Below, one piece after another: positions 1 to 64,000 of a stretch of 64,000 bases of DNA. Below the pieces are notes generated by a model that saw only the letters and a program-made list of their open reading frames with translations, ran no database searches and had not been told where the DNA came from. A program made the position numbers and the translations under genes. The DNA comes from a virus, in IMG/VR virus record IMGVR_UViG_3300028178_000001, positions 28,108-92,107 of that record; one strand, 5' to 3'. Position 1 is the first letter of the stretch, and each line of letters opens with the position of its first letter.

Positions 1-1025
1 TTATAAATAAAGGCAATAATAACCACGATTACCCTCAAAGCATTAGTCTTCTTGCAAGATTAGGGGAAAATATCTTTGCTTACGAATACCCGATTGCACT
101 TGCCCTTTACCCGGATAATGGTAAAATAATAGGGGTTGATGTTTTAAGAGATGAGGATGAAATTATCGGGGGACCGGAATTTATTGTAAACCTTATGCCT
201 TATCCCACAAAAGCGATGATAGTAAGGAATATGAGCATTGATGACAATAACAAAGAGTTTGGAGAAGTATTTGACGGGTTAATGGATATGTTCGGGATAA
301 CCAACGAAAAGTTTAAATGCCCGAAAGCTTTTTCCTTCCACGGAAACGTAAGAGGCAGCCGGTTAAGTACAGGGCAGCCGTTACCAGGGCAGGATATTAT
401 TATTTCTCCTTTATCTCTACGAAAAGCCAAAGCGGATGTTTACGCATTCGGGCATATACATAACTGGCAAGAGTTTGCGCCGGATATGTTTTACACAGGC
501 CCATTGTACAACTGCAATTTCGGCGAAACGGAGCAGAAATATTTTATTATCAGTAAATTTGATCAGACGGATGGAGGGGTAAAAGTATCTTCAGAGAAAA
601 TAAAGTTTAAGACAGTCCGGCCGATGGTGAACGTTACAGCGGAATTCATTAACGGTGAGTTTGTGATTGACGAACAAGAAATGCCCGAAAATCCAGAAGT
701 CAAATTTAAATATAAGATAAATGAAGATGAACAAAGCCTCGTTACAGAAGCCAAGAAAGATGAAATAAGAGCACGATATGGGGCGGATGTAATTATTGCT
801 TCACCCGATGTAATACCGGTGCAGCGGGAAAGCCGCAGCGAGAAGATAATGGAGGCAGAGAATTTGGCTGAGGAGTTTACAGAGTTTTGCATTGTAACGG
901 GCAGAGATGAGGTGTTTAAGCCCAGCAATGACGGCAAAGAAAAAATACTCAAAACCGGATACCGGAAAAAGCTTGAATTGATTGAGCAGAATATCCCCCC
1001 GGACGGAAAAGAAGAAGAGCTTTAA
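1..1025 (+). CDS. SbcD/Mre11-like metallophosphoesterase (5' partial)
   Basis: The frame is open from base 3, so the start lies left of the window; about 340 residues are visible. The visible part opens with GNNNHD, a variant of the GNHD metal-binding motif of calcineurin-like phosphoesterases, and later has YAFGHIH, the C-terminal metal-ligand histidine motif. The tail (after roughly base 720) is acidic and helical. In the Mre11/SbcD family the enzyme is a Mn-dependent nuclease that works with an SMC-like ATPase on DNA ends. The matching SbcC/Rad50-like ATPase is at 4384-7131, so the two subunits are separated here by an integron-like insert, a helicase and an HNH gene. The family call is firm. 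The exact role (host DNA breakdown, replication or recombination) is inferred from phage relatives such as T4 gp46/gp47. Confidence 0.85.
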   Translation, partial: INKGNNNHDYPQSISLLARLGENIFAYEYPIALALYPDNGKIIGVDVLRDEDEIIGGPEFIVNLMPYPTKAMIVRNMSIDDNNKEFGEVFDGLMDMFGITNEKFKCPKAFSFHGNVRGSRLSTGQPLPGQDIIISPLSLRKAKADVYAFGHIHNWQEFAPDMFYTGPLYNCNFGETEQKYFIISKFDQTDGGVKVSSEKIKFKTVRPMVNVTAEFINGEFVIDEQEMPENPEVKFKYKINEDEQSLVTEAKKDEIRARYGADVIIASPDVIPVQRESRSEKIMEAENLAEEFTEFCIVTGRDEVFKPSNDGKEKILKTGYRKKLELIEQNIPPDGKEEEL

Positions 1026-1077
1026 GGAAGTGGAAAGAATTGAATAAAACAATAGAAGAATATTTGCCAAAATTACT

Positions 1078-1209
1078 TTATAACGGCTATCGGCTTAAAC
1101 CGATTGCGACATAAAAATGAAATTTATAATTAACAGAAATATTAACAAGACTACCAAACTTCAAATCCGAATTGCTTTGCAATTCTATGATTTGAAGCCG
1201 TAGTTATAA
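1078..1209 (+). other. attC-like recombination site 1 (integron cassette boundary)
   Basis: The left end TTATAACGGCT (1078-1088) is complementary to the right end AGCCGTAGTTATAA (1196-1209), apart from three extra bases (TAG) that would be extrahelical. Inside, CTTCAAATC and GATTTGAAG plus GAATTGC/GCAATTC form a strong hairpin around 1159-1197. An imperfect palindrome of about 130 bp with short terminal arms, AAC...GTT cores and unpaired bases is the architecture of integron attC sites. The outer bases do not match the textbook RYYYAAC/GTTRRRY consensus exactly. A second such site follows the next small ORF and an integron-type integrase fragment lies just beyond, which raises confidence. Confidence 0.6.
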
Positions 1210-1227
1210 TTTTGGCGGTGGGAGCTG

Positions 1228-1533
1228 ATGGAAATGAAAGAAGATAGAAGTGATTTTAACAACTACCCGCATAGAGTATTTGCGAATGTAGTATTAATAA
1301 AAGGGAAAATTGCGAATTGGAAAACCGGTGATTACAGGTGGACTATAAAAAACTTTTTTATGAGCCATCAGCCGACCAACGTATACACAAATGAGAAGCA
1401 AGTAATTATTAAGAGCCGATCATTTATTGTAAGAAATAGAGAGGAACACAATAAGGCGTTTAGCGAGCGAGCAGTAAAATTTTACAGACAATTTAAGTTT
1501 GTAAAAGGATATAATTTGATGCGACCATACTAA
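1228..1533 (+). CDS. Small protein in integron-like gene cassette, unknown function
   Basis: This 101-aa ORF starts at ATG 1228 with GGGAG about 5 nt upstream. No family is recognised; it is basic and aromatic-rich with no signal peptide or membrane segment. The ORF sits alone between two attC-like sites. It is also framed by an inverted repeat, gttataattttggcggt at 1203-1219 and accgccaataattataac at 1533-1550, the second copy overlapping the stop codon. One short ORF followed closely by an attC site is the usual form of an integron cassette. Its presence between two phage recombination genes suggests recent acquisition. Function cannot be inferred. Confidence 0.6.
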   Translation: MEMKEDRSDFNNYPHRVFANVVLIKGKIANWKTGDYRWTIKNFFMSHQPTNVYTNEKQVIIKSRSFIVRNREEHNKAFSERAVKFYRQFKFVKGYNLMRPY

Positions 1534-1543
1534 CCGCCAATAA

Positions 1544-1650
1544 TTATAACAGCATGGAAATTAAGCGGCAGATAATGATTTCATATCAGAAACACATCCA
1601 TCGAAATTATTCGTTGGCTCTGGAGAAGTTAGAGAAAATGCTTGTTATCT
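1544..1650 (+). other. attC-like recombination site 2
   Basis: TTATAACAGCAT (1544-1555) is complementary to ATGCTTGTTATCT (1638-1650) except for one extra T and the last bases. The AAC/GTT cores face each other as in site 1. The interior contains the partly complementary pair AAGCGGCAGATAA and TTATCTGTCCGCTT, which gives an alternative stem. The left end matches site 1, as expected for successive cassette boundaries. A 50-codon frame from ATG 1554 runs through the site but lacks a ribosome binding site. Support is weaker than for site 1 because the arms are shorter. Confidence 0.5.
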
Positions 1651-1695
1651 GTCCGCTTGAGTTTTTAGTTATTTGGAAATTTTACGGAGAATGTA

Positions 1696-1950
1696 ATGAT
1701 TAAATGTGCGATGAAAAAAGCCGGGATATTAAAGTTCGGAAGTTGTCACACATTAAGACATAGTTTTGCCACGCATATGTTACAACACGGGAATGATATT
1801 AGAACGGTGCAAGAGCTGTTAAGGCATAAATCAGTTCGTACAACAATGATTTATACTCATGTTCTAGACACAGAAAAGAGAAGTGTTGAAAGTCCGCTTT
1901 CCTATTTATCAACACCAAAACCATTAACAAAAATATATAAGTTAGCTTAG
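1696..1950 (+). pseudogene. Integron-type tyrosine recombinase, C-terminal remnant
   Basis: These 84 residues match only the end of the catalytic domain of tyrosine recombinases. [10 protein letters not shown] holds the conserved H-x-x-R box, LLRHKS the second histidine, and TTMIYTHVL the nucleophilic tyrosine. The wording TTMIYTHVL plus a following SPL is typical of integron integrases (IntI) rather than XerC/XerD. The N-terminal DNA-binding domain and the first catalytic Arg and Lys are missing. The in-frame region upstream is open only from 1669, and homology starts just past attC-like site 2, so the gene appears cut at the cassette boundary. It is probably inactive. The reading frame itself is clear. 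Confidence 0.7.
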
Positions 1951-1963
1951 CAAAGAAAAATAT

Positions 1964-3586
1964 ATGCCAAGATCATTAACCCTTTGGGGACATCCGTTGC
2001 GAGCTTGGCAGCAGAATGTACATGAAATAGCAATCCAAAAAGTTAAAGCGAAAGCGCAAGATGCCTTGTTTGTCGCTACACCGGCATCGGGGAAAACCCG
2101 CGCAGCTTTGCGGATAGCACACAAACTTTATTTCATGCAGTACATAAAACGCATTGTAATTGTTGTTCCAACCGAGAATTTAAAGGGACAATGGGCGGAA
2201 GATGCACATCTTTACGGTATTGATCTTGATCCAATGGTAGCGAACCGGATAGGGAAGGAAGGAAGCGATTATCACGGAGTTGTGCTTACTTACGCGCAAC
2301 TTGGGATGGATGCGGATATCCATAAACATTTTACGGAAACTACAAGCACGTTGGTAATATTGGACGAAATCCATCATGCGGGGGAAAGTAAAACTTGGGG
2401 AGACGCACTTTTAACAGCTTTTGAGAATGCTTTTTTTAGAGTTTCATTAAGCGGTACGCCATTTAGAAAAGATAATAACCCGATACCATTTGTTAAATAT
2501 GTGAATGATGTTAGTGTAGCTGATTATGTTTATTCATACCAGCAAGCAGTAGAAGATAATGTTTGCCGGGCAATTTACTTCCCGGCATACGATGGAATAA
2601 TGGAGTGGCAAACAGACGGAACTACCTACCGCCATAGTTTTGAGGAACAGATTAACCAGGCCAGAGAGAGCGAAAGATTAAGAACCGCGCTTGATCCATC
2701 CGGCGAGTTTATGAAGCAGTTTTTTCTTGATGCGGATAAAAAGTTAAATGAGATAAGAAGAGGCAATCATCCGGACGCGGGGGGATTAGTTTTGGCCATT
2801 GATCAAGAGCATGCGGCAAGGATTAAGAAGATGATCTTTGAGCTAATAGGGGAATCACCGGTTATTGCGGTTAGTGATGATAAGAACGCGAGTAAACACA
2901 TCAAAGAGTACAAGCGAAGAAAAGATAAATGGTTGATCAGCGTAAAAATGGTATCTGAAGGAGTTGATATCCCACGTTTACGTGTAGGAGTTTATGCAAC
3001 TAATGTAGAGAGCGAATTATTCTTTAGGCAGGTTACGGGAAGGTTTATAAGAGTATTGGCACACCTTAAAAGTCAAGATGCTTACTTGTACATTCCCAAA
3101 CGACATGAGTTAGTAAGATTTGCCAGAGAGATTGAACAGGAAAGAGACCATGCGTTAAACACAGCAAAAGAGAAGTGGGATAAAGATTTATTTGGGAAGG
3201 AAATTGAACCAAAGGAAAAAGAGAAAAAGGACTTCAAAGTAATTTCGGCGGAAGTTACCGGAACTTTGGAAATTAAAACAAATTTTACCGATAAGATCTC
3301 TACAATGTTTGGTTTGCCAAGGGGAAAAGCCCAACAAATAGCGCAGAACGTTGTACAGCAGCCAACCGCTGAAGAGATACCGATATTTGAGAAGATAAAG
3401 ACGCTTAGAAAAGAGATAAATGACTTAGCTATGGTTTACGCCAAGAATAGAGGAAACGGCACGGTAGATTGGCAATTAGGGCATAAGGATTGGATTAAGC
3501 TTGGTGGGAGAAGCATTGAACTTGAAACTATGCCGGAACTAATGAGACGGCGGAGATGGTTGCAAAATAATTTGCAGAAAAGTTAA
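1964..3586 (+). CDS. Superfamily 2 DNA/RNA helicase
   Basis: This 540-aa protein has the SF2 set in order: ATPASGKT (Walker A, residues about 38-45), a VVPT motif Ia, DEIHH (Walker B, about 134-138), LSGTPFR (motif III, about 162-168), SEGVDIP (motif V) and QVTGRFIR (motif VI, about 355). The arrangement resembles the helicase subunits of type III restriction enzymes and phage UvsW-like helicases. The last 150 residues are charged and carry no recognised domain. It lies between SbcD- and SbcC-like genes, so a role in phage recombination or replication is likely. The start at ATG 1964 has only a weak ribosome binding site. Confidence 0.85.
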   Translation: MPRSLTLWGHPLRAWQQNVHEIAIQKVKAKAQDALFVATPASGKTRAALRIAHKLYFMQYIKRIVIVVPTENLKGQWAEDAHLYGIDLDPMVANRIGKEGSDYHGVVLTYAQLGMDADIHKHFTETTSTLVILDEIHHAGESKTWGDALLTAFENAFFRVSLSGTPFRKDNNPIPFVKYVNDVSVADYVYSYQQAVEDNVCRAIYFPAYDGIMEWQTDGTTYRHSFEEQINQARESERLRTALDPSGEFMKQFFLDADKKLNEIRRGNHPDAGGLVLAIDQEHAARIKKMIFELIGESPVIAVSDDKNASKHIKEYKRRKDKWLISVKMVSEGVDIPRLRVGVYATNVESELFFRQVTGRFIRVLAHLKSQDAYLYIPKRHELVRFAREIEQERDHALNTAKEKWDKDLFGKEIEPKEKEKKDFKVISAEVTGTLEIKTNFTDKISTMFGLPRGKAQQIAQNVVQQPTAEEIPIFEKIKTLRKEINDLAMVYAKNRGNGTVDWQLGHKDWIKLGGRSIELETMPELMRRRRWLQNNLQKS

Positions 3587-3739
3587 TACATGTATTGTTT
3601 TATAAAATAACATTTAATAAATTTGGAATGAGATGAAACTAAAATTTTTAATATTACGAAAAGCCATTTGCCTTCGGGAAACCCCAAAGTTTCATCTCAC
3701 CGTTTGCAGATGGCTTTCGTGTTTTAAAAGGAATTTGAG
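3582..3739 (+). promoter_or_regulatory. Structured leader of HNH gene with interleaved inverted repeats
   Basis: The leader starts with the promoter-like motif gttaatacatg and the segment taacatttaataaattt, which recurs nearly unchanged before the third HNH gene at about 56970. Two inverted repeats are interleaved: tgagatgaaact (3629-3640) with agtttcatctca (3688-3699), and gaaaagccatttgc (3658-3671) with gcagatggcttt (3706-3717). The order X-Y-X'-Y' allows a pseudoknot. A third copy of X, tgagatgaaacc (3736-3747), covers the start codon, so X' can pair either with upstream X or with the initiation region. A translational switch for the endonuclease is therefore plausible. This is inferred from complementarity only. 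Confidence 0.5.
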
Positions 3740-4387
3740 ATGAAACCTTTAGAAATCGGGAAACGATACGGACGATTAACAGTTATAGCTGAGGGTGAGC
3801 GGCGTGTTTGCCCTTCGGGGAAAAGCAGAAGGGTTGCTAAATGTCAATGTGACTGTGGGGAAATTATTGGTGTATCAATTTGGTCACTTAACAGTAAAAC
3901 AAAACCTACGCTTAGTTGTGGTTGTCTTACAATTGAAATGATGAAAATTACAAAAACGAAGCATGGGCTTATAAATCATCCTTTATACAGAAAATTAATG
4001 GGGATGAAAAAACGTTGCTATAATCCTAAATATGGGCAATACCATCGTTACGGCGGACGCGGTATAAAAGTTTGTGAAGAGTGGTTGAATGATTTTATGT
4101 CATTTTATAATTGGGCAATGGCAAATGGATGGGAAGATGGACTTGAAATAGACCGAAAAGATAATGATGGGAATTATGAACCAAGCAATTGCAGGTTTGT
4201 GACAAGCCAAGAAAACACACACAATAGGAGAACATCAAAACTTAACTGGGAAGATGTGCACAATATAAGAAACGCTAAACTTTTGAATCCAGAGACAAAA
4301 AATACTGAATTAGCTAAAACTTTTGAAGTTAGTAGGCGCACTATTAACAATATTTTAAACAATGAAAGATGGAGAGAAGCAGTATGA
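3740..4387 (+). CDS. Free-standing HNH-type homing endonuclease with C-terminal HTH
   Basis: This is a 215-aa member of a common phage HNH-like family. The N-terminal half has a zinc-ribbon-like cluster, CQCDCG then CGC (about residues 33-62). The core follows with MKKRCYNP, YGGRGIKVCEEW and EIDRKDNDGNYEPSNCRF. The last 45 residues resemble a helix-turn-helix (ELAKTFEVSRRTINNIL), used by these enzymes for DNA targeting. The start at ATG 3740 follows AAAAGGAATTTGAG. Its stop overlaps the SbcC-like start (ATGA, 4384-4387), so it lodged between sbcD and sbcC as a mobile gene. It is a close paralogue of the protein at 10350-11006. Confidence 0.85.
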   Translation: MKPLEIGKRYGRLTVIAEGERRVCPSGKSRRVAKCQCDCGEIIGVSIWSLNSKTKPTLSCGCLTIEMMKITKTKHGLINHPLYRKLMGMKKRCYNPKYGQYHRYGGRGIKVCEEWLNDFMSFYNWAMANGWEDGLEIDRKDNDGNYEPSNCRFVTSQENTHNRRTSKLNWEDVHNIRNAKLLNPETKNTELAKTFEVSRRTINNILNNERWREAV

Positions 4388-7131
4388 AATTATTAGGTCT
4401 CAATCTAAGAGGGAGTATCGGCGTTAGGAAGGGTATGGGTCTTGAAGAAATAGAGATTGATTTTACCCAATTTGGGCCGGGGCTAATTGCCATAACCGGA
4501 ATAACGGGGAGAGGCAAATCTACTATCATGGACAATTCACAACCATTCCGGGAGCTTCCATCAAAGCCCGGAACATTAGAAGAACACTTCGAACTAAAAG
4601 ATTCATACCGCGTGTTAAGGTTTACTCCGGGCGGAGAGAACATCTTCGAAACAAAATTATTAATTGACGGATTAACTAAAAAGAGCGAGGCCTATCTTTA
4701 TAAGAATGGTATTGCTTTGAATGACGGGTTGAAGTTGAGCTATGATAGAGAAGTAATAAAATTGTTTGGTTCGTCGAAGTTGTTTTTCAATTCGGTATTC
4801 GCAGCGCAAAAAACAAAAGGAATTTTTTCTTTAAAAGAAGGGGAAAGCCGTGAATTATTCTATGAAATACTTGATATTAACAACTACACTCCCAAAGAAG
4901 ATAACGCAAAGAAATATCTCCAAAACGAAAAGAATAAATTAGAGGTTTTGGAAAATGAAATTAAGGTATTCACTGCTGAAATGACCGGTTGTAAGACTTC
5001 CAAGGAAGATATTGAAAGCAAGATTTATGCAAGGGAGGAATTAGCATCTTCAAAAATGAAGTGTGAGGAAAAGATTAATGAGTATAGGGGAGGGATTGAA
5101 AACCTAAACGGAGTTATTGCCGGGCTAAGTATAAAAATTGAACAGCAGCAAGAAATAAATGATCGGATAACAGAACTTACCGAGGAGATAGAATTCCACA
5201 AAGAGAAGAAAGAACTTGAACTGGTTGAAATTGATGGGCAGCGAGATGCCGGACTAAATACTTTTGAATCTTCAAATGAATTTGATAAGCACATAAAAGA
5301 GTTGGAGACGAAAGAAGATTTTCTGACCGGTGAAGCCGACAGAGAGAAGGAAGAAATAAACAGTTCAATTGTTGTTTTAAATAATGAGATCAATGCAAAC
5401 GATTTGAAGAAAGTCCAAATTGAGGCAAAGATTACCAGAAGTAAAACAATACTTGAGAATAAGGGAACGATAGCTATTAATCTGGATGGAAAAAAGAAAT
5501 GGACGGAAGAAGCAGCGAAACTACTTGCAGAGGAGAAAGAGCATTTATTAGAAATAGGCAAATTGCAAGAAGGGAAAGAAGTAGAGGAAAAACTTTTACA
5601 GGCTTTGCGCGAGAGTTATTCGAATACCGATAAAATAAAATCTCAGAAAGATCACCAACTTTCCACAATAAAAGAACTTATCACATCTTTAGAACAATTG
5701 AAAAAAATCGGGTTAGATCGGCTAAGGGAAGAAATATCAACAATTGATAAAGTACCATGCAACGAAGTTATAGGACGCGATTGTATGTTCCTAACAAGAG
5801 CGATGGAAAGCAAGGATACGTTAAAAGACGTTGAGGACGACTATGATAATAAAATTGGGAGTAAAGATAAGGAACGTATAGCAATATTATTGCAACTCGA
5901 AGGGACCAAAAAGTTTTTGACTGAAGCAGATGAGGAGATTAAAGCGAAAGAGGAATTCATACAAAATAATTTTACCAGTAAAATTGAAGCTATCAATACA
6001 CTTGTAATTGCTTTAAAAGAAAAGGTAAAAGAAGCGGCGGGAAAATTAGCCGAACTTGCAAAAACTAATTGGGATGCGCTTGATAAAGAACTTGCGGAGG
6101 CAGAAAAGAACGACGAGTTATGGCAAAGCGAAATTAAAAATTTAGATAAAGCAAATGGAGACAAACGCAAACAAAAAAATGATTTACAAGAAAGACTTGT
6201 TAATATACAGGATAGATTAAACAATAACTTGCAAGATGTGGAAAATCAAATACTTAAGCATGGAGAGTTATTAGAAAAAGAACGGAAGGCAATCATTAAT
6301 TTTTATACGGAGAAGAAAAACTCTACTTTCACCAAATATGAGATGCAAAACGAAGGGTTAAAAAAGGAATTAGCCGCAAACTTAGTGAAGATAGATACAA
6401 CTCTTGAAATTCAAAAAAACGAAAAAGAGGTAATGTTGAAGAATTCAAGAACCGAGCTCGAGGCTGAAGAAAATTGGTTGAAAGAGACTGAAACGAAATT
6501 AACAGACATGCAAATAGAGATAGCAGACTTAAACAATAAATTGATAAAAAAACAATATTTAACAGATACAATTGAGTTGAAAAACGGAGAACGGTTATTT
6601 GTTGAAGAAGAAATTAAGCAGTGGGGGATTATAAGAGAGGCTATGTCAAAAACCGGAATTCCGGTTCTTAAATTGGAAATTTCCGGATCTGAAGTATCGA
6701 GGCTTACAAATGAATCTTTGAGAAATTATGACAATAAATTTAGGATAGTTTTTGAAACAACAAAATACACTAAGGATAAGAAGAAGCAAATAGAAATCTT
6801 CAAAACAAATGTTATTGATGAAGACGGTATTTGTGATGTTCTAAATAAAAGCGGGGGGCAGAAAACAGAAATTGAAACTGCAATGCAGCTAGCGATAGCT
6901 CATTTTAAAAGAAGCCAGGGGCAGGTGAAAGTAGATACCGGTTATTTGGACGAAGGAGATGGGTCTCTGGATGTAGAAAGTGCAGGAAATTATTTTAAGG
7001 TGATTGAGGAAGCTCACAAACGAAGCGGCGTTTATAACACAATAGTAATTACACACCGGCCCGAATTGATAGAACAGATTCCCCAGCGGATTGAATTGCA
7101 TGACGGATATTTTGAAATAATTAGGAATTAG
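4384..7131 (+). CDS. SbcC/Rad50-like SMC-type ATPase
   Basis: I choose ATG 4384 rather than 4369 because GGAGAG lies 8 nt upstream and the codon overlaps the preceding stop (ATGA). The product is 915 aa. Walker A is GITGRGKST (residues 39-47). Long charged coiled coils fill the middle. The ABC signature NKSGGQ is near 821, Walker B GYLDEGDGSLD near 852 and the H-loop ITHRPE near 889. The hook region has PCNEVIGRDC, two cysteines seven residues apart instead of the usual CxxC zinc hook. In the family, ATP binding controls the SbcD/Mre11 nuclease; the partner is at 1-1025. Confidence 0.9.
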   Translation: MKLLGLNLRGSIGVRKGMGLEEIEIDFTQFGPGLIAITGITGRGKSTIMDNSQPFRELPSKPGTLEEHFELKDSYRVLRFTPGGENIFETKLLIDGLTKKSEAYLYKNGIALNDGLKLSYDREVIKLFGSSKLFFNSVFAAQKTKGIFSLKEGESRELFYEILDINNYTPKEDNAKKYLQNEKNKLEVLENEIKVFTAEMTGCKTSKEDIESKIYAREELASSKMKCEEKINEYRGGIENLNGVIAGLSIKIEQQQEINDRITELTEEIEFHKEKKELELVEIDGQRDAGLNTFESSNEFDKHIKELETKEDFLTGEADREKEEINSSIVVLNNEINANDLKKVQIEAKITRSKTILENKGTIAINLDGKKKWTEEAAKLLAEEKEHLLEIGKLQEGKEVEEKLLQALRESYSNTDKIKSQKDHQLSTIKELITSLEQLKKIGLDRLREEISTIDKVPCNEVIGRDCMFLTRAMESKDTLKDVEDDYDNKIGSKDKERIAILLQLEGTKKFLTEADEEIKAKEEFIQNNFTSKIEAINTLVIALKEKVKEAAGKLAELAKTNWDALDKELAEAEKNDELWQSEIKNLDKANGDKRKQKNDLQERLVNIQDRLNNNLQDVENQILKHGELLEKERKAIINFYTEKKNSTFTKYEMQNEGLKKELAANLVKIDTTLEIQKNEKEVMLKNSRTELEAEENWLKETETKLTDMQIEIADLNNKLIKKQYLTDTIELKNGERLFVEEEIKQWGIIREAMSKTGIPVLKLEISGSEVSRLTNESLRNYDNKFRIVFETTKYTKDKKKQIEIFKTNVIDEDGICDVLNKSGGQKTEIETAMQLAIAHFKRSQGQVKVDTGYLDEGDGSLDVESAGNYFKVIEEAHKRSGVYNTIVITHRPELIEQIPQRIELHDGYFEIIRN

Positions 7132-7147
7132 GAATTGAGAATTAGGG
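7122..7147 (+). repeat. Heptamer repeat tract (GAATTAG type)
   Basis: Degenerate tandem copies of a 7-bp unit (gaattag) span the stop of the SbcC-like gene and the TTG start at 7135. The same unit recurs near 24055, 29256, 35049, 46022 and 51169, always at gene junctions. The purine-rich unit supplies an aggaatt or tagga sequence that can serve as a Shine-Dalgarno. Confidence 0.6.
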
Positions 7148-7317
7148 ATAAAATCGGAATAAAAAAGAACGCGAATTACAAAGAGCAGCTTAATAATACT
7201 AAGATATTTGCAAATGCAATGTTTAATGGTGAAGTAAAACTTTTATACGAAGTCAACAACGGAAAAACGGTAGCAGTATATGTGCCAAAAAATTATTCAG
7301 AAGGGGATAAGAAATGA
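7135..7317 (+). CDS. Small protein, unknown function
   Basis: This 60-aa basic protein probably begins at TTG 7135, inside the heptamer repeat tract that also provides the purine-rich ribosome binding site. No domain is recognised and it has no membrane segment. The stop overlaps the next start (ATGA at 7314-7317), which indicates translational coupling. Because the first codons derive from the repeat, the true start may be a few codons downstream. Confidence 0.5.
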   Translation: MRIRDKIGIKKNANYKEQLNNTKIFANAMFNGEVKLLYEVNNGKTVAVYVPKNYSEGDKK

Positions 7318-7502
7318 ATAAGCCATTTTGTGGACACGGTAACCTAAGGTTTGTTTTGCTAGGGACATGTACTTTTTATGGACAACGGAAAAGTAAAATA
7401 TGGGGATGCTTGGATTGTAATGCGCATGTCGTGTTACCAAGAAAATCTTATATCTTAATAAAAGGGATAGTCTACCCAGAATTCATGAAAGGAAATAAAT
7501 GA
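7314..7502 (+). CDS. Small Cys/His protein, unknown function
   Basis: This 62-aa ORF is coupled to its upstream neighbour by an ATGA overlap. It contains C-x2-H near the N-terminus and a WGCLDCNAH motif (CxxC) in the middle, which suggests metal binding. No known family is recognised. It overlaps the start of the ASCH-like gene at 7499 in the same ATGA manner, so the three genes form one tight cluster. Confidence 0.55.
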   Translation: MNKPFCGHGNLRFVLLGTCTFYGQRKSKIWGCLDCNAHVVLPRKSYILIKGIVYPEFMKGNK

Positions 7503-8116
7503 AAGAGCATCCGATATTATTTAGCGGCGAAATGGTAAAAGCGATTTTAGAGGGGAGAAAAACTCAAACCAGAAGAATAATTAAACCACAGCCGGACGAA
7601 AATGGGGTAATCTATATGGAAAATCCTCCGGTATTAGATTGGGAGCAAATTTATAATGAAGAGTGGAAACCTTATCAATACGATACTTTGGAAGGGGAAA
7701 GCAGAGCCGTTTATTGCCCCTATGGCAACGTTGGAGATCAACTTTGGGTTAGGGAGACCTTTAGCTTTAGAAACGAGTGTTTTCGTGGAATTTGTTATAG
7801 AGCTGATAGCTTAGATGTACCGGTTGAAACAAAGGCAAAATGGAAACCATCTATTTTTATGCCTCGCAAAGCTTCAAGAATACAGCTTGAGATAGTTAAT
7901 ATACGAGTTGAAAGATTAAATAACATTAGCGGCGTAGATTGTATCGCCGAGGGCATTGATAAAGAATTATGCAAAGATTATAACCATGACAATATTTTTC
8001 TTGACGAGGAAGCGGCAAAAGAATATTATCAAGAGCTTTGGGAAAAGATTAACGGAAAAGAATCTTGGGAGAAAAATTCTTGGACGTGGGTGATTGAATT
8101 TAAGCGAATTAATTAG
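7499..8116 (+). CDS. ASCH/PUA-like domain phage protein
   Basis: The 205-aa product starts with HPILFSGEMVKAILEGRKTQ followed by TRR, the hallmark N-terminus of a widespread phage family with an ASCH-like (PUA superfamily) fold. GDQLWVRETF and a C-terminal W-x-W-V-I-x-F strand also fit. ASCH domains are thought to bind RNA or modified nucleotides, but the phage versions have no established function. It is translated from an ATGA overlap with the previous gene. Family assignment is good; biochemical role is unknown. Confidence 0.75.
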   Translation: MKEHPILFSGEMVKAILEGRKTQTRRIIKPQPDENGVIYMENPPVLDWEQIYNEEWKPYQYDTLEGESRAVYCPYGNVGDQLWVRETFSFRNECFRGICYRADSLDVPVETKAKWKPSIFMPRKASRIQLEIVNIRVERLNNISGVDCIAEGIDKELCKDYNHDNIFLDEEAAKEYYQELWEKINGKESWEKNSWTWVIEFKRIN

Positions 8117-8128
8117 CCGGGAGCGAAG

Positions 8129-8302
8129 ATGGATTTACGAAAGAAATTTATTGAAGACAATTTGAAGAAAGCCGAAATAAAGAAAGGCTTAACTGAATGG
8201 GAAAAAGAACTAATCGCTTCGGTAAAGGAGGATTTGAAAGAAAACCGTTTCGTCTCGCAATGGAAGTATAACCATTTGGAAATATTAGCAGAAAGTAAGT
8301 AA
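8129..8302 (+). CDS. Small hypothetical protein
   Basis: This 57-aa ORF starts at ATG 8129 with GGGAGCGAAG just upstream. It is highly charged (Lys/Glu rich) and predicted helical, with a WEKELIASVKED segment. It ends 13 bases before the Gp37/Gp68-like gene and fills the gap between two recognised phage genes. No family is recognised. Confidence 0.55.
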   Translation: MDLRKKFIEDNLKKAEIKKGLTEWEKELIASVKEDLKENRFVSQWKYNHLEILAESK

Positions 8303-8315
8303 CAAAGGAGCAAAT

Positions 8316-9296
8316 ATGGCGGCAGATACAAAAATAGAATATTTAACAAAATCTTGGAACCCGATACAAACCATAATAAAAGGTGAAAGCGGACAAGGTT
8401 ATCACTGTACACACGTAGACGAAGGATGCCGTAATTGTTGGGCTGAGGGGATGAATGACCGATTTGGGAACAAACTTCCTTTCGATACGAAAGTATTTGA
8501 ATACGAGATAAAGAATAGTGAGTTAGCCAAACCCTTTTCATGGCACAAACCGCAGACGATAGGAGTTCAATTTATGGGAGATTTATTTCATAAAGACATT
8601 CCATTTGAACTTATTTTCAAGGTATTTGTGGTAATGCAACGAGTGATAACCCAGCATGCATTTTTGGTTTTGACAAAAAGACCGGAGCGGATGTATGAAT
8701 TCTTTTCTTTGCCAATGGATAGAATTGATCCTTTGTGGATGGATTTATCATTAAACAAAACTAAAGTTGGAGATCTGTTCTCCCACTGTAAAAACATTTG
8801 GTATGGTACATCTGTAAATGATCAACAAAGCGCAAACACACGAATATCGGAATTACTGAAGATTAAAAAAAGATTTCCAACGGTGAAATTATGGGTAAGC
8901 ATTGAGCCGATGCTCGGAGTGATCGACATTAAAAAATATTTGCACGAAGTGAAAGACGGTTGCGGTGATGCTCTAGGGGTTGATTGGGTAGTGCTGGGAG
9001 GTGAAAGCGGACCAAACGCGCGACCATTACACCCGGATTGGGTACGCAATTTAAGAGATCAATGCAAAGAGGCAAACGTGCCATTCTTTTTCAAACAGTG
9101 GGGAGAATGGGTGCCGGAACCGGATATACACAAAGGCAGAACTCTTTGGTTCGATGGTTCGATGGATACGGGAATAGCAAGCAAAAACGGAATTGGTAGA
9201 AATGTAAGAAGAGTTGGGAAGAAAAAAGCGGGGCGATTGTTAGACGGAGTTGAACATAATGAATTCCCGGAAGGAGTAAATGATGGCAAGCATTAG
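8316..9296 (+). CDS. Phage Gp37/Gp68 family protein (DUF5131-like)
   Basis: The 326-aa product begins with a KSWNP motif and then YHCTHVDEGCRNCWAE, where three cysteines could hold an iron-sulfur cluster. LTKRPERM, WYGTSVNDQQ, WVSIEPMLG and VVLGGESGPNARP are further landmarks of the phage Gp37/Gp68 family. The family is common in phages and resembles radical SAM-type proteins, but no reaction is established. AAAGGAG lies ahead of ATG 8316. The ASCH-like neighbour is a frequent companion in phage genomes. Confidence 0.8.
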   Translation: MAADTKIEYLTKSWNPIQTIIKGESGQGYHCTHVDEGCRNCWAEGMNDRFGNKLPFDTKVFEYEIKNSELAKPFSWHKPQTIGVQFMGDLFHKDIPFELIFKVFVVMQRVITQHAFLVLTKRPERMYEFFSLPMDRIDPLWMDLSLNKTKVGDLFSHCKNIWYGTSVNDQQSANTRISELLKIKKRFPTVKLWVSIEPMLGVIDIKKYLHEVKDGCGDALGVDWVVLGGESGPNARPLHPDWVRNLRDQCKEANVPFFFKQWGEWVPEPDIHKGRTLWFDGSMDTGIASKNGIGRNVRRVGKKKAGRLLDGVEHNEFPEGVNDGKH

Positions 9297-9534
9297 GAAC
9301 ACTAAAAAAGCAATTAAAAAAATAGAAGTTAATGACGGCGATATAATAATGCTTAGATGCAAAAACCCGTACATAATGAGACAATTTCAAAAAGCATTTT
9401 CAAAAAAAAGATTAAGTGAAAGAAGTATGGTTTTCCTAGTAAATAGTTTCGCGGATCTAAAGAAAGCTACGCCGGAGTTACTTAAAAGACTTGGATTGCG
9501 GAGAATTGAGGAGAATGCAGACGATGAAAATTAA
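9280..9534 (+). CDS. Small hypothetical protein
   Basis: This 84-aa basic protein starts at ATG 9280 or ATG 9283 after GGAAGGAG and overlaps the Gp37/Gp68-like gene by 17 bases. The sequence has one strand-rich half and one helix-rich half and no known motif. The C-terminus overlaps the next gene's ribosome binding site (GAGGAG), consistent with coupled expression. Confidence 0.6.
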   Translation: MMASIRNTKKAIKKIEVNDGDIIMLRCKNPYIMRQFQKAFSKKRLSERSMVFLVNSFADLKKATPELLKRLGLRRIEENADDEN

Positions 9535-9796
9535 CGTATCAGATGCAGTTATAGGACATTTTTGGGAGGAACCGCCGGAAGATAGTTGGGAGTTTTGGGC
9601 TTTTGTTTGGCCGGTTAAGGCAAAAGTAGGAGACACAATATACTTCTACCACGATAAAAAGCTAATTGCGCAAGCAGTGATAGCAAAGATTGAGAAGCCC
9701 GGAGAAAGTGAATGCGAAGCAACCGGCAATTACCGGAACCGATGGAAGGTTTATTGGCGTCAAGAGAGTTTCGTCTGTTTAATATCTAAAAATTAA
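9524..9796 (+). CDS. Small ASCH/PUA-like protein
   Basis: I place the start at ATG 9524, preceded by GAGGAG, rather than at the upstream in-frame ATG 9491. The product is 90 aa. The pattern FWAFVWPVKAKVGDTIYFYH followed by IAQAVIAKIEKPG resembles the beta-barrel of ASCH/PUA-like or EVE-like RNA-binding domains. I base this on strand pattern and the KxGDxIYF motif only. It ends 222 bases before the next start, an interval filled by a structured RNA. Confidence 0.5.
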   Translation: MKINVSDAVIGHFWEEPPEDSWEFWAFVWPVKAKVGDTIYFYHDKKLIAQAVIAKIEKPGESECEATGNYRNRWKVYWRQESFVCLISKN

Positions 9797-9837
9797 AGAC
9801 AAAAAAATAATTTGGATAATATAAAAAAACATATTAA

Positions 9838-10018
9838 TTTTCCGCCGTCTAAAATTACGAACGGTAAACCCGCTCCGTCAACGCGGTACTTTTATTTTAA
9901 AGTACAGAGCGATTTAATTTCAAGCCAAGACTCCGCTTTTCGTGAGAGAGCGGGTATCTTTCGTAGATATAGACAAGTCTTGGCGTTTTTTATTTGTCTA
10001 AAATTACGAAGGTTCACC
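9838..10018 (+). ncRNA. Candidate structured RNA, copy 1 (leader of small-protein gene)
   Basis: About 180 nt precede the start codon at 10019. Visible helices: ccgt/acgg near 9845-9864; acccgctc (9868-9875) with gagcgggt (9948-9955); gtacttt/aaagtac (9887-9905 region); gccaagac (9924-9931) with gtcttggc (9977-9984), followed by six Ts; and a small tatct/agata hairpin (9955-9969). The acccgctc and gccaagac helices interleave as X-Y-X'-Y', a pseudoknot. The hairpin loop ctttcgta (9958-9965) can pair with tacgaagg (10005-10012), which contains the Shine-Dalgarno, or with tacgaa at 9856-9861. A perfect 15-bp direct repeat flanks the core (9847-9861 and 9996-10010). A second copy at 57768 keeps every helix. 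Confidence 0.7.
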
Positions 10019-10363
10019 ATGAACTCAACCCAACAAAACCCACTATTTGCGATCCGCAAAAAACCCGATCAGTCCTTCGCTTGTGTCCTTTCAGAAAAAC
10101 TTGATGTGCTTGCAGTTGTTGTTAAGTGCATCGCCGACACCAACAATTACAACTTGGAGAAGCTTAATCATAGTCGTCTTCCCCGCGCTCTTGAGTATGC
10201 GTTCGAGGATTTTAATGAAGTGTTTGAGCTTTATCACTACGAGAACTTTGAGCTAAATATTCCTACGGAGAAGAAGCTGCTGGAGTTATCGGAGAAGCTA
10301 AACGAAACGCCATACAATATTATTGAGAAGATGCTGAAAGGGGTGCAAGATGAATCCAATTAA
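10019..10363 (+). CDS. Small protein downstream of structured RNA, paralogue A
   Basis: The 114-aa product begins at ATG 10019 with GAAGG six bases upstream; the open frame further left runs through the RNA and is not used here. It is clearly homologous to the protein at 57946-58284, sharing QNPLF-x(2-3)-RKKPDQS, YENFE and the C-terminal pattern ELSEKL...IEKMLK. The C-terminal third looks like two helices that might bind nucleic acid, but no family is recognised. It overlaps the following HNH gene by 14 bases. The fixed partnership with the upstream RNA in both copies suggests RNA-controlled or autoregulated expression. Confidence 0.75.
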   Translation: MNSTQQNPLFAIRKKPDQSFACVLSEKLDVLAVVVKCIADTNNYNLEKLNHSRLPRALEYAFEDFNEVFELYHYENFELNIPTEKKLLELSEKLNETPYNIIEKMLKGVQDESN

Positions 10364-11006
10364 TATAAAGATTGGGGATCGGTTTGGAAGGTTGGTGGTT
10401 ACAGGAGAAGCTGACCGACACATAACCAGTACAGGCCAAATTAAAAGAATAATTAGATGCCAATGTGATTGTGGTAGGGATACGAAAGTATTTCTTTCGG
10501 CTTTAAGGAATAGTAAAATACCTACTAATAGTTGTGGGTGTTTACAAGCTGAGCGTGCAAAAAATGCTAATACACAACACGGATTAAGCCAACATTCTTT
10601 ATATGGGAAGTTAGAGGGGATGAAAAAACGATGTTATAATCCAAAAGTAAGTGGATACCACCGTTATGGTGGACGCGGAATAAAGATATGCGAAGAATGG
10701 CTGAATAATTTTATGTCATTTTATAATTGGGCGATGGCTAATGGATGGAAAGAGGGTTTACAAATAGATCGAATAAATAATGACGGCAACTATGAACCAA
10801 ATAATTGTAGATTTGTGACTTCAGCAGTGAACAATCGTAATCAAAGTACGACAAAACTAACGTGGGATGATGTTAATGAAATACGTAACACTAAGCTTCT
10901 AAACCCAAAAATTAAAATAAATGAATTAGCCGCAAGTTTCGGGATAAAAAAAACTACGGTTTCAAAAATATTAAACAACAAAATTTGGCAAATAAGATTA
11001 AAATAA
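10350..11006 (+). CDS. HNH-type homing endonuclease, close paralogue of 3740-4387
   Basis: The 218-aa protein has the same build as the first HNH gene: zinc-ribbon-like CQCDCG and CGC, then MKKRCYNP, YGGRGIKICEEW, QIDRINNDGNYEPNNCRF and a C-terminal helix-turn-helix (ELAASFGIKKTTVSKIL). The central 80 residues are nearly identical between the two copies, while the HTH differs, as expected if the copies recognise different sites. It overlaps the small RNA-linked gene by 14 bases and lacks the long structured leader seen at 3582-3739. Confidence 0.85.
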   Translation: MNPINIKIGDRFGRLVVTGEADRHITSTGQIKRIIRCQCDCGRDTKVFLSALRNSKIPTNSCGCLQAERAKNANTQHGLSQHSLYGKLEGMKKRCYNPKVSGYHRYGGRGIKICEEWLNNFMSFYNWAMANGWKEGLQIDRINNDGNYEPNNCRFVTSAVNNRNQSTTKLTWDDVNEIRNTKLLNPKIKINELAASFGIKKTTVSKILNNKIWQIRLK

Positions 11007-11024
11007 ATTCAAAGGAGAAATAGT

Positions 11025-11495
11025 ATGCCGTTAATTGAGGTTACGGAAAAACAATTTGAGTTCTTAAAGAACTTACAAAATGAGATAAACACACAGGACA
11101 ATAGGGCAACCGCAAAACCTTATTTCTTCCAGGTAAAAAAGACCGACAGGGTTTATGGAGAGAGTTTGTGCCAATCGGGTGGATTTGGATATGTCGAAAA
11201 GGATGAGAGCCAATTTTATGACGAGATACCCGATAAGGAAGAAGCCGGATATGAGGATATGGGTGATGACGAATATCAAGATCGATTTGAAAGAACGGAA
11301 TTTCAAGAAATAGTTAGTTACGATAATTGTTTTTTTACGGAGAAAGCTTGTTTGCGGCACATTGAAGCGAACAAACACCATTATGCAAATGAAAAACCTA
11401 TCAGGCTAACATATTTGAACGCAGCTTGGAGAAATCCGGAGATGGAAATGATGTTTGAGTTTATTTTGTCAGTAAAATTTAACGAAGAGGCTTAA
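11025..11495 (+). CDS. Hypothetical phage protein
   Basis: The 156-aa product starts at ATG 11025 after AAAGGAG. It is acidic in the middle (runs of Glu and Asp around residues 60-90) and has a QVKKTDRVYG motif and a C-terminal NPEMEMMFEFI segment. Similar proteins of this size occur among early phage genes, but I do not recognise a family and infer no function. The next gene follows with one base between. Confidence 0.6.
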   Translation: MPLIEVTEKQFEFLKNLQNEINTQDNRATAKPYFFQVKKTDRVYGESLCQSGGFGYVEKDESQFYDEIPDKEEAGYEDMGDDEYQDRFERTEFQEIVSYDNCFFTEKACLRHIEANKHHYANEKPIRLTYLNAAWRNPEMEMMFEFILSVKFNEEA

Positions 11496-11496
11496 A

Positions 11497-11871
11497 ATGG
11501 AAATAGAAATAAATCCAGAAGAAACAGAAAAGGGGCCGGTTGGATTTATAGGCCTTAAAGCACATGTTAATGTATTTCGAGTTGAACCAATTAAAACAAA
11601 GAGGAAAAATATGATTGCATGGATTATAGAACTTTTGGAGGAAAGAAGGAAAAAGAGAGATCTTCTCTTCCATTCAGCGAATGTAATTGTTGAAAAGAAA
11701 ATGACATTTACACAGGCAATTGATCAATTGATCTCGAGTAAGATTAAATACGGGATAGAGATACAGAACGGCGAACGGAAACTTGAACTATACACCGGTT
11801 TAGGGCGCGGTTCGTTTCTTTGGAATGAAGGGGGCGCGGTGTTGGTCCATTACCAGGTAAAATTAAATTAA
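11497..11871 (+). CDS. Hypothetical protein
   Basis: This 124-aa ORF starts directly after the preceding stop, with GAAGAGG in the end of the upstream gene as ribosome binding site. An in-frame ATG at 11611, preceded by GAGGAAAAAT, offers a shorter 86-aa form beginning MIAWIIELLEE. The C-terminal half has alternating strands ending LVHYQVKLN. No family is recognised. Confidence 0.55.
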   Translation: MEIEINPEETEKGPVGFIGLKAHVNVFRVEPIKTKRKNMIAWIIELLEERRKKRDLLFHSANVIVEKKMTFTQAIDQLISSKIKYGIEIQNGERKLELYTGLGRGSFLWNEGGAVLVHYQVKLN

Positions 11872-11885
11872 CGAAAGCAAACATT

Positions 11886-12905
11886 ATGGCACGCCCAACA
11901 AAAGTAGGGATAAGTTATTTCCCGTATAACGTTGACTTTTATGAAGATGAGAAAACTGAATTTATTCCGGCTAAGTACGGATTGATCGGTGAGGCAATTA
12001 CAGCAAGATTGTTAGAGCGTATTTATCGGAATGGGTATTTAACAAAATGGGATGAAGACGTTAAGATTTTGTTTGTAAGCAAATTGAGAGCGCCGGATTG
12101 TGATAATTTGAGTGAAATTGTTGACGGGGTTGTAACTGAATTATTGAAAAGAGATTTTTTTAGTAAAAAATTGTTTGACAAATACAAGGTTTTAACCGGC
12201 AGAGGGATACAAAAGAGGTATCTTAAAATTTGCGCCGATGCAAAGCGAAAACATAGTGTGATCGGTCAAGAATATAATTTGATAGATGAAGATGAAACCC
12301 CGAAAGTTGAAACTTTAGAGTTATTTACGGAGGAAACCCCTATTGCCGCCGGAGTAATACCAGAGAAAACCCCTATTAACACGGAGAAAGCACCGGAGTT
12401 TAGTACACAAAGTAAAGTAAATAAAACTATACAAAACAAAAGTAAAGAAGAGGAAACAAAAACAGAAGAAACTCCTTACTTTTTTACGTTTTCAAATTTT
12501 AACGATCCTTACTTTTTACAAACCGCGCTGATTGACATGGTAAAGTATTATTGTGAATTGGGAATAACAAAATCGGTAAGAACGAGGCTTTTTAATATTT
12601 TTTTTCAGAGTGTACTCCCGAAAGACCGATGTTATAAAATCGCACTCAACGTTTTTATTGAGTACAAAGGTTTTACGGCAGAACAGAAAAACTTCCGGTA
12701 TTTATTTTCAAGAATTGAGGGAAAAATAAAGGATGCAATAATTATTTACCGTGAGGAATTAGCCCAAAACGATAAGGATAAAGAAAAAATTGAGGCGGAA
12801 ACGGTGTTGCACGATAACGGCAAAGGACCACCAGGAGAAGAAAACTTTCAATCGATTCTTAAGGAAATTATTAATTCAAAAAGCATAGCGGAGAAAAAAG
12901 TATGA
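11886..12905 (+). CDS. DUF4373/Lin1244-like replication protein
   Basis: The 339-aa product begins MARPTKVGISYFPYNVDFYE, followed by KYGLIGEAITARLLERIY, the signature of the Lin1244/Lin1753-type N-terminal domain (DUF4373) of phage and plasmid replication proteins. The domain is a winged-helix type thought to bind origin DNA. A variable Glu/Thr-rich linker (about residues 125-200) is followed by a second helical domain. Phages often place a helicase-loader partner next to it; here the next gene overlaps by ATGA and is unrecognised. SSB lies 1.7 kb downstream. Function in replication initiation is inferred from the family. Confidence 0.7.
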   Translation: MARPTKVGISYFPYNVDFYEDEKTEFIPAKYGLIGEAITARLLERIYRNGYLTKWDEDVKILFVSKLRAPDCDNLSEIVDGVVTELLKRDFFSKKLFDKYKVLTGRGIQKRYLKICADAKRKHSVIGQEYNLIDEDETPKVETLELFTEETPIAAGVIPEKTPINTEKAPEFSTQSKVNKTIQNKSKEEETKTEETPYFFTFSNFNDPYFLQTALIDMVKYYCELGITKSVRTRLFNIFFQSVLPKDRCYKIALNVFIEYKGFTAEQKNFRYLFSRIEGKIKDAIIIYREELAQNDKDKEKIEAETVLHDNGKGPPGEENFQSILKEIINSKSIAEKKV

Positions 12906-13705
12906 GCTTAGAAAAAGTTTTTGACAGGAAAAAAGTGAAAGAGGAAGCAGGGAGAATATCTCTAAAACTTGGGGAAATGCAAGGGATGTTTCACGATTAC
13001 GGAATACGTGTGTTTAACACAGAAACGAATGAACTTGAAATTGCAACCTTGCATACAGCAACAACCGCTGATTTGTTGAGTGTGATTAAATATTATGAGG
13101 ATAAAATAGGTGAAGAAACTAAAGATTTACAAGAACTGGTTAAGCAAAGGAAAGAAGAATTATTTGCTATATCGGAAAAACTTAAAGCTCAGACGAAACC
13201 ATTTGAATATATAATGATTCAATGGAGATACATTGAGCAATCCTTGATTGATTTCTTTGGATTTGGTCAACATAAAGTAGAATCAAATTCATCCACTCAA
13301 TTAATTGAGGAGAACAGACCTACGGCGTTCGCATTATTGGTGGATAGATGGGAAAATGAAGAAATATCTGCCGTTGAATTGGCGCACGAAGCCCTCCAAC
13401 TCGGTAAACGGCAAAACAAGATCGCCGGGATTATTTGGGAGAAGCGTTACAGCATAACTGAAGCTGATGATAAGTTCGGACGCTGGATGAGGATTGGGAG
13501 GATAAACGATATGACAGTAGCCATAATAACCAAAGTAGAATCTGTTGGGAAAATTAAGTTTGTAGTAAAGCTCCCCAACATTAAGGGGGATGAGACCTTG
13601 CAAAACAATCTTCTTGTGGATAGCGAAGATGAAGCGATGATTGAAGCCGGAGAGTACATCCGCGGGTATGCTGATAATTTTAGAAAAATGGAAGTAAACA
13701 ATTGA
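12902..13705 (+). CDS. Hypothetical protein in replication cluster
   Basis: The 267-aa product is translated from an ATGA overlap with the DUF4373-like gene. The first 100 residues are charged and helical (coiled-coil-like), and the C-terminus is richer in strands. No nucleotide-binding motif is visible. Tight coupling to a replication protein suggests involvement in DNA metabolism, but I do not recognise a family and do not assign a reaction. Confidence 0.65.
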   Translation: MSLEKVFDRKKVKEEAGRISLKLGEMQGMFHDYGIRVFNTETNELEIATLHTATTADLLSVIKYYEDKIGEETKDLQELVKQRKEELFAISEKLKAQTKPFEYIMIQWRYIEQSLIDFFGFGQHKVESNSSTQLIEENRPTAFALLVDRWENEEISAVELAHEALQLGKRQNKIAGIIWEKRYSITEADDKFGRWMRIGRINDMTVAIITKVESVGKIKFVVKLPNIKGDETLQNNLLVDSEDEAMIEAGEYIRGYADNFRKMEVNN

Positions 13706-13712
13706 GGCAGAA

Positions 13713-14171
13713 ATGGCAAAAACAATTAAAAATAAATTCGGTACTTTTATTGAGGAGCATAAATGTTCGGGGAATTGCTGTAGATTCTTTTTTATAGGAG
13801 GAGAGACGAAAGAAGGGATAACTGAAAGGATTAAAAGCGGGAAATATTCTAAGAGAGATAGACAAATCCCGGATATGTTAATTCCGTTAACATTCGAAGA
13901 AGCGAACAAAAGAGACTTATTATTTGGTAGCGGAGAATTCCAAATGAAAACGGAAGAGGAGTATAAAAACAATGCTTTCACTTGCAAGAATCTTGATGAT
14001 GAGAATGGTAAGTGTCTCATATATAAAGACCGACCGGATATGTGTAGAACGTATCCATATTGCAGAGGAGGGGAAGGGTGTGAATATAAGAATTGCACTT
14101 TGAAATTTATAAATAGTACAGCCCCCATAACAACAGTAGGGGGGGATAAACAACTAGTGATTAAAAAATAG
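13713..14171 (+). CDS. YkgJ-like cysteine cluster protein
   Basis: The 152-aa product has KCSGNCCRFFF near the N-terminus and later CKNLDDENGKCLIYKDRPDM followed by CRTYPYC, the C-CC...C...C...RPxxC pattern of the YkgJ/UPF0153 family. The cysteines probably bind zinc or an iron-sulfur cluster. The family is widespread in bacteria without a settled function. It starts 7 bases after its neighbour with a GAGGCAGAA ribosome binding site. Phage-encoded members are uncommon but known. Confidence 0.75.
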   Translation: MAKTIKNKFGTFIEEHKCSGNCCRFFFIGGETKEGITERIKSGKYSKRDRQIPDMLIPLTFEEANKRDLLFGSGEFQMKTEEEYKNNAFTCKNLDDENGKCLIYKDRPDMCRTYPYCRGGEGCEYKNCTLKFINSTAPITTVGGDKQLVIKK

Positions 14172-14200
14172 TTTTTGTAAAATTAAATAAAATGGAATAA

Positions 14201-14212
14201 GTTAACACATGA
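14201..14212 (+). promoter_or_regulatory. GTTAAYACAT motif, candidate phage promoter
   Basis: The sequence gttaacacatga stands in a 72-bp gap, 32 bases before ATG 14244. It is one of at least six near-identical motifs placed just upstream of gene blocks (3582, 20572, 26084, 34429, 47778). Confidence 0.45.
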
Positions 14213-14243
14213 GATTTTTATTTAAATAACATCGGAGCCAAGC

Positions 14244-14576
14244 ATGGAGAAGAGGACAAGAGTTAAGCCGCGATTTGATCTTGAGGAAGTGAAAAAAATA
14301 TTTGAAGAATTATCAACGAACAAAAGTAAAAGCGAAGGGGAAACAGTAACAAAGATAGTTACGAGGTGGAGACGCGGGGAGTTGAAACGGATAGAAGTTA
14401 ACGGTGAGGACGCAGGAGTCACAAGGCGTCACCAATACGAGACAAAACTTATCCGAGCATTATTAATGAGCGGGAGATACCGTCCAAATTTTACCGGTAA
14501 ACTTGAGTTCGAAGTAAAACTAATAGAGGGAGAGGTAAAGAAACTCCATTACTCAATAAGCAATTTTATTTTTTAG
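14244..14576 (+). CDS. Hypothetical basic protein
   Basis: This 110-aa Lys/Arg-rich protein starts at ATG 14244 with CGGAGCC upstream and ends 16 bases before SSB. It is predicted mixed helix and strand, without a recognised domain. The preceding gap carries a candidate promoter motif, so it may head the SSB-terminase transcription unit. Confidence 0.6.
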   Translation: MEKRTRVKPRFDLEEVKKIFEELSTNKSKSEGETVTKIVTRWRRGELKRIEVNGEDAGVTRRHQYETKLIRALLMSGRYRPNFTGKLEFEVKLIEGEVKKLHYSISNFIF

Positions 14577-14592
14577 CAAAGGAGAAGAGATC

Positions 14593-15012
14593 ATGTCATT
14601 TACAGCAAATAAGGTAATACTTTTAGGGACGATGGGGAGAGACGCAGAGACGAGAGCCGTGGCCCAAAGTACCGTTTCATCATTTAGTGTAGCAACGGAA
14701 AGAAGTTGGAAGGACAAAGCGGGGAATTGGATTAAGGAAACGGACTGGCATAATATTGTTGTTTGGAACCCTTCGGAATATTTAAAGGAACGGTTAAAGA
14801 AAGGGGCAAAGGTTTTTATTGAGGGAGAAATGAGGACGGATTGTTTCGAAAAAGATAATGTAAAACAGTACCGGACGAAAGTTGTAGCAAGCAAAATTAT
14901 CCCACTTGGCGCGAACGAAGCGCGCGGCGAGAGCAGCGAGCAAAGTAACCAGGGAGATCAGCAAGGAGAAGCGCCGCCGAATGGTGAGGCTGAAGAAGAT
15001 CTGCCATTTTAA
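14593..15012 (+). CDS. ssb: Single-stranded DNA-binding protein
   Basis: The 139-aa product has the bacterial-type OB-fold pattern: NKVILLGTMGRDAETR, SSFSVATERSW, TDWHNIVVW, LKKGAKVFIEGEMR. A flexible Gln/Glu-rich tail ends in the acidic tip EEDLPF, which in SSB proteins recruits partner enzymes. AAGGAGAAG precedes ATG 14593. It would coat single-stranded DNA during phage replication and recombination, alongside the DUF4373-like and SbcCD-like proteins. Confidence 0.95.
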   Translation: MSFTANKVILLGTMGRDAETRAVAQSTVSSFSVATERSWKDKAGNWIKETDWHNIVVWNPSEYLKERLKKGAKVFIEGEMRTDCFEKDNVKQYRTKVVASKIIPLGANEARGESSEQSNQGDQQGEAPPNGEAEEDLPF

Positions 15013-15033
15013 GAGAAAAATAGCAAAACACAA

Positions 15034-15048
15034 TCCGCCAGAGGCGGA
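15034..15048. repeat. Short palindrome TCCGCCAGAGGCGGA
   Basis: A 6-bp arm palindrome lies in the 66-bp gap between the SSB gene and the next gene. The identical 15-mer occurs again at 24826-24840. It has no T-run, so it looks like a host-type interspersed palindrome rather than a terminator. Confidence 0.6.
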
Positions 15049-15078
15049 GTAAACACAATAAACACAAAGGAACGTACT

Positions 15079-15924
15079 ATGAAAAAGTTATTCATTTCAA
15101 TTTTGGCATTTATTTTCTCACCGATAATAAGCGCAATAAAGGAGATTGGGGACAAAATAATCAAAATGAATAGGGAATCATTATTTGAGTTGTCTGCATC
15201 CGTTGAAGGAGAGATAAATAAATTTGGGGAGAAGGTGGAACAGCGACAATTAGATGGGAATTATTTCTTAGGAGGGAAAGCAAAAACGGATGATAGTGAT
15301 GAAGAATTGGGGATTATTCAGATCCTCTCAAATATAGTTCAACAGCTTAACCACATCGGGAAGAAAGCGGCAATGCCGTTAATATTTACAGCTAAAGGGG
15401 TTGTTGTTAATGTTTTACAATGCAAGAAGATCATGTTTGAATGCTATTGGGATAACATTAACACTTTGAGATTTCATCTAATGGTTGACGGGATAAATTC
15501 AGACACGTTTGAATATAACTTAGAAAAGATTTCGCTTGACCCGGCATTTGATAAGTCACCGGATAAACCGGTATTTGATTTCGCGCGGATATTCTTAAAG
15601 AAACATACTACGCTTACAAATGGGAGAAAGAATATTAGTATCATAGATCACATTGCAACAAATGCAAGCAAGTTACTTATTAGCTTCGTACCGCAAAGAG
15701 ACATCACCTACCATACTGAGCTTGATATGATTTGTTTTAGATCAATCATTTCAGCAGTGACACCATTTTACGAAAAGGATAAAGCCCAAACTGCAGCAGA
15801 ACAACCAAAAGAAGAGCAGAACAGCGAAGGGAAAACAGAACAGACTAACATTTTCCCCTTAAATGATGCGGGTAGAACAGATGTTGCAGAACAGTCCGAA
15901 AAATCAGAACAAAAAGAACAATAA
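15079..15924 (+). CDS. Hypothetical protein with hydrophobic N-terminus
   Basis: The 281-aa product starts at ATG 15079 after AAAGGAACG. Residues 4-20 (LFISILAFIFSPIISAI) form a hydrophobic segment that could be a membrane anchor or signal. An alternative start at ATG 15169 would drop it. The body has no recognised motif, and the last 50 residues are rich in Gln, Glu and Lys, like a disordered tail. It lies between SSB and the terminase genes. Confidence 0.55.
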   Translation: MKKLFISILAFIFSPIISAIKEIGDKIIKMNRESLFELSASVEGEINKFGEKVEQRQLDGNYFLGGKAKTDDSDEELGIIQILSNIVQQLNHIGKKAAMPLIFTAKGVVVNVLQCKKIMFECYWDNINTLRFHLMVDGINSDTFEYNLEKISLDPAFDKSPDKPVFDFARIFLKKHTTLTNGRKNISIIDHIATNASKLLISFVPQRDITYHTELDMICFRSIISAVTPFYEKDKAQTAAEQPKEEQNSEGKTEQTNIFPLNDAGRTDVAEQSEKSEQKEQ

Positions 15925-15940
15925 ATAAGAACGAACTATA

Positions 15941-16717
15941 ATGCGGACAAAAGAATTCGACCAAGAGATAGTTGAGCTTATAAAGAAAAACGTTCCGTTT
16001 CGGGAAATAATGGTGAAATACGGCTTCAAGAGCACTTCAAAAATTGCACGGATAAAAGCCGAGTACATTGATGAGCCGAAAGGGAAAAAGACGCGCAAAG
16101 CCCGACCGATGAAGCAAGCGCACAAAAACAAACTTAGCGTTACCGCCAATGCTATTGCCATAACTAAGAAGAGCGAGATAATTGTAAACAACGTAATTGA
16201 TATCCTTGCGGGGATGAAGTACAGTGTTTACAATCTTGAAAGCATACAAGGTGAGCAGAAAGAGAAAAGTGAGAAAGTTGTAGGAGAGTTAGAAGAGCTA
16301 AATAAAAAGGTAGATCAATTCTTGGATGCAAGCACGGAGGTGAGTACCGAAGCCGGAATGATTGAATTGCAGAAAGAAAAGGATGCGCTTTATAAACGGA
16401 TAGGGCTTGCAATAGCTGAGGCGGGGAACTTTTACGCAAGGGATAATTTGAGGATAAAAGCGATAGCAGAGTTAAGGAATCAGTTTAAGGCATTTGTTGA
16501 GTTGGAGATTGTAGCAAAGGGGTTGACGCAAGTGAAGGAAGTCTTAGACACACTATTTACAGCAATGAAAATATTATCAGATAAAACTTATGTTGAATAT
16601 CGAACAAGAGCAATCGAAATTAACCCAGTGGTTAGAGGATTATTCGCCAAGAACGAAGAGACCCTGGAAGAAACGATTGACAGCGCAGAAATACTCAATA
16701 GCGATCCAGACGAGTAA
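15941..16717 (+). CDS. Putative terminase small subunit
   Basis: The 258-aa product has an N-terminal helix-turn-helix-like region (IVELIKKNVPFREIMVKYG then a second helix to about residue 40), a basic linker (GKKTRKARPMKQ) and long amphipathic helices suited to oligomerisation. It sits directly before the large terminase, the usual place of the DNA-recognition subunit. Sequence identity to known small subunits is not visible to me, so the call rests on context and domain pattern. Confidence 0.5.
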   Translation: MRTKEFDQEIVELIKKNVPFREIMVKYGFKSTSKIARIKAEYIDEPKGKKTRKARPMKQAHKNKLSVTANAIAITKKSEIIVNNVIDILAGMKYSVYNLESIQGEQKEKSEKVVGELEELNKKVDQFLDASTEVSTEAGMIELQKEKDALYKRIGLAIAEAGNFYARDNLRIKAIAELRNQFKAFVELEIVAKGLTQVKEVLDTLFTAMKILSDKTYVEYRTRAIEINPVVRGLFAKNEETLEETIDSAEILNSDPDE

Positions 16718-18614
16718 GAACGCAATATACCGGCGCGATGTTGGTGAGGTTGCGGACGTACTTTCTTTTCTAAGAGAATTTCTTGGAAGAGAACCGGGCA
16801 AACTTCAGCGAGAGGCTTATCTTGCTGTTTGGGGCGATGATCCGGCAATTTGGGATAAGAAGTTTCATGAAATAGTGTTGCTTGTTGGAATGAAGGGAGG
16901 GAAAAACTATTGGGCTGAGGGTGATATTGCTTACGCAACTTATAGGATAAGCTGTTTAGAAAATCCGCATGAATATTTTGGTAAAGTAACGGGTTCACTT
17001 GTCCCTTATCCTCCGGAAAAAACGTTTGATCTCGTAAACGTTAGCATGGTAAACGAGTTGCAAGCAAAGCGAGCGTTCTTTGAAAGTGTGAAAAACGTAT
17101 TGAAGCTAACAAAAGACCCGAAGACGGGAGATAATTGGTTTGAGAGATACGCCGGGCTGGACCTTCGGGAACAGTTTGGAGATCTGAAGAAGAAAGAAAT
17201 TATTTTCCCGGTAAAGAAGAGCGGCGGCGGAAGCATAAGGCTTTTATCCTTTAACAGCAGCAAGCAAGCGCCGGAAGGGATTCACATGCTCAGGGGGTAT
17301 GCGGACGAACTTTCCCGGGCTGAAACAAAGGTAACTTACGCGCAGGCGGAAGGATTGCTGGAACTTCTTTTAGGCAATACAAAGGCGAGTTTCCCGGGCA
17401 ACATAGGGAAAACAATGGAATGGGCTTATCCGAATGAAACAGATTTTGATCTAACAAACTACAGGTTTGAGTTATCGCAAGAACTTGACGAACAAGGGAA
17501 GTTAAAGAATCCCGACATGTACGGAATGAAAGCCACAACCTGGGATTTTAACCCGGCAAGAACGGAAGCGATGTTTGAAAAGGAATTTAGGACAAATCCA
17601 TTACGTGCCAATTGCCGGTTCGGTTGTGTAAAGCCGATAAGCAAGGACAACTTTTACCAGCCTTACAGCTTTAAGTTGAAAGAAGCGGTTGATCCGGCGA
17701 TAAAGAACAAGATACACTACAAGCAAACCAAAGTGTATCGAAAATTAGAGAACGGACAAACAAAAACAGTTTCAAGTATTGAGGTAATAAATATCGTAGG
17801 AGACAAGAGGGAGAGATGTTTAGCATACGACGCGGGTAAAACAAAGGATAGGTTTATTGTGGGCGTTGGTTACGGCGAAACGATTGATGTAAAAAGGATG
17901 GAGTTGTTTCTAGATGCAGAGACAGAAGTTATTCTTACCAACAAAAAACCGATTGTAGATGTGCTTGTTGTTATTGAACCATCTCCCGGTTGTCCGGTTG
18001 ATTATTTGAAGATAGGCGATATCCTTTCGATATTTTTAAAAGCATTCCCAAACATAAAAACGGCGAACAGTGATCACTTCCAGAATGAAAAGCTTAGGCA
18101 GGAACTTGAGGCGAAAGGGAAGGACGCGAACACTTATAATTTTAGCAACAAACAGCAAGTGAAGCTTTACGAAATGGTAAGGTGGAACGTTTGGAACAAC
18201 AACCTTGCAATTTGCGATGACACGGAAGAAACACACAAGCTGCAAATATTGATGAAGAAAATCTCTCCTTCCGGTTTGTGGGTGAGCGAGGGGGAGAAGT
18301 TATTAAACCTTGGAAATAAAATTGATCATCCGGTTTCTTCCAGCAAAGATGTGCAGGACGTTGTAGCAATATTAAACCACGATATTATGGCGCTTGAAAC
18401 GCAAGGAGTAGCAGGCATGGCAGATGGAATTGACGGATTAAGCGAAGCAAAGCTAAGGGAACTTGCAGAGCAGTTTATGAATATTAAGAGCGACTTGTTA
18501 AGGGAAGAGGTTAGCCCGGACAAGATGCTGAAGATGATAGCGGAAAAGATGAATCTTGATTTGCGGCGAACGGTAAAGTTAGCCGAGTATGTAAGGGAAA
18601 TTTATGATTATTAA
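16590..18614 (+). CDS. terL: Terminase large subunit
   Basis: Up to 674 aa. The ATPase half shows LVGMKGGKNYW as a variant Walker A (about residue 98), YADELS as Walker B (about 238), and LGNTKASFPGN as a probable coupling region. The nuclease half shows AYDAGKTKDRF (about 412), VLVVIEPSPG (about 459) and NSDHF, fitting the RNase H-like acidic triad. The start at 16590 overlaps the preceding gene by 128 bases without a good ribosome binding site; the real start may be a non-ATG codon near 16720. It packages phage DNA through the portal at 26108. Confidence 0.85.
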   Translation: MLNIEQEQSKLTQWLEDYSPRTKRPWKKRLTAQKYSIAIQTSKNAIYRRDVGEVADVLSFLREFLGREPGKLQREAYLAVWGDDPAIWDKKFHEIVLLVGMKGGKNYWAEGDIAYATYRISCLENPHEYFGKVTGSLVPYPPEKTFDLVNVSMVNELQAKRAFFESVKNVLKLTKDPKTGDNWFERYAGLDLREQFGDLKKKEIIFPVKKSGGGSIRLLSFNSSKQAPEGIHMLRGYADELSRAETKVTYAQAEGLLELLLGNTKASFPGNIGKTMEWAYPNETDFDLTNYRFELSQELDEQGKLKNPDMYGMKATTWDFNPARTEAMFEKEFRTNPLRANCRFGCVKPISKDNFYQPYSFKLKEAVDPAIKNKIHYKQTKVYRKLENGQTKTVSSIEVINIVGDKRERCLAYDAGKTKDRFIVGVGYGETIDVKRMELFLDAETEVILTNKKPIVDVLVVIEPSPGCPVDYLKIGDILSIFLKAFPNIKTANSDHFQNEKLRQELEAKGKDANTYNFSNKQQVKLYEMVRWNVWNNNLAICDDTEETHKLQILMKKISPSGLWVSEGEKLLNLGNKIDHPVSSSKDVQDVVAILNHDIMALETQGVAGMADGIDGLSEAKLRELAEQFMNIKSDLLREEVSPDKMLKMIAEKMNLDLRRTVKLAEYVREIYDY

Positions 18615-18942
18615 CGGGCAAGTTAAGATGAGAGAAAAGCGGATTTGTGAATATCCGCCGTGTAATAACGAGGTAACATCTCCAAACAAAGCGGTAACAC
18701 ATTGTTGTTGTGAATGCGGGTGCGCGGACAGGTTGTTGAAGGTGAAGAACTGTAAACAATGCGGAGGGGAAATTGATAGGAAGGGATTTATCTGCAAAAA
18801 GTGTTTTAGAGAAAATGACGAAGCGCAGCATAAAAAGGATAATGCTAAAAGAGAGGGGAGAAAGAAATCTAATTTTGAGAAGAAGTATGAAATCCCCTTA
18901 CGGCATGACATAGTTGCGTTAGCGTATGGGTGGGTACAATAA
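18604..18942 (+). CDS. Zinc-ribbon protein
   Basis: This ORF of up to 112 aa overlaps the terminase end by 11 bases; ATG 18628 is an alternative start (104 aa). It contains two Cys-rich modules: CEYPPC...CCCECGC (about residues 15-41) and CKQCGG...CKKC (about 50-69), typical of zinc ribbons. The C-terminus is basic and ends ALAYGWVQ. A DNA- or RNA-binding role is likely, but no family is recognised. It precedes the methyltransferase block. Confidence 0.65.
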   Translation: MIINGQVKMREKRICEYPPCNNEVTSPNKAVTHCCCECGCADRLLKVKNCKQCGGEIDRKGFICKKCFRENDEAQHKKDNAKREGRKKSNFEKKYEIPLRHDIVALAYGWVQ

Positions 18943-18967
18943 TAAATAACAAAAGGAGTTCTAGATT

Positions 18968-20551
18968 ATGGAGTTTGTAGTAATTGATTTATTTAGCGGA
19001 GCGGGAGGAGTGACAACGGGGATTGAACAAGCAGTAGTTGATGGGATGAAAATAGCGACGGTTATTTGTGCAATTAACCATGACCGGCTTGCAATTGAGA
19101 GCCATTGGAGAAACCATCCGCACGTAAAACATTTTGTTGAAGACATTAGAACGTTTGATGTGAAGAGATTACCGGAAGTCCCGTCAGATCAATTCACAAA
19201 GAAATTTCTTTGGGCAAGTTTGGAATGTACAAATCATAGCAACGCGAAAGGAGGATTGAGCAGAGACGCAGACAGCAGGACACTTGCAGAACATCTTCCT
19301 CCGTACATTGTAGAATTTGATCCGGAATATATCGGGATTGAAAATGTAAGAGAGTTTAAGGATTGGGGACCACTGGTACAGAAGAAAAATGGCAAAGGCG
19401 AACTGATGTTTGATAAGAAGGGAAAACCTTACATGATACCGGATAAGGAGAAGAAGGGAATTGATTTTGAGAAGTGGTTAAGATCAATTTGTGAACTTGG
19501 TTATCACTATGAAATGAAAATGTTAAATGCTGCTGATTTTGGAGCGAACACTTCCAGAAAAAGATTGTTCATATTATTTGCAAAGGAAGGAATGCCGATT
19601 GTTTGGCCGGAACCAACACATGATAAGAACGGGAAGAATGGTTTGCCAAAATGGAGACCGGTAAAAGAGTGTTTGGATTTTTCGGATAAGGGAGAAAATA
19701 TTTTTGGGAGGAAAAAAGATTTGTGTGAGAACACGTATAGAAGAATATACGCAGGACTATTAAAGTTTATTGCCAACGGGGATGAATCATTTATAACAAA
19801 GTATTTTGGGAATAACGAACACACCGGAATTAATAACGGAAAGAGTGTAAACGAACCGAGCTTAACGGTAACAAAGCAAAACGCAGGCAACGGCATCGAT
19901 GAGCCTTGCTCAACAATTTTAGTTCGTTCCGGGTTAGGGCTTGTTTCGGTAGATCATTTTATTGATATGCAGCATGGCAGTGGTAAACAGAACGAATCTG
20001 TTAATAAACCATGCGGCGCAATATTGCCGGTTGTTAAAAAGAATCTTGTAACGGTTGAAAGGTTTATTGATCAGCAGTTTGGAGCGAGTGAACCGATTTC
20101 GGTTGATGATGCTTGCAACACTTTAACGGCGAATCCGAAGTTTAATTTGGTATCGGCTTTTTTAATGAACCGGCAGTATAACAATGTAGGGGGAGATATT
20201 GAGAAACCTTGTTTTACTTTAATTGCCAACATGAATAAAAGACCTGGTTATTTAATACAAGTTGAAACGGGAGAGCTTGCGATTAAAGTTGAGGAGGCAG
20301 ACACAGAGGACATGAAGAAAATAAAAATGTTTATGGCAGCATACGGGATAATTGCTATTTACATGAGAATGTTGAGAATTCCCGAGCTGAAAAGAATTAC
20401 CGGTTTTGATGAAGATTATATTCTTGAAGGAACGCAGGCAGATCAAAAGAAGTACATAGGGAACGCGGTGCCTTCGGTATTGCCTAAATCAATTTTTGAG
20501 GCATTGTATAGAGCAAATACTACTTATGAAGATATTAGGATAGCCGTTTGA
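18968..20551 (+). CDS. DNA cytosine-5 methyltransferase
   Basis: The 527-aa product has motif I IDLFSGAGGVTTG (residues 5-17), a catalytic loop ASLECTNHSNAKGG (about 83-96), motif VI IENVREF (about 122) and motif X KKYIGNAVPSVLP near the C-terminus. The nucleophilic cysteine lies in ECTNHS instead of the usual PCQ-x-S, a variant I associate with phage enzymes. The variable target-recognition region (about 270-460) contains repeated phrases such as VNEPS.TV, VNKPCGAI and VDDACNTL. It would methylate cytosine in phage DNA and so block host restriction. AAAGGAG lies upstream. Confidence 0.88.
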   Translation: MEFVVIDLFSGAGGVTTGIEQAVVDGMKIATVICAINHDRLAIESHWRNHPHVKHFVEDIRTFDVKRLPEVPSDQFTKKFLWASLECTNHSNAKGGLSRDADSRTLAEHLPPYIVEFDPEYIGIENVREFKDWGPLVQKKNGKGELMFDKKGKPYMIPDKEKKGIDFEKWLRSICELGYHYEMKMLNAADFGANTSRKRLFILFAKEGMPIVWPEPTHDKNGKNGLPKWRPVKECLDFSDKGENIFGRKKDLCENTYRRIYAGLLKFIANGDESFITKYFGNNEHTGINNGKSVNEPSLTVTKQNAGNGIDEPCSTILVRSGLGLVSVDHFIDMQHGSGKQNESVNKPCGAILPVVKKNLVTVERFIDQQFGASEPISVDDACNTLTANPKFNLVSAFLMNRQYNNVGGDIEKPCFTLIANMNKRPGYLIQVETGELAIKVEEADTEDMKKIKMFMAAYGIIAIYMRMLRIPELKRITGFDEDYILEGTQADQKKYIGNAVPSVLPKSIFEALYRANTTYEDIRIAV

Positions 20552-20571
20552 TAATTAAATTATTTATAAAT

Positions 20572-20583
20572 GTTAATACATAA
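20572..20583 (+). promoter_or_regulatory. GTTAATACATAA motif, candidate phage promoter
   Basis: The motif gttaatacataa lies 11 bases before the small Cys4 gene at 20594 and is identical to that at 34429. It would drive the Cys4-methyltransferase pair. Confidence 0.45.
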
Positions 20584-20593
20584 AATAAAATAT

Positions 20594-20737
20594 ATGTTAA
20601 GTTTGAAACTGAAATATAAAATTAAATACTACTACACAAAGTTTTGCCATTTGTTTGGCTTCTGCCCGAAGTGTTTTACAAATGTTAATTATACGCAAAG
20701 CGGAAAAGCTATTTGTCCGCGAGGATGCAAGTATTGA
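20594..20737 (+). CDS. 47-aa Cys4 peptide preceding methyltransferase
   Basis: The ORF runs ATG 20594 to TGA 20735-20737. It has a basic N-terminus (LKLKYKIKYYYTK) and a FCPKC...ICPRGC module, which fits a zinc ribbon (C-x2-C-x13-C-x3-C). Its stop overlaps the probable TTG start of the methyltransferase (TTGA at 20734-20737). A tiny zinc protein coupled to a DNA-modification gene recalls the com-mom pair of phage Mu, where Com activates translation of the modifier. That analogy is inference; sequence similarity to Com is limited to the cysteine pattern. Confidence 0.55.
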   Translation: MLSLKLKYKIKYYYTKFCHLFGFCPKCFTNVNYTQSGKAICPRGCKY

Positions 20738-22566
20738 GAAACATAATATTACAAGGAAATGTACTTGAAAGGTTGAAAGATATGGAAACCGGAAGTGTAC
20801 ACTGCATGATAACTTCGCCACCTTATTACGGAGTTAGAAATTACGGAACAGAGCCGCAGATATGGAAACCGGAAGGATACACTGCATGCGGCGAACATGA
20901 ATTTTATGAAGGGAAAAAGAAACATAATTTAGGCGGATGCAGCAGCAAAAGCACATTGAGAGACATACCCGGACAAAAGGCAAAAGAGAATTGGGCAAAG
21001 GGAGCAAGTTGCGAGCATGAATTTGATACATGTACAATAATAAAAGATAAAGCTCAAAAAGATTTTTCAAAAAGTGGATTGAAGAATGACGGCAGACCGG
21101 AAGAAAAGAGAATAGCCACAAATGAAAAGTCTAAATATAATCTTCAACTAGCAACAAAAGTTTTAAGCGGTTTTTGTATTAAGTGCGGCGCATGGAAAGG
21201 GGAACTTGGACTTGAACCAACGCCGGAGCTTTACATAGAACATGTTGTACAAATCTTCCGTGAGATAAAAAGAGTATTGCGAAAGGACGGAACGGCTTGG
21301 CTTAACCTTGGAGATAGTTATTGGGGAAGTTGGGGAAATTACGGCGGGCAAAACCGGGGGAACGGAAAGCAGAGAGAAATTATTAACGGCAGTCAAGCGC
21401 CAAACCCCGCGTACGATGGATTAGAAGATTTTATACCACCGACAGCCACTAAACATAATTATTTAAAACCAAAAGATTTAATAGGCATACCGTGGAGAGT
21501 TGCAATAGCTTTGCAGCGAGACGGCTGGTGGTTAAGGAGCGATATAATTTGGAGCAAAAAGAACCCGATGCCCGAGAGTGTAACGGATAGACCAACCAAA
21601 GCGCATGAGTACATATTTTTACTAACGAAAAGTCAAAAGTATTATTATGATGCAGAAGCCATAAGAGAAGAAGCGGTACGATCAGGCGATACACAGATAT
21701 TTGGCGGACAAAAAGCATTGAATAACATTATTGGAGAGAATGACCCACGGTTTAGAAACGGGCATGAACAATGGGGAAGAACACACACACAATTATCGGG
21801 AAGGAATAAGCGTTCGGTTTGGGAAGTGACCACAACGCCATTTGCAGAGGCGCACTTTGCGACATTTCCCCAAAAGCTGATTGGGCCTTGCATACTTGCC
21901 GGAACGAGTGAGCACGGTGTTTGTGCGGAGTGCGGGAAGCCGTATGAAAGGATTTTGGAGAAAGTTTCTAAAAGAGATTTCTTGAAAGATGCAGACAAAC
22001 AATATCGAAGCAGAGCAACCGAACATCAAATAATGCCGAAAGATCAACCGAACCGAGGTTCGGTTGATACGCCAAGAGCCGCAAGCGCAACAAAATATGA
22101 CACGGAAAATTCGACTGCCGGAAGGTTGCCAACCTTCCGGCAAGGGGAACGGATGTATAACACAAAATACGCTGATGAATCTCACGGGCAGCAGCTTAAT
22201 GCATTTATGAGGGAACAAACCATAGTAGCGGAAAGAGATGAGAGTAGAGTGGAAGCGGAAGCGTTATATCCGGGTGATATTCAGGCACAAAAAGCGTACA
22301 TAAATTACGTTCACGAGCACGGACAGTTAAGAAAAACCAAAACAATTGGATGGAAGAAAACTTGCAAGTGTGAAACGGAGAAAGTTAAACCGGCGATAGT
22401 GCTTGATCCTTTCTTTGGTGCCGGAACAACGGGCTTAGTTGCATTGAGGAGCGGAAGAAATTTTATAGGGATAGAGTTAAACGAAGAATACATAAAGATC
22501 GCAGAGAAAAGATTAGCACCGTTTATGCAAAACTTGTTCAATCAGCAAGAAGAGGAGGCAGCGTAA
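20734..22566 (+). CDS. DNA N4-cytosine/N6-adenine methyltransferase
   Basis: About 610 aa. TTG 20734 overlaps the preceding stop (TTGA) and has GAGGA eight bases upstream; ATG 20725 is also possible. Motif IV is TSPPYYGVRNYG near the N-terminus and motif I is DPFFGAGTTG near residue 557, giving the beta-class order (catalytic motif first). IVWSKKNPMPES and a Cys-rich CAECGKPY...CKCE region lie between. Two perfect inverted repeats (22044-22067 and 22116-22142) sit in-frame in the variable region. It probably protects phage DNA from restriction. I cannot tell the methylated base from TSPPY alone. Confidence 0.88.
   Translation: MRNIILQGNVLERLKDMETGSVHCMITSPPYYGVRNYGTEPQIWKPEGYTACGEHEFYEGKKKHNLGGCSSKSTLRDIPGQKAKENWAKGASCEHEFDTCTIIKDKAQKDFSKSGLKNDGRPEEKRIATNEKSKYNLQLATKVLSGFCIKCGAWKGELGLEPTPELYIEHVVQIFREIKRVLRKDGTAWLNLGDSYWGSWGNYGGQNRGNGKQREIINGSQAPNPAYDGLEDFIPPTATKHNYLKPKDLIGIPWRVAIALQRDGWWLRSDIIWSKKNPMPESVTDRPTKAHEYIFLLTKSQKYYYDAEAIREEAVRSGDTQIFGGQKALNNIIGENDPRFRNGHEQWGRTHTQLSGRNKRSVWEVTTTPFAEAHFATFPQKLIGPCILAGTSEHGVCAECGKPYERILEKVSKRDFLKDADKQYRSRATEHQIMPKDQPNRGSVDTPRAASATKYDTENSTAGRLPTFRQGERMYNTKYADESHGQQLNAFMREQTIVAERDESRVEAEALYPGDIQAQKAYINYVHEHGQLRKTKTIGWKKTCKCETEKVKPAIVLDPFFGAGTTGLVALRSGRNFIGIELNEEYIKIAEKRLAPFMQNLFNQQEEEAA
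22044..22142. repeat. Two palindromes inside methyltransferase gene
   Basis: tcaaccgaacc/ggttcggttga (22044-22054 and 22057-22067, 2-nt loop) and tgccggaaggttg/caaccttccggca (22116-22128 and 22130-22142, 1-nt loop). They look like interspersed repetitive palindromes inserted in-frame in a linker of the protein. Confidence 0.65.
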
Positions 22567-23018
22567 TGGGCAGATTTACGGGATGGACGGGAGCAGCAGT
22601 TGTAAAATTGGAAATTAGTAGAAATAGTGGAGGTAAACCGGGATTTGCTATTTCAAAAAAAGGGAAAAGAGATGATTTGGGAATTTATGTTCGTTCTACA
22701 TGGGAAGCTAATTATGCGAGATATTTGAATTGGTTGGTTAAGCTGAAAGAGATAATAAGTTGGAAATATGAAAAGAAAACATTCGAGTTCCCCGTAAAAA
22801 AGGGAACTCGGTTTTATACTCCAGATTTCGAAGTGCTTACTAAAAACAACCAAATAGAATATCATGAAGTTAAAGGTTACATGACACAAAAGGGACAAAC
22901 AGCATTAAACAGGATGAGTAAATATTATCCGCAAATCAAAATAATAATGGTGCAAAAGAAGGAATATGAAGCGATAGCCAAAATAAAAAATCTTATTGAT
23001 GGTTGGGAGAGAGGCTGA
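22566..23018 (+). CDS. PD-(D/E)XK nuclease, endonuclease I-like
   Basis: The 150-aa product has the nuclease core RFYTPDFEVL then EYHEVKGYM (D...E-x-K), preceded by SKKGKRDDLGIYVRSTWEAN and a conserved WKYEKKTFEFP. The order matches phage DUF1064/T7 endonuclease I-like proteins that cleave branched DNA. It starts at TAATG overlapping the methyltransferase stop. Resolution of replication or packaging intermediates is the likely role. Confidence 0.7.
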   Translation: MGRFTGWTGAAVVKLEISRNSGGKPGFAISKKGKRDDLGIYVRSTWEANYARYLNWLVKLKEIISWKYEKKTFEFPVKKGTRFYTPDFEVLTKNNQIEYHEVKGYMTQKGQTALNRMSKYYPQIKIIMVQKKEYEAIAKIKNLIDGWERG

Positions 23019-23363
23019 TTGAAAAGCGATAGTGATAGCGATGTCTTGTTTTATCGGATAAAGAATGTTGCTTTGCAAAATCCGCAGCGGGATGAAGAGT
23101 TTAAGGATTTAGTGAGAGAGCAAATACCGGGAAGTGAATTCCATCATGTGTTTACAAGTACGGTAGGGCTAAAGAGCACGGATTTATTGGGTGTAGCGGT
23201 AAGGACGGAAGATCATAACGAAAACCAAACGAACCGTGATTGGCTGATTGAGAAGATACCGGGAGCAATAAGGAATTTAATTTTATATGTGATCAAACTG
23301 AAGAAGGAAATTATTCAATTAAGAAAGGAGCTGAGTGATGAGCGTAAAAAATCCATTGGGTGA
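23019..23363 (+). CDS. Hypothetical protein
   Basis: This 114-aa protein probably starts at TTG 23019 within TGATTG, directly at the stop of the nuclease gene, with GAGAGGC upstream. The middle (REQIPGSEFHHVFTSTVGLK) is followed by a C-terminal helical, charged segment (LYVIKLKKEIIQLRKEL) that could form a coiled coil. No family is recognised. It overlaps the next gene by 26 bases. Confidence 0.55.
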   Translation: MKSDSDSDVLFYRIKNVALQNPQRDEEFKDLVREQIPGSEFHHVFTSTVGLKSTDLLGVAVRTEDHNENQTNRDWLIEKIPGAIRNLILYVIKLKKEIIQLRKELSDERKKSIG

Positions 23364-23586
23364 AATAATAAGTGATGAGCAATTTGAACAATTAATGAAC
23401 GAGGGGTTGTTAAACCCTATGCGCGTAAGGGATAGAACGATAAAGGCAAGGTATGACGAAATGAGGATAGGTAAACCGTTGTCCTCCGATAAGTGCATTG
23501 AGAAAATCCGGGATGAGGAATATCCTTATCTAACTTTTGAAACAATTAGAAAGATAGTGATGTGCAGATGGAAAAAGAGAAATTAA
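23338..23586 (+). CDS. Small hypothetical protein
   Basis: This 82-aa ORF starts at ATG 23338 with AAAGGAG seven bases upstream. The phrase VRDRTIKARYDEMR and the C-terminal helical segment YLTFETIRKIVMC are compatible with a small DNA-binding protein; no family is recognised. It overlaps the following gene by 25 bases. Confidence 0.6.
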   Translation: MSVKNPLGEIISDEQFEQLMNEGLLNPMRVRDRTIKARYDEMRIGKPLSSDKCIEKIRDEEYPYLTFETIRKIVMCRWKKRN

Positions 23587-24053
23587 AAAATATAGATCCG
23601 GAAATGATTTTAGAGGAAGCCATAGAGATAGCTGAAGGGCTAGCTTGCGGTTATAGCAATGAAAGCGGGGACGCTATGAGCACTTACCTTAGTGTGCTGG
23701 TTACTTATCTAGCACGTTTGCCGAAGATGGAAGCAGATGCAGAATACTTAATGAATTACGCGAAAGGGGATAAGGCAGACAAGGAGGCAAGCAAAGCGAA
23801 GAAAGATCAGATAAGCGCAACGCTGTTTAAGGAAGTGATGGGAGGAGAGGTTTCAACATTTACGCGGATATACAGTTTCGTGCATAGGTTAAACTCAAAC
23901 ATAATTGAGATACAAAAATCTGTAATAACGCAGTTGAGTTATCTAAAGTCAACGATGCCAAAAAACATAAACGAAGGTGAACTGGTGAAGAAGATTGAGA
24001 GCTTAACGCGGGAAGTTTCGGCACTAAAGAAGTGGAAAGAAGAAGTGCTTTAA
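23562..24053 (+). CDS. Hypothetical helical protein
   Basis: The 163-aa product begins at ATG 23562 (or 23568). It is largely helical with a C-terminal leucine-rich coiled-coil-like segment (LVKKIESLTREVSALKKW). No motif is recognised. It ends in a tract of seven GAATTAG-type repeats that separates it from the next gene. Confidence 0.6.
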   Translation: MQMEKEKLKNIDPEMILEEAIEIAEGLACGYSNESGDAMSTYLSVLVTYLARLPKMEADAEYLMNYAKGDKADKEASKAKKDQISATLFKEVMGGEVSTFTRIYSFVHRLNSNIIEIQKSVITQLSYLKSTMPKNINEGELVKKIESLTREVSALKKWKEEVL

Positions 24054-24054
24054 T

Positions 24055-24104
24055 AATTAGGAATTAGGAATTAGGAATTAGGAATTAGGAATTAGGAATT
24101 AGGA
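24055..24104 (+). repeat. Longest heptamer tract (GAATTAG)n
   Basis: About seven near-perfect tandem copies of the 7-bp unit fill the gap between 24053 and the next start at 24116, ending in ttaggag, which doubles as a Shine-Dalgarno 7 bases or so before that ATG. Copy number is likely to vary by slippage. Confidence 0.85.
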
Positions 24105-24115
24105 GAAAAAATAAA

Positions 24116-24334
24116 ATGTGTGTAACAGTTTATAAAGGGAAGGAAGTAATTGGGACGGTAGGGGAGTTGAAAAAGGGATTCCCGGGTGTACCGTTAATTA
24201 TTTATAAAGAATATAGTGAGGTTAAGGACGAACAATGTTTGTGCCCGATTGACTTGGACCAAATGTTTAAGGGCGCGGGGATAAGGTTTGAATATGATTA
24301 TGATTATTTCATCTTAAATGAAAGTGAACAATGA
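24116..24334 (+). CDS. Small hypothetical protein
   Basis: This 72-aa protein starts at ATG 24116 immediately after the heptamer tract, whose last unit provides AGGAG. It ends with an acidic, tyrosine-rich stretch (RFEYDYDYFILNESEQ). No family is recognised. It is coupled to the next gene by an ATGA overlap. Confidence 0.55.
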   Translation: MCVTVYKGKEVIGTVGELKKGFPGVPLIIYKEYSEVKDEQCLCPIDLDQMFKGAGIRFEYDYDYFILNESEQ

Positions 24335-24519
24335 AAAAGAAAGATCAAGAACCGGTTTATTTGATGTTTGATGCAAAGAATAAGCTGTATGTAGCTTCGT
24401 TGGGGCATACGACCCAGGCGAAGTATGGAAGAAGGTTTACGGAAGCGGGAGTAAAGAAGTTTATGAAAAAGCATCCAGGAGATGAGAAAAAGCCGATAGC
24501 TGAAGACGTGGAGCAATAA
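24331..24519 (+). CDS. Small hypothetical basic protein
   Basis: This 62-aa Lys-rich ORF is in ATGA overlap with its neighbour. It has a YLMFDAKNKLYVASLG hairpin-like segment and a KFMKKHPGDEKK tail. No domain is recognised. It is two bases from the next start. Confidence 0.55.
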   Translation: MKKKDQEPVYLMFDAKNKLYVASLGHTTQAKYGRRFTEAGVKKFMKKHPGDEKKPIAEDVEQ

Positions 24520-24521
24520 CC

Positions 24522-24824
24522 ATGAAAATAAACGGTGAAGATGTAAATGTTTTGGAGGAAGGGAAAGAACAATTAACGGATGAAACGGTAGCGAAGTTTT
24601 TTGTGATAAAGAAATTATTCCAGGAGAAGAGATTACCGCCGCACGACAGCAATTATGTGAAATATTTTCTCGAAATGTATAAGATCGGGTTTGATGTTGA
24701 GGAAATGGTTGAGTTCCGAAGTTTTTGTGAGGAGGATTTTGCTGATTGGAAGCGAACACAAATAGCTGAGGATTTTGCGCGGGGGGCTTCGTTTGTAAAT
24801 TTAAAAGAATTAGGGCTTGAGTAA
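24522..24824 (+). CDS. Hypothetical protein
   Basis: This 100-aa acidic protein starts at ATG 24522 after GTGGAGCAA. It shows helical segments (ETVAKFFVIKKLFQEKRLPP) and no known motif. It is followed by the 15-bp palindrome shared with 15034-15048. Confidence 0.55.
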   Translation: MKINGEDVNVLEEGKEQLTDETVAKFFVIKKLFQEKRLPPHDSNYVKYFLEMYKIGFDVEEMVEFRSFCEEDFADWKRTQIAEDFARGASFVNLKELGLE

Positions 24825-24825
24825 T

Positions 24826-24840
24826 TCCGCCAGAGGCGGA
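24826..24840. repeat. Short palindrome TCCGCCAGAGGCGGA, copy 2
   Basis: Identical to the palindrome at 15034-15048 and also placed just after a stop codon. There is no T-run, so it is read as an interspersed repeat. Confidence 0.6.
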
Positions 24841-24856
24841 CACGTAGGGAGTAGGA

Positions 24857-24925
24857 ATGAAAACAGAAAGCATAATTGAGCAGACTAAGAAATTCCGAAT
24901 AATATTTAACGGAATAAAAAGATGA
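24857..24925 (+). CDS. 22-aa leader-like peptide
   Basis: ATG 24857 has GGGAGTAGGA directly upstream, and the TGA overlaps the ATG of the next gene (24922). The basic peptide (MKTESIIEQTKKFRIIFNGI, then KR) has no homology I recognise. Its strong ribosome binding site and ATGA coupling suggest a real translated leader that feeds ribosomes to the next gene. Confidence 0.35.
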   Translation: MKTESIIEQTKKFRIIFNGIKR

Positions 24926-25227
24926 GAGAGTTTATTATTTGTGCGGCGATACATTTTAAGGACGGAGTGAAACGTGAACACCAGCCGAAGAATATTGAGA
25001 GCGGGATTGTAGTGACCGGGAGAAGGCATCATAATTGTTATTTCACCGTGTTTATGTTAAGTGGGGAAAGGTGGAACGCGGTTGAGCATGTTCAGGGGTT
25101 TTTAACTTCCTTGGATAGGTTTGTAACTAGGGCTGAAGGATACGAGATAGCAAAACGGGAAGGACAATTGTTTAGCGGGATGTTGCATGATGATAAACCG
25201 ATACTTATTAGTGAGGAGTTGTATTAA
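24922..25227 (+). CDS. Conserved phage hypothetical protein
   Basis: The 101-aa product contains CAAIHFKDG, a GRRHHNCY motif and GFLTSLDRFVTRAEGYEIA, a combination found in a small-protein family common in diverse phages. The function is unknown; the His/Cys cluster could bind metal. It lies one base before the start of the nuclease-like gene. Confidence 0.65.
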   Translation: MREFIICAAIHFKDGVKREHQPKNIESGIVVTGRRHHNCYFTVFMLSGERWNAVEHVQGFLTSLDRFVTRAEGYEIAKREGQLFSGMLHDDKPILISEELY

Positions 25228-25228
25228 A

Positions 25229-25747
25229 ATGAAGGATAAAATAACAACGCTTGAAATAGAGGCGAGATTAGCCGGGCATTTTAATTACCGGCAGAATTTA
25301 ATTGTACCAAATATTTCTTGGGGGATGAATATACATGAGTGTGATTTGTTGATAGTTACTAAAAGCGGATATGCGACTGAGGTTGAAATTAAAATAAGTA
25401 AGGGAGATCTGAAAAAAGATGCAGAGAAGAAGCATAACCACGAAGATAGATATAACAGGATAAGGCGATTGTATTTTGCAATCCCGGAAAGTTTGACGGA
25501 TTGTATAGAGTTTATCCCGGAACGAGCGGAGATAATAGTTCTAAGTAGGGGCAAGAATTATGGAGAGGATTATCTTTATTGTAGGGTGTTAAGGGAGGCC
25601 AGGGTTAATAATACTTGCAAAAAGTTTACTGATGAGGAACGATTTAATGTTGCAAGATTGGGAACAATGAGAATCTGGGGATTGAAAAGAAAGATAATTA
25701 CAGCGAGGAAGAAAGAAAAAGTTAAAATAGGAGATAGAACAACATGA
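25229..25747 (+). CDS. PD-(D/E)XK nuclease-like protein (MmcB-like)
   Basis: I start it at ATG 25229, which has GAGGAG nearby, not at the in-frame ATG 25187 that would overlap the upstream gene. The 172-aa product has ECDLLIVTKSGYATEVEIKI, the D...E-x-K nuclease core, followed by KGDLKKDAEKKHNH and LYFAIPESL. This order matches MmcB-like or VRR-type nucleases. A repair or branched-DNA cleavage role is possible. It is coupled to the next gene by ATGA. Confidence 0.65.
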   Translation: MKDKITTLEIEARLAGHFNYRQNLIVPNISWGMNIHECDLLIVTKSGYATEVEIKISKGDLKKDAEKKHNHEDRYNRIRRLYFAIPESLTDCIEFIPERAEIIVLSRGKNYGEDYLYCRVLREARVNNTCKKFTDEERFNVARLGTMRIWGLKRKIITARKKEKVKIGDRTT

Positions 25748-26031
25748 ACAAAAAGATAAAAAGAGTTGAGGAACTAGGGGTTAATGGTTGTACGGAAGCG
25801 ATGCACAATAGGGCTATGGAGCTTAAGGCCGAATTAATTAAACGGCTTACTGAGTTGGAGAAAATTAAGAAAAAATCATTGTTGGGAAGGATACTCTGTC
25901 TATTTGGGCTACATTCTTATAGTGAGGAGTATGCCGGATTATTGAACAGGAAATGTAAACGTTGTAGTAAAATAACCCAAGGGAAGCAGGATACTTATGA
26001 TTTGAAAGGAATTAAGATTAAGAAGGGTTGA
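25744..26031 (+). CDS. Small zinc-binding protein (DUF1660-like)
   Basis: The 95-aa product has an N-terminal charged helix and a C-terminal module LCLFGLHSYSEEY...CKRCSK, in which C-x4-H and CxxC would hold one zinc. The CLFGLH pattern is common in small phage and host proteins of the DUF1660 type. Function is unknown. It closes the block before the portal gene. Confidence 0.6.
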   Translation: MNKKIKRVEELGVNGCTEAMHNRAMELKAELIKRLTELEKIKKKSLLGRILCLFGLHSYSEEYAGLLNRKCKRCSKITQGKQDTYDLKGIKIKKG

Positions 26032-26083
26032 ATAAGTTGAATATTCAACCCTAAAAATTAGAAATAAATAAGTAAATCGGATT

Positions 26084-26095
26084 GTTAATACATAG
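26084..26095 (+). promoter_or_regulatory. GTTAATACATAG motif, candidate late promoter
   Basis: The motif gttaatacatag lies in the 76-bp gap before the portal gene, 13 bases ahead of ATG 26108, next to the palindrome gttgaatattcaaccc (26036-26051). It matches the other copies at gene-block starts. Confidence 0.5.
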
Positions 26096-26107
26096 GAACT
26101 CTAAACC

Positions 26108-27925
26108 ATGAACATTTTTTTAGATAAAACCGGACAACCCCAAGCGCAAAATACGGAAAAGCATATTTTAAGCACAGAAGAAATGCTTGACGATATTTTG
26201 CAAGACGACCAGCTGCAGAAACAACTGAATGAGCAGAGTAAGGCGGGCGGGATTGTTTTACCTCTTGCTGAAGAAATGATTTCGACGTTACAAGAAATTG
26301 AAGGGCTTAATTTTGACTATGCAGGGCAACAAAAAATTATTAACTGGGAAAACCAGGACGTTCCATACCGTGTGTTAAGAAAGGCAGGAAATACGGAGGC
26401 GGGGAGACTTGTTAAGAACCATCGCCGGTTAGGTTTAACGCAGTATGGGCGGACACCAAAATCAGACGGGATACAACGAGGGGCAAAATTAGTTTTTAGT
26501 GATCCGGATTATTCCCCCACAAAAGAGGAAAAATTAAAGCTAAGGATTTGGGAGGATAAGATTTTTAAGAATTTCTTTTTCCCGGCAAACGACCGTTGGG
26601 CGAATTTTGCCAAGTTTATAGGAAATGCTTATGAAGATTGGTTTGACCTGGACGATATAACGGCTGAGATACGGAGGGACGGGCTTGGAGACCCACTAGC
26701 GGTACATTTACAAGATCCGATAATTTATAAGCCGGTATTAAAGAAAAGCAGAGTTTACCCAAATTGGAGAGGGGAGGAGGATTATCTAAACCCTTACATT
26801 GAAGATTGGGAAGCGATGGTAACGGGTAAGAGAGCTTTTATTGATGAAGACGAAGTGCCGCTTGAACCGGATTATGTTTTGCATTATAACAATATGCGGC
26901 TAGGAGCAACTACTGATTATCATGTAAGGAAATTCCACTTTTTTACCCGTAGTGATTTTAGATTTGCACAGCGCGGGTACGGGATAGTTGAACAATCCAT
27001 TTCAATTCTAACATACATAATTAATGCGTTAAAAATGAATGCCAGCAATTTTATGAATAATAAATTGCCGAAGGGGTTTGTATTATTCACCGGAGGCGGA
27101 ATTGGGGCAATGCAGCTTGAAAAATTGAAGAAGATAATGAGCGCATACATGGGAGGACTTGCTCCAAACCGTTTCCCGATTCTTGGACTGAATAGCGAAA
27201 AGGGAGATGGTAAATGGGTGGGAATAGGTGGGAACAGCCGCGAGATGGAATACCACCTTTGGATTACTCTTCTATTTTCGATCTTTTGCCGGTTGAGTGG
27301 AACAGATCCGCGGGAAGTGAGTTTAGGGGCTCATTCAGACGCGATAAGACCGCAAAGTATAGGGGAAAAGAGCGCGGACGGTGTTGTAAATGAGAATAAG
27401 GATATGGGGGAAAGAACATTTCTTATCCATCTAAAAGATTCACTGAATGCTACCGATAAATACGGTTTGAATTTATTCCAACAAATTACAAAGATGAGAG
27501 TTGAGCTGGATTTTGCCGGATTTGAGATTGAGGATAAGAAACTTAAGCAGGAGATTACAAAAGGATACTTACAGACAAGTAAATCAATAAACGATGTTTT
27601 AGCGGAAGAGGATAAGGAGAAATATACTTTAATGATTGATGAGGATACAAACCTCTTTGATATCCCGGCAGCTAATTGTGAAGTAGTTAAAAGTGTAATA
27701 CAATTTAAGCTAAATGCCTTTGCACAAAAGCAGGCCGCCGAACAGCAGCAAGCCGCCGAACAGCAGCAAGCCGCAATGGGTGGAGGGATGCCAGGACAGC
27801 CGGGAGCGGGACCAGGTGAGGAAGGTGATCAGAACGGGGAGGGATTAACTGAAGACGATAAAGCATTAATTGAAAAATATAAAGGAGCAAGTAATGTTGA
27901 GATTGATAAGGAATTAAAGCAATGA
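26108..27925 (+). CDS. Portal protein
   Basis: The 605-aa product is the size of phage portal proteins and precedes a MuF-like gene, the usual order. The middle has FHFFTRSDFRFAQRGYGIVE and FTGGGIGAMQLEKLKKIMSA, and LFSIFCRLSGTDPREVSLGA fits the SPP1/PBSX-type portal core, where helices line the channel. The C-terminus is a Gln/Ala-rich repeat (EQQQAA units) and Gly/Pro-rich tail, likely disordered. It forms the dodecameric ring at the head vertex for terminase docking. ATG 26108 follows AGGAACTC. Confidence 0.8.
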   Translation: MNIFLDKTGQPQAQNTEKHILSTEEMLDDILQDDQLQKQLNEQSKAGGIVLPLAEEMISTLQEIEGLNFDYAGQQKIINWENQDVPYRVLRKAGNTEAGRLVKNHRRLGLTQYGRTPKSDGIQRGAKLVFSDPDYSPTKEEKLKLRIWEDKIFKNFFFPANDRWANFAKFIGNAYEDWFDLDDITAEIRRDGLGDPLAVHLQDPIIYKPVLKKSRVYPNWRGEEDYLNPYIEDWEAMVTGKRAFIDEDEVPLEPDYVLHYNNMRLGATTDYHVRKFHFFTRSDFRFAQRGYGIVEQSISILTYIINALKMNASNFMNNKLPKGFVLFTGGGIGAMQLEKLKKIMSAYMGGLAPNRFPILGLNSEKGDGKWVGIGGNSREMEYHLWITLLFSIFCRLSGTDPREVSLGAHSDAIRPQSIGEKSADGVVNENKDMGERTFLIHLKDSLNATDKYGLNLFQQITKMRVELDFAGFEIEDKKLKQEITKGYLQTSKSINDVLAEEDKEKYTLMIDEDTNLFDIPAANCEVVKSVIQFKLNAFAQKQAAEQQQAAEQQQAAMGGGMPGQPGAGPGEEGDQNGEGLTEDDKALIEKYKGASNVEIDKELKQ

Positions 27926-28209
27926 TAAAAATTAAAATGTGGGGGCAGACAGTATTAGAAATAGAGGGGATTGAAACGAAAGGGACAGTAAACAATTTCC
28001 ACTACCGGGATTGTGTTTTCGGGCAGCCGATAATTGTAACGATGAAAAGCGAGGGGACAACAGCACAACGGGAGATAAAAAGAGAGACGATATCCGAAGA
28101 AAAGTATCTTGGTATGGTAAAGGACGTTGCGAACAAGACTGGATTTGACCCAAGTGAAGTTGAGTGGATTTTAAGAGAGGCTGAGGGTTATTTAGGAGGA
28201 GCATCATAA
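27922..28209 (+). CDS. Small hypothetical protein between portal and MuF-like gene
   Basis: This 95-aa ORF is linked to the portal gene by ATGA and to the next gene by a TAATG overlap. Strand-rich N-terminus, helical C-terminus; no family is recognised. Position suggests a head-assembly accessory protein. Confidence 0.6.
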   Translation: MIKIKMWGQTVLEIEGIETKGTVNNFHYRDCVFGQPIIVTMKSEGTTAQREIKRETISEEKYLGMVKDVANKTGFDPSEVEWILREAEGYLGGAS

Positions 28210-29261
28210 TGCTGATTTCGCCGTTAGACGGGAAAATATTGCATCTAAAAGAACTCGGGATGATTGAGGATATACTTTTTAACGAAGTAGTTTCACCGGA
28301 TGAATTTTATAGAGAGCTAACATCATTTCTAAAGAAGAATTACGATCTTGATAATAGGGCAATGTTTACTACCCAGGAACTTGAGCAAGTTGATTCCTTT
28401 ATTAAAAATTATTTCACTACAAAAATAAACGAAGCTAAGATATGGCTTTTACGCGCTTATGTGATGGGACGGTATTTAGCGCATACTGATTTAACCGGAA
28501 ACATCTTCAGGCTTGGAAATTTAAGCAGCTTACCAAAGTATGTAACAGACGCGGCAAAGCAATACGGCTTAAGCATTGAGGAGGCAATGGCATTACAGCA
28601 GGCAGTAGAGGAAAGCGCCGTGCTGATGACAAACACAACGCAGAGCACAATCCAGACGATACGAGAAGCACTTGTAGAAAATGTTAAGACACAAGGGGAC
28701 GGGAAAAAGTTAATTGGAAAGTTGCGGGAACTTTGCAAGGATGATGTTGGAGAAATTAATCGGGATTGGAAAAGGGTTAGCATTACGGAAGCCAATTACA
28801 TTTTTAACAACGGTTATATATCAATGCAGGAAGAGGGCGCTTATGTTGTTGGGCTGAGTATGCCGGATGCCTGCGGGTTTTGTGCGACTGAAATTAATGG
28901 GCAAGTTTTTAAAGTAAGAAAAGATATTCCGCCAGATTACACAACTATGAAGGGGGCAGAGTATGAGAAGTGGGCAAAGGTTTGGGAGACTGAAATTTGG
29001 GTAGGGAAAAACAATTACGGCAGAAGTACGAGCATTCGGAAACGGATTGACAAGAACCGCGGGAACAAGGAAGATAATTTACGAGAGAAAGAACATCACG
29101 AACATTCGATGCCAACTTGTCCCGCACACCCAGAATGTCATTGTAGATGGGTTAGTATAAAACCTAAATTTATGTGGATAGATGAGCATGGGCAAATGAG
29201 AGCGCGGGTTGAGGATGAGGATGCTTGGCAGGAATGGTATGAGGAAACAATTACGAATTAG
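28209..29261 (+). CDS. MuF/SPP1 gp7-like head morphogenesis protein
   Basis: The 350-aa product has helical N-terminal segments, a WKRVSITEANYIFNNGY motif, GFCATEINGQVF, and C-terminal MPTCPAHPECHCRWVSI, the Cys/His pattern typical of MuF minor head proteins (H-P-x-C-x-C-R). In SPP1 and Mu these bind the portal and enter the host with the DNA. The position directly after the portal gene agrees. The end is followed by a heptamer repeat tract. Confidence 0.8.
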   Translation: MLISPLDGKILHLKELGMIEDILFNEVVSPDEFYRELTSFLKKNYDLDNRAMFTTQELEQVDSFIKNYFTTKINEAKIWLLRAYVMGRYLAHTDLTGNIFRLGNLSSLPKYVTDAAKQYGLSIEEAMALQQAVEESAVLMTNTTQSTIQTIREALVENVKTQGDGKKLIGKLRELCKDDVGEINRDWKRVSITEANYIFNNGYISMQEEGAYVVGLSMPDACGFCATEINGQVFKVRKDIPPDYTTMKGAEYEKWAKVWETEIWVGKNNYGRSTSIRKRIDKNRGNKEDNLREKEHHEHSMPTCPAHPECHCRWVSIKPKFMWIDEHGQMRARVEDEDAWQEWYEETITN

Positions 29262-29285
29262 GAATTAGGAATTAGGAATTAGGAG
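29256..29285 (+). repeat. Heptamer tract (GAATTAG)n
   Basis: Three to four copies of gaattag follow the MuF-like stop and end in ttaggag, supplying the Shine-Dalgarno of ATG 29295. Confidence 0.7.
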
Positions 29286-29294
29286 AAAATAATA

Positions 29295-29468
29295 ATGAAA
29301 GATTTGATTGAAAAAGTAAAAGTATTTTTAAGCGGATTGCTCCCAAATAAGGCGGAGAAGAAAAGGCCCGTTATAATTAAAAAGATTGAACCAGGCGCGG
29401 CAAAGAAAAAGAAAGTAGTTAAGAAAACGGTAGTGCATATAAAGTTAAAAGGAAAGGGACGAAAATGA
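29295..29468 (+). CDS. Small lysine-rich protein
   Basis: The 57-aa ORF starts at ATG 29295 with TTAGGAG from the repeat tract and is coupled to the next gene by ATGA (29465-29468). About one third of residues are Lys; the N-terminus is amphipathic (LIEKVKVFLSGLL). Nucleic-acid or membrane association is possible. No family is recognised. Confidence 0.55.
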   Translation: MKDLIEKVKVFLSGLLPNKAEKKRPVIIKKIEPGAAKKKKVVKKTVVHIKLKGKGRK

Positions 29469-29854
29469 TAACTGCAATAATGTTTGGTTTGTTGTTTGTG
29501 GTGTTTGCGGCTTTAGCAGAAAGCTTTGAATATGCAGAGCGTTATGTTGTCACGGATATTTTACGCGATAAATATTTAAGTAAACTTTGGCATTGGTTCC
29601 AACTGTTTGAAAGAATATTCGCGATCACATTTGGTTTTAGTTTGGCATATTCAATGGACCTAGGAGACGCTATTAAGGTAATATTCTTAATAGCGTCCAT
29701 TTTTTGGATAGCCTATGACGGAGCGATAAATATTGCACGGAATAAAAATATTTTTTTTATCAGCGGAGAGAGCACAAGCGCGTTTGACCCTTTTGCTTAT
29801 CCTTGGTTGAAGATCGGGTTATTAATTACTTCAATTATTTTATTGCTAATATAG
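29465..29854 (+). CDS. Integral membrane protein, unknown
   Basis: The 129-aa product has about four hydrophobic segments (IMFGLLFVVFAALA, IFAITFGFSLAYS, VIFLIASIFWIAY, LKIGLLITSIILLLI) and would sit in the host membrane. Size and topology are compatible with holin-like or superinfection proteins, but nothing specific is recognised. A strong terminator-like hairpin lies within the coding sequence at 29666-29705. Confidence 0.6.
   Translation: MITAIMFGLLFVVFAALAESFEYAERYVVTDILRDKYLSKLWHWFQLFERIFAITFGFSLAYSMDLGDAIKVIFLIASIFWIAYDGAINIARNKNIFFISGESTSAFDPFAYPWLKIGLLITSIILLLI
29666..29705 (+). terminator. Intragenic terminator-like hairpin
   Basis: gacgctattaag (29666-29677) and cttaatagcgtc (29686-29697) form a perfect 12-bp stem with an 8-nt loop, followed by catttttt. 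This has the form of an intrinsic terminator on the + strand but lies inside the membrane protein gene, so it may attenuate transcription. Confidence 0.5.
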
Positions 29855-29865
29855 GAAAAAGAAAA

Positions 29866-30336
29866 ATGGACGAAAAAGATTCACTTGTAAAAGAGTTTAA
29901 CAACGAACTATTCAAAGCAGATTATAATGAGTTCAAAGAAGAAATTAGAGAAAAGATTGGTCACATAGGGGATAAGTTTGACCGCATTATAAATAAACTT
30001 GATAACCTTGACATGGTTTACATTGTGAATGGGGGAAGTGACGGGAAAGAAGTTGGATGGAAGAGGAAAGATTTGTTCCAGGTACTTTATGATAATGGTG
30101 TGAAGAAAACGAAGATGATGGAAGAAATGTTTAAGAGGGAAATTGGAGAGCTTAAAAGATTGATTACGCAACATATTGACAGTGGGTTTAAAAGCGGTGT
30201 TAACAAATTAAGCTGGTGGGGAACAAAGCTATTACCGATTATCATTGTAACGGGAATAGTGTTATCGCTAATATTTGTATTGTTGGGACAGCATGAGCTT
30301 GCAGAGAAAATACAAACTTTAACAAAAAATAATTAG
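29866..30336 (+). CDS. Tail-anchored membrane protein, unknown
   Basis: I start it at ATG 29866 after AGGAAAAAG. The 156-aa product has a charged helical body and one C-terminal membrane segment (LLPIIIVTGIVLSLIFVLLG, about residues 118-137). The coiled helical region and single anchor resemble phage spanin- or Bdr-like accessory proteins, without firm homology. It lies next to another membrane protein. Confidence 0.6.
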   Translation: MDEKDSLVKEFNNELFKADYNEFKEEIREKIGHIGDKFDRIINKLDNLDMVYIVNGGSDGKEVGWKRKDLFQVLYDNGVKKTKMMEEMFKREIGELKRLITQHIDSGFKSGVNKLSWWGTKLLPIIIVTGIVLSLIFVLLGQHELAEKIQTLTKNN

Positions 30337-30346
30337 AGTTGATGAA

Positions 30347-33300
30347 ATGATTTCTTACAAATTACCGGATTATGAAGGCGGATTTATTACCAAATCAGTT
30401 GAATGTAATTGCATTGTTACGCGGGATGCTAACGGGTACTTACTAGGGAGTAAACCGGTTAATTGTGTAAAGAAGGGAGTTAATACCAACTTTGGGAAAG
30501 TTGTGGATTATTCAACTAATTATGTTGTTCTAAAAAATGGCTCGAATGTTAAACGGGTGAGACGGGAAGATCTGAACAATATTTTGTTAAAAAGTTTGGA
30601 CCAACCGGAAGTTATATCTGAAGAGATAAAAGTATCGGGGAGTTTTGAAACTTTAGCGGGGAAGGTTTTGGTTAAAAGTGAAAGTGAAATTGTTCGTGAC
30701 TTACTTACCGATCCGGATAAAGTTTTAGCCAGGGGGAATAGCATAATTTTTTCTAAAACCAAAAATGGGGTAGAATATGAAGCTGAAGCAGTAAAGAAAG
30801 GATTGCTTGCAAAATCATTGTTATTAAAGGGGATTACATCAAAAGAATTAGTTGTAACGAAAAGAATATTATTCAAAGGGGTAGCGTTGTCTTTAAAGAC
30901 TCCGAAAGTATTTAATTTGAATAGTTCACCGGCGGGGAGCAGTGGAAGTGCATGGAACGCAAAAGGAGGGATGAAACCAAATCATAAATACATTGAACGA
31001 AAACCGGCGAAGAGCGGAGACGGTTATATTTATTTGTATGAACTTCCTTCCGGTAAAAAGGAATGGAGAGATGAGGCGGGAAAAGCGGTTGAGGGAGGTC
31101 AAGCGAGCGCGGATTATCAGTTAGAAGAGTTTAAGGTTGGTGATATTGTAAGACAAGGAGAACGGCTTGGAAGAATAAAGGAATCTTCTACAAACATGCT
31201 TGCGGTAAATTTTGGGGGAGAGATGAAAGTGATCAACAAAAAAGAGCATGTTGAAAAGGTTAAGCAACACCAATTGATGAGAGAAGGGGATACGATGTTG
31301 TATGAGGGAAACGATGCAAAAATACTCCGTGTAACCGGGAAAGCAGCATTGATAAACACGGCTGATAATAAGCTGAAGGTGATAAATCTTGAGAAACAAC
31401 TCGAGAAATACGAGCCCCAAAAAGATGAGAAACGATTAAATAAATACAGTGATGTATACCAGGGAGAAGCAGAGCGAAGAGCCGGACAAGGAGGAGCGGA
31501 TAATTACAATATCAGTTATGAAGAACAGCCGGGGTATAAGGATTTTATAAACAACGCAAAGCAAACCGGATTTGGGAGGAAAAGCGATCTTGAAATGGTT
31601 AAGCGAATAGAGACCGGGAACCGTTTACGAACAGTCCGGTGGGACTATAACCCGGAGACACAAGATATTAGTTTTATGGTTGACGGAGTTGAGGATTATC
31701 CGTTAAGTTTTATGGGGAAGAAATACAAAATTAGGGATATTACCGATGAAGGGTATAGTTTGGAGGATGCAGAAACAAAAGAAAAAGGTTTATTCTTATC
31801 GCACAAAGATTATGCAGCTCATTCGAAAGATAATGAAATGCGAACTGATTTGAAGCATGAAAAGGTTGGAGGAGTAAACGGATATGAGGTTGTAAAAGAA
31901 CCAGCCAGAACTTTTAGTTTTAAGCCGAAATATACTGAAGAGGAAAGGGCAAGATTTGATAAACGCGGCGGAAGCCGGCCCAGCCGTTGGACACGGGGGA
32001 AAGAACGGAGTTTGCAAAGCACAGAGGAAAAGAAACGATTAGTTGAGGCACTAGCCGAACAACGTAAAAAGAATCTTGAAGTTTTGGGGACAAAAGATTT
32101 TGCAGATTTTGAAAAGCTGCACAAGGAGAAAGGATTTTCAATTGGAGAGAATAGATTTCATGCTGTAAAAGAAATTGAGGCAGGAGGAAGAACTTTTAGA
32201 ATAAAAAGTCAATTTAAACCGGATAAAATGAGTTGGGAAACATCGATCGATGGACCGGTTAAAAAATTACAGTTGGGAGAAAAGCATTTACCGATAACGG
32301 ATATATCGAAGGATAAAGTTTTTTACCATGAAGGAGGGGATGAAAAAAGTATATCCTTTGATGAGCTGAAGACCATTAACGGGAAAAGTTTGTTTGAACC
32401 GACAAAAGAGAGCAAAGGAATTGTAAGTAATTTAGATCCGATGAAGATTTATTTTGGTGATAAGGATGTAACAAGCGGTATTTATGAAATAGTTGAGGCA
32501 AAGGATTTAGTAGCTTCTCATAAACCGGATGGAACCCCAAATAAAGATTATCAGATATCAGACGCGCAGAACAGAGACCGCAGCACTCCGCAAAGTATTG
32601 CACAAATAAACAAGATTGCAACTAATCCAAATTTTGATTTCCTAAGCGACAGCAAGACCGCACAGGACGGTGCACCTATTGTTGACGAAGATTATAACGT
32701 TATTGCCGGGAATGGGCGGGGAATAGGCGTACAGCAGCATTACGACAATAAAGGGGAGAAATACCGGAGCGATCTTTTAAAGAATGCCGGGAAATATGGT
32801 TTTAGCGCTGAGGATGTTGAGAAGATGGAACAGCCGGTTTTGGTGAGGCGAACGAATGTTGACGCGAAGGAGGCGCAACGACTGGGAGCAATAAGTAATA
32901 CTTCAAATATGCTCGCAACGGAGGAACGGGAAGCAGCGAAAGGAAAAGCAACGAGAATTGACGACGCAACGTTTAACAATTTATCAGGAATGTTTACTTC
33001 GGCTGAGGGAGTACACGAAACACTTAACCAATATCTTGATGAAATTGGACCGGATATTGTGAATGAATTGCTTAAGAAGAAAATAATCCCGGAGAATGAA
33101 GCGCACTTGTACATTGATCCAAAGAGCGGAAAGATGGATGCAGGGCATAAGGAAAAGGTTAAGCAGATATTAACGCAATCGGTTTTGGGAGAGAGCAGCC
33201 AGCATTTTGAGAAGATACCGGAAGCGGCAAGGGCGGGAACGGTTAAAAGTCTTGGAGATATTTTTGCGCTGAAGGGGAAAGCCGGTGATATTGTTCCTAA

Positions 33301-34408
33301 TCTACAGGAAGCCGTAAAGATATTGGCAAAGTATGAGGCAGTTAAGGATAATTTTAAGTCCCCGGATGATTTTGTTAAGCAAGCGGCAAATGACGCGTTT
33401 GAACCGTTGAAAGGGAGCAAAGAGGGATTAGCATTGTTCGAATTACTTTCCGGCAGCAAACCAAATGAGATGAAGGATAAAATACATGATTACAAGTTAA
33501 GCATGGGAGGGGATATGTTTAGCGAAGGCAAACCGGCGAATGAAGCGTTTGATGAAGTGTTTAAGCCGAGGTATGTAAGCGGGGTTAATAAGAGTTTGTT
33601 TAGCAGAATAAAGATGTTCGGGAAACGATTGAGAAAATCTTTAAGTGGAAATGAACGGGATGAGTTTAACAAAAAACACCCGAGAGATAAAAAAGGTAAA
33701 TTTGAAGTAAAGAAAGGGGGGGAGTTAAAAAAACTATTTGATGAATTTAGGAGTAAGTATGTAAAAGCATATGAGACACCACTTGGTATTGTTAAGTTGC
33801 GCGAAAAAGACTTTCATAAAATAGTTGGGATACACCAATTCGGAAGAGATGCTTTTGAAAGAATGCTTGCTGAGGGTTCTATAAATTGGGATGTAATTGA
33901 GAGTGGGGATATCCGTGATTTGGAAGTATTCAATTTTATAGAAGATATTCTTATTAAGCCGGATGAAATAAGAATTGCAAAAGAGGGGAAGCTTGATTCG
34001 GATTTTATTTTCATTTTAGATAGAGGAGGTATTCAATATTATGTAGCGTTTACAAAAAATGATTTAGTAAGGACACTTCATAATTTTGATAAAAATTATA
34101 TTGAACGCAATAGCGGTAAAACTATTTATACAAAAGAAAAAGGGCTTATTAAATCAATAAGCCCTATAAAAAATCGTCACTCCTTTCGCCTCAGCACGGC
34201 GAGTGACTTTCCAAGGGCAAATATAGTGAGTGCAGGTATTATTGTCAAGGGGAATCATAAATTAAGCGAAGAATTATTTAATGAATCGTCAACGGGGAAT
34301 GACGGGAGTTTTGATTCGGAGAACGCGGATATAACGCAGGGGACAAAGATAACGAGGAAAATAATTATGAAGAGAAAGAAGAAGAGGGACGAAACTTTTT
34401 TATTGTAG
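30347..34408 (+). CDS. 1353-aa multidomain virion-associated protein with DdrB/ParB-like domain
   Basis: Residues about 700-870 carry a DdrB-like ParB-superfamily domain: VEAKDLVASHKPDGTPN, DAQNRDRSTPQSIAQINKIA, VIAGNGRGIGVQQHY. The domain is typical of large Mu-like and DarB-related phage proteins. Around residue 1090 a linker (IKMFGKRLRKSL, then FNKKHPRDKKGKF) leads to a C-terminal module with FIFILDRGGIQYYVAFTK that resembles phage-borne barnase/EndoU-like toxin domains; this last assignment is tentative. Two hairpins lie in its 3' part (34141-34207). Size and neighbours suggest packaging into the head and delivery into the host. Confidence 0.65.
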   Translation: MISYKLPDYEGGFITKSVECNCIVTRDANGYLLGSKPVNCVKKGVNTNFGKVVDYSTNYVVLKNGSNVKRVRREDLNNILLKSLDQPEVISEEIKVSGSFETLAGKVLVKSESEIVRDLLTDPDKVLARGNSIIFSKTKNGVEYEAEAVKKGLLAKSLLLKGITSKELVVTKRILFKGVALSLKTPKVFNLNSSPAGSSGSAWNAKGGMKPNHKYIERKPAKSGDGYIYLYELPSGKKEWRDEAGKAVEGGQASADYQLEEFKVGDIVRQGERLGRIKESSTNMLAVNFGGEMKVINKKEHVEKVKQHQLMREGDTMLYEGNDAKILRVTGKAALINTADNKLKVINLEKQLEKYEPQKDEKRLNKYSDVYQGEAERRAGQGGADNYNISYEEQPGYKDFINNAKQTGFGRKSDLEMVKRIETGNRLRTVRWDYNPETQDISFMVDGVEDYPLSFMGKKYKIRDITDEGYSLEDAETKEKGLFLSHKDYAAHSKDNEMRTDLKHEKVGGVNGYEVVKEPARTFSFKPKYTEEERARFDKRGGSRPSRWTRGKERSLQSTEEKKRLVEALAEQRKKNLEVLGTKDFADFEKLHKEKGFSIGENRFHAVKEIEAGGRTFRIKSQFKPDKMSWETSIDGPVKKLQLGEKHLPITDISKDKVFYHEGGDEKSISFDELKTINGKSLFEPTKESKGIVSNLDPMKIYFGDKDVTSGIYEIVEAKDLVASHKPDGTPNKDYQISDAQNRDRSTPQSIAQINKIATNPNFDFLSDSKTAQDGAPIVDEDYNVIAGNGRGIGVQQHYDNKGEKYRSDLLKNAGKYGFSAEDVEKMEQPVLVRRTNVDAKEAQRLGAISNTSNMLATEEREAAKGKATRIDDATFNNLSGMFTSAEGVHETLNQYLDEIGPDIVNELLKKKIIPENEAHLYIDPKSGKMDAGHKEKVKQILTQSVLGESSQHFEKIPEAARAGTVKSLGDIFALKGKAGDIVPNLQEAVKILAKYEAVKDNFKSPDDFVKQAANDAFEPLKGSKEGLALFELLSGSKPNEMKDKIHDYKLSMGGDMFSEGKPANEAFDEVFKPRYVSGVNKSLFSRIKMFGKRLRKSLSGNERDEFNKKHPRDKKGKFEVKKGGELKKLFDEFRSKYVKAYETPLGIVKLREKDFHKIVGIHQFGRDAFERMLAEGSINWDVIESGDIRDLEVFNFIEDILIKPDEIRIAKEGKLDSDFIFILDRGGIQYYVAFTKNDLVRTLHNFDKNYIERNSGKTIYTKEKGLIKSISPIKNRHSFRLSTASDFPRANIVSAGIIVKGNHKLSEELFNESSTGNDGSFDSENADITQGTKITRKIIMKRKKKRDETFLL
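34141..34207 (+). other. Two intragenic hairpins near 3' end of large gene
   Basis: agggcttatt/aataagccct (34141-34150 and 34156-34165) followed by ATAAAAAA, and gtcactc/gagtgac (34176-34182 and 34201-34207). The first would be a terminator on the minus strand or a stable mRNA hairpin. They separate the toxin-like module from the last 60 codons. Confidence 0.45.
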
Positions 34409-34428
34409 GTGAATAAAAGATTTTATAA

Positions 34429-34440
34429 GTTAATACATAA
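34429..34440 (+). promoter_or_regulatory. GTTAATACATAA motif, candidate late promoter
   Basis: The motif gttaatacataa lies in the 89-bp gap before the virion-like gene at 34498 and is identical to the copy at 20572. Confidence 0.5.
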
Positions 34441-34497
34441 GAATAAATGTAAATTAACAGAACAAATAACAATAACTTAACACAAGGAGTTAGAACA

Positions 34498-34962
34498 ATG
34501 GTACAATTCCCATTACTCACAAACGCTGAGGTTCAGGCAAAAGACTTTATGAACCAGGGAGATATTACGAAAGCATTAGACCTTTTGCAGAATCTTCCGT
34601 ATGTAAACGTTTCATCCGCATTGGCAGCAGGCGCAACGGGTGTAACGGTAAACGAACACATCTTTGTAGCGCCATGCAAAATGGAAGTTTTGCAGGCAAA
34701 GTTCATTACAACCGCAGTTAACACGGGTTCGGGCAACGAGCCGGTAGTAAAATTGATGGCCGGGACTGATGAAGTTGGAGCCAGCGGCGCAGTTGTGGTA
34801 GCAGGCGCGGCGATCGGTGATGTTGCAAGCTTAACACTCGACAGCGCCAAGGTTGTAGTAGCGTCCGGAGGAAAACTTATTCTTAGAATAGTTAACCCCG
34901 GAGGAACAATAACCACACCGTTAACCGGAAAACTTCAGTTCATTTGGAAACCAACTGTTTAG
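34498..34962 (+). CDS. Probable small virion (decoration/fiber-like) protein
   Basis: The 154-aa product starts at ATG 34498 after ACAAGGAG. It is rich in Ala, Val, Gly and Thr and predicted all-beta after a short helical N-terminus, like capsid decoration or head-fiber proteins. Its own candidate promoter upstream and terminator-like hairpin downstream suggest strong separate expression. There is no specific homology, so the virion role is an inference from composition. Confidence 0.5.
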   Translation: MVQFPLLTNAEVQAKDFMNQGDITKALDLLQNLPYVNVSSALAAGATGVTVNEHIFVAPCKMEVLQAKFITTAVNTGSGNEPVVKLMAGTDEVGASGAVVVAGAAIGDVASLTLDSAKVVVASGGKLILRIVNPGGTITTPLTGKLQFIWKPTV

Positions 34963-34976
34963 TTGGTGGTTATTAG

Positions 34977-35047
34977 TAGTCAGTTATCAGTTATCAGTTG
35001 ATAGAAGAAATTTTATCAATAATTGATGACTGACTTCTTTTTTTTAA
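34977..35047 (+). terminator. Probable intrinsic terminator with CAGTTAT heptamers
   Basis: Inverted segments (agtcagttatcag... and ...ttgatgactgact) fold into a long imperfect stem followed by tctttttttt. The left arm is built from tandem cagttat heptamers (34980-34999). It isolates the virion-like gene from the next block. Confidence 0.6.
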
Positions 35048-35048
35048 T

Positions 35049-35077
35049 TACGAATTAGGAATTAGGAATTAGGAGAT
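35049..35077 (+). repeat. Heptamer tract (GAATTAG)n
   Basis: About three copies of the unit precede ATG 35085 and end in ttaggagattgagg, which serves as ribosome binding site. Confidence 0.7.
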
Positions 35078-35084
35078 TGAGGTT

Positions 35085-35393
35085 ATGTTAATATTTTACA
35101 CAGAGAGAGAAGGAGGGAACTGGATACCGTTGAGGGTAAAAACTACACGGGGCAAATTATTGAAGCGGTTGAAAAAATTTGCATTTAAGAAATTAGCAGA
35201 GATTATAATTGAAGGGGAAAAGTTTCTTATGGCTAGTGTGTTGTTCCCAAACGATTTGGTTTACTGCCCTATTCTTAACCAAACAGATAGAATTAAATCA
35301 AAAGGGAAAACTTGGTTTTTTAAAAGTGGTAAACTCACCAAAGTAACTACGAATTATCATAAATGGTTGAAAGGACAATTAGGGATTAAATGA
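35085..35393 (+). CDS. Hypothetical basic protein
   Basis: This 102-aa Lys-rich protein begins after a heptamer tract and is ATGA-coupled to the methyltransferase gene at 35390. No family is recognised. Coupling to a modification gene suggests a linked role, without further evidence. Confidence 0.55.
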   Translation: MLIFYTEREGGNWIPLRVKTTRGKLLKRLKKFAFKKLAEIIIEGEKFLMASVLFPNDLVYCPILNQTDRIKSKGKTWFFKSGKLTKVTTNYHKWLKGQLGIK

Positions 35394-37111
35394 GCGGCAG
35401 GATAGGACAGTGCGATAGTTTGGAGTTTATGAAAAAGCAAGAAGATTTTTCTGCTGATATTATCTATTGTGATCCGCCGTATGCGTTGGGGAGTGAAGTT
35501 ATTATACGCAAAGACGGGAAACCGGATTATAAAAAAGCCGTAGATTTTATGAATAAATGGGATATGCCAAACGGCGATTATTGGGAGGCTTGGTTTAAGG
35601 AAGCATTTAGAGTATTAAAGTACGGCGGGCGTGTAATAATGTTTGGAATGGACCGCCAATTAATGCTGAATAAATATTATGCTTGTTACGCCGGATTTGA
35701 GGAACAGCAAAGTTTGTATTGGTATTTTATTTCGAACTTTCCGAAAGCTACTGATTTAAGCAAAATGATTGACCGAAACGCAGGAGCGGGAAGGGAAGTT
35801 GTTGGAATAACTTCTATCCCAAATGGGAAAGAAAGTGCATACCAAGGTGAACGATATAAAGAAAAAAGGGAAACTGCTTTTGGGGTTATTCAAGACCAAC
35901 CGGATAAAACCGCGCCATTCACAGAGCTTGCAAAAAAATATGAGGGATACAAATATTCTATTTCACCATTAAAGCAAACGAACGAAACGATAATGGTTTT
36001 TCAAAAGCCATATAAAACCGGAAGTTGTTTGCACGACACTTTTGCGTATGAAAATGGAGATAGGGAATGTTTATGCGGGGCTTTGAATATTGAGGGAAAT
36101 AGAGTTGGATTCGCTTCAAATGAAGATGAAGCGGAGAGTAAAAATAAAAATCAACATGAAGATTTTGGCACAAAGCCAATGACGGGTAATAATGTTTACG
36201 GCGATTTTTCTATGATCGGACAAAAGAATTATAATCCTCCCGGTCGTTATCCTTCGCAAACTTTTATTGAGTGCATTTGTGATGAAGTAGTTATTAAAAA
36301 GAATGAGGCGCAGCCATATTCTTACAGCGGAAAAGAATACCAGAACAAAGAAACATCGATGTTTAACGGAGACAAACCACAAGCGCCAAGTAATTATAAT
36401 GATAAAGGAAGCGGCCAGATACACACGAATCCGAATTGTCCGTGTGCAAGATTAGATTTACAAAGCGGAGAATTGCAAAAAGGGAAAGGGGACTATGTAC
36501 GCAAAAACGGAGCGGAACAATTTTTAAGCGCAATGGGGCAAGATAAAACAGACCCGCCAAATAAAATATCAGATACCGGCGGATGCAGCAAGATTTTACA
36601 CAAGTGTGAGTTTGATGAAGAAGAGCATGATATTTATTTTTATTTCCCGAAGGTGAGTAAGGCTGAACGAAACGGCGGACTGGAGGAGCTATCACTAAAA
36701 GGAAGGGAACCAAAGGGCAATAATCAAGGAGTGAGATATTGTAAAGATTGTGGTTTAACAGATAATGGGACCAATAATCATAACAATTGCTCTGGTATAT
36801 TTGAATATAAACTTTGTCAGTCTGTTAAGAATAACCATCCCACATTAAAACCAATTGCGTTAAACAAAAGAATTTTATCTCTGTTCAAGACACCGAACGG
36901 GCAGAAAATACTTTATCCTTTTGCCGGAACCTTTTCAGAAGTAATAGGGGGATATTTAGCGGGGTTTACAAATTTTGAAGGTTGCGAGTTAAAAGAAGAA
37001 TGGATAACCATAGGCGAAGCAAGGTTTAGTTACTGGACAAATAGAGAGAAGAAAGAAGCTGCTGAAAATGAAGATCAGTTTAATTTATTCACCCAGACCG
37101 AGGCAGCATAA
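35390..37111 (+). CDS. DNA methyltransferase (DPPY type)
   Basis: The 573-aa product begins with IIYCDPPYALGSE (motif IV, about residue 24) and carries its SAM-binding motif at the C-terminus (LYPFAGTFSEVIGGYLAG, about 508), preceded by NHPTLKPIALNKRIL, so it has beta-class order. The DPPY form usually acts on adenine N6 or cytosine N4. A Cys-rich middle region (CLCGALN, CICDEV, CPCARLD, CKDCGL) may bind zinc. It abuts the DarB-like gene (TAATG, 37110-37113), suggesting a joint anti-restriction role. Confidence 0.85.
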   Translation: MSGRIGQCDSLEFMKKQEDFSADIIYCDPPYALGSEVIIRKDGKPDYKKAVDFMNKWDMPNGDYWEAWFKEAFRVLKYGGRVIMFGMDRQLMLNKYYACYAGFEEQQSLYWYFISNFPKATDLSKMIDRNAGAGREVVGITSIPNGKESAYQGERYKEKRETAFGVIQDQPDKTAPFTELAKKYEGYKYSISPLKQTNETIMVFQKPYKTGSCLHDTFAYENGDRECLCGALNIEGNRVGFASNEDEAESKNKNQHEDFGTKPMTGNNVYGDFSMIGQKNYNPPGRYPSQTFIECICDEVVIKKNEAQPYSYSGKEYQNKETSMFNGDKPQAPSNYNDKGSGQIHTNPNCPCARLDLQSGELQKGKGDYVRKNGAEQFLSAMGQDKTDPPNKISDTGGCSKILHKCEFDEEEHDIYFYFPKVSKAERNGGLEELSLKGREPKGNNQGVRYCKDCGLTDNGTNNHNNCSGIFEYKLCQSVKNNHPTLKPIALNKRILSLFKTPNGQKILYPFAGTFSEVIGGYLAGFTNFEGCELKEEWITIGEARFSYWTNREKKEAAENEDQFNLFTQTEAA

Positions 37112-40100
37112 TGAAATTATTTGGCAGAACAATAGTAAAAAGTAAAGTAATTGTTGAAAATCTTGATGATAAGTTGAAGGCTGAAAAGACTTTCAAACTT
37201 CAGGATAGAATTTATTTTAAAGGTCTTGATATTGCAGTTGAGAATAAAAAGGGAAGCATACGGCGCGGTGTAAATGATGATGGTACAAAATGGGAAACGT
37301 TTATGCACATTCCTTACGGCTATATTAGGCGAACGGAGAGTGTTTCGGACGGTGAGAAGATCGATTGTTACATTGGAGAAAATAAGGATAGTGAAAAAGT
37401 TTTTATTGTAAATCAGAATAACCCTTACACGGGAAAGTTTGACGAACAAAAGTGCATGTTGGGATTTGACACGGCAGAAGAAGCGAAGAAGGCATATTTG
37501 AAACAGTATGACAATCCTAAGTTTTTCGGGAGTATAAAAGAAATGAGCTTTGATGAATTCAAGAAAAAAGCACTTTCAACGGAAGATAAGCCGAAACTAT
37601 TAAAAGCGTTCGGGCTAATGTTGAAAGCGTTCGGTACGCAACTTGGAATGTTTGATGGAGTTATCGAAGGGCAAACGAAGCAGAAAGACGGGCATACTTA
37701 TGAAGTGAGGCGGAGTAAAAAGAATCCGCTAGTAAAGAGATTATTTAGGGCCGATAAGGAAGAGAGCAAACCAAAGGAATTGAGTTTATTTGATCAGAAG
37801 GTGAGGGTAGGCAGCAGGCAATCGGCAGTAGGAAGAAAGTTGCAAGTAGAAAGTGGAAAGTCGAAAGAGGATTTGCTTTGGGAAGAGTTGGAGAGTATAA
37901 AGCAAGCTCGTATAGATAGACCAAGAAAGAATGATTGGGACCGACAAAAGAAAATGCTGAGGATACAAGATGAAATTATAAAATTGGGGAACGATAAAAA
38001 GGGAGGGGGGAACGATCATTTGGGGTTATCTAATTATAAAGATGATTTGACAATGGATAACACACCGATTGCGCCGGAAGTGCTTGCAGGCAATGTGTTA
38101 TCGGGATATTATGATAGAAAAGAACCGGACTATGAAGAGATAGAAGATCTTTTTAACCAGCCGCAAGAACCGAAAAAGGAAACACCCAAACCAAAAGAAC
38201 CGAAGGCAGAAATTAAAGCGGTGAAAGGGAAGAAGAACCGGAAGGAGATTAATTCTAAGGTTGAGGAGTTATTAAAGACAAAGAAGAATGAAGAGATGAG
38301 CGCCGAGGATATTGAACTATTAGCGCAGTACACCGGACGCGGCGGGTTGTTAGGAGATACGCTTGAGGATATCTCGCTTAATGAATTTTACACACGTAAG
38401 GATGAAGCGGAATTTATTTGGGATATGATAGGGAAGTTAGGTTTTAAGGGAGGAAATGTTTTGGAGCCAAGTTGTTTTATAAAAGGGACAAACATTATAA
38501 CAGAAAAAGGAATAAAAACAATTGAGAATATTGAAATTGGGGATATGGTTTTAACTCATAGGACCATATTTCAAAAAGTATATAATACAACTATCAAGAA
38601 AACAAAAGAAATTGTTGAAATTGAAATTCCAAATTCACCAACCACTATACAAACCACAAGAGAACATCCCTTTTATGCAGTTAAAGTTCCCAAGTGTTCA
38701 ATAAAACATAGACCTTGCCATGTTGGGCATTCATCAAACGACGAGAAATGCGAAAAACGATGGCAAGAGTATACACCACAATGGATACCGGTGGGCGAAT
38801 TAAACCAAGGGGATTATATAATTGACGTTTTTGATAAAACGGAAGAAAGAAAAGAGTTTATAGAATTAGAAATAAAAAATTTGCTTAATTCAAAAACTCC
38901 GGAACGGATTGCGATTACTGAAGAACTATTAAAAATCATAGGTTTATACATTTCGCAAGGGTGCTCTGATGGTAATTGCGTTATATTCACCATCCATGAA
39001 GATAGAAAGGAATTGCATGATTTAATTATAAATTATTTTAATGGACTTGGTATAAAAGCAACATTAAAAATAAAAAAGAATAATAAATCAATTGAAATAA
39101 GAGTAAATAGTTCACCTCTTGCAAGATTGCTTTTGGAGAATATAGGGAGATTATCTTTTAATAAAAGCATACCAGGATGGTTAATGAAACTTTCGATTAA
39201 CCAACAGAAACATTTAATATGGGGATTAGCGAATGGGGATGGGCATATAGATAAGAAAAATTTTTTTAGTTATGATACAACAAGCAAGAATCTTGCTGAA
39301 CAAATAAAAAGAATTTTTTATAGACAGAGTATTGTCCCTTCTTATAGAACAACTAAAATTAAAAAGGGGAAAAAGTTTATTAATGGTAGAGAAGTTATTT
39401 CAAAACACGAAATGTACCATGTTATTGTTGCTGGTTTTTATTTTGAAAAGTTTTTAGAAATTATATATAACCAGAAAAATGAGAAAAGGGCAAAATCATC
39501 ATCAAGAACGGGTTTTGTAAGGGGTAATTATGCCTATATAAAATTACAAAAAATCAGGATAAAAGAGGTTGAAGAAACCGAGGTCTATAATTTTTCAGTT
39601 GAATCAGATGAAAGCTATTGCATACAAGGTGCTACTGTCCATAATTGTGGAACGGGGATTTTTGTTGAGACCGCACCGGAGAAAGCATTAGTAACCGGGA
39701 TTGAGATCGAGGAAACAAGCGGACGTATTGGGCAGATACTCCACGGCAATGAACATGATATCAGAATTCAGAGCTTTGAGCAGTTTATAAAAGACTATGA
39801 CAATATGGGGGCAGATTTAGAGGGGGGAGAATATGACGCGATAGTTGGGAATTGTCCGTTTGGTAAAAGGGGATTGAGCGCAATGGATGATAGGGAAAAG
39901 AGTGATATAAAATTCCATGAGCAATATTTTATTGATAGAGGTTTAGATATGTTGAAGCCGGGGGGAATAATGGCAATGATTGTTCCAACGAGTATTATGG
40001 ATAACCAACTTAATCAATGGCGGGGAGAGATAAATAAAAAAGGAGAATTTTTAGGAGCGATAAGAGTACCAACCGGAGCATTCAAACACACAGACGCGCA

Positions 40101-43100
40101 AGTAACAACAGACATAGTTTTCTTTAAGAAAAGACCGCCGGAAGTGATCGAGCATTTGAATAAACTTTCTAAGGAAGAACTTGGGGAAGCTTATGATGAT
40201 ATGGTGTTGGACGCTGATTTTGTTTCGGGAAATTTCTTTAAGAATAATTCTGAGTACGCATTAGGCACGGAAACAAGTGGAATGTTCGGGATGAAGATTT
40301 GGAAGGGGGATGTTACAAAGGCTGATCTTGAGAAAGTCGGTGAGTTATTAAATCATGAAGCAAGGGATTACAACAGTTTAGGTATTGATGTTGGCAAATA
40401 TGGTGAGTTGGAAAAAGAACTTGAACCGGGAGACGTAAAGATATTAAACGGAAGGACTTACATACTTAATAAAAACCATAGATGGGAAAGGTTGAAAGAT
40501 CAGGAAGTAGTATTACAAAACTTACCGGAAGATATTAAAAAACTTGGTATTAAGAGTTGGGATGAATGGAGAATTAAAAGTGAAGACACAGCTTATTTAT
40601 ATGGTTTGAATAAAGACCAACTAAAACTTTTCGGACAAACAAGGATAGTAAATGAGCTAGATGGATACAATGGTAAGAGTGATTTTCAGACGGAATATTT
40701 GACTAAGGGAGTTATTCTTGGTTTAGCTGTAAAGGATTTTAGGAAGGAATTGCAGGACGGAAGATTATCCGCTGAAGAGGCACAAATAGAAGCGGGGAAA
40801 CTGAAGATATTACTGAAGGATTTTATTGAAAAGTATGGACACCCAATTGATAATTTGAAGTTGAATAAATTTTTTAGGAACAGCGGAAATACGCCACTCT
40901 TGGATTTAGCAGGAAGCTATGATAAGAACGGGAACACAATCAAGATGTTTGATGATCCGCTGTCTTTTTATAAAGTTTATCAAACAAAAAGCGAGATTGG
41001 AACGGTGGATAGGAATGATATTGTTTCAGTGATTAGTTTTCTTTTTGCAAATAATTTTCCAACGGATTATCAAACCGTAAGAGGCGAATATGAAGGGGAT
41101 GGAGATATTGAAAGAGAACTTGCTTACAGCGATGAAATTTATTTTGATGAAGAAGGAAATTATAAACCAAAAGAGGAAGTTCTTTACGGTTATATTTACG
41201 AAAAAATAGACGCTTGGGAAAAGCAAAGAACCGAACTGAAGAAGGAAGCGAAAAACGATAAGTTAAGCGATAAAGAAAAAGAACTTAACACACAAAAGAT
41301 GCGGAAACTTGAAGATCAGATAATTGAGGCGAAAACGAGAGCAAATATTAGAGAGATTAAACAACTTCCGATAATGTTAAGCGATGCAGGGAGTATTTAC
41401 GATATAGGCATCTTAAACAAATATTTGGAAGAAAAGATAGGAGCGCATTTCTTAGGTGAATTACGCAAGGATGAAAAGAGCGGGTTTATTCTCCCGGTTG
41501 ATCAGAGTTCAGCAAATTTGTATTTAAGCTACGCTGATATTACCAAAGAAGGTAAATCAACAGAAGTAAAAAAAGATTTACGCAATTTGTTTAACAAAGA
41601 TGAGCACCCCTTGTTATTTATGATATTGAATAAGATGAACGGGTTGGGTTTACCGGCATTACGAACTGAGGGAGGTATAGCAAAGAAAGAACAAGTGTTA
41701 CAACTTGAAACCGATTTTAAGCAATATTTGTCAGATAGTGAGGAAGCTGATAAAATTGCGGATACTTATAATAGGTTGTTCAATTCGTACATACAAAAAA
41801 CGTATGATGAAACACCAATTGAGGGGATAAAGCATTTTGCCTATGATAGAGTAGTTGGAAAAGACGCAAGCGGAAAGGATATAACCGGAAGAGATAAGGC
41901 GGGCGGCCATACATGGGCAACGGTTCGCCGTATGTATGAACAGGGCAAAGGCATGATAGCGCACGGGGTAGGTTTGGGGAAGACGTTAGAAGCGTTGATC
42001 TTAGTTCTCTTAAGTAAAGAGACGGGCCGGGTAAGTAAACCGAGTATAGTAGCGCCGAAATCGGTATTGTTAAATTGGGTAGCAGAAATTGAGAAATGGA
42101 CGCAAGGGGTAAATTATTTATTGGTAGGGTATAGGAAGGATTCAACCGGTGCATGGATTGAAGAAACGAGGGAAGAAAAGGAACTAAAGTTACAACGGGC
42201 GGCGAACGAAGAATTTGATATGATTTTAATGAGCCGTGATTTGTTCGGGACAATTGATTTTTCGCCGGGGACGAAAAAGAATATGCTTAATGAATTGATG
42301 GATAAATATTACCCGGAAGGGAATAGGTTGTCAACGTTTTCTGATAAGAATAGTAAGCATGCGAAGAACGTTAAAAAGAAGAGAGATACTTTGTTAAGAA
42401 ATCTTTCTTCAATGATGAATATTCCGGGACCATTAGGAGGAATTTATCTTGACAATATAGGGATAGATCTGCTGGTGAGAGATGAAGCGCATGATACGAA
42501 AAATTTGTTAGTGCCAATGGAAAATGAGATTAGCGGTGTAAACAGCAGCACATCTCAAAGAGCGATGCACAATTTATTCGCAAGCAAGATCATTCGCGGG
42601 CAAAATAATGATATGGGTTATTTTGCATTAACGGCAACGCCAATAAGTAATTCACCGTTAGAAGTTTTTAACATGATGGTCCCGTTTGCAGAGAAGGAGC
42701 TTGAAAAGTTAAACGTACAGAACATGGATGATTTTATTGGAAGATTTGCCGATATTGATAATATCCCGACTACAAATGCAGATGGAAGAGTTTTTGTAAA
42801 GAATAAGTTTGCAGGTTGGAAGTCAGCTGAGGCATTAAGAAATACTTTCTTCCGTTTTGTTGATTATAAAACCAAGGACGATGTTGAAAGCGTAAAAGCA
42901 AATATCAAATTCCCCAAAGAGAAAGCCGGAAACGTACTGAGTGATTTAAATGAAGGGCAAAGGGAATTAGTAAAACATTGTAAACTACGGTTATGGGCAT
43001 TAAGCAGCCGAAAGTTTGATAAAGATTCAGGCGAGTTGGTATTTGATGCTGATAAATTGCAGGAAAAAGTTGCAAATGGTTTAATTTCGCAGAATGAAGC

Positions 43101-45072
43101 AAATGAAGTGCTAGATTATTATGAAAATGAATATCTGCCAACGTTTAATGCCTTAAATGGAAACCGGAATGAAGATGAGCCGCCGAATGATGATCACTTT
43201 TTTAAGGTGCAGCAAGATTTAATAAAGGCAACGAGTGATTTGCCGTGGTATAAAGATAAGCACAGCGAATATTCAAAAGAAGTGGACGATAGTTTTGTAT
43301 CGCAGCACAGTGATTTAAAGAAATTCGCACAGTTAAATGAGAATGCACTCTCGATTCATAACAGCGGAGGGAAACAAATTATTTTTGCGATCAATACAGC
43401 ATTACACGATAAGATAAAGAGGGATTTAGTAAAATCGGGGATCCCGGAAAATGAAATTGTAATTGTAAACGGGAAGACGGTTAGCAGCTCGAGTAAAAGA
43501 TTACAGATAAGTAAAGCTTACAACGATGGAAAGTATAAGGTTGTAATTGGTAATTATGCGACAATGGGAGAAGGATTAAACTTTAATTACATGACAAGCG
43601 ACATTCATCACTTGCAACCAGCTTGGAACCATTTACAAATTGAACAAGGGAACGGGAGAGGGATACGGCAAGGGAATCCGTTAGACAGTGTAAATACGCA
43701 TTACTATTTGACGAAGGGGAGTATTGACGGATTTATGAATACCAAGATTATGGATAAGGCGGGAATGGTTGATAAGTTCTTAAAAGGAGAAACAAGCCGT
43801 TGGGATGATGAAGTACAATTAGAGGCTGATGAAATGATGATTGAGTTAGCTGATAACCCGGAGCAGGCAAAAGCATTGTTAGCGTTTAGGAATAAAAAAT
43901 TACAGGACGCACTTGCAGAACAGCAACGACAATCGAACTATAAACAGTTGGACCGACTTTATGAAGTAAAAAGGAAAATGGCAGGGATTGAGGAGAAGAC
44001 TTCCAAGAAATTTCAGATGATGCAGCAGGAAGAAAGAAGTTTAACCGAGAAACTTATTGAAGCAGATTTTGAGCATAAAGGAAAACTTGATCTTAATAGA
44101 ACGCCGGTAATACTCCCAGGAATAAATAAAGTTGTCCCAATTGGAAGTATTTTGGGAGGGAGTGACGGCGAATTTTATGTGGTTGAGGATTATGCGCCAT
44201 CTACCCAAAGAGTAAAGATAAGAACTTACAAAGCGGGGACGCAAGGGGATATGGTCGCAACACGGGCAATAAGCGCAAAAGATCTTGATAAAGAGTTTCC
44301 TGCTTTGTATAAGGAAACTGATTTGGATTTAGGCGGGATGTTTAATAAAATTATTGAGGATAATGACGAAGTAGGATTAAATTTTGTTGCTAAGATTCCG
44401 AAGGAAATTTTACAGGCAAACAAGGTAAAGCTTCTTGAAAAACTTAAGGAAAGCGATGAAGTGTTATATCAAACTATGGATGGGAATTATAATGTAGCTG
44501 ATTATGAAGACGCAAAAATAGAAATGGCAACCGAGGGAGGAAAGATCATTTTCCCACAGGAGAAAGTAGAATTCTCTAAGATACTTAATGAGCTGATAAA
44601 ACAGAATAAACCGCGTCAGCAGTACGGGCAAGAATATTCCCGGTTCAGAAGGTTTAAAAATTTAGCCGTCTCAATTTATGGTGAGAATTATGAGAACGCG
44701 ATTAAAAAAGAAATTAAGCGGTTGAACGGAGAAGCAACGGAAACAAGTGTAGCAATACATACAACGGGAGCGCAGTATAAAAAAGAGTTAATGCATCTCT
44801 ACGATAAAGGCTATCTAAGTGATTGGAATTATAAACAAATAACGCAGGGGAAAGCATGGGATGAAATGTCAATGTTTAACAATGCTCTTAGGGCAGAGTT
44901 TCTAGATGTTTACAATATTAAGGACGACTATGGGGAGTATAGAATAAACCCGAGTTTGATAACACCGGAAATGCTTGATAGGGCAAGGGCAATTGATGAA
45001 ATTAAGAGTGATGACAACAAAGATTTATTAGAGGATATACTTACAAATAAAATGAGAGGAGTAGCGGCATAA
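37111..45072 (+). CDS. DarB-like DNA methyltransferase-helicase polyprotein with intein
   Basis: The reading frame encodes 2653 aa. Residues about 60-155 look like the phage inorganic-pyrophosphatase-like domain (HIPYGYIRRTESVSDGEKID). The N6-adenine methyltransferase motif I (LEPS/CGTGIF) is split by a 391-aa intein at residue 455. Motif IV is GNCPFGKR, a variant of NPPF/NVPF. An SNF2-type helicase follows: GVGLGKTLEAL (about 1617), RDEAHDTKN (about 1790), ALTATPISNS, and QIEQGNGRGIRQGN (about 2176). The layout matches phage P1 DarB, an internal head protein that protects injected DNA from type I restriction. After splicing the protein would be 2262 aa. Confidence 0.88.
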   Translation: MKLFGRTIVKSKVIVENLDDKLKAEKTFKLQDRIYFKGLDIAVENKKGSIRRGVNDDGTKWETFMHIPYGYIRRTESVSDGEKIDCYIGENKDSEKVFIVNQNNPYTGKFDEQKCMLGFDTAEEAKKAYLKQYDNPKFFGSIKEMSFDEFKKKALSTEDKPKLLKAFGLMLKAFGTQLGMFDGVIEGQTKQKDGHTYEVRRSKKNPLVKRLFRADKEESKPKELSLFDQKVRVGSRQSAVGRKLQVESGKSKEDLLWEELESIKQARIDRPRKNDWDRQKKMLRIQDEIIKLGNDKKGGGNDHLGLSNYKDDLTMDNTPIAPEVLAGNVLSGYYDRKEPDYEEIEDLFNQPQEPKKETPKPKEPKAEIKAVKGKKNRKEINSKVEELLKTKKNEEMSAEDIELLAQYTGRGGLLGDTLEDISLNEFYTRKDEAEFIWDMIGKLGFKGGNVLEPSCFIKGTNIITEKGIKTIENIEIGDMVLTHRTIFQKVYNTTIKKTKEIVEIEIPNSPTTIQTTREHPFYAVKVPKCSIKHRPCHVGHSSNDEKCEKRWQEYTPQWIPVGELNQGDYIIDVFDKTEERKEFIELEIKNLLNSKTPERIAITEELLKIIGLYISQGCSDGNCVIFTIHEDRKELHDLIINYFNGLGIKATLKIKKNNKSIEIRVNSSPLARLLLENIGRLSFNKSIPGWLMKLSINQQKHLIWGLANGDGHIDKKNFFSYDTTSKNLAEQIKRIFYRQSIVPSYRTTKIKKGKKFINGREVISKHEMYHVIVAGFYFEKFLEIIYNQKNEKRAKSSSRTGFVRGNYAYIKLQKIRIKEVEETEVYNFSVESDESYCIQGATVHNCGTGIFVETAPEKALVTGIEIEETSGRIGQILHGNEHDIRIQSFEQFIKDYDNMGADLEGGEYDAIVGNCPFGKRGLSAMDDREKSDIKFHEQYFIDRGLDMLKPGGIMAMIVPTSIMDNQLNQWRGEINKKGEFLGAIRVPTGAFKHTDAQVTTDIVFFKKRPPEVIEHLNKLSKEELGEAYDDMVLDADFVSGNFFKNNSEYALGTETSGMFGMKIWKGDVTKADLEKVGELLNHEARDYNSLGIDVGKYGELEKELEPGDVKILNGRTYILNKNHRWERLKDQEVVLQNLPEDIKKLGIKSWDEWRIKSEDTAYLYGLNKDQLKLFGQTRIVNELDGYNGKSDFQTEYLTKGVILGLAVKDFRKELQDGRLSAEEAQIEAGKLKILLKDFIEKYGHPIDNLKLNKFFRNSGNTPLLDLAGSYDKNGNTIKMFDDPLSFYKVYQTKSEIGTVDRNDIVSVISFLFANNFPTDYQTVRGEYEGDGDIERELAYSDEIYFDEEGNYKPKEEVLYGYIYEKIDAWEKQRTELKKEAKNDKLSDKEKELNTQKMRKLEDQIIEAKTRANIREIKQLPIMLSDAGSIYDIGILNKYLEEKIGAHFLGELRKDEKSGFILPVDQSSANLYLSYADITKEGKSTEVKKDLRNLFNKDEHPLLFMILNKMNGLGLPALRTEGGIAKKEQVLQLETDFKQYLSDSEEADKIADTYNRLFNSYIQKTYDETPIEGIKHFAYDRVVGKDASGKDITGRDKAGGHTWATVRRMYEQGKGMIAHGVGLGKTLEALILVLLSKETGRVSKPSIVAPKSVLLNWVAEIEKWTQGVNYLLVGYRKDSTGAWIEETREEKELKLQRAANEEFDMILMSRDLFGTIDFSPGTKKNMLNELMDKYYPEGNRLSTFSDKNSKHAKNVKKKRDTLLRNLSSMMNIPGPLGGIYLDNIGIDLLVRDEAHDTKNLLVPMENEISGVNSSTSQRAMHNLFASKIIRGQNNDMGYFALTATPISNSPLEVFNMMVPFAEKELEKLNVQNMDDFIGRFADIDNIPTTNADGRVFVKNKFAGWKSAEALRNTFFRFVDYKTKDDVESVKANIKFPKEKAGNVLSDLNEGQRELVKHCKLRLWALSSRKFDKDSGELVFDADKLQEKVANGLISQNEANEVLDYYENEYLPTFNALNGNRNEDEPPNDDHFFKVQQDLIKATSDLPWYKDKHSEYSKEVDDSFVSQHSDLKKFAQLNENALSIHNSGGKQIIFAINTALHDKIKRDLVKSGIPENEIVIVNGKTVSSSSKRLQISKAYNDGKYKVVIGNYATMGEGLNFNYMTSDIHHLQPAWNHLQIEQGNGRGIRQGNPLDSVNTHYYLTKGSIDGFMNTKIMDKAGMVDKFLKGETSRWDDEVQLEADEMMIELADNPEQAKALLAFRNKKLQDALAEQQRQSNYKQLDRLYEVKRKMAGIEEKTSKKFQMMQQEERSLTEKLIEADFEHKGKLDLNRTPVILPGINKVVPIGSILGGSDGEFYVVEDYAPSTQRVKIRTYKAGTQGDMVATRAISAKDLDKEFPALYKETDLDLGGMFNKIIEDNDEVGLNFVAKIPKEILQANKVKLLEKLKESDEVLYQTMDGNYNVADYEDAKIEMATEGGKIIFPQEKVEFSKILNELIKQNKPRQQYGQEYSRFRRFKNLAVSIYGENYENAIKKEIKRLNGEATETSVAIHTTGAQYKKELMHLYDKGYLSDWNYKQITQGKAWDEMSMFNNALRAEFLDVYNIKDDYGEYRINPSLITPEMLDRARAIDEIKSDDNKDLLEDILTNKMRGVAA
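37802..37871 (+). repeat. In-frame heptamer repeat burst in DarB-like gene
   Basis: Degenerate 7-bp units (gcagtag, then gaaagtg and gaaagtc types) run through the coding sequence without breaking the frame, encoding a Ser/Arg/Gln/Val-rich linker (GSRQSAVGRKLQVESGKS). This resembles intergenic heptamer repeats and probably inserted into a tolerant linker. Confidence 0.6.
38473..39645 (+). mobile_element. Intein with LAGLIDADG homing endonuclease in methyltransferase motif I
   Basis: The 391-residue intein starts at Cys 455 (after EPS) and ends in VHN before the extein +1 Cys. Block A is CFIKGTNIITEKGIKTIENI, block B TTREHPFY, block F VYNFSVESDESYCI and block G ATVHN/C. The endonuclease has two LAGLIDADG-like helices, LLKIIGLYISQGC and LIWGLANGDGHID. 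A Cys/His group (PKCSIKHRPCHVGH...CEKRW) between blocks A and B is unusual and could bind zinc. Removal restores VLEPSCGTGIF, the SAM-binding motif. All splicing residues are present, so it should be active. Confidence 0.95.
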
Positions 45073-45452
45073 TGGGACTAAGAGAAAAAGTTGAGCAATT
45101 ACTTAGCACATGGATACAAACGGAAGACGGAACGGGAACGTTTAAGCTTACCGGACCATATTGGGAAGTGTTATACCCGATATTGGAAAAGCATGAGCCG
45201 GATCTGTTAAAGAAGTATGAGAACAAATTGCAGGAACGGTTTGAAAACTTCAATGAAGAAGTTAGAGCGAAAGTTTCCTCCGGGGATGAGGGACAAGACT
45301 ACATTAACGCCATCAACTATATGAACGAGCGAGAACGGCAGTACGCAAATAATAGCGATGTTCATTATGTTGATATTGATGGTGATGGTGATGATTATGC
45401 TTATATCCCGAATGAGAGCATTGACCAGAGTGAACATTTTGGGAGAGAGTAA
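45072..45452 (+). CDS. Hypothetical acidic protein
   Basis: The 126-aa product starts at TAATG on the DarB-like stop. It has a helical N-terminus and a Asp-rich motif DIDGDGDDYAYIP near the C-terminus that could bind calcium. The coupling suggests association with the DarB-like protein. No family is recognised. Confidence 0.55.
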   Translation: MGLREKVEQLLSTWIQTEDGTGTFKLTGPYWEVLYPILEKHEPDLLKKYENKLQERFENFNEEVRAKVSSGDEGQDYINAINYMNERERQYANNSDVHYVDIDGDGDDYAYIPNESIDQSEHFGRE

Positions 45453-45466
45453 AACCTCACCCCTTG

Positions 45467-45491
45467 CCCCTCTCCTTATGAAGGAGAGGGG
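45467..45491. repeat. Palindrome cccctctcctt...aaggagagggg
   Basis: Eleven-bp arms with a 3-nt loop, flanked by cctcacccctt. A near-identical element lies at 58297-58321 and a diverged one at 46268-46290, all in gaps between transcription units. It has no T-run and is read as a host-type interspersed repeat. Confidence 0.65.
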
Positions 45492-45559
45492 GATAGAATA
45501 TTAGAAGGAGCTTGTTCACGGGAAAAGACAAATCTAAAACGTAGGATAGGAATAGAACC

Positions 45560-46036
45560 ATGCAGATTTGTGATGTGGACGAGGAATTGTTAGAACAACT
45601 GATAAAAGAATTTACAGATGAGTTTGGTGAGGAAGTGCTGAAGGAGGTTTACCGATTTCACCGGAAGCTAGCGAATAGAATTAATGTTAAGAATTTCCCG
45701 GCGGCGGAGATTTATCACAGACTTTTGATAAAAAACTTACACGAAGATAAGTATGCAAAGATGAGTGTACGTGAAATTGCGGCAATCGAAAAGATAAGCG
45801 AAGGTACGGTTTATAATATCTTAAGAAAAGCTTGCCGGATAAAAAAGCCGATTTATCAATATTCGGTGAAAGGTAAATTATTAAAAAAGTGGGAGAGCGC
45901 CAATGCTGTTGAAAGGAGTTTGGGGCATTCAGCGGGTAATATTAGGGATGGATGCAGGACAGGGCGAATGATATATGGTTTTATTTGGAAATACAAGGAG
46001 TTGACAGGAAAAGAGCTTTTATCAATTAGGAATTAG
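45560..46036 (+). CDS. HTH plus NUMOD1 DNA-binding protein
   Basis: The 158-aa product has a helical N-terminus with a helix-turn-helix (SVREIAAIEKISEGTVYNIL, about residues 73-92). A C-terminal NUMOD1-type module follows: IYQYSVKGKLLKKWESANA, then GNIRDGCR and YGFIWKY. NUMOD1 normally targets homing endonucleases to DNA, but no nuclease domain is present. The HTH resembles Mor/C-type activators only loosely. It could be a regulator built from homing-endonuclease parts, or a nuclease remnant. Similar segments flank the gene (45502-45540 and 46064-46113). Confidence 0.65.
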   Translation: MQICDVDEELLEQLIKEFTDEFGEEVLKEVYRFHRKLANRINVKNFPAAEIYHRLLIKNLHEDKYAKMSVREIAAIEKISEGTVYNILRKACRIKKPIYQYSVKGKLLKKWESANAVERSLGHSAGNIRDGCRTGRMIYGFIWKYKELTGKELLSIRN

Positions 46037-46057
46037 GAATTAGGGATTAGGAATTAA
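46022..46057 (+). repeat. Heptamer tract (GAATTAG)n
   Basis: Four to five copies of gaattag, one degenerate (gggattag), overlap the stop region of the NUMOD1 gene. Confidence 0.65.
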
Positions 46058-46206
46058 AAAAAATAGAAGGAGCAGTTCGTGGAATGTCCTATTTGTAAAG
46101 CGAAAAGACAAATTTAGTTTAAAAGTGTAAAGCTTTGGGGTTACATATTTTCCATACATAATAATTTACATATTCTACGTGCTTATTTGCGCGAGGGCAA
46201 AGAGTT

Positions 46207-46249
46207 AAACCTCCGGAGTTTTGAAATCTTCGGAGGTTTTTTTGTTTTT
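46207..46249 (+). terminator. Intrinsic terminator
   Basis: aaacctccg (46207-46215) pairs with cggaggttt (46231-46239), extended by inner gag/ctt pairing, followed by TTTTTTGTTTTT. A clear rho-independent terminator closes the block upstream of the capsid genes. Confidence 0.85.
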
Positions 46250-46267
46250 AAAGCGAACCCCACCTAG

Positions 46268-46290
46268 CCTCCCCTTTAAGAAAGGAGAGG
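46268..46290. repeat. Diverged palindrome cctcccctt...aaggagagg
   Basis: A shorter relative of the elements at 45467 and 58297. It is followed 38 bases later by the leader repeat, the same order as at 58297-58382. Confidence 0.5.
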
Positions 46291-46327
46291 AAATATAACA
46301 CATAAAAGAACTTACCTATTAACTTTC

Positions 46328-46369
46328 TTTAAATTTCAACCCTTCGGAGAGAAACGCATTCCTTAAATA
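46328..46369 (+). promoter_or_regulatory. Leader repeat upstream of protease-scaffold gene
   Basis: ttcaacccttcggagagaaa inside a 42-bp segment ending ttccttaaata recurs at 58341-58382. Both copies lie shortly before structural gene blocks, so a promoter or leader function is plausible. Confidence 0.45.
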
Positions 46370-46394
46370 TGCAATAAAAAAAGAGTAAATAATT

Positions 46395-47771
46395 TTGGAT
46401 AACAAGTTTGAATTTTTCGCACCGGCTTATTTGGCTAAAAGCGGAAGTAAAACCGAACCATATAAAGTTGGTGGGATTATTTCTACTGAAGAACGAGATA
46501 CAGATGGGGAAATAATGAAAAGTATTGACTGGGGTTATTTCACTTCCGGGTTTGGCAAAATAAAATATGAACATAAAGAAGTTTCCGAACCACACTGCAT
46601 AATGGGCTTCCCGACAGGATTGAAAAAGAGTGGTAAGAAATGGATTTTTGAAGGAGAGTTGGTTGCGTTCGATCCGGATTTACCCCACGAAAAATTGACA
46701 CAACCACAACAATTTGCAAAATCAACTGTAGCATTATTGCAAAATATGGAAGAGTTCAATAAACGACATCCGAACACAACGCAAAAAGCGGGGTGGAGTA
46801 TAGAAGGTGAATATCTTTCTAAGAGCAAAAGTGGGGATGTTGCGGCTCGGGCGGTAAATGTAGTGTTCACGACAAAACCCCGGAACAGAGGAACGTTTGC
46901 AGAATTAAGAAAGAGTTTGGAAGTAGGATACGGAATGGCACCGGGAGGACAAACCGGATTTGGAGCTACAAGAAAAGAATCAATTGATCATAACATTAAA
47001 CTAAATGGAGTTACAAAAATGGAAACGAAAAATGATGTTTACAAAAAATGTTTAGCCAAAGGCATGACCCCGGAACAGGCGAAGAAAGAGGCAGACGATT
47101 TTGAAACAAAGCAAAAAGGGGAGATGAACGAAAGTTTTGAAACCGCTGCAAAGTCATTAGGCACAGCGAAATTATCTCTTCAAAAATCGCTTGATACGGC
47201 GAAATCAATCTCCGATGTAGAGATTGATATTGATATCAAAGCTCAAGAAAAAAGTTTGCAGAAATCAATTGCGCTGATGAATAAAGGCGGGGAAGATGCG
47301 GACATTTCCGAGTATCTTGAAAAATCCTCTGAAGTTTCATTAACCGCGCTTAAAGCGATGGACGCGATTAATCAGAAAATTGATTTGCTTGCGAAATCGA
47401 TTGAGTTATTTGCCGAAGGACAACTTGGACAAATTGCCGGTAACGAGCACCTCGTTAAATCAATCGATGTTGCGAATAACCAAATAGAAGACCAGAGAAT
47501 GGGTCTAGTTGCTTTATACAACCAACTAAGAAAAAGCGGCGGCAATAGATTGTTGACGGACAATATCAAATTTGTTGAGAACAATAAGGACGTAGGAACA
47601 GGAGCAGAATTGAACAAAGCTCAAAAAATTAAAGTGCTTGAAAAATTGGTTGTAGAAAAATCAGTTGATGAAGTAGTTCTAGTTGATTTTTGCGCCGGTG
47701 GAACACAGGCAACTTTGCCGGAAAATGTTGAACAGCTGGTGAAATCAAAAGCTGTTGACATGTTTAAGTAA
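46395..47771 (+). CDS. Prohead protease-scaffold fusion (XkdF-like)
   Basis: The 458-aa product probably starts at TTG 46395. The N-terminal 160 residues have VGGIISTEERDTDGEIM, KIKYEHKEVSEPHCIMGFP and GWSIEGEY, fitting XkdF-like serine proteases of phage heads. The rest is helical and Lys/Glu/Ser-rich, like a scaffold. Between them (about residues 172-203) is SLEVGYGMAPGGQTGFGATR, closely matching the N-terminus of the capsid protein. The product would drive prohead assembly and then cleave scaffold and capsid. It precedes the major capsid gene. Confidence 0.8.
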   Translation: MDNKFEFFAPAYLAKSGSKTEPYKVGGIISTEERDTDGEIMKSIDWGYFTSGFGKIKYEHKEVSEPHCIMGFPTGLKKSGKKWIFEGELVAFDPDLPHEKLTQPQQFAKSTVALLQNMEEFNKRHPNTTQKAGWSIEGEYLSKSKSGDVAARAVNVVFTTKPRNRGTFAELRKSLEVGYGMAPGGQTGFGATRKESIDHNIKLNGVTKMETKNDVYKKCLAKGMTPEQAKKEADDFETKQKGEMNESFETAAKSLGTAKLSLQKSLDTAKSISDVEIDIDIKAQEKSLQKSIALMNKGGEDADISEYLEKSSEVSLTALKAMDAINQKIDLLAKSIELFAEGQLGQIAGNEHLVKSIDVANNQIEDQRMGLVALYNQLRKSGGNRLLTDNIKFVENNKDVGTGAELNKAQKIKVLEKLVVEKSVDEVVLVDFCAGGTQATLPENVEQLVKSKAVDMFK

Positions 47772-47777
47772 GAAAAG

Positions 47778-47789
47778 GTTAACACATAA
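47778..47789 (+). promoter_or_regulatory. GTTAACACATAA motif, candidate late promoter
   Basis: gttaacacataa lies 52 bases before the capsid ATG (47841), in a 69-bp gap, and would give the capsid gene its own strong promoter. Confidence 0.5.
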
Positions 47790-47840
47790 GAAAGTTTAAT
47801 AACTAACTTTTTAAAAATAAAAAACTATTGGAGTAATAAA

Positions 47841-49262
47841 ATGGACGATTTAATGTTTGGCGAACAATACGCAAATAGCGGTGCTTCGACAATGAAAGAC
47901 CTCCAGGACTTAGCCAAAGCACTTGAGGTTGGCTATGCGATGGGGACAACGGACCAAGCCGGGTTCGCGGCCACGAGACTGGAGAGTCTTGACCCGGTTG
48001 TAAAATGGCTGACACTCAATGAATCTTCACCGGCTTTTTTTAGAGCAATGAGAAAAGGTAAGGCATCTAGCACGGTTGAAGAATTTGTAACGATGAATGA
48101 AGTTGGTGACGCCAATTTTTATGCTGAAGGCGGAATCCCGGATGAATACGATGAAGATATCCGAAGAGAATTTGAGCAGGTGAAATACATCGGAACAGTA
48201 GGGAAAATACCTTTGCAAGCATTGATGGTGAAGAGCAATACCAACAATGAAGCTTTGATAACAAGAGCAAAAGCACTTGCTATTATGAAAACCGCAGACA
48301 GCAAAATGATCTACGGCGATTCCGGACGAAATCCTTACGAATGGAACGGATATTACAAACAATTCAAAGCCAAGGCGAAAAATCTTAACCAGAACACAAT
48401 TGATTTGCGCGGCAAACGTATTAGACCGGAAACCCTTAATGAATCTGTAAAGATTATTGCGGATAACTGGGGGAACCCAAATAACGCGAAGTGTTGGATG
48501 AGCGCAAATGATTTTCAATACTATACTGATGAATTGTTAGCGGGTAGAAGATTTGTTACGGGAAGCTCAGAAGCTCGTGATCTTATTGCCGCTGCAAGAA
48601 AATTCGAGTTAGGAAACGGAAAGGGAAATATTGAAACCGATATTCTCTTGAAGTACAAAGGGCAAAATTACATCGGCGCAGAATACCCAAAAACAAACAC
48701 CGCAGGGACAGTATTTGCCGCAACAAACAGCAAAGCACCGGCAACGTTAGACTCAGGTAGCGCCTCTATCTCTATTGATTCAGATGCAGCTACACAGCTT
48801 GACGCAGCAACTTATGACTATGCATTTGTTCCGGTAAATAGATTTGGATCTGGAAAAGCCTTTGAACTGAAGACTAATGTTGTTGCAGCTTCTAAACGTT
48901 GTACGTTTACGTTGACTGATAACGGATCACCGGCGGGACAAGAAGCCACGAGTTTTGATGTTTACCGCAAACTTTCATCCGCTGCTGCAATTACAAGTTA
49001 TAGATATTTGGTCTCATTTACCGCTGCAGAAGTAAAGATCGATAACGGCGAATGGATACCGGGGTCAACAAACATCTTTGTTTGGGATTGGGACTTTGAA
49101 CAAGTGCTCGATTTCCGGCAATTGCTACCAATGACCAAAATGGAATTAGCAAGAATTGATGATTCCAAACGTTGGATGCAAAAGCTATGGGCTGTACCGA
49201 TCCTTGCAGCACCGAACAAAATGGTGATGATAAAGAACGCAGGTTCAACAGCTTGGTCTTAA
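47841..49262 (+). CDS. Major capsid protein
   Basis: The 473-aa product starts at ATG 47841 after TTGGAG. The N-terminal 55 residues contain LEVGYAMGTTDQAGFAATR, shared with the protease-scaffold protein. The core resembles HK97-fold capsid proteins of this head type, with LINE-like segments DLIAAARKFELGNGKG and WDFEQVLDFRQLLPM. Residues about 300-400 form an inserted beta-sandwich-like region (FVPVNRFGSGKA, TSFDVYRKLS), probably an exposed Ig/FN3-type domain. Position after the scaffold and between a promoter-like motif and a terminator-like hairpin supports the call. Confidence 0.82.
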   Translation: MDDLMFGEQYANSGASTMKDLQDLAKALEVGYAMGTTDQAGFAATRLESLDPVVKWLTLNESSPAFFRAMRKGKASSTVEEFVTMNEVGDANFYAEGGIPDEYDEDIRREFEQVKYIGTVGKIPLQALMVKSNTNNEALITRAKALAIMKTADSKMIYGDSGRNPYEWNGYYKQFKAKAKNLNQNTIDLRGKRIRPETLNESVKIIADNWGNPNNAKCWMSANDFQYYTDELLAGRRFVTGSSEARDLIAAARKFELGNGKGNIETDILLKYKGQNYIGAEYPKTNTAGTVFAATNSKAPATLDSGSASISIDSDAATQLDAATYDYAFVPVNRFGSGKAFELKTNVVAASKRCTFTLTDNGSPAGQEATSFDVYRKLSSAAAITSYRYLVSFTAAEVKIDNGEWIPGSTNIFVWDWDFEQVLDFRQLLPMTKMELARIDDSKRWMQKLWAVPILAAPNKMVMIKNAGSTAWS

Positions 49263-49285
49263 CGGATTCTAACTAACAAATTTCT

Positions 49286-49321
49286 ATTCCCCTCTTCTGT
49301 ATTTATGCGGCGGAGGGGAAT
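49286..49321 (+). terminator. Terminator-like hairpin after capsid gene
   Basis: attcccctc (49286-49294) pairs with gaggggaat (49313-49321); the 18-nt loop includes gcggcg. There is only a weak T tract (cttaatt), so termination may be partial. Confidence 0.5.
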
Positions 49322-49350
49322 CTTAATTAAAACATTTCAGAGGCTATAAA

Positions 49351-49710
49351 ATGATTAAACATACATATCTTAACAATTTAACGTTAAATGTCCCGGTTTC
49401 CATTCATAAAACGGGCAAACTCCATTTAGATGAAGACGGTTGTATAACCGAGGAATTAAGTTTTGAGCAGGAAAAGGAATTAATCGATCATCCGGATTTT
49501 GTTACAGTGGAAAGTGAAACGATTTTGCCGAAGCTTGGGACGGGTGAGAGTGCTGAAAGCAAAACCGAGGGACAAGGTGAAATTAAACCTGACCCTGAAT
49601 TTAAAGAAGGAGATACCAAAATTGTAGGCGGGAAAGGGTTTATTTACAAAAAGAATAAAGCCGAGGTTTTAACGTGGTTACGTCACCCCGAAATTGACGA
49701 AAAAGGGTAA
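49351..49710 (+). CDS. Hypothetical protein downstream of capsid
   Basis: The 119-aa product is acidic with a Gly/Glu-rich middle (GESAESKTEGQGEIKPD). The N-terminal half has SIHKTGKLHLDEDGCITEEL. Small proteins at this position are often head-completion or decoration accessories, but no family is recognised. Confidence 0.6.
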   Translation: MIKHTYLNNLTLNVPVSIHKTGKLHLDEDGCITEELSFEQEKELIDHPDFVTVESETILPKLGTGESAESKTEGQGEIKPDPEFKEGDTKIVGGKGFIYKKNKAEVLTWLRHPEIDEKG

Positions 49711-49714
49711 GCAA

Positions 49715-50080
49715 ATGTTAGTAATAGAGGTATTGATTTATCTTGCCGCTGTTTTTTTACTTACGGCATTAGGTGCGTTACTTTTTCTAATTTTTACTCC
49801 TCCTTATAGAGAAAAATTATTGAAACGGTTAGATACCATGCTATCTGAAAAGGATGGGTATTGGAGTAGTACACGTTTCAGATTTCTCTTGGAAACTCTT
49901 GTAGCCAACGCCGCGTTTTGGGGATTAGTAATTTTTCTAACCATAAAAAACAACAAGTTTCCCAATATTCCGGAAAGTATATTAATTGCTTACGGAGGGA
50001 TACAAATAATTTCAGCCGTGTTAAAATTTAAGCAGAAAACTATTGAGAGCGAGCCCACAGAACCGATAGAAGAGAAGTAG
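49715..50080 (+). CDS. Small membrane protein, holin-like candidate
   Basis: I start it at ATG 49715 after AAAGGGTAAG. The 121-aa product has hydrophobic segments at about residues 3-27 (VLIYLAAVFLLTALGALLFL), 57-72 (LVANAAFWGLVIFLT) and 84-98 (ILIAYGGIQIISAVL), with a charged C-terminal tail. Three membrane segments and a charged tail fit class I holins. The gene lies far from the endolysin (59502), so the call is tentative. Confidence 0.5.
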   Translation: MLVIEVLIYLAAVFLLTALGALLFLIFTPPYREKLLKRLDTMLSEKDGYWSSTRFRFLLETLVANAAFWGLVIFLTIKNNKFPNIPESILIAYGGIQIISAVLKFKQKTIESEPTEPIEEK

Positions 50081-50089
50081 AGATGTGCA

Positions 50090-51166
50090 ATGAAGACAAT
50101 AAAAAAAGGGGTAGAACAGCTTATAGTTCTTGATCAAGCAGGCTTAGGAAGCGGAAAACACGTTTACCTAACATTGATTGGCGGGAATGGTCTAGCAATT
50201 AAAAATTCTTCAGCGGTTGACATAAAAGATTTGCCACTTTCCTACAACGCAACTTCATCTCTCTATGAAGCAGCCGTAACTGTAGCCTCGGATGAGCCGG
50301 ACCAATTCGTCCGGCTCTTCTTTTACGCAACAGACACAAACGTAGAAAACAAATATTACCCGGAAGACGCAAAGTTAGAGCCAGTAGCCGGAGTGATAGC
50401 TTCAGAGGTTGAAATAGTACCCGTACAATTTTTTATTGATTACATCCTTGCAAAATCGAGCAGATTAGACCCGGGATATGAACAAGCAATTACTAAGTAT
50501 TGTGAAGACCGGACAGGGCTAAGAAGTTTCTTAAGATCGGCCCAAGACACACTTGAAAAAGATAGTGAACTCTATTTTACCGAGAGGACATTAACCGAGA
50601 ACCGGGATAATTACTTCGAAAAATTCAGCATGAATCTTTGGCAAATCCAAGCTTATTATCCTCCCATAAATGAATTAACCAGTGTAAAGATAAAATACGG
50701 AAACGTTGAACTTCTTGGAATTGGAGTTGATCTTTTTACATTCGATAGGATGACCGGCATTATTGAATTTTTGCCTTTGCCAACGGGCGGAACGGCCGGG
50801 CTTTATACCTTACTTCTAGGCAGTTTAAGCGCCTTGGGGTTGAATATATTGACCGGAGGAGCGTTGGAGAGAATACCAAACTTTTTTCAATTTACTTATA
50901 AGACCGGCTTGGTTTATACAGGCGCAGACCAGTTTGAGGTTGAAGGGATAAGACAAGCAGTTTGCCGCCGGGCATTTTTAAGTGTGGTCCATCATCTAGA
51001 CCCGGCAGCAAGAGTTATTAGCGAGAGCGAAAGTATTGACGGAGTAACCGGGAGCATAAGTTCGGGTGTAGCAAAGGTTATTACAGAGCTAAAACAGGAT
51101 GAAACAAAATATATAAATAGTTTGCGCCAGAAGTATGGTAAGAATTTTAACGTTGTGGTCGGGTAA
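50090..51166 (+). CDS. Putative head-tail connector protein
   Basis: The 358-aa product follows the capsid gene in the connector region. It has a beta-rich N-terminus (about 1-110), a central helical part (QFFIDYILAKSSRLDPGYEQ) and a C-terminal AVCRRAFLSVVHHLDPAARV segment. No precise family is recognised. A terminator-like hairpin is embedded at 50294-50324. Confidence 0.5.
   Translation: MKTIKKGVEQLIVLDQAGLGSGKHVYLTLIGGNGLAIKNSSAVDIKDLPLSYNATSSLYEAAVTVASDEPDQFVRLFFYATDTNVENKYYPEDAKLEPVAGVIASEVEIVPVQFFIDYILAKSSRLDPGYEQAITKYCEDRTGLRSFLRSAQDTLEKDSELYFTERTLTENRDNYFEKFSMNLWQIQAYYPPINELTSVKIKYGNVELLGIGVDLFTFDRMTGIIEFLPLPTGGTAGLYTLLLGSLSALGLNILTGGALERIPNFFQFTYKTGLVYTGADQFEVEGIRQAVCRRAFLSVVHHLDPAARVISESESIDGVTGSISSGVAKVITELKQDETKYINSLRQKYGKNFNVVVG
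50294..50324 (+). terminator. Intragenic terminator-like hairpin
   Basis: gagccggac (50294-50302) and gtccggctc (50309-50317) form a perfect 9-bp GC-rich stem with a 6-nt loop, followed by ttctttt. It lies in the first fifth of the connector gene. Confidence 0.5.
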
Positions 51167-51168
51167 GT

Positions 51169-51198
51169 TAATTAGGAATTACGAATTAGGGATTAGGA
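51169..51198 (+). repeat. Heptamer tract (GAATTAG)n
   Basis: Three to four degenerate copies (one as gaattac, one gggattag) separate 51166 from ATG 51199 and supply the purine-rich ribosome binding site. Confidence 0.65.
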
Positions 51199-51333
51199 AT
51201 GGACGAAAAGTATTTTGAAAGTTTAAGAAAATTACCGGTTAATGATTGGACAACAATTGCTCAATTCCATAGAATAATTATGAATTACAAAAAGATGAAA
51301 TTGTTAGCTGAAAAGCATAAAGTAAAATGTTAA
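51199..51333 (+). CDS. 44-aa hypothetical protein
   Basis: ATG 51199 is preceded by ATTAGG from the heptamer tract. The Lys-rich helical peptide (ends KLLAEKHKVKC) overlaps the next gene's start by seven bases. No family is recognised. Coupling makes expression plausible. Confidence 0.45.
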   Translation: MDEKYFESLRKLPVNDWTTIAQFHRIIMNYKKMKLLAEKHKVKC

Positions 51334-52034
51334 AAATTATTGATGAAAATATTGTACGAAGTTTGAGAAGGTTCGGGCAGACGGTAAAGCATTACCCGGG
51401 TACGTTGTGCAGTTGTATAGGTGAAAATAACGGGGTACCGCTATTAAACCATACTTGCAACCAGGGTTATTATTATGGGGCACCCGAAACAATTGTTGCA
51501 ATAAGAACAGCGATATCTTACAAATATTTGAACACACCGCAGGGAGTTATTTATGACGGCGGGGCAACGTTTACAATACCAAGATTAAATTTAAGCGGAG
51601 TTGAACAGAGAGCTTATTCAACAATTATCCACGGTGACATTTTAGTATGTGAGAACAAAACGAGACGGGATACGGATATACTAAAGCGCGGAGTACGTGA
51701 TTTTATTTATGCGTTTGATGTTACTGAAGTCTTAGGCATTTACAAGAATAGTGCTAAATATGCAAGTTCGAATTATACAATTACTGAGGCAATAAGCATT
51801 GCCGGTAAGTTAATGACCATTGTTTGGAATACGGGGAAGGGGCCGGAGGTTGGTGAAAGTTACACGGTAGAATTTATTTGTGCTCAACAATTTAAAGTGT
51901 GGGAAGATGCGGGAAGCGATAGAGGAACGGATGAAAACAGACTACCGAAAAAGATGCTTACCGTATTAAGGAGATTTGTTTCACCGGTAGAAAATAATCT
52001 TGACACAGTAGAAACGCAGCAGGAGTTGTACTAA
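51327..52034 (+). CDS. Putative head-tail joining protein
   Basis: The 235-aa product has an N-terminal Cys-containing region (GTLCSCIGENNG...CNQGYYYG) and then beta-rich sequence ending FVSPVENNLDTVE. It lies in the neck-gene region between the connector and the large zeta-domain protein. Assignment rests on gene order alone. Confidence 0.5.
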   Translation: MLKIIDENIVRSLRRFGQTVKHYPGTLCSCIGENNGVPLLNHTCNQGYYYGAPETIVAIRTAISYKYLNTPQGVIYDGGATFTIPRLNLSGVEQRAYSTIIHGDILVCENKTRRDTDILKRGVRDFIYAFDVTEVLGIYKNSAKYASSNYTITEAISIAGKLMTIVWNTGKGPEVGESYTVEFICAQQFKVWEDAGSDRGTDENRLPKKMLTVLRRFVSPVENNLDTVETQQELY

Positions 52035-55000
52035 TGATAATTACCATATTTGGAAAATCGATAAAGCTAGGGAATAACCCCAACCAAATAGATATGTTTG
52101 CAACAGCCGGAACGGAAAAGGAATTTGCCCCGGGTGATAAGCGAAGATTAGAAGTTACAAACGGCGGAAAATTGCGTTGGAAAAATGCGGATGAGGAGAA
52201 AAAAGAAGAACCTATAAAACAAAATTCTATGCTTGCGGAATTAGCAAAAATTAAAATATCGAATAAACCGGAAGACGTAGTAAAAAGAATGACTTTGCAC
52301 GATTTAGAACAATTTATTAACACCGTTGATAAAGCCCATACTTACGATAGCAATAAAGATGTTTATAACGAAGCAAAGAAAAGACTTGCTAAATTGAAAG
52401 GGGAGAAAGATCAGATAATTAATTTGATGAGCGATTATGAGGTTGTGCCGCCAAAATTAGCAAGACCTTCTGCAGATGATATTTTATTACCAAGTGATTC
52501 ACGAACAAGAAAAGAAGATTATCATAAACGTTTCCAAGCGGAAGATGTTAAGTTTGAGGAAATTAAGAAACCAAAGGGGAAGAAAGCAAAAATTACGATT
52601 AAGGGAATAAAGAAGGAAGAGCCGGTTAAAAAAGAGCCTTGGGAAACAACAAGGAGTGAATTTTTAAAACAGATACATATTAAAAAATATAGAGAAGTAT
52701 CCGTCCCTTATGATTTATACGAACTTTCGCACAACGGAACCGTTATTATAAGAGGACTTGACGTGACTCAAAAGGATAGTCTGTTAAATAACGATATTCT
52801 GACTTTCGCAGCGTTGGACAGTGATGGCTTAGGGCTAAAAGATGAAGATTTTAGGAGGGGAGTAATATCATTATTGCCAGATAAATTTTCTACATATAAA
52901 ATACATAAAAACAGTGTTCTACAAGCCCTATCCGAAGGCAAGCCCGTACCGCCGGAAGTGTTGAAGGATTACCCGGAGTTAGTGGATGAATATGGCTATG
53001 GCAAAAAGAGCAAAGTTTTAATAATCGGTAAAAACGATAAAATAATTTCGAGGGGAAAACTTACTAATGATTCAGAATTAAAAAACTATGTTGGGGAAGA
53101 TTACGCAAACAAGTTATTGGGGCAAGAACCAAAAGAAGATGATGGATGGGTTTATTTGGAAAAACAAGGAGAAACGTTTAAAGCGACTAATAATGCGGAA
53201 CCAATAAAGGCAGAAGAAGTAAGTAACGATAAAATACTTGATACAAAATTTGTTCATCATAGTTGGTATAGGAATACAAAGTCAGGTCCATATAAAACAA
53301 AAAGAGAAGCTTTAGACGAGATGGCGAAAAGCAATGATTTTGTTCTTGATAAAAAGCCGTCTAAAACGCAATCTAATAATTTAATGGACGATATAAATTA
53401 TGATGACATTCTTAGATACACAGGTAAAGAAAAAGGGACTTACAGACTTAGTGAAGTAGAGAAAAAATATTTCCTTGAACGGTCAGAGTACTATAAAAAA
53501 CAACGAGAAGCGGAAAGAACTAATAAACCCGCGACCAAAAGTATCTTCAAAAATTTATTTAAAGCCTTTGGTAAGCAAATATCAATGTTTGGAGCGCAAC
53601 CATACGCTAAGGAAGGACAAACGAAAGAAGGACGCGGTGGAACATTGAAATTAACGCGGGACAGCTCTGGGAAAGGGGCGCATTGGAAACTTGTGAACAA
53701 GCAAAACACAAATGACAATTCGCTAAAGGCGAACCAAACTGCAAAAGAAGAGAATAAAACCGGTGGGAAAATAATTAGCCCAACAAACGCGTTTGATCTA
53801 TTACAGGATAAAATTGGGAACAGCGTATTGTTGCAGGATAACGAGGGGAATTTATTGGGTGAGGGGGCTTTGCAGTTAGTTAACGAGAACAGCGAAGGGA
53901 ATTACTCGTTGTTTGTAAAGGAAGCAAATGGATTTGATTCACTTATTCCAATTCCGAAAAACCAAGCAGTTATACAAAAGGAAGATGGAATAAATTTCAA
54001 ATTTGCTGATAAAAACATTGTGATATCTACAGAACAAAAAAGTAAAATTGCGTCAAAGCCGGTTGAGATCCAAAAAGCGGAAGAGAACGCCAAACATGCT
54101 AGAAACTTAGAGAAGATGCGAAATTACAACGATTGGCAAAAGAAGGCTGATAATTATGCAAATATTGCAAACGGACAAAAAGATTGGTTTTTCGGAGATC
54201 TTGAAAATGCTGCTGATGCAGAAGATATAAACTTTAGTGTGAGAGACCGTATCATTAAAAAAGCGGATACGTTGTTTAAGGAAATAAAGAGGGGTGCAAC
54301 AAAGGCTGATAAGCCGGAAATTTACTCGGCATTAATTGGCGCGGTTGAGGTAAAAAGTATAGCCAAGGCAAAGGCAGTAATTTCTCAATTGAAGAAAAAA
54401 GGATATGAGATAACTGTTAATGAATTTGATAAAGGGATTGATGATGTAAAGGATAAGGAAAATTTCTTTACAAGAGTAAAAATAAGCAAAGGTGAAAACG
54501 ATCCATTGCCGAAGGAGTTGCAGTTTGCAACCGGTGAATATGCGAAAGCATTTGATGAATGCGCAAAGAAACCGAATCCGTTAAGAGAAACGGAAATGAG
54601 CTTGGGATTAAAAATCGCCGCTGAAGCGGTGCCGGAATTCAATACAATTAAGAAACAACTATTTAATAAAGCCGGAGAAGGGGTGGGGCAATTATGGGTT
54701 ACAGGGGGTTTGCCAGGGAGCGGGAAGAGCAGCACGTTAGGAGGAGAGTTTTACAAGAATAAGGTTTTGATAGATCCGGATAGTATAAAATATATGATTG
54801 CTGAGGAAAGAGGAATTACAAAAGAACAAGTTAATAAGAAGCCGTGGGAGCTGCATGAGGAGAGTTCGAATATTGCAAAGCATTTGGTTCGTGAGGCAAT
54901 ACGCGAAAAGAAGGATGTAATTTATGATGTTACTATGAAAGGGACGGAAAACTTAAACGATCTTCTTTATATGGTGAATAGCGACACCTTCCAAGCAAAC

Positions 55001-55726
55001 GCTGAGTTTATTCATCTACCTATTGAGAAAGGAATAGAACGCGACAAAGTTAGAGGTGAAAGAGGGGGTAGAAGCATAGGCGCTGATCTGTATAAAAAGT
55101 TGTTTGAGGATTATCCTACACACAAAGCATTTTTTCAGTTGAAAGATAGCTTTGATAATTTTAGGGTATATGATAACAGCGCGCCTTTGGGGGAAGGGGC
55201 GAAATTATTTTATGTAAAAAATGACGGACAGGAGAAAATACTTCACCCGGATATCCACGATGAATTTAAAAAATTTGGTTTGAAACAAATGGGAAAATCC
55301 TTACATTTAAAATACCAAATGAAAAAATTAATAAAATCCCTCGAAACAGAATTCCCATCCTCCGAATCCGATCAACCGGGTCAAGGCGGAGAAAACTTGC
55401 AAGAGTTACCCACAAGCGAAAAGATAAAATTATTTTTAAATTTTTCCGAACAAGGAATAGAACGAGACATCGATCCGGAACAAGATTTTGTTGGACTTGG
55501 CATGTTGAAGATGCATGGATTGATTGATGAGAATATGAACTTGACACCGGAAGGGGAACAGAAATATCAAGAACAGTTCGGGAATAAGTTCAACAACATG
55601 AACGGTGAAGAAAGCGATTTAGAACAAGTTATCAACCCGACAAAGAATATTGCTGAAGGGAATAACGGCGAGAAAAAATCGACAATAAAAGCGTTCGGGA
55701 AAAAGTTTAATAAAAGGGAGCAATAA
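52034..55726 (+). CDS. 1230-aa multidomain protein with zeta toxin-like kinase domain
   Basis: TAATG coupling sets the start at 52034. The frame contains two copies of a small module, FGKSIKLGNNPNQIDMF at the N-terminus and AFGKQISMFGAQ near residue 515, each followed by a Gly-rich strand region ending in a conserved Trp. Residues about 890-1060 form a P-loop kinase: TGGLPGSGKSS, VLIDPDSIKYM, YDVTMKGTEN, RGERGGRSIG, as in zeta toxins that phosphorylate UDP-N-acetylglucosamine. The C-terminus ends IKAFGKKFNKREQ. It is probably a head-packaged protein like the other giant genes here. Confidence 0.7.
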   Translation: MIITIFGKSIKLGNNPNQIDMFATAGTEKEFAPGDKRRLEVTNGGKLRWKNADEEKKEEPIKQNSMLAELAKIKISNKPEDVVKRMTLHDLEQFINTVDKAHTYDSNKDVYNEAKKRLAKLKGEKDQIINLMSDYEVVPPKLARPSADDILLPSDSRTRKEDYHKRFQAEDVKFEEIKKPKGKKAKITIKGIKKEEPVKKEPWETTRSEFLKQIHIKKYREVSVPYDLYELSHNGTVIIRGLDVTQKDSLLNNDILTFAALDSDGLGLKDEDFRRGVISLLPDKFSTYKIHKNSVLQALSEGKPVPPEVLKDYPELVDEYGYGKKSKVLIIGKNDKIISRGKLTNDSELKNYVGEDYANKLLGQEPKEDDGWVYLEKQGETFKATNNAEPIKAEEVSNDKILDTKFVHHSWYRNTKSGPYKTKREALDEMAKSNDFVLDKKPSKTQSNNLMDDINYDDILRYTGKEKGTYRLSEVEKKYFLERSEYYKKQREAERTNKPATKSIFKNLFKAFGKQISMFGAQPYAKEGQTKEGRGGTLKLTRDSSGKGAHWKLVNKQNTNDNSLKANQTAKEENKTGGKIISPTNAFDLLQDKIGNSVLLQDNEGNLLGEGALQLVNENSEGNYSLFVKEANGFDSLIPIPKNQAVIQKEDGINFKFADKNIVISTEQKSKIASKPVEIQKAEENAKHARNLEKMRNYNDWQKKADNYANIANGQKDWFFGDLENAADAEDINFSVRDRIIKKADTLFKEIKRGATKADKPEIYSALIGAVEVKSIAKAKAVISQLKKKGYEITVNEFDKGIDDVKDKENFFTRVKISKGENDPLPKELQFATGEYAKAFDECAKKPNPLRETEMSLGLKIAAEAVPEFNTIKKQLFNKAGEGVGQLWVTGGLPGSGKSSTLGGEFYKNKVLIDPDSIKYMIAEERGITKEQVNKKPWELHEESSNIAKHLVREAIREKKDVIYDVTMKGTENLNDLLYMVNSDTFQANAEFIHLPIEKGIERDKVRGERGGRSIGADLYKKLFEDYPTHKAFFQLKDSFDNFRVYDNSAPLGEGAKLFYVKNDGQEKILHPDIHDEFKKFGLKQMGKSLHLKYQMKKLIKSLETEFPSSESDQPGQGGENLQELPTSEKIKLFLNFSEQGIERDIDPEQDFVGLGMLKMHGLIDENMNLTPEGEQKYQEQFGNKFNNMNGEESDLEQVINPTKNIAEGNNGEKKSTIKAFGKKFNKREQ

Positions 55727-55749
55727 GTCCCCTTCTCCTTACTACATAA

Positions 55750-55761
55750 GTTAACTTATAA
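55750..55761 (+). promoter_or_regulatory. Diverged GTTAACTTATAA motif
   Basis: gttaacttataa lies 21 bases before ATG 55782 and partly matches the recurring motif, with acat replaced by ttat. Weak support. Confidence 0.3.
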
Positions 55762-55781
55762 GTTAATTTTAAAGATGCGAC

Positions 55782-56831
55782 ATGAATTACCAAATTGTTT
55801 ATGATATTGATTATTCAAAACTCTATGAGCTGATAAATCATATTGAACAACGACTTGGGAAGGAAGCGGAATTACCGCAGGCAGTTGAAGCCGCCGGTGA
55901 TCTAGCGGTACAGACATGGTTAAATGTTGCAGCAAGCAAGTTCAAACACTCCCAGGGGGAATATGCAAACGGAATAGTCTCGGGCGCGAAATACCCTTAC
56001 CAGAGTGATAACCTTCATTATAAGATCATCCACACCAGCCCACATGCAAAAGCTCTTGAAGAAGGATTCGAAGCATTCGATATGAAGAAGGCGCTTGATA
56101 CTTCGCCAAAGGTACGGATAGGGAAAGACGGTAAAAGGTATTTGGTAATCCCTTTTCAGCACGGTACACCAGGGACAACCTCAATGCGGAGTATGCCTAA
56201 AGAAGTTTACGACAAAGCGCCGGTTTACCAGCGCGAGGTAATTATGGGGAAGGTAAAATATTCTTTGGACGAAACGAGAACCGGTGCAAAAAATTTACGG
56301 CATTCTGTAGCGGTTAAAATGTACAACGAAGGAAGCATAAGAGGAGCGCGAAATTTAGCGGATGCAGAATTAATGAGGAGAAATAATCCGGAGCGGGTAC
56401 AACGGACAATGTATGCATGGGGAGACAAAATTAAGAACACGGGACAGCTGTTGCTTAGATCAGAACCGACGGAATATACGCTAACTGATAAAACAACCGG
56501 CGAAAAGTTTAAGGTAACATCCCCGGCACATAAAAGTAATATTTATGAAGGAATGATGAGATTCCAAACCAATCCTAATGTGAATAGGTTTAATTTCGGT
56601 AAGTTTATTTTTAAGCCGCACAACCAGACGGAGAACATGAGGAACTCAAGCGCATATTTTACCTTTCGGATTATGTCTGAAAATAGTCAAGGATGGATTC
56701 ATCCGGGATTAAGCGGAATGTTTATCTTAAAAGAGACCAAAGAAAGAATTGAACAGCCGGTTATGCAAATGTTGGCGGATGCAGCGCAAAAAGATTTGAG
56801 TGCCACCATTATGTCCTTTACAAACACTTAA
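55782..56831 (+). CDS. Putative neck/tail completion protein
   Basis: The 349-aa product has LPQAVEAAGDLAVQTWLNVA near the N-terminus and SPHAKALEEGFEAFDMKK, similar in style to HK97 gp10-like tail-completion proteins, and a C-terminal region with WIHPGLSGMFILKE. The start at ATG 55782 has only a weak ribosome binding site. A terminator follows. The neck role is inferred from position and resemblance. Confidence 0.5.
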   Translation: MNYQIVYDIDYSKLYELINHIEQRLGKEAELPQAVEAAGDLAVQTWLNVAASKFKHSQGEYANGIVSGAKYPYQSDNLHYKIIHTSPHAKALEEGFEAFDMKKALDTSPKVRIGKDGKRYLVIPFQHGTPGTTSMRSMPKEVYDKAPVYQREVIMGKVKYSLDETRTGAKNLRHSVAVKMYNEGSIRGARNLADAELMRRNNPERVQRTMYAWGDKIKNTGQLLLRSEPTEYTLTDKTTGEKFKVTSPAHKSNIYEGMMRFQTNPNVNRFNFGKFIFKPHNQTENMRNSSAYFTFRIMSENSQGWIHPGLSGMFILKETKERIEQPVMQMLADAAQKDLSATIMSFTNT

Positions 56832-56894
56832 AAAAATCATAAGTTTGAGATGCTTAATTACCCCCGTAATAAAGCTCCTTTGAATAAGTTCTAG

Positions 56895-56928
56895 AAAATC
56901 CCGCTTCCCGGCGGGATTTTTATTTTTA
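56895..56928 (+). terminator. Intrinsic terminator
   Basis: atcccgc (56898-56904) and gcgggat (56911-56917) with loop ttcccg, followed by ttttattttt. A well-formed terminator ends the head/neck block. Confidence 0.85.
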
Positions 56929-56945
56929 AAGAATTTGGTTTAAAT

Positions 56946-57119
56946 GTTAATATACAGTTTGCTTTGTAAAGTAACATTTAATATATTTCGAGCGCTTACA
57001 AAAGGAATTTAGCAAAATGAAATTAAGAACCCTTGTTACAGATGTGAACGTTTTCCCTCAAAAGAATTCCGTTGTAAGCACACGTTTGAGCAAGGGTTCT
57101 GTTATTATTGGAGTTTGTG
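56946..57119 (+). promoter_or_regulatory. Structured leader of third HNH gene
   Basis: It begins gttaatatacag and taacatttaatatattt, closely matching the first HNH leader at 3582. Two interleaved inverted repeats follow: gcttacaaaaggaattt (56994-57010) with aattccgttgtaagc (57065-57079), and agaacccttg (57026-57035) with caagggttct (57091-57100). The X-Y-X'-Y' order matches the first leader although the repeat sequences differ. Confidence 0.5.
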
Positions 57120-57749
57120 ATGCCATATAAAGACAAACAAAAACAAAAGGAATACTATGCAGAATATCACTCCGAACACAGAGACAAGAGAAACAAGCAA
57201 AACGCATTATACAAAGTAGAACATAAACAAGAATTAGAAGAACAAGGTAAACAGTATAGGCTTGAACACAAAGAAGAAATAAAAGCGAAAAAAACAAAAT
57301 ACCGTTTTGATAACATAGAAGAAATTAGAAAATATAAGGCTGTATATTCATTTACGAATAAAGATAGAATTAGAACACATCGGAGGGAATATAAAAAACG
57401 CAGAAAATTAATTGATCCATCATTCAAAACAAAATGTTATTTAAGGAAAAGAATCTGGTATGCTTTTAATAGAATGGGCTTAAACAAACCATGTAAGACC
57501 GAAGAATTGCTTGGTGCAGACTTTGAAACAGTAATGCGGCATATAGAATCGCAGTTTATCTTTGGCATGAGTTGGGAAAATTACGGTGAATGGCATATTG
57601 ATCACAAAAAACCACTAGCTTTGGCAAAAACCGAGAAGCAATTGATTAAACTTTGCCATTACACGAACTTGCAACCACTGTGGGCAGAAGAAAACCGGAG
57701 GAAACAAGCAAAAACCGATTACAAAATAAAAGAAGTACGATTTGGATAA
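57120..57749 (+). CDS. HNH homing endonuclease (classical HNH)
   Basis: I start it at ATG 57120, with GGAG six bases upstream. The 209-aa product has a basic N-terminal region of repeated Y-x-x-x-H/K-K-x-E units, probably helical DNA-binding. The C-terminal nuclease has WHIDHKKPLALA, then CHYTNLQPLWAEENRRK, the standard H-N-H ligands. It differs from the two zinc-ribbon HNH proteins at 3740 and 10350 but shares their leader architecture (first copy). The second RNA-small-ORF module lies directly downstream. Confidence 0.85.
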   Translation: MPYKDKQKQKEYYAEYHSEHRDKRNKQNALYKVEHKQELEEQGKQYRLEHKEEIKAKKTKYRFDNIEEIRKYKAVYSFTNKDRIRTHRREYKKRRKLIDPSFKTKCYLRKRIWYAFNRMGLNKPCKTEELLGADFETVMRHIESQFIFGMSWENYGEWHIDHKKPLALAKTEKQLIKLCHYTNLQPLWAEENRRKQAKTDYKIKEVRFG

Positions 57750-57767
57750 TTCAGAGAAAGGTAGTAG

Positions 57768-57945
57768 TTTTCCGCCGTCTAATAATCCAGGCGGTAAACC
57801 CGCTCCGTAATTGCGGTATTCTTATTTTAAAGAGTACAAGCGAATTAATAATAGCCAAGACTCCGCTTTTCGTGAGAGAGCGGGTATCTCCTGGAGATAT
57901 AGACAAGTCTTGGCATCTTTTCTGTCTAAAAATTCAGGAGTTCCT
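57768..57945 (+). ncRNA. Candidate structured RNA, copy 2 (leader of small-protein gene)
   Basis: The helices of copy 1 are kept: acccgctc (57798-57805) with gagcgggt (57878-57885), gccaagac (57854-57861) with gtcttggc (57907-57914), a gtattctt/aagagtac stem with compensating changes, and tatct/agata. The small loop changes from ttcgta to cctgga, and both potential partners change with it: tccagg at 57786-57791 and caggag, the Shine-Dalgarno, at 57935-57940 (paired by ctcctg, 57888-57893). The 37 bases from agccaagact to gggtatct are identical in both copies although the downstream proteins have diverged. Confidence 0.7.
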
Positions 57946-58284
57946 ATGTCCACATCCCAAAACCCACTATTCTTGCATCGCAAGAAGCCCGACCAATCAT
58001 ACGGTTGGTTACTTTCCGATAAACTTCAAGTATTGGAAGCTGTTGTAAGATGCATCAGCCTCACCAACGAACAAGGGATAAATGACCTTGGCACAACATT
58101 ACTACCCTTAACTCTTGCGAATGTTTTTGAGGAGTTTAGAGAGATTTACAACCACTACTTTTATGAGAACTTTGAATTTTCTATTCCGGTAGAAAAGAAA
58201 CTGATTGAGTTGTCAGAAAAACTTCACACCACCCCCAACATGTTAATAGAGAAGATGCTGAAGAGTATCGAGATAACCTCTTAA
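57946..58284 (+). CDS. Small protein downstream of structured RNA, paralogue B
   Basis: The 112-aa product starts at ATG 57946, five bases after CAGGAG. It shares QNPLFLHRKKPDQS, YENFEFSIPVEKKL and the C-terminal ELSEKL...LIEKMLK pattern with the protein at 10019-10363. Roughly half of aligned residues agree by eye. No known domain. It is followed by an interspersed palindrome with a T-rich tail. The tight link with the upstream RNA indicates a conserved RNA-protein module. Confidence 0.75.
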   Translation: MSTSQNPLFLHRKKPDQSYGWLLSDKLQVLEAVVRCISLTNEQGINDLGTTLLPLTLANVFEEFREIYNHYFYENFEFSIPVEKKLIELSEKLHTTPNMLIEKMLKSIEITS

Positions 58285-58296
58285 CCTCACCCCTTA

Positions 58297-58328
58297 CCCC
58301 TCTCCTTAAAAAGGAGAGGGGTTTTCTA
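58297..58328 (+). repeat. Palindrome cccctctcctt...aaggagagggg with T tail
   Basis: Eleven-bp arms (58297-58307 and 58311-58321) with loop aaa, followed by ttttct. It is near-identical to 45467-45491 and could also terminate transcription after the small gene. Confidence 0.65.
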
Positions 58329-58340
58329 TTTTAAACAATC

Positions 58341-58382
58341 TTTAAAATTCAACCCTTCGGAGAGAAAACTTTCCCTTAAATA
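58341..58382 (+). promoter_or_regulatory. Leader repeat upstream of tail gene block
   Basis: This segment repeats 46328-46369: attcaacccttcggagagaa is identical and ttcccttaaata is similar. It lies 45 bases before ATG 58427. Confidence 0.45.
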
Positions 58383-58426
58383 ACGGCTGTATTTAACAAA
58401 GTATTTCTCTTAGTATAAACATCAAC

Positions 58427-59317
58427 ATGATTACACCATTAACGACCCTTGAAGTTACTCCGCATCAATTAGGCAGCGAGCTCGATGTCTTTTGGGGTTT
58501 GCCAACGGTATTACCAACGAATTATAAAGTTTACATCTTTCAAAGATCGCAAACCGATGTTACTCCGGAAGAAATTGCCGATTATTTTGCTCACATCGCC
58601 GACCTTTCAACCTTTGTTTACAATGGTTTATTTGTGTTTGACAAAATACAAAACGGATCGGAAGGGATGGGGGTTTATGAAGTTGTAAATGGATTAGTGT
58701 ATTATTATAAGGGTGTGATAAGAGATGAGACCACGGGAGAATATTCGGCAACAATTTCAGCGCATACAACACCTAATGCGGATGTACTTGTAGAAATACA
58801 TGACGGGAAAGATATTGTAGCAAAAACATTAAAAAAAATGTTGGACGGGTTAAAGAATAAAGCCGGGAACAAAATACAATTAAGTAAGGATGTTGAGGTT
58901 GTAAAGCAATTTACAATGGGCGAACCAAAGGGTGATCAGTTTATGGTTGAACGGGTGAATGGTGCCAACTATCAGAACTATTGGGGGAACATATTATCAG
59001 CGCACGGACGAAGTGTTATTCTAGGTGATATGGATACGGATGTGATTAGAGCAACGTACATAACCATAAGCGGACCGGATAGACGGGATTTAATTACAAA
59101 TATTTTGAGAGGGCGCAAACCATTTTTAAAAATAATGGCAAAAAAATTGGGAGCGACCGATTGCCAGGTTACGATAGAGGGAGATTATTATAATCCTTCA
59201 TTCCACGGCGCAAATGTAGTGGGCACAACAATGATATTCAATTTATTGATTGAGAACAAAACAGAAATTAACTACGATGAAATTAATCAACATATAACCG
59301 ATATGAAGGTGATATAA
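58427..59317 (+). CDS. Putative tail/baseplate structural protein
   Basis: The 296-aa product opens the tail block. It has a beta-rich first half (TTLEVTPHQLGSELDVFWGL) resembling a fibronectin-like fold, and a second half with VGTTMIFNLLIENKTEINYD. No specific family is recognised; the location before endolysin and sheath genes supports a tail role. Confidence 0.5.
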   Translation: MITPLTTLEVTPHQLGSELDVFWGLPTVLPTNYKVYIFQRSQTDVTPEEIADYFAHIADLSTFVYNGLFVFDKIQNGSEGMGVYEVVNGLVYYYKGVIRDETTGEYSATISAHTTPNADVLVEIHDGKDIVAKTLKKMLDGLKNKAGNKIQLSKDVEVVKQFTMGEPKGDQFMVERVNGANYQNYWGNILSAHGRSVILGDMDTDVIRATYITISGPDRRDLITNILRGRKPFLKIMAKKLGATDCQVTIEGDYYNPSFHGANVVGTTMIFNLLIENKTEINYDEINQHITDMKVI

Positions 59318-59529
59318 TGGCAAAAAAAATAAACGATGAAGAAACCGTTAGCATAGCTGAAGGACAATCAAAAGAGGAAGTTGTTGAAATAAATATCAAT
59401 ACTTTCATTCATTTGAAAAAACTCCCTAGTTGGGCGAAGACGAGATTAGAGCATTATTTAATACTTAATCCAAAAGTAAAAACAGAAAATACGGTAGAGC
59501 AATGGGAAAAGATTTTACAAAAACTTTAA
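59317..59529 (+). CDS. Small hypothetical protein
   Basis: This 70-aa acidic protein begins at TAATG on the preceding stop and overlaps the endolysin start by 28 bases. It contains LKKLPSWAKTRLEHYL. No family is recognised. Confidence 0.55.
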   Translation: MAKKINDEETVSIAEGQSKEEVVEININTFIHLKKLPSWAKTRLEHYLILNPKVKTENTVEQWEKILQKL

Positions 59530-60275
59530 AACTTTGGTCAACAGACGAAGAAGTTAAAACCTGGCAAAAGTTTCTTGTGCAGAAGGGCTATTTTACGCAA
59601 GAAATAGACGGCGTATTTGGTGATAAACTAAATGAAGCAACAAAAAAATACCAGGCAGCCAACGGGCTTATTGCCGATGGAGTGGTAGGTAAAATAACCT
59701 GGGGTTTTGCCTTTGCAAATGTTGTAGAAGTTAAACCCGAGCATATTAGAACAGAGAGTGATTTGCTGTTGTGGGTAAAAAAGAATTTGGGACCATATAT
59801 AAGCAAAGCTATTGCCGGGACTATTTTTACCGAAGATTGGCTTGGAGCAATTGCGGCAAGGGAAACCGGTTTTTTAATTATTCGATATGTTAACCAAGGT
59901 TTGGGGTTAAATGAGATTTCAAAACGCATGAAAGGGGATTTCAATAACGGGATCTACCACGGATTTAGTTTTTGGCAGATTGATATTAGATCATTTCCGG
60001 AGTTTATTGCCGCCGGTAAGTGGTTAGACATACAAGCGAGCGTAAATAAGGCAGTAGAAGTGCTTACCGGTAAAATGAATGCTTTGAAAGAGCACAAGGA
60101 GAAACTTGGTGAATACTGGTTTAGCCGTGCGATAACCGCCGCATACAATTGCGGGGAAAGAAATGTAGAGAAAGCGATCTTAGCCGGGAAGGATATTGAT
60201 TCACGAACTTTTAACAAGGATTATTCAAAGGATGTTTTTAGGATGAGAAATATTTACATGAATGTTAACATATAA
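59502..60275 (+). CDS. Endolysin: peptidoglycan-binding domain plus lysozyme-like domain
   Basis: The 257-aa product has an N-terminal PG_binding_1-type domain (VKTWQKFLVQKGYFTQEIDG, then VFGDKLNEATKKYQAANGL and DGVVGKITWG, about residues 17-70). A lytic-transglycosylase or lysozyme-like domain follows, with AARETGF holding the probable catalytic Glu (about 119), FSFWQIDIRSFPEF and AITAAYNCGERNV. It could lyse the host or act as a tail-associated cell-wall enzyme, as it lies among tail genes and has no signal peptide. Confidence 0.82.
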   Translation: MGKDFTKTLKLWSTDEEVKTWQKFLVQKGYFTQEIDGVFGDKLNEATKKYQAANGLIADGVVGKITWGFAFANVVEVKPEHIRTESDLLLWVKKNLGPYISKAIAGTIFTEDWLGAIAARETGFLIIRYVNQGLGLNEISKRMKGDFNNGIYHGFSFWQIDIRSFPEFIAAGKWLDIQASVNKAVEVLTGKMNALKEHKEKLGEYWFSRAITAAYNCGERNVEKAILAGKDIDSRTFNKDYSKDVFRMRNIYMNVNI

Positions 60276-60313
60276 TAAAATTGATAAACTAACTTAATTT
60301 AGGAGAATTAGCC

Positions 60314-62053
60314 ATGCCAATGACATTAGAAGGAAAAACCTTTACCGTACCGGGTGTTTACGGTACAACTGAAGTTGTGAATTTAGGCAGTACGGCAGTC
60401 CCGATTTTTAACACACTGCTAATTGTAGCGGGAGCGAAAAAGGGAGTACCATATAATGCAACAGGAAAGAAAGGGTATCAGGTAATTTTACCCTATGCAT
60501 CGTTAAACACCGTGAAGGAATATTACGGAGTAAGTGATATTTCGAGAGCGTTTGAGTACGCTAAAAAAGGAGGAGCAGGAGCTGTCTATTGTATTAATGC
60601 AGCGAGTTTAACAAATGCTCTTGCAACGATATTGGACAATTCAGGCGCACCAGCCGCAAGTTTTGATGTTTACCCGAGAGATAACTTTTACGGAGCGGCG
60701 GGAAACGACATTTCATTAACGATGTCAACCGATACGAGCTTATTAACGCTAACTGTTATTCCGCCTAAGTTGACGAAGTTTTTAACGGCAAACGCAAGCA
60801 CATCATCTCCATTTATTAGTCTTGGAGATGTTGAGGGACTTGCAGCTGGTATGGCCGTAAAAGTTTACAGCAATGCAATTACAAGTGCACCGGATAGTGT
60901 AACTATTGTAAGTATTGATACGGTAAATAACCTGGTTGAACTAAGCATAAACCCAACAGCGGCTTTTGCAACTTCAGCATACGCGCGTTTATTTGTTGAA
61001 GATACCGATAAACAAGCTACTAAAACATTTAGCGCAACTGCAACCGTTCCCGATGTAATAAATTGGATTAACGGAGGAAATATCTTGACCGCAGATAGAA
61101 AAACTTACACTGGGATAAAACCAACTACTTTAGCAAAAGTTTATTTGCAGAATATTACCAGCGCCACAAAAGGGACAAGCCCGGCAGCGACAGAAACCGG
61201 CGGAGGAGATTTTGATCTTTTGGCAGGTTTAGCGCCGCAATTGTTTGAAGAAATGACGAATTATACCAAACAGCGAGTAAGATTAATTAATGTTGTCTCT
61301 AGCTCTGCAGCGGTGCAGGCAGTTTATAAAACCCTTGCCGTAACAGAACGAGCTGCAGGTAAATCATTACAGCTTATCCTTGGCTGCGCTAGAGGAGATA
61401 TTCTTCTTGCCGCAGATAATGTAGCACATCCTAAAAATAGAGCAAAAGTATTGAATAGTGATGATTGTATCCTTGCCGGAATGGGAATAGACGGCAAAGC
61501 AGCTTATTTAAGTTTCGCCCCATTTACAGCTGGACTGATGAGCGCAAATTCGGTTAAACGTAATCTTACAAATGATGCGGTTGACGCACAGAGCGTTGAA
61601 AAGACTTTCGGAGAATTTAACAAAGAAACCGTAACAGCCGGATACCTTGCAAACGGCGTGTTGTTAATCGGTACGGGTAAGAACGGGTATTACATTATTC
61701 AAGGAATAAACACCTATCAGAACCAAGCCACTATTTGGAATACGGACGATAAGAAGTCTTACTTAATTCAGCAACGGCAAATTGTTGACTTTGTTTACGA
61801 AGGCTACAAGAACGAAATGGAACAAGGTGTAGGAGCCGATGGATATGGGCCAAGTGTAGCTTCTGTCCAGGGTGGAAGAATCTTAAAGAAATTTAAGGAC
61901 GATGGATTCCTTGAAGATTCTGATGCCGGACCGGCATGGAAGATTATGGCAGCTTACCGCGAAGGAAATGCCGTGATAACAGAACCGCAAATCAATCCAG
62001 TTGATTCAACGGATTTTGTAGGGTTTAAATTAAAAATATTAGTTGACGCATAA
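60314..62053 (+). CDS. Tail sheath protein
   Basis: The 579-aa product starts at ATG 60314 after TTAGGAG. The N-terminus FTVPGVYGTTEVVNLGS and the C-terminal half (NGVLLIGTGKNGYYIIQGIN, then DDKKSYLIQQRQIVDFVYEG) match contractile tail sheath proteins, with an inserted beta domain (about residues 120-250). The tail tube gene follows directly. This establishes a myovirus-type contractile tail. Confidence 0.88.
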   Translation: MPMTLEGKTFTVPGVYGTTEVVNLGSTAVPIFNTLLIVAGAKKGVPYNATGKKGYQVILPYASLNTVKEYYGVSDISRAFEYAKKGGAGAVYCINAASLTNALATILDNSGAPAASFDVYPRDNFYGAAGNDISLTMSTDTSLLTLTVIPPKLTKFLTANASTSSPFISLGDVEGLAAGMAVKVYSNAITSAPDSVTIVSIDTVNNLVELSINPTAAFATSAYARLFVEDTDKQATKTFSATATVPDVINWINGGNILTADRKTYTGIKPTTLAKVYLQNITSATKGTSPAATETGGGDFDLLAGLAPQLFEEMTNYTKQRVRLINVVSSSAAVQAVYKTLAVTERAAGKSLQLILGCARGDILLAADNVAHPKNRAKVLNSDDCILAGMGIDGKAAYLSFAPFTAGLMSANSVKRNLTNDAVDAQSVEKTFGEFNKETVTAGYLANGVLLIGTGKNGYYIIQGINTYQNQATIWNTDDKKSYLIQQRQIVDFVYEGYKNEMEQGVGADGYGPSVASVQGGRILKKFKDDGFLEDSDAGPAWKIMAAYREGNAVITEPQINPVDSTDFVGFKLKILVDA

Positions 62054-62070
62054 AATAAGGAATTACTAAA

Positions 62071-62616
62071 ATGCCATTTGGAGAAATTTTATCACCTAGA
62101 ATTATAGTTGGGGAAGTAACGGACCGCGAGTATTATTATAAAGCTATGTCGGGCAGCCAACTTGTTTGTTCTATCCTTGACGGGACAAACAATATTGTTG
62201 CGAGAGGGTCAGGTATGAGTTGGAACGAGACATTCCAGCAAACAGATCTACCGGAATGGGGGCAACGAAATTCGCTTGAGATTGTTACCGGAAGACAGCC
62301 AATCGGACAGATAACAATTCAAACGTTCTTCTATATGCACCTTAACGATTCATTGCCAACCACGGCAGGCATAAAAGCTTGGGCAAAAAATGAATTAAGT
62401 GGGATTGTACAAATTGCCGACCATGAAGATCCCGCGTTAGCAGGACTAATTGTTGACGCATTTGAAGGTGTGAAAATTGCCGGACAATCGGGCAATTGGA
62501 ATGCACAAAGCCAATACATAAGGAATGTTTCACTCGTTTACCGCATAAGATTAAACGGCCTAGAATGGGTAGAAAAACATGCAGGCGGGACAGCTTACCC
62601 GGCTAAAAAGGCATAA
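62071..62616 (+). CDS. Tail tube protein
   Basis: The 181-aa product directly follows the sheath gene and has the length and beta-rich pattern of myovirus tube proteins, including SLEIVTGRQPIGQITIQTFF and YIRNVSLVYRIRLNG. It would polymerise around the tape measure inside the sheath. Confidence 0.75.
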   Translation: MPFGEILSPRIIVGEVTDREYYYKAMSGSQLVCSILDGTNNIVARGSGMSWNETFQQTDLPEWGQRNSLEIVTGRQPIGQITIQTFFYMHLNDSLPTTAGIKAWAKNELSGIVQIADHEDPALAGLIVDAFEGVKIAGQSGNWNAQSQYIRNVSLVYRIRLNGLEWVEKHAGGTAYPAKKA

Positions 62617-62623
62617 TTAAATA

Positions 62624-62669
62624 ATTCCCATAACCTCCCGCCTCTTGTGTAAAAGCAAGGGGTGGGAAT
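62624..62669 (+). terminator. Terminator-like hairpin after tube gene
   Basis: attccca (62624-62630) and tgggaat (62663-62669) enclose an inner cctcttg/caagggg stem, followed by attttag. It may lower transcription of the chaperone relative to the tube. Confidence 0.5.
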
Positions 62670-62684
62670 ATTTTAGAGGAAGTA

Positions 62685-63140
62685 ATGGACAGCAGAGAGA
62701 AAGTATCTTTTGAAGTAGAAGATAAAACATTTGAGTTTTACGCAGAACCCACCGCGATAGAAAGCAGGCAAATACGAAACGTAATGGGGGATTTGTTGGG
62801 CGGACTTAATAACCTTTTAGATCTTGAAAATTTGATAAGCCGCGAGTATAGTGCATACTATGACAAACTCGATAAGTTACCTGGCAGAAAAGAAGCTGAG
62901 GGGAAGAAGGATGAAGTATTTGAAGCGATGGTTCGTGACCAAAAGTTTTATGTAAAACTCATCAGCGTGATCAATGAAAAGAAAAACTTACAGCAGCTTG
63001 CATTCTTAAAGGTAATGTGTGTTAAACCGTATGGATATGATTTCTATTCACAGAAGGAAGAATTTTTAAGAAAGATCGTTATAGAGTTAGATGCAAAGCT
63101 TGATGGAGTAAAAAAAAAGTCAGTCACTACCGAAGCCTAA
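62685..63140 (+). CDS. Tail assembly chaperone (G-like product)
   Basis: The 151-aa product starts at ATG 62685 with AGAGGAAG upstream. It is helical and charged, with FEFYAEPTAIESRQIRNVMG near the N-terminus. It lies between tube and tape measure, and ends in VKKKSVTTEA just past a run of nine A. The position and the frameshift signal identify it as the shorter of a lambda G/GT-type chaperone pair that chaperones the tape measure during tail assembly. Confidence 0.78.
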   Translation: MDSREKVSFEVEDKTFEFYAEPTAIESRQIRNVMGDLLGGLNNLLDLENLISREYSAYYDKLDKLPGRKEAEGKKDEVFEAMVRDQKFYVKLISVINEKKNLQQLAFLKVMCVKPYGYDFYSQKEEFLRKIVIELDAKLDGVKKKSVTTEA

Positions 63141-63451
63141 TAAATCTTGACGAACGAGGACAACTATTAAGTGAAGATTTTGCGCGGGAAATAGAAGACC
63201 GGGTAACCATAAAACGCTGGTGGAAAAAGCATTACAATTACAGCAGTAATGATGAACGTTACCTAACCGCGACCGAAAGCCAAATGATGGACGATTATCT
63301 TGATTACATCATTAAGAATTATCGTGAGAAGTTTCCGGATAAATTTATCGAGGGGACAGCAAGAGCACGGGCGCTGAACCCAAACTATGATAAAGAAACA
63401 AACGAGAAATTTAAAGAAGCACTTAAAAATATTAAGAGAATTACGATATGA
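63113..63451 (+). CDS. -1 frameshift extension of tail assembly chaperone (T-like part)
   Basis: The slippery heptamer A AAA AAG (63113-63119, within nine A at 63110-63118) is in the correct phase. After a -1 shift the frame stays open from 63119 to the TGA at 63449-63451, adding about 110 residues (including FAREIEDRVTIKRWWKK and FPDKFIEGTARARA). It has no usable start of its own and its stop overlaps the next ATG (63448, ATGA). This is the standard G/GT arrangement of tailed phages. Confidence 0.8.
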   Translation, partial: KKVSHYRSLINLDERGQLLSEDFAREIEDRVTIKRWWKKHYNYSSNDERYLTATESQMMDDYLDYIIKNYREKFPDKFIEGTARARALNPNYDKETNEKFKEALKNIKRITI

Positions 63452-64000
63452 CAACAGCAGCCGAAAGCGAATTAGCATTATCTGTACGGGCACGGATCCT
63501 ACCAATGATTGAAGGAAGCGATCAATTCTTCCAAACCCTAGAACAAATCCCAAACAGGGTAACCGCACCCATGCAACAATTAACCCAAGAACCGGGATTT
63601 GTGGAGGGATTAACTCCAGGACAAATTTCAAAAGTACAAAACTTCGCCGGTGGCGAAGATGAAATGGTAATGCAGGATTACCAGGCAAAGATAAAAAAAC
63701 TAAGAGATGAAATATCCATAACCATGAAAGCAAGCGAAGAGAGCGGGCATAAAATAACAACGTATGATCTCTTTGGTATGCATAAAAAAATGCTTACCGA
63801 GCAGGCTGCTTTAGAAGATTTTCGTGGGAAACAAATGTCTGCTATTGACGAGATGGACATACCAAAAGAGAAAAAAGAGTTTATGAAAGAAGCTCTTGTA
63901 AGCGGGATAAAAGATGCAAGCGCGGGGTTAGATGAACTGAACCCCAAACTGAAAGAAATGGTAGGGCAGATGAAAGAAGGGGGCGAAGCGGGGAAAAGTA
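63448..64000 (+). CDS. Probable tape measure protein (3' partial)
   Basis: ATG 63448 overlaps the frameshift product's stop and the frame is open to the window end (184 codons visible). The sequence is helical and rich in Gln, Lys and Glu (FFQTLEQIPNRVTAPMQQLT, IKKLRDEISITMKA), as expected for the N-terminus of a tape measure. Position directly after the chaperone pair is the main support; the transmembrane and lysis-like domains of tape measures would lie beyond the window. Confidence 0.65.
   Translation, partial: MTTAAESELALSVRARILPMIEGSDQFFQTLEQIPNRVTAPMQQLTQEPGFVEGLTPGQISKVQNFAGGEDEMVMQDYQAKIKKLRDEISITMKASEESGHKITTYDLFGMHKKMLTEQAALEDFRGKQMSAIDEMDIPKEKKEFMKEALVSGIKDASAGLDELNPKLKEMVGQMKEGGEAGKS

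Follow-up and report, generated by a model that had tools for sequence, protein, structure and literature searches.

Two copies of a structured leader and small open reading frame in a phage genome suggest a cis-acting switch with a duplicated Shine–Dalgarno region

The window analyzed here, a stretch of 64,000 nucleotides, corresponds to bases 28108-92107 of a 92,107-bp IMG/VR phage record. All positions refer to the window, and the leader elements, genes, and segments described for the two copies lie on its + strand. A 64-kb self-search showed that the window contains exactly two units, copy 1 and copy 2, in which a leader of about 170 nt is followed by a small open reading frame (ORF) with its own Shine–Dalgarno sequence (SD) and ATG. 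Copy 1 consists of an RNA at 9838-10018 and an ORF at 10019-10363, which encodes 114 aa; copy 2 consists of an RNA at 57768-57945 and an ATG-initiated ORF at 57946-58284, which encodes an orphan protein of 112 aa. This confirms a preliminary description of the DNA, which had noted a structured RNA before a small ORF in two copies. A promoter scan at both copies recognized none. A terminator-like sequence at 58284-58330 (CTCACCCCTTxCCCCTCTCCTT..AAGGAGAGGGG) recurs almost unchanged at 45453-45491 and is also present in related phages.

The proteins of the two copies are 55% identical. Comparison of their genes gave a dN of 0.40 against a saturated dS of about 2.1 (dN/dS about 0.19), which indicates purifying selection on both ORFs; the copies appear to have separated long ago or to have come from different donors. 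Searches of Pfam, PHROGs, PADLOC, NCBIfam, PDB sequences, and phage and plasmid collections returned nothing useful for the protein, the best match being phrog_27883 (E 0.003, function unknown), and profile searches recognized neither a ligand-binding nor an RNA-binding domain. AlphaFold models of the proteins are all-helical and of low confidence (mean pLDDT 53 and 65), and no fold match was found for them. A ribbon–helix–helix repressor, suggested by the appearance of the C-terminus, was rejected, as RHH_1 (PF01402) and related profiles gave no match while their controls worked, and the low-confidence models contain helices only.

An HNH gene lies beside each copy, downstream of copy 1 and upstream of copy 2, as originally reported. 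The gene next to copy 1 (10350-11006; phrog_374, E 1.5e-61) begins with a start codon that lies within the last part of the small ORF, and the HNH/endonuclease VII-like gene next to copy 2 (57108-57749; phrog_28061, phrog_1035) is located directly upstream of the leader. Their products, of 213 and 218 aa, match stand-alone HNH or endonuclease VII profiles. Six related records were found via the terminase. One of them, G006, is near-identical to the window and contains copy 1, and its contig as placed ends short of the copy 2 position; the other five carry neither the small protein nor the RNA. The segment that unites the RNA, ORF, and HNH gene of copy 1 (9776-10993) is absent from four related phage records, and in the relative G002 the genes that flank this position are only about 16 bp apart, which argues that 9776-10993 is a single insertion. 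The earlier suspicion of mobility is thereby supported, with copy 1 and its HNH gene inserted together relative to an almost empty site. Similarly, the 1.3-kb segment with the HNH gene, RNA, and ORF of copy 2 (56938-58282) has no counterpart in four relatives. Since the two HNH neighbors belong to different families, their link to the module is one of shared cargo and not of fixed partnership. Judged from these sequence comparisons, the module is horizontally acquired cargo adjoining HNH endonuclease genes.

Several further features were observed in the surrounding DNA. The region 56938-58282 is a cargo hot spot downstream of a 349-aa gene, where both inspected relatives, L138 and L142, have other small genes; one of these, a gene of 80 aa (MTTIHEKIAKTIPAEF...), is conserved between them. 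Within it, a frame of 37 codons at 57017-57130 (MKLRTLVTDVNVFPQKNSVVSTRLSKGSVIIGVCDAI) contains an inverted repeat (AACCCTTG...CAAGGGTT) and overlaps the HNH start at 57108/57123; it is a possible leader of the upstream HNH gene. Elsewhere, the segment 3650-4437, which is absent from four related records, contains a lone HNH gene (3740-4387) of the same family as the gene at 10350 and represents a separate homing-type insertion that has no RNA module. A 2653-aa ORF at 37111-45072 contains an apparent intein (... VHNC), and its part 38470-39638 has no counterpart in four related records. Finally, an ARAGORN call of tRNA-Ser(tga) at 62789-62871 lies inside an ORF (62685-63140) and is probably false.

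The leaders fold better than dinucleotide-shuffled sequences (z -4.1 for copy 2 and z -3.5 for copy 1). The copies agree completely in two blocks (37 and 20 nt), whose persistence, although dS of the ORF is saturated, argues that the leader is constrained as RNA; on this comparison it is conserved as an RNA. Its reading as coding sequence, for which the frame is open in copy 1, was rejected, because a stop interrupts this frame in copy 2 and the identical blocks span codon third positions while synonymous sites of the ORF are saturated. The leader had been described as pseudoknotted. The long-range helix in question, formed by ACCCGCTC and GAGCGGGT, is indeed present in both copies (57798-57805 paired with 57878-57885 in copy 2; 9868-9875, again ACCCGCTC, paired with 9948-9955 in copy 1), but it is invariant. 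A pseudoknot topology like that of group I or HDV ribozymes was rejected, as the lengths of the joining segments are incompatible with it and Rfam gives no match. A local hairpin of 8 bp (GTATTCTT..AAGAGTAC, 57816-57837) is found in copy 2, with a 7-bp equivalent (GTACTTT/AAAGTAC) in copy 1.

Toward the ORF, each leader contains a 9-bp stem. In copy 2 its strands are GCCAAGACT (57854-57862) and AGTCTTGGC, the latter followed by the T-rich tail ATCTTTTCT (57906-57923 for both), which together have a terminator-like appearance. In copy 1 the same GCCAAGACT/AGTCTTGGC stem closes a three-way junction domain (9924-9984), which is followed by the T-run GTTTTTTATTT (9985-9995). The stem end gtcttggc and the subsequent gttttttattt in copy 1 and atcttttctg in copy 2 are present as previously noted. 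The T-run makes a convincing terminator-like end in copy 1 but a weak one in copy 2, where only four T stand in a row. Because the stem closes over a three-way junction, it is not a textbook intrinsic terminator; it is absent from the output of the terminator scan, which permits loops of up to 8 nt.

A feature that the preliminary description did not mention is a 15-nt direct repeat of the form GTCTA-N4-N6 at both ends of each leader, present as a single pair about 147 nt apart. In copy 1 the 5' repeat GTCTAAAATTACGAA (9847-9861) is found again, with 15 of 15 positions identical, at 9996, within the 3' repeat region GTCTAAAATTACGAAGG (9996-10012), which overlaps the SD. In copy 2 the 5' repeat GTCTAATAATCCAGG (57777-57791) and the 15-nt 3' repeat GTCTAAAAATTCAGG at 57924 agree at 13 of 15 positions, and the 3' repeat region GTCTAAAAATTCAGGAG (57924-57940) overlaps the SD of the ORF, AGGAG. 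The start regions contained in the 3' repeats thus read ACGAAGG..ATG in copy 1 and CAGGAG..ATG in copy 2. The repeat hexamer differs between the copies, being TACGAA in copy 1 and TCCAGG in copy 2. The repeats are probably not target duplications, since the insert borders lie elsewhere and the nearly empty site of G002 has no repeat.

In each copy, a hairpin loop and the junction that follows it form the reverse complement of both repeats. This guide is CTTTCGTA-GATA-TAGAC in copy 1 (9958-9974) and CTCCTGGA-GATA-TAGAC in copy 2 (57888-57904), with the pairing core TTCGTA-GATA-TAGAC and CCTGGA-GATA-TAGAC, respectively. In copy 2, for example, TCCAGG of the 5' repeat is complementary to the loop CCTGGA, and GTCTA to TAGAC. 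The copies share the junction half and differ at four positions of the loop half; all four differences are compensated in both repeats. The guide forms 11 of 11 pairs with the 5' repeat in both copies, with four two-sided compensatory changes, and 13 of 13 pairs with the 3' repeat, with four two-sided changes and one change from A-U to G-U; this covariation is one pairwise evolutionary comparison of two independent sequences, in which gene conversion may couple the 5' repeat to the 3' repeat. When the register is slid by one to three columns, guide–repeat pairing falls to about 25-46%. Cognate duplexes have energies of -12.3 to -18.4 kcal/mol, compared with -5.9 to -8.8 kcal/mol when guides and repeats are swapped between the copies. 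Neither copy yielded the arrangement in any of 20000 dinucleotide shuffles, random substitution leaves both repeats paired at P ~2e-5, and 2.1 Mb of phage sequence, scanned for the same 4-4-4 spacing with at most one mismatch, contained only this module.

The two repeats are not equivalent partners. A conserved CT before the guide hexamer adds two pairs, which form only with the 3' repeat and reach into the SD, and this identifies the loop as an anti-SD element and the 5' repeat as a decoy of the SD region. Thus, a segment of each leader is complementary to the SD of the following gene and has an alternative partner. In the window, no further 15-nt target site of the guide was found above chance, which argues for action in cis.

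Searches for homologues with RNA patterns and profiles found no third independent copy in IMG/VR, INPHARED phages, PLSDB plasmids, or GTDB genomes, and Rfam contained nothing relevant either at the gathering threshold or at E 10. Scans of viral and genome contigs for the protein and for RNA patterns yielded as sole homologue another, almost identical record of this phage (L005/L032); all conclusions therefore depend on two independent sequences. Other RNA pattern matches (L006-L213 and L214-L220) were attributed to chance by a covariance model and a guide–repeat test. A weak model match in L185 (E 0.04) falls in a region that looks coding and contains no repeats, and a site of similar geometry in the related phage G004 (L149:3348) lies inside a coding gene; both were rejected.

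We consider it somewhat probable that each copy acts in cis, as a 5' leader that controls translation of its ORF through competition of decoy and SD for a single anti-SD loop. The guide would have two mutually exclusive partners of nearly the same sequence, of which the 5' repeat, the decoy, would be transcribed before the 3' repeat, the ribosome-binding region of the ORF. Pairing of the guide with the decoy nests directly outside the 8-bp ACCCGCTC/GAGCGGGT helix; stacked on this helix, it would produce a compact RNA with a free SD. Pairing with the 3' repeat would instead bury the SD in a long hairpin and silence the ORF. The 9-bp stem and T-run, located between guide and SD, are superfluous in this cis-switch model; they would offer an exit resembling a terminator, by which the leader may be set free as a short RNA, and the leader might also control transcription read-through into the ORF.

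Constrained folding gave similar energies for the decoy-paired, SD-paired, and three-way-junction folds (-47.4, -49.6, and -49.5 kcal/mol, respectively, in copy 1; -51.1, -55.8, and -53.3 kcal/mol in copy 2). The three folds thus lie within about 2-5 kcal/mol of each other, which is the energy balance that a switch needs. Neither guide pairing appears in the minimum free energy fold calculated for the entire leader, and in copy 2 the guide hexamer is partly paired inside its own hairpin (7-bp stem, 3-nt loop). We infer from these features that the pairing switches translation, and likewise infer the direction of the switch and its effector. The preliminary description had also raised autoregulation of the module. 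Regulation in cis is supported by a loop that pairs, and covaries, with the SD region of the ORF, whereas the protein as effector is an analogy.

In translational riboswitches, SD, anti-SD, and anti-anti-SD pairings are mutually exclusive, and the same switching logic may apply to this leader, which matches no known ligand class in Rfam. Among phages, the closest parallel is the gene 32 leader of T4, T2, and RB69, where gp32 regulates its own translation via an upstream RNA pseudoknot. In T4, this leader pseudoknot is bound by the gene's own product (PMC3014915); it is small and nucleates cooperative protein binding over an unstructured, A+U-rich ribosome-binding site. After this example, our first guess is that the effector of the present leader would be the ORF's own product. 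Unlike gene 32, the leader described here has its SD region in duplicate, with the SD and this duplicate as rival partners of one anti-SD loop, and the role of the protein is proposed by analogy. Phage leader helices that cover the SD in the surroundings of homing endonucleases are likewise known from I-TevI, Aeh1 mobE, and T4 segB (PMC3014915). There, the endonuclease gene itself has a simple hairpin, whereas the present leader, with its decoy repeat, stands before a different ORF.

Other readings have to be weighed against the cis-acting switch. The preliminary description had proposed a type III toxin–antitoxin-like module. Type III loci are defined by tandem repeats of 34-36 nt in 2.8-5.5 copies (PMC5086642), a terminator, and a ToxN-type endoribonuclease (PMC8860590). 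ToxIN, CptIN, and TenpIN share with the present module the order of a pseudoknot-capable RNA, a terminator-like stem, and a small ORF; the module differs from them in lacking both the tandem 34-36-nt repeats and a ToxN-type protein. The preliminary description had itself remarked on both differences, and rightly so, as Tandem Repeats Finder (score 30) found no tandem repeats in either copy and the protein has no Pfam, PADLOC, or NCBIfam match, distant structural homology being still conceivable. The ToxN_toxin profile gave no match in the phage record and was silent in its control genomes too. Membership in type III therefore fails on the array and on the protein, and structure prediction, with its low-confidence helical models and no fold match, lends the toxin–antitoxin half of the proposal no support. 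A looser version is unlikely but deserves consideration, in which the terminated leader would serve as antitoxin by binding the small protein, and this protein, as the toxin, would cut the A-rich repeat centers to free a single pseudoknotted unit in the manner of ToxN and ToxI. Besides the layout and the acquisition of the cargo in two places, its strongest argument is the repeated segment at both ends of the unit, which resembles a processing site: known ToxN enzymes cut AA^AU, GAA^AU, and AAA^AA (PMC8860590), and the AAAAU in both copy 1 repeats and in the 3' repeat of copy 2 fits these cuts. The 5' repeat of copy 2 (CTAATAATCC), however, contains no AAAU, the unit of about 150 nt is single and not arrayed (compare PMC5086642), and no match to ToxN_toxin or any defense family was found. 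A processing site would also leave unexplained why the repeat hexamers track the guide loop and why the pairing reaches into the SD.

It is quite unlikely that the leader is a trans-acting small RNA that ends before the ORF and uses its anti-SD-like loop to repress other phage or host messages, with the ORF as a read-through partner such as a chaperone. The T-run behind a strong stem in copy 1 is compatible with such an RNA, the copy 2 loop contains the general anti-SD sequence CTCCT, and the 5' repeat would act as an internal seal of the loop. However, 15-nt target sites are not above chance in the window, the loops of the two copies differ strongly and each matches its own flanks, and covariation with the SD in cis would go unexplained.

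The recognition of both flanks by one guide could also be taken at face value. There is a slim chance that the module is a phage ribonucleoprotein whose re-programmable guide (5 nt fixed and 6 nt variable) would specifically recognize a target repeated at its two ends; it would be a new type of RNA–protein toxin–antitoxin, or its RNA would be cut or excised where the flanks match the guide. We regard as very unlikely a metabolite riboswitch or attenuator of an unrecognized class, which would control a phage accessory gene with no autoregulation and thus differ from the cis-acting switch in its effector only. The three alternative folds of similar energy and invariant unpaired blocks such as CCGCTTTTCGTGA and GGTAA are in line with it, but no Rfam class matches and the ORF has no metabolic assignment.

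The least probable reading is an RNA-guided mobile or processing element, in which the guide would recognize the flanking repeats as DNA or RNA targets, as do the guides of group II introns, IS110 bridge RNAs, and omega RNAs, with the HNH protein acting in trans. In its favor, the guide matches both flanks of each copy and has changed along with them, and both copies are in acquired segments next to HNH genes. Against it, the ends of the insert (9776-10993) and of the repeats (9847-10010) differ, the G002 site has no repeat, the two HNH genes come from unrelated families, no Rfam intron or HEARO match was found, and the guide finds its complement on the RNA's own strand. Specific known elements of this kind were rejected as well: HEARO/OMEGA (IscB) has no Rfam match, and the HNH proteins have stand-alone HNH or endonuclease VII profiles in place of an HNH+RuvC effector, while a group I or group II intron is contradicted by the absence of any Rfam intron match even at E 10 and by the intergenic position of the insert, whose nearly empty site joins two intact genes.

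According to a 2010 review, the pseudoknot of T4-type gene 32 may be the only viral pseudoknot involved in translational autoregulation (PMC3014915). A leader that carries a decoy of its own SD, with decoy and SD kept complementary to one loop despite sequence drift, would, if true, represent a second and architecturally different phage solution. The two copies further suggest that small regulatory modules of RNA and ORF are carried between related phages as cargo next to HNH endonucleases.
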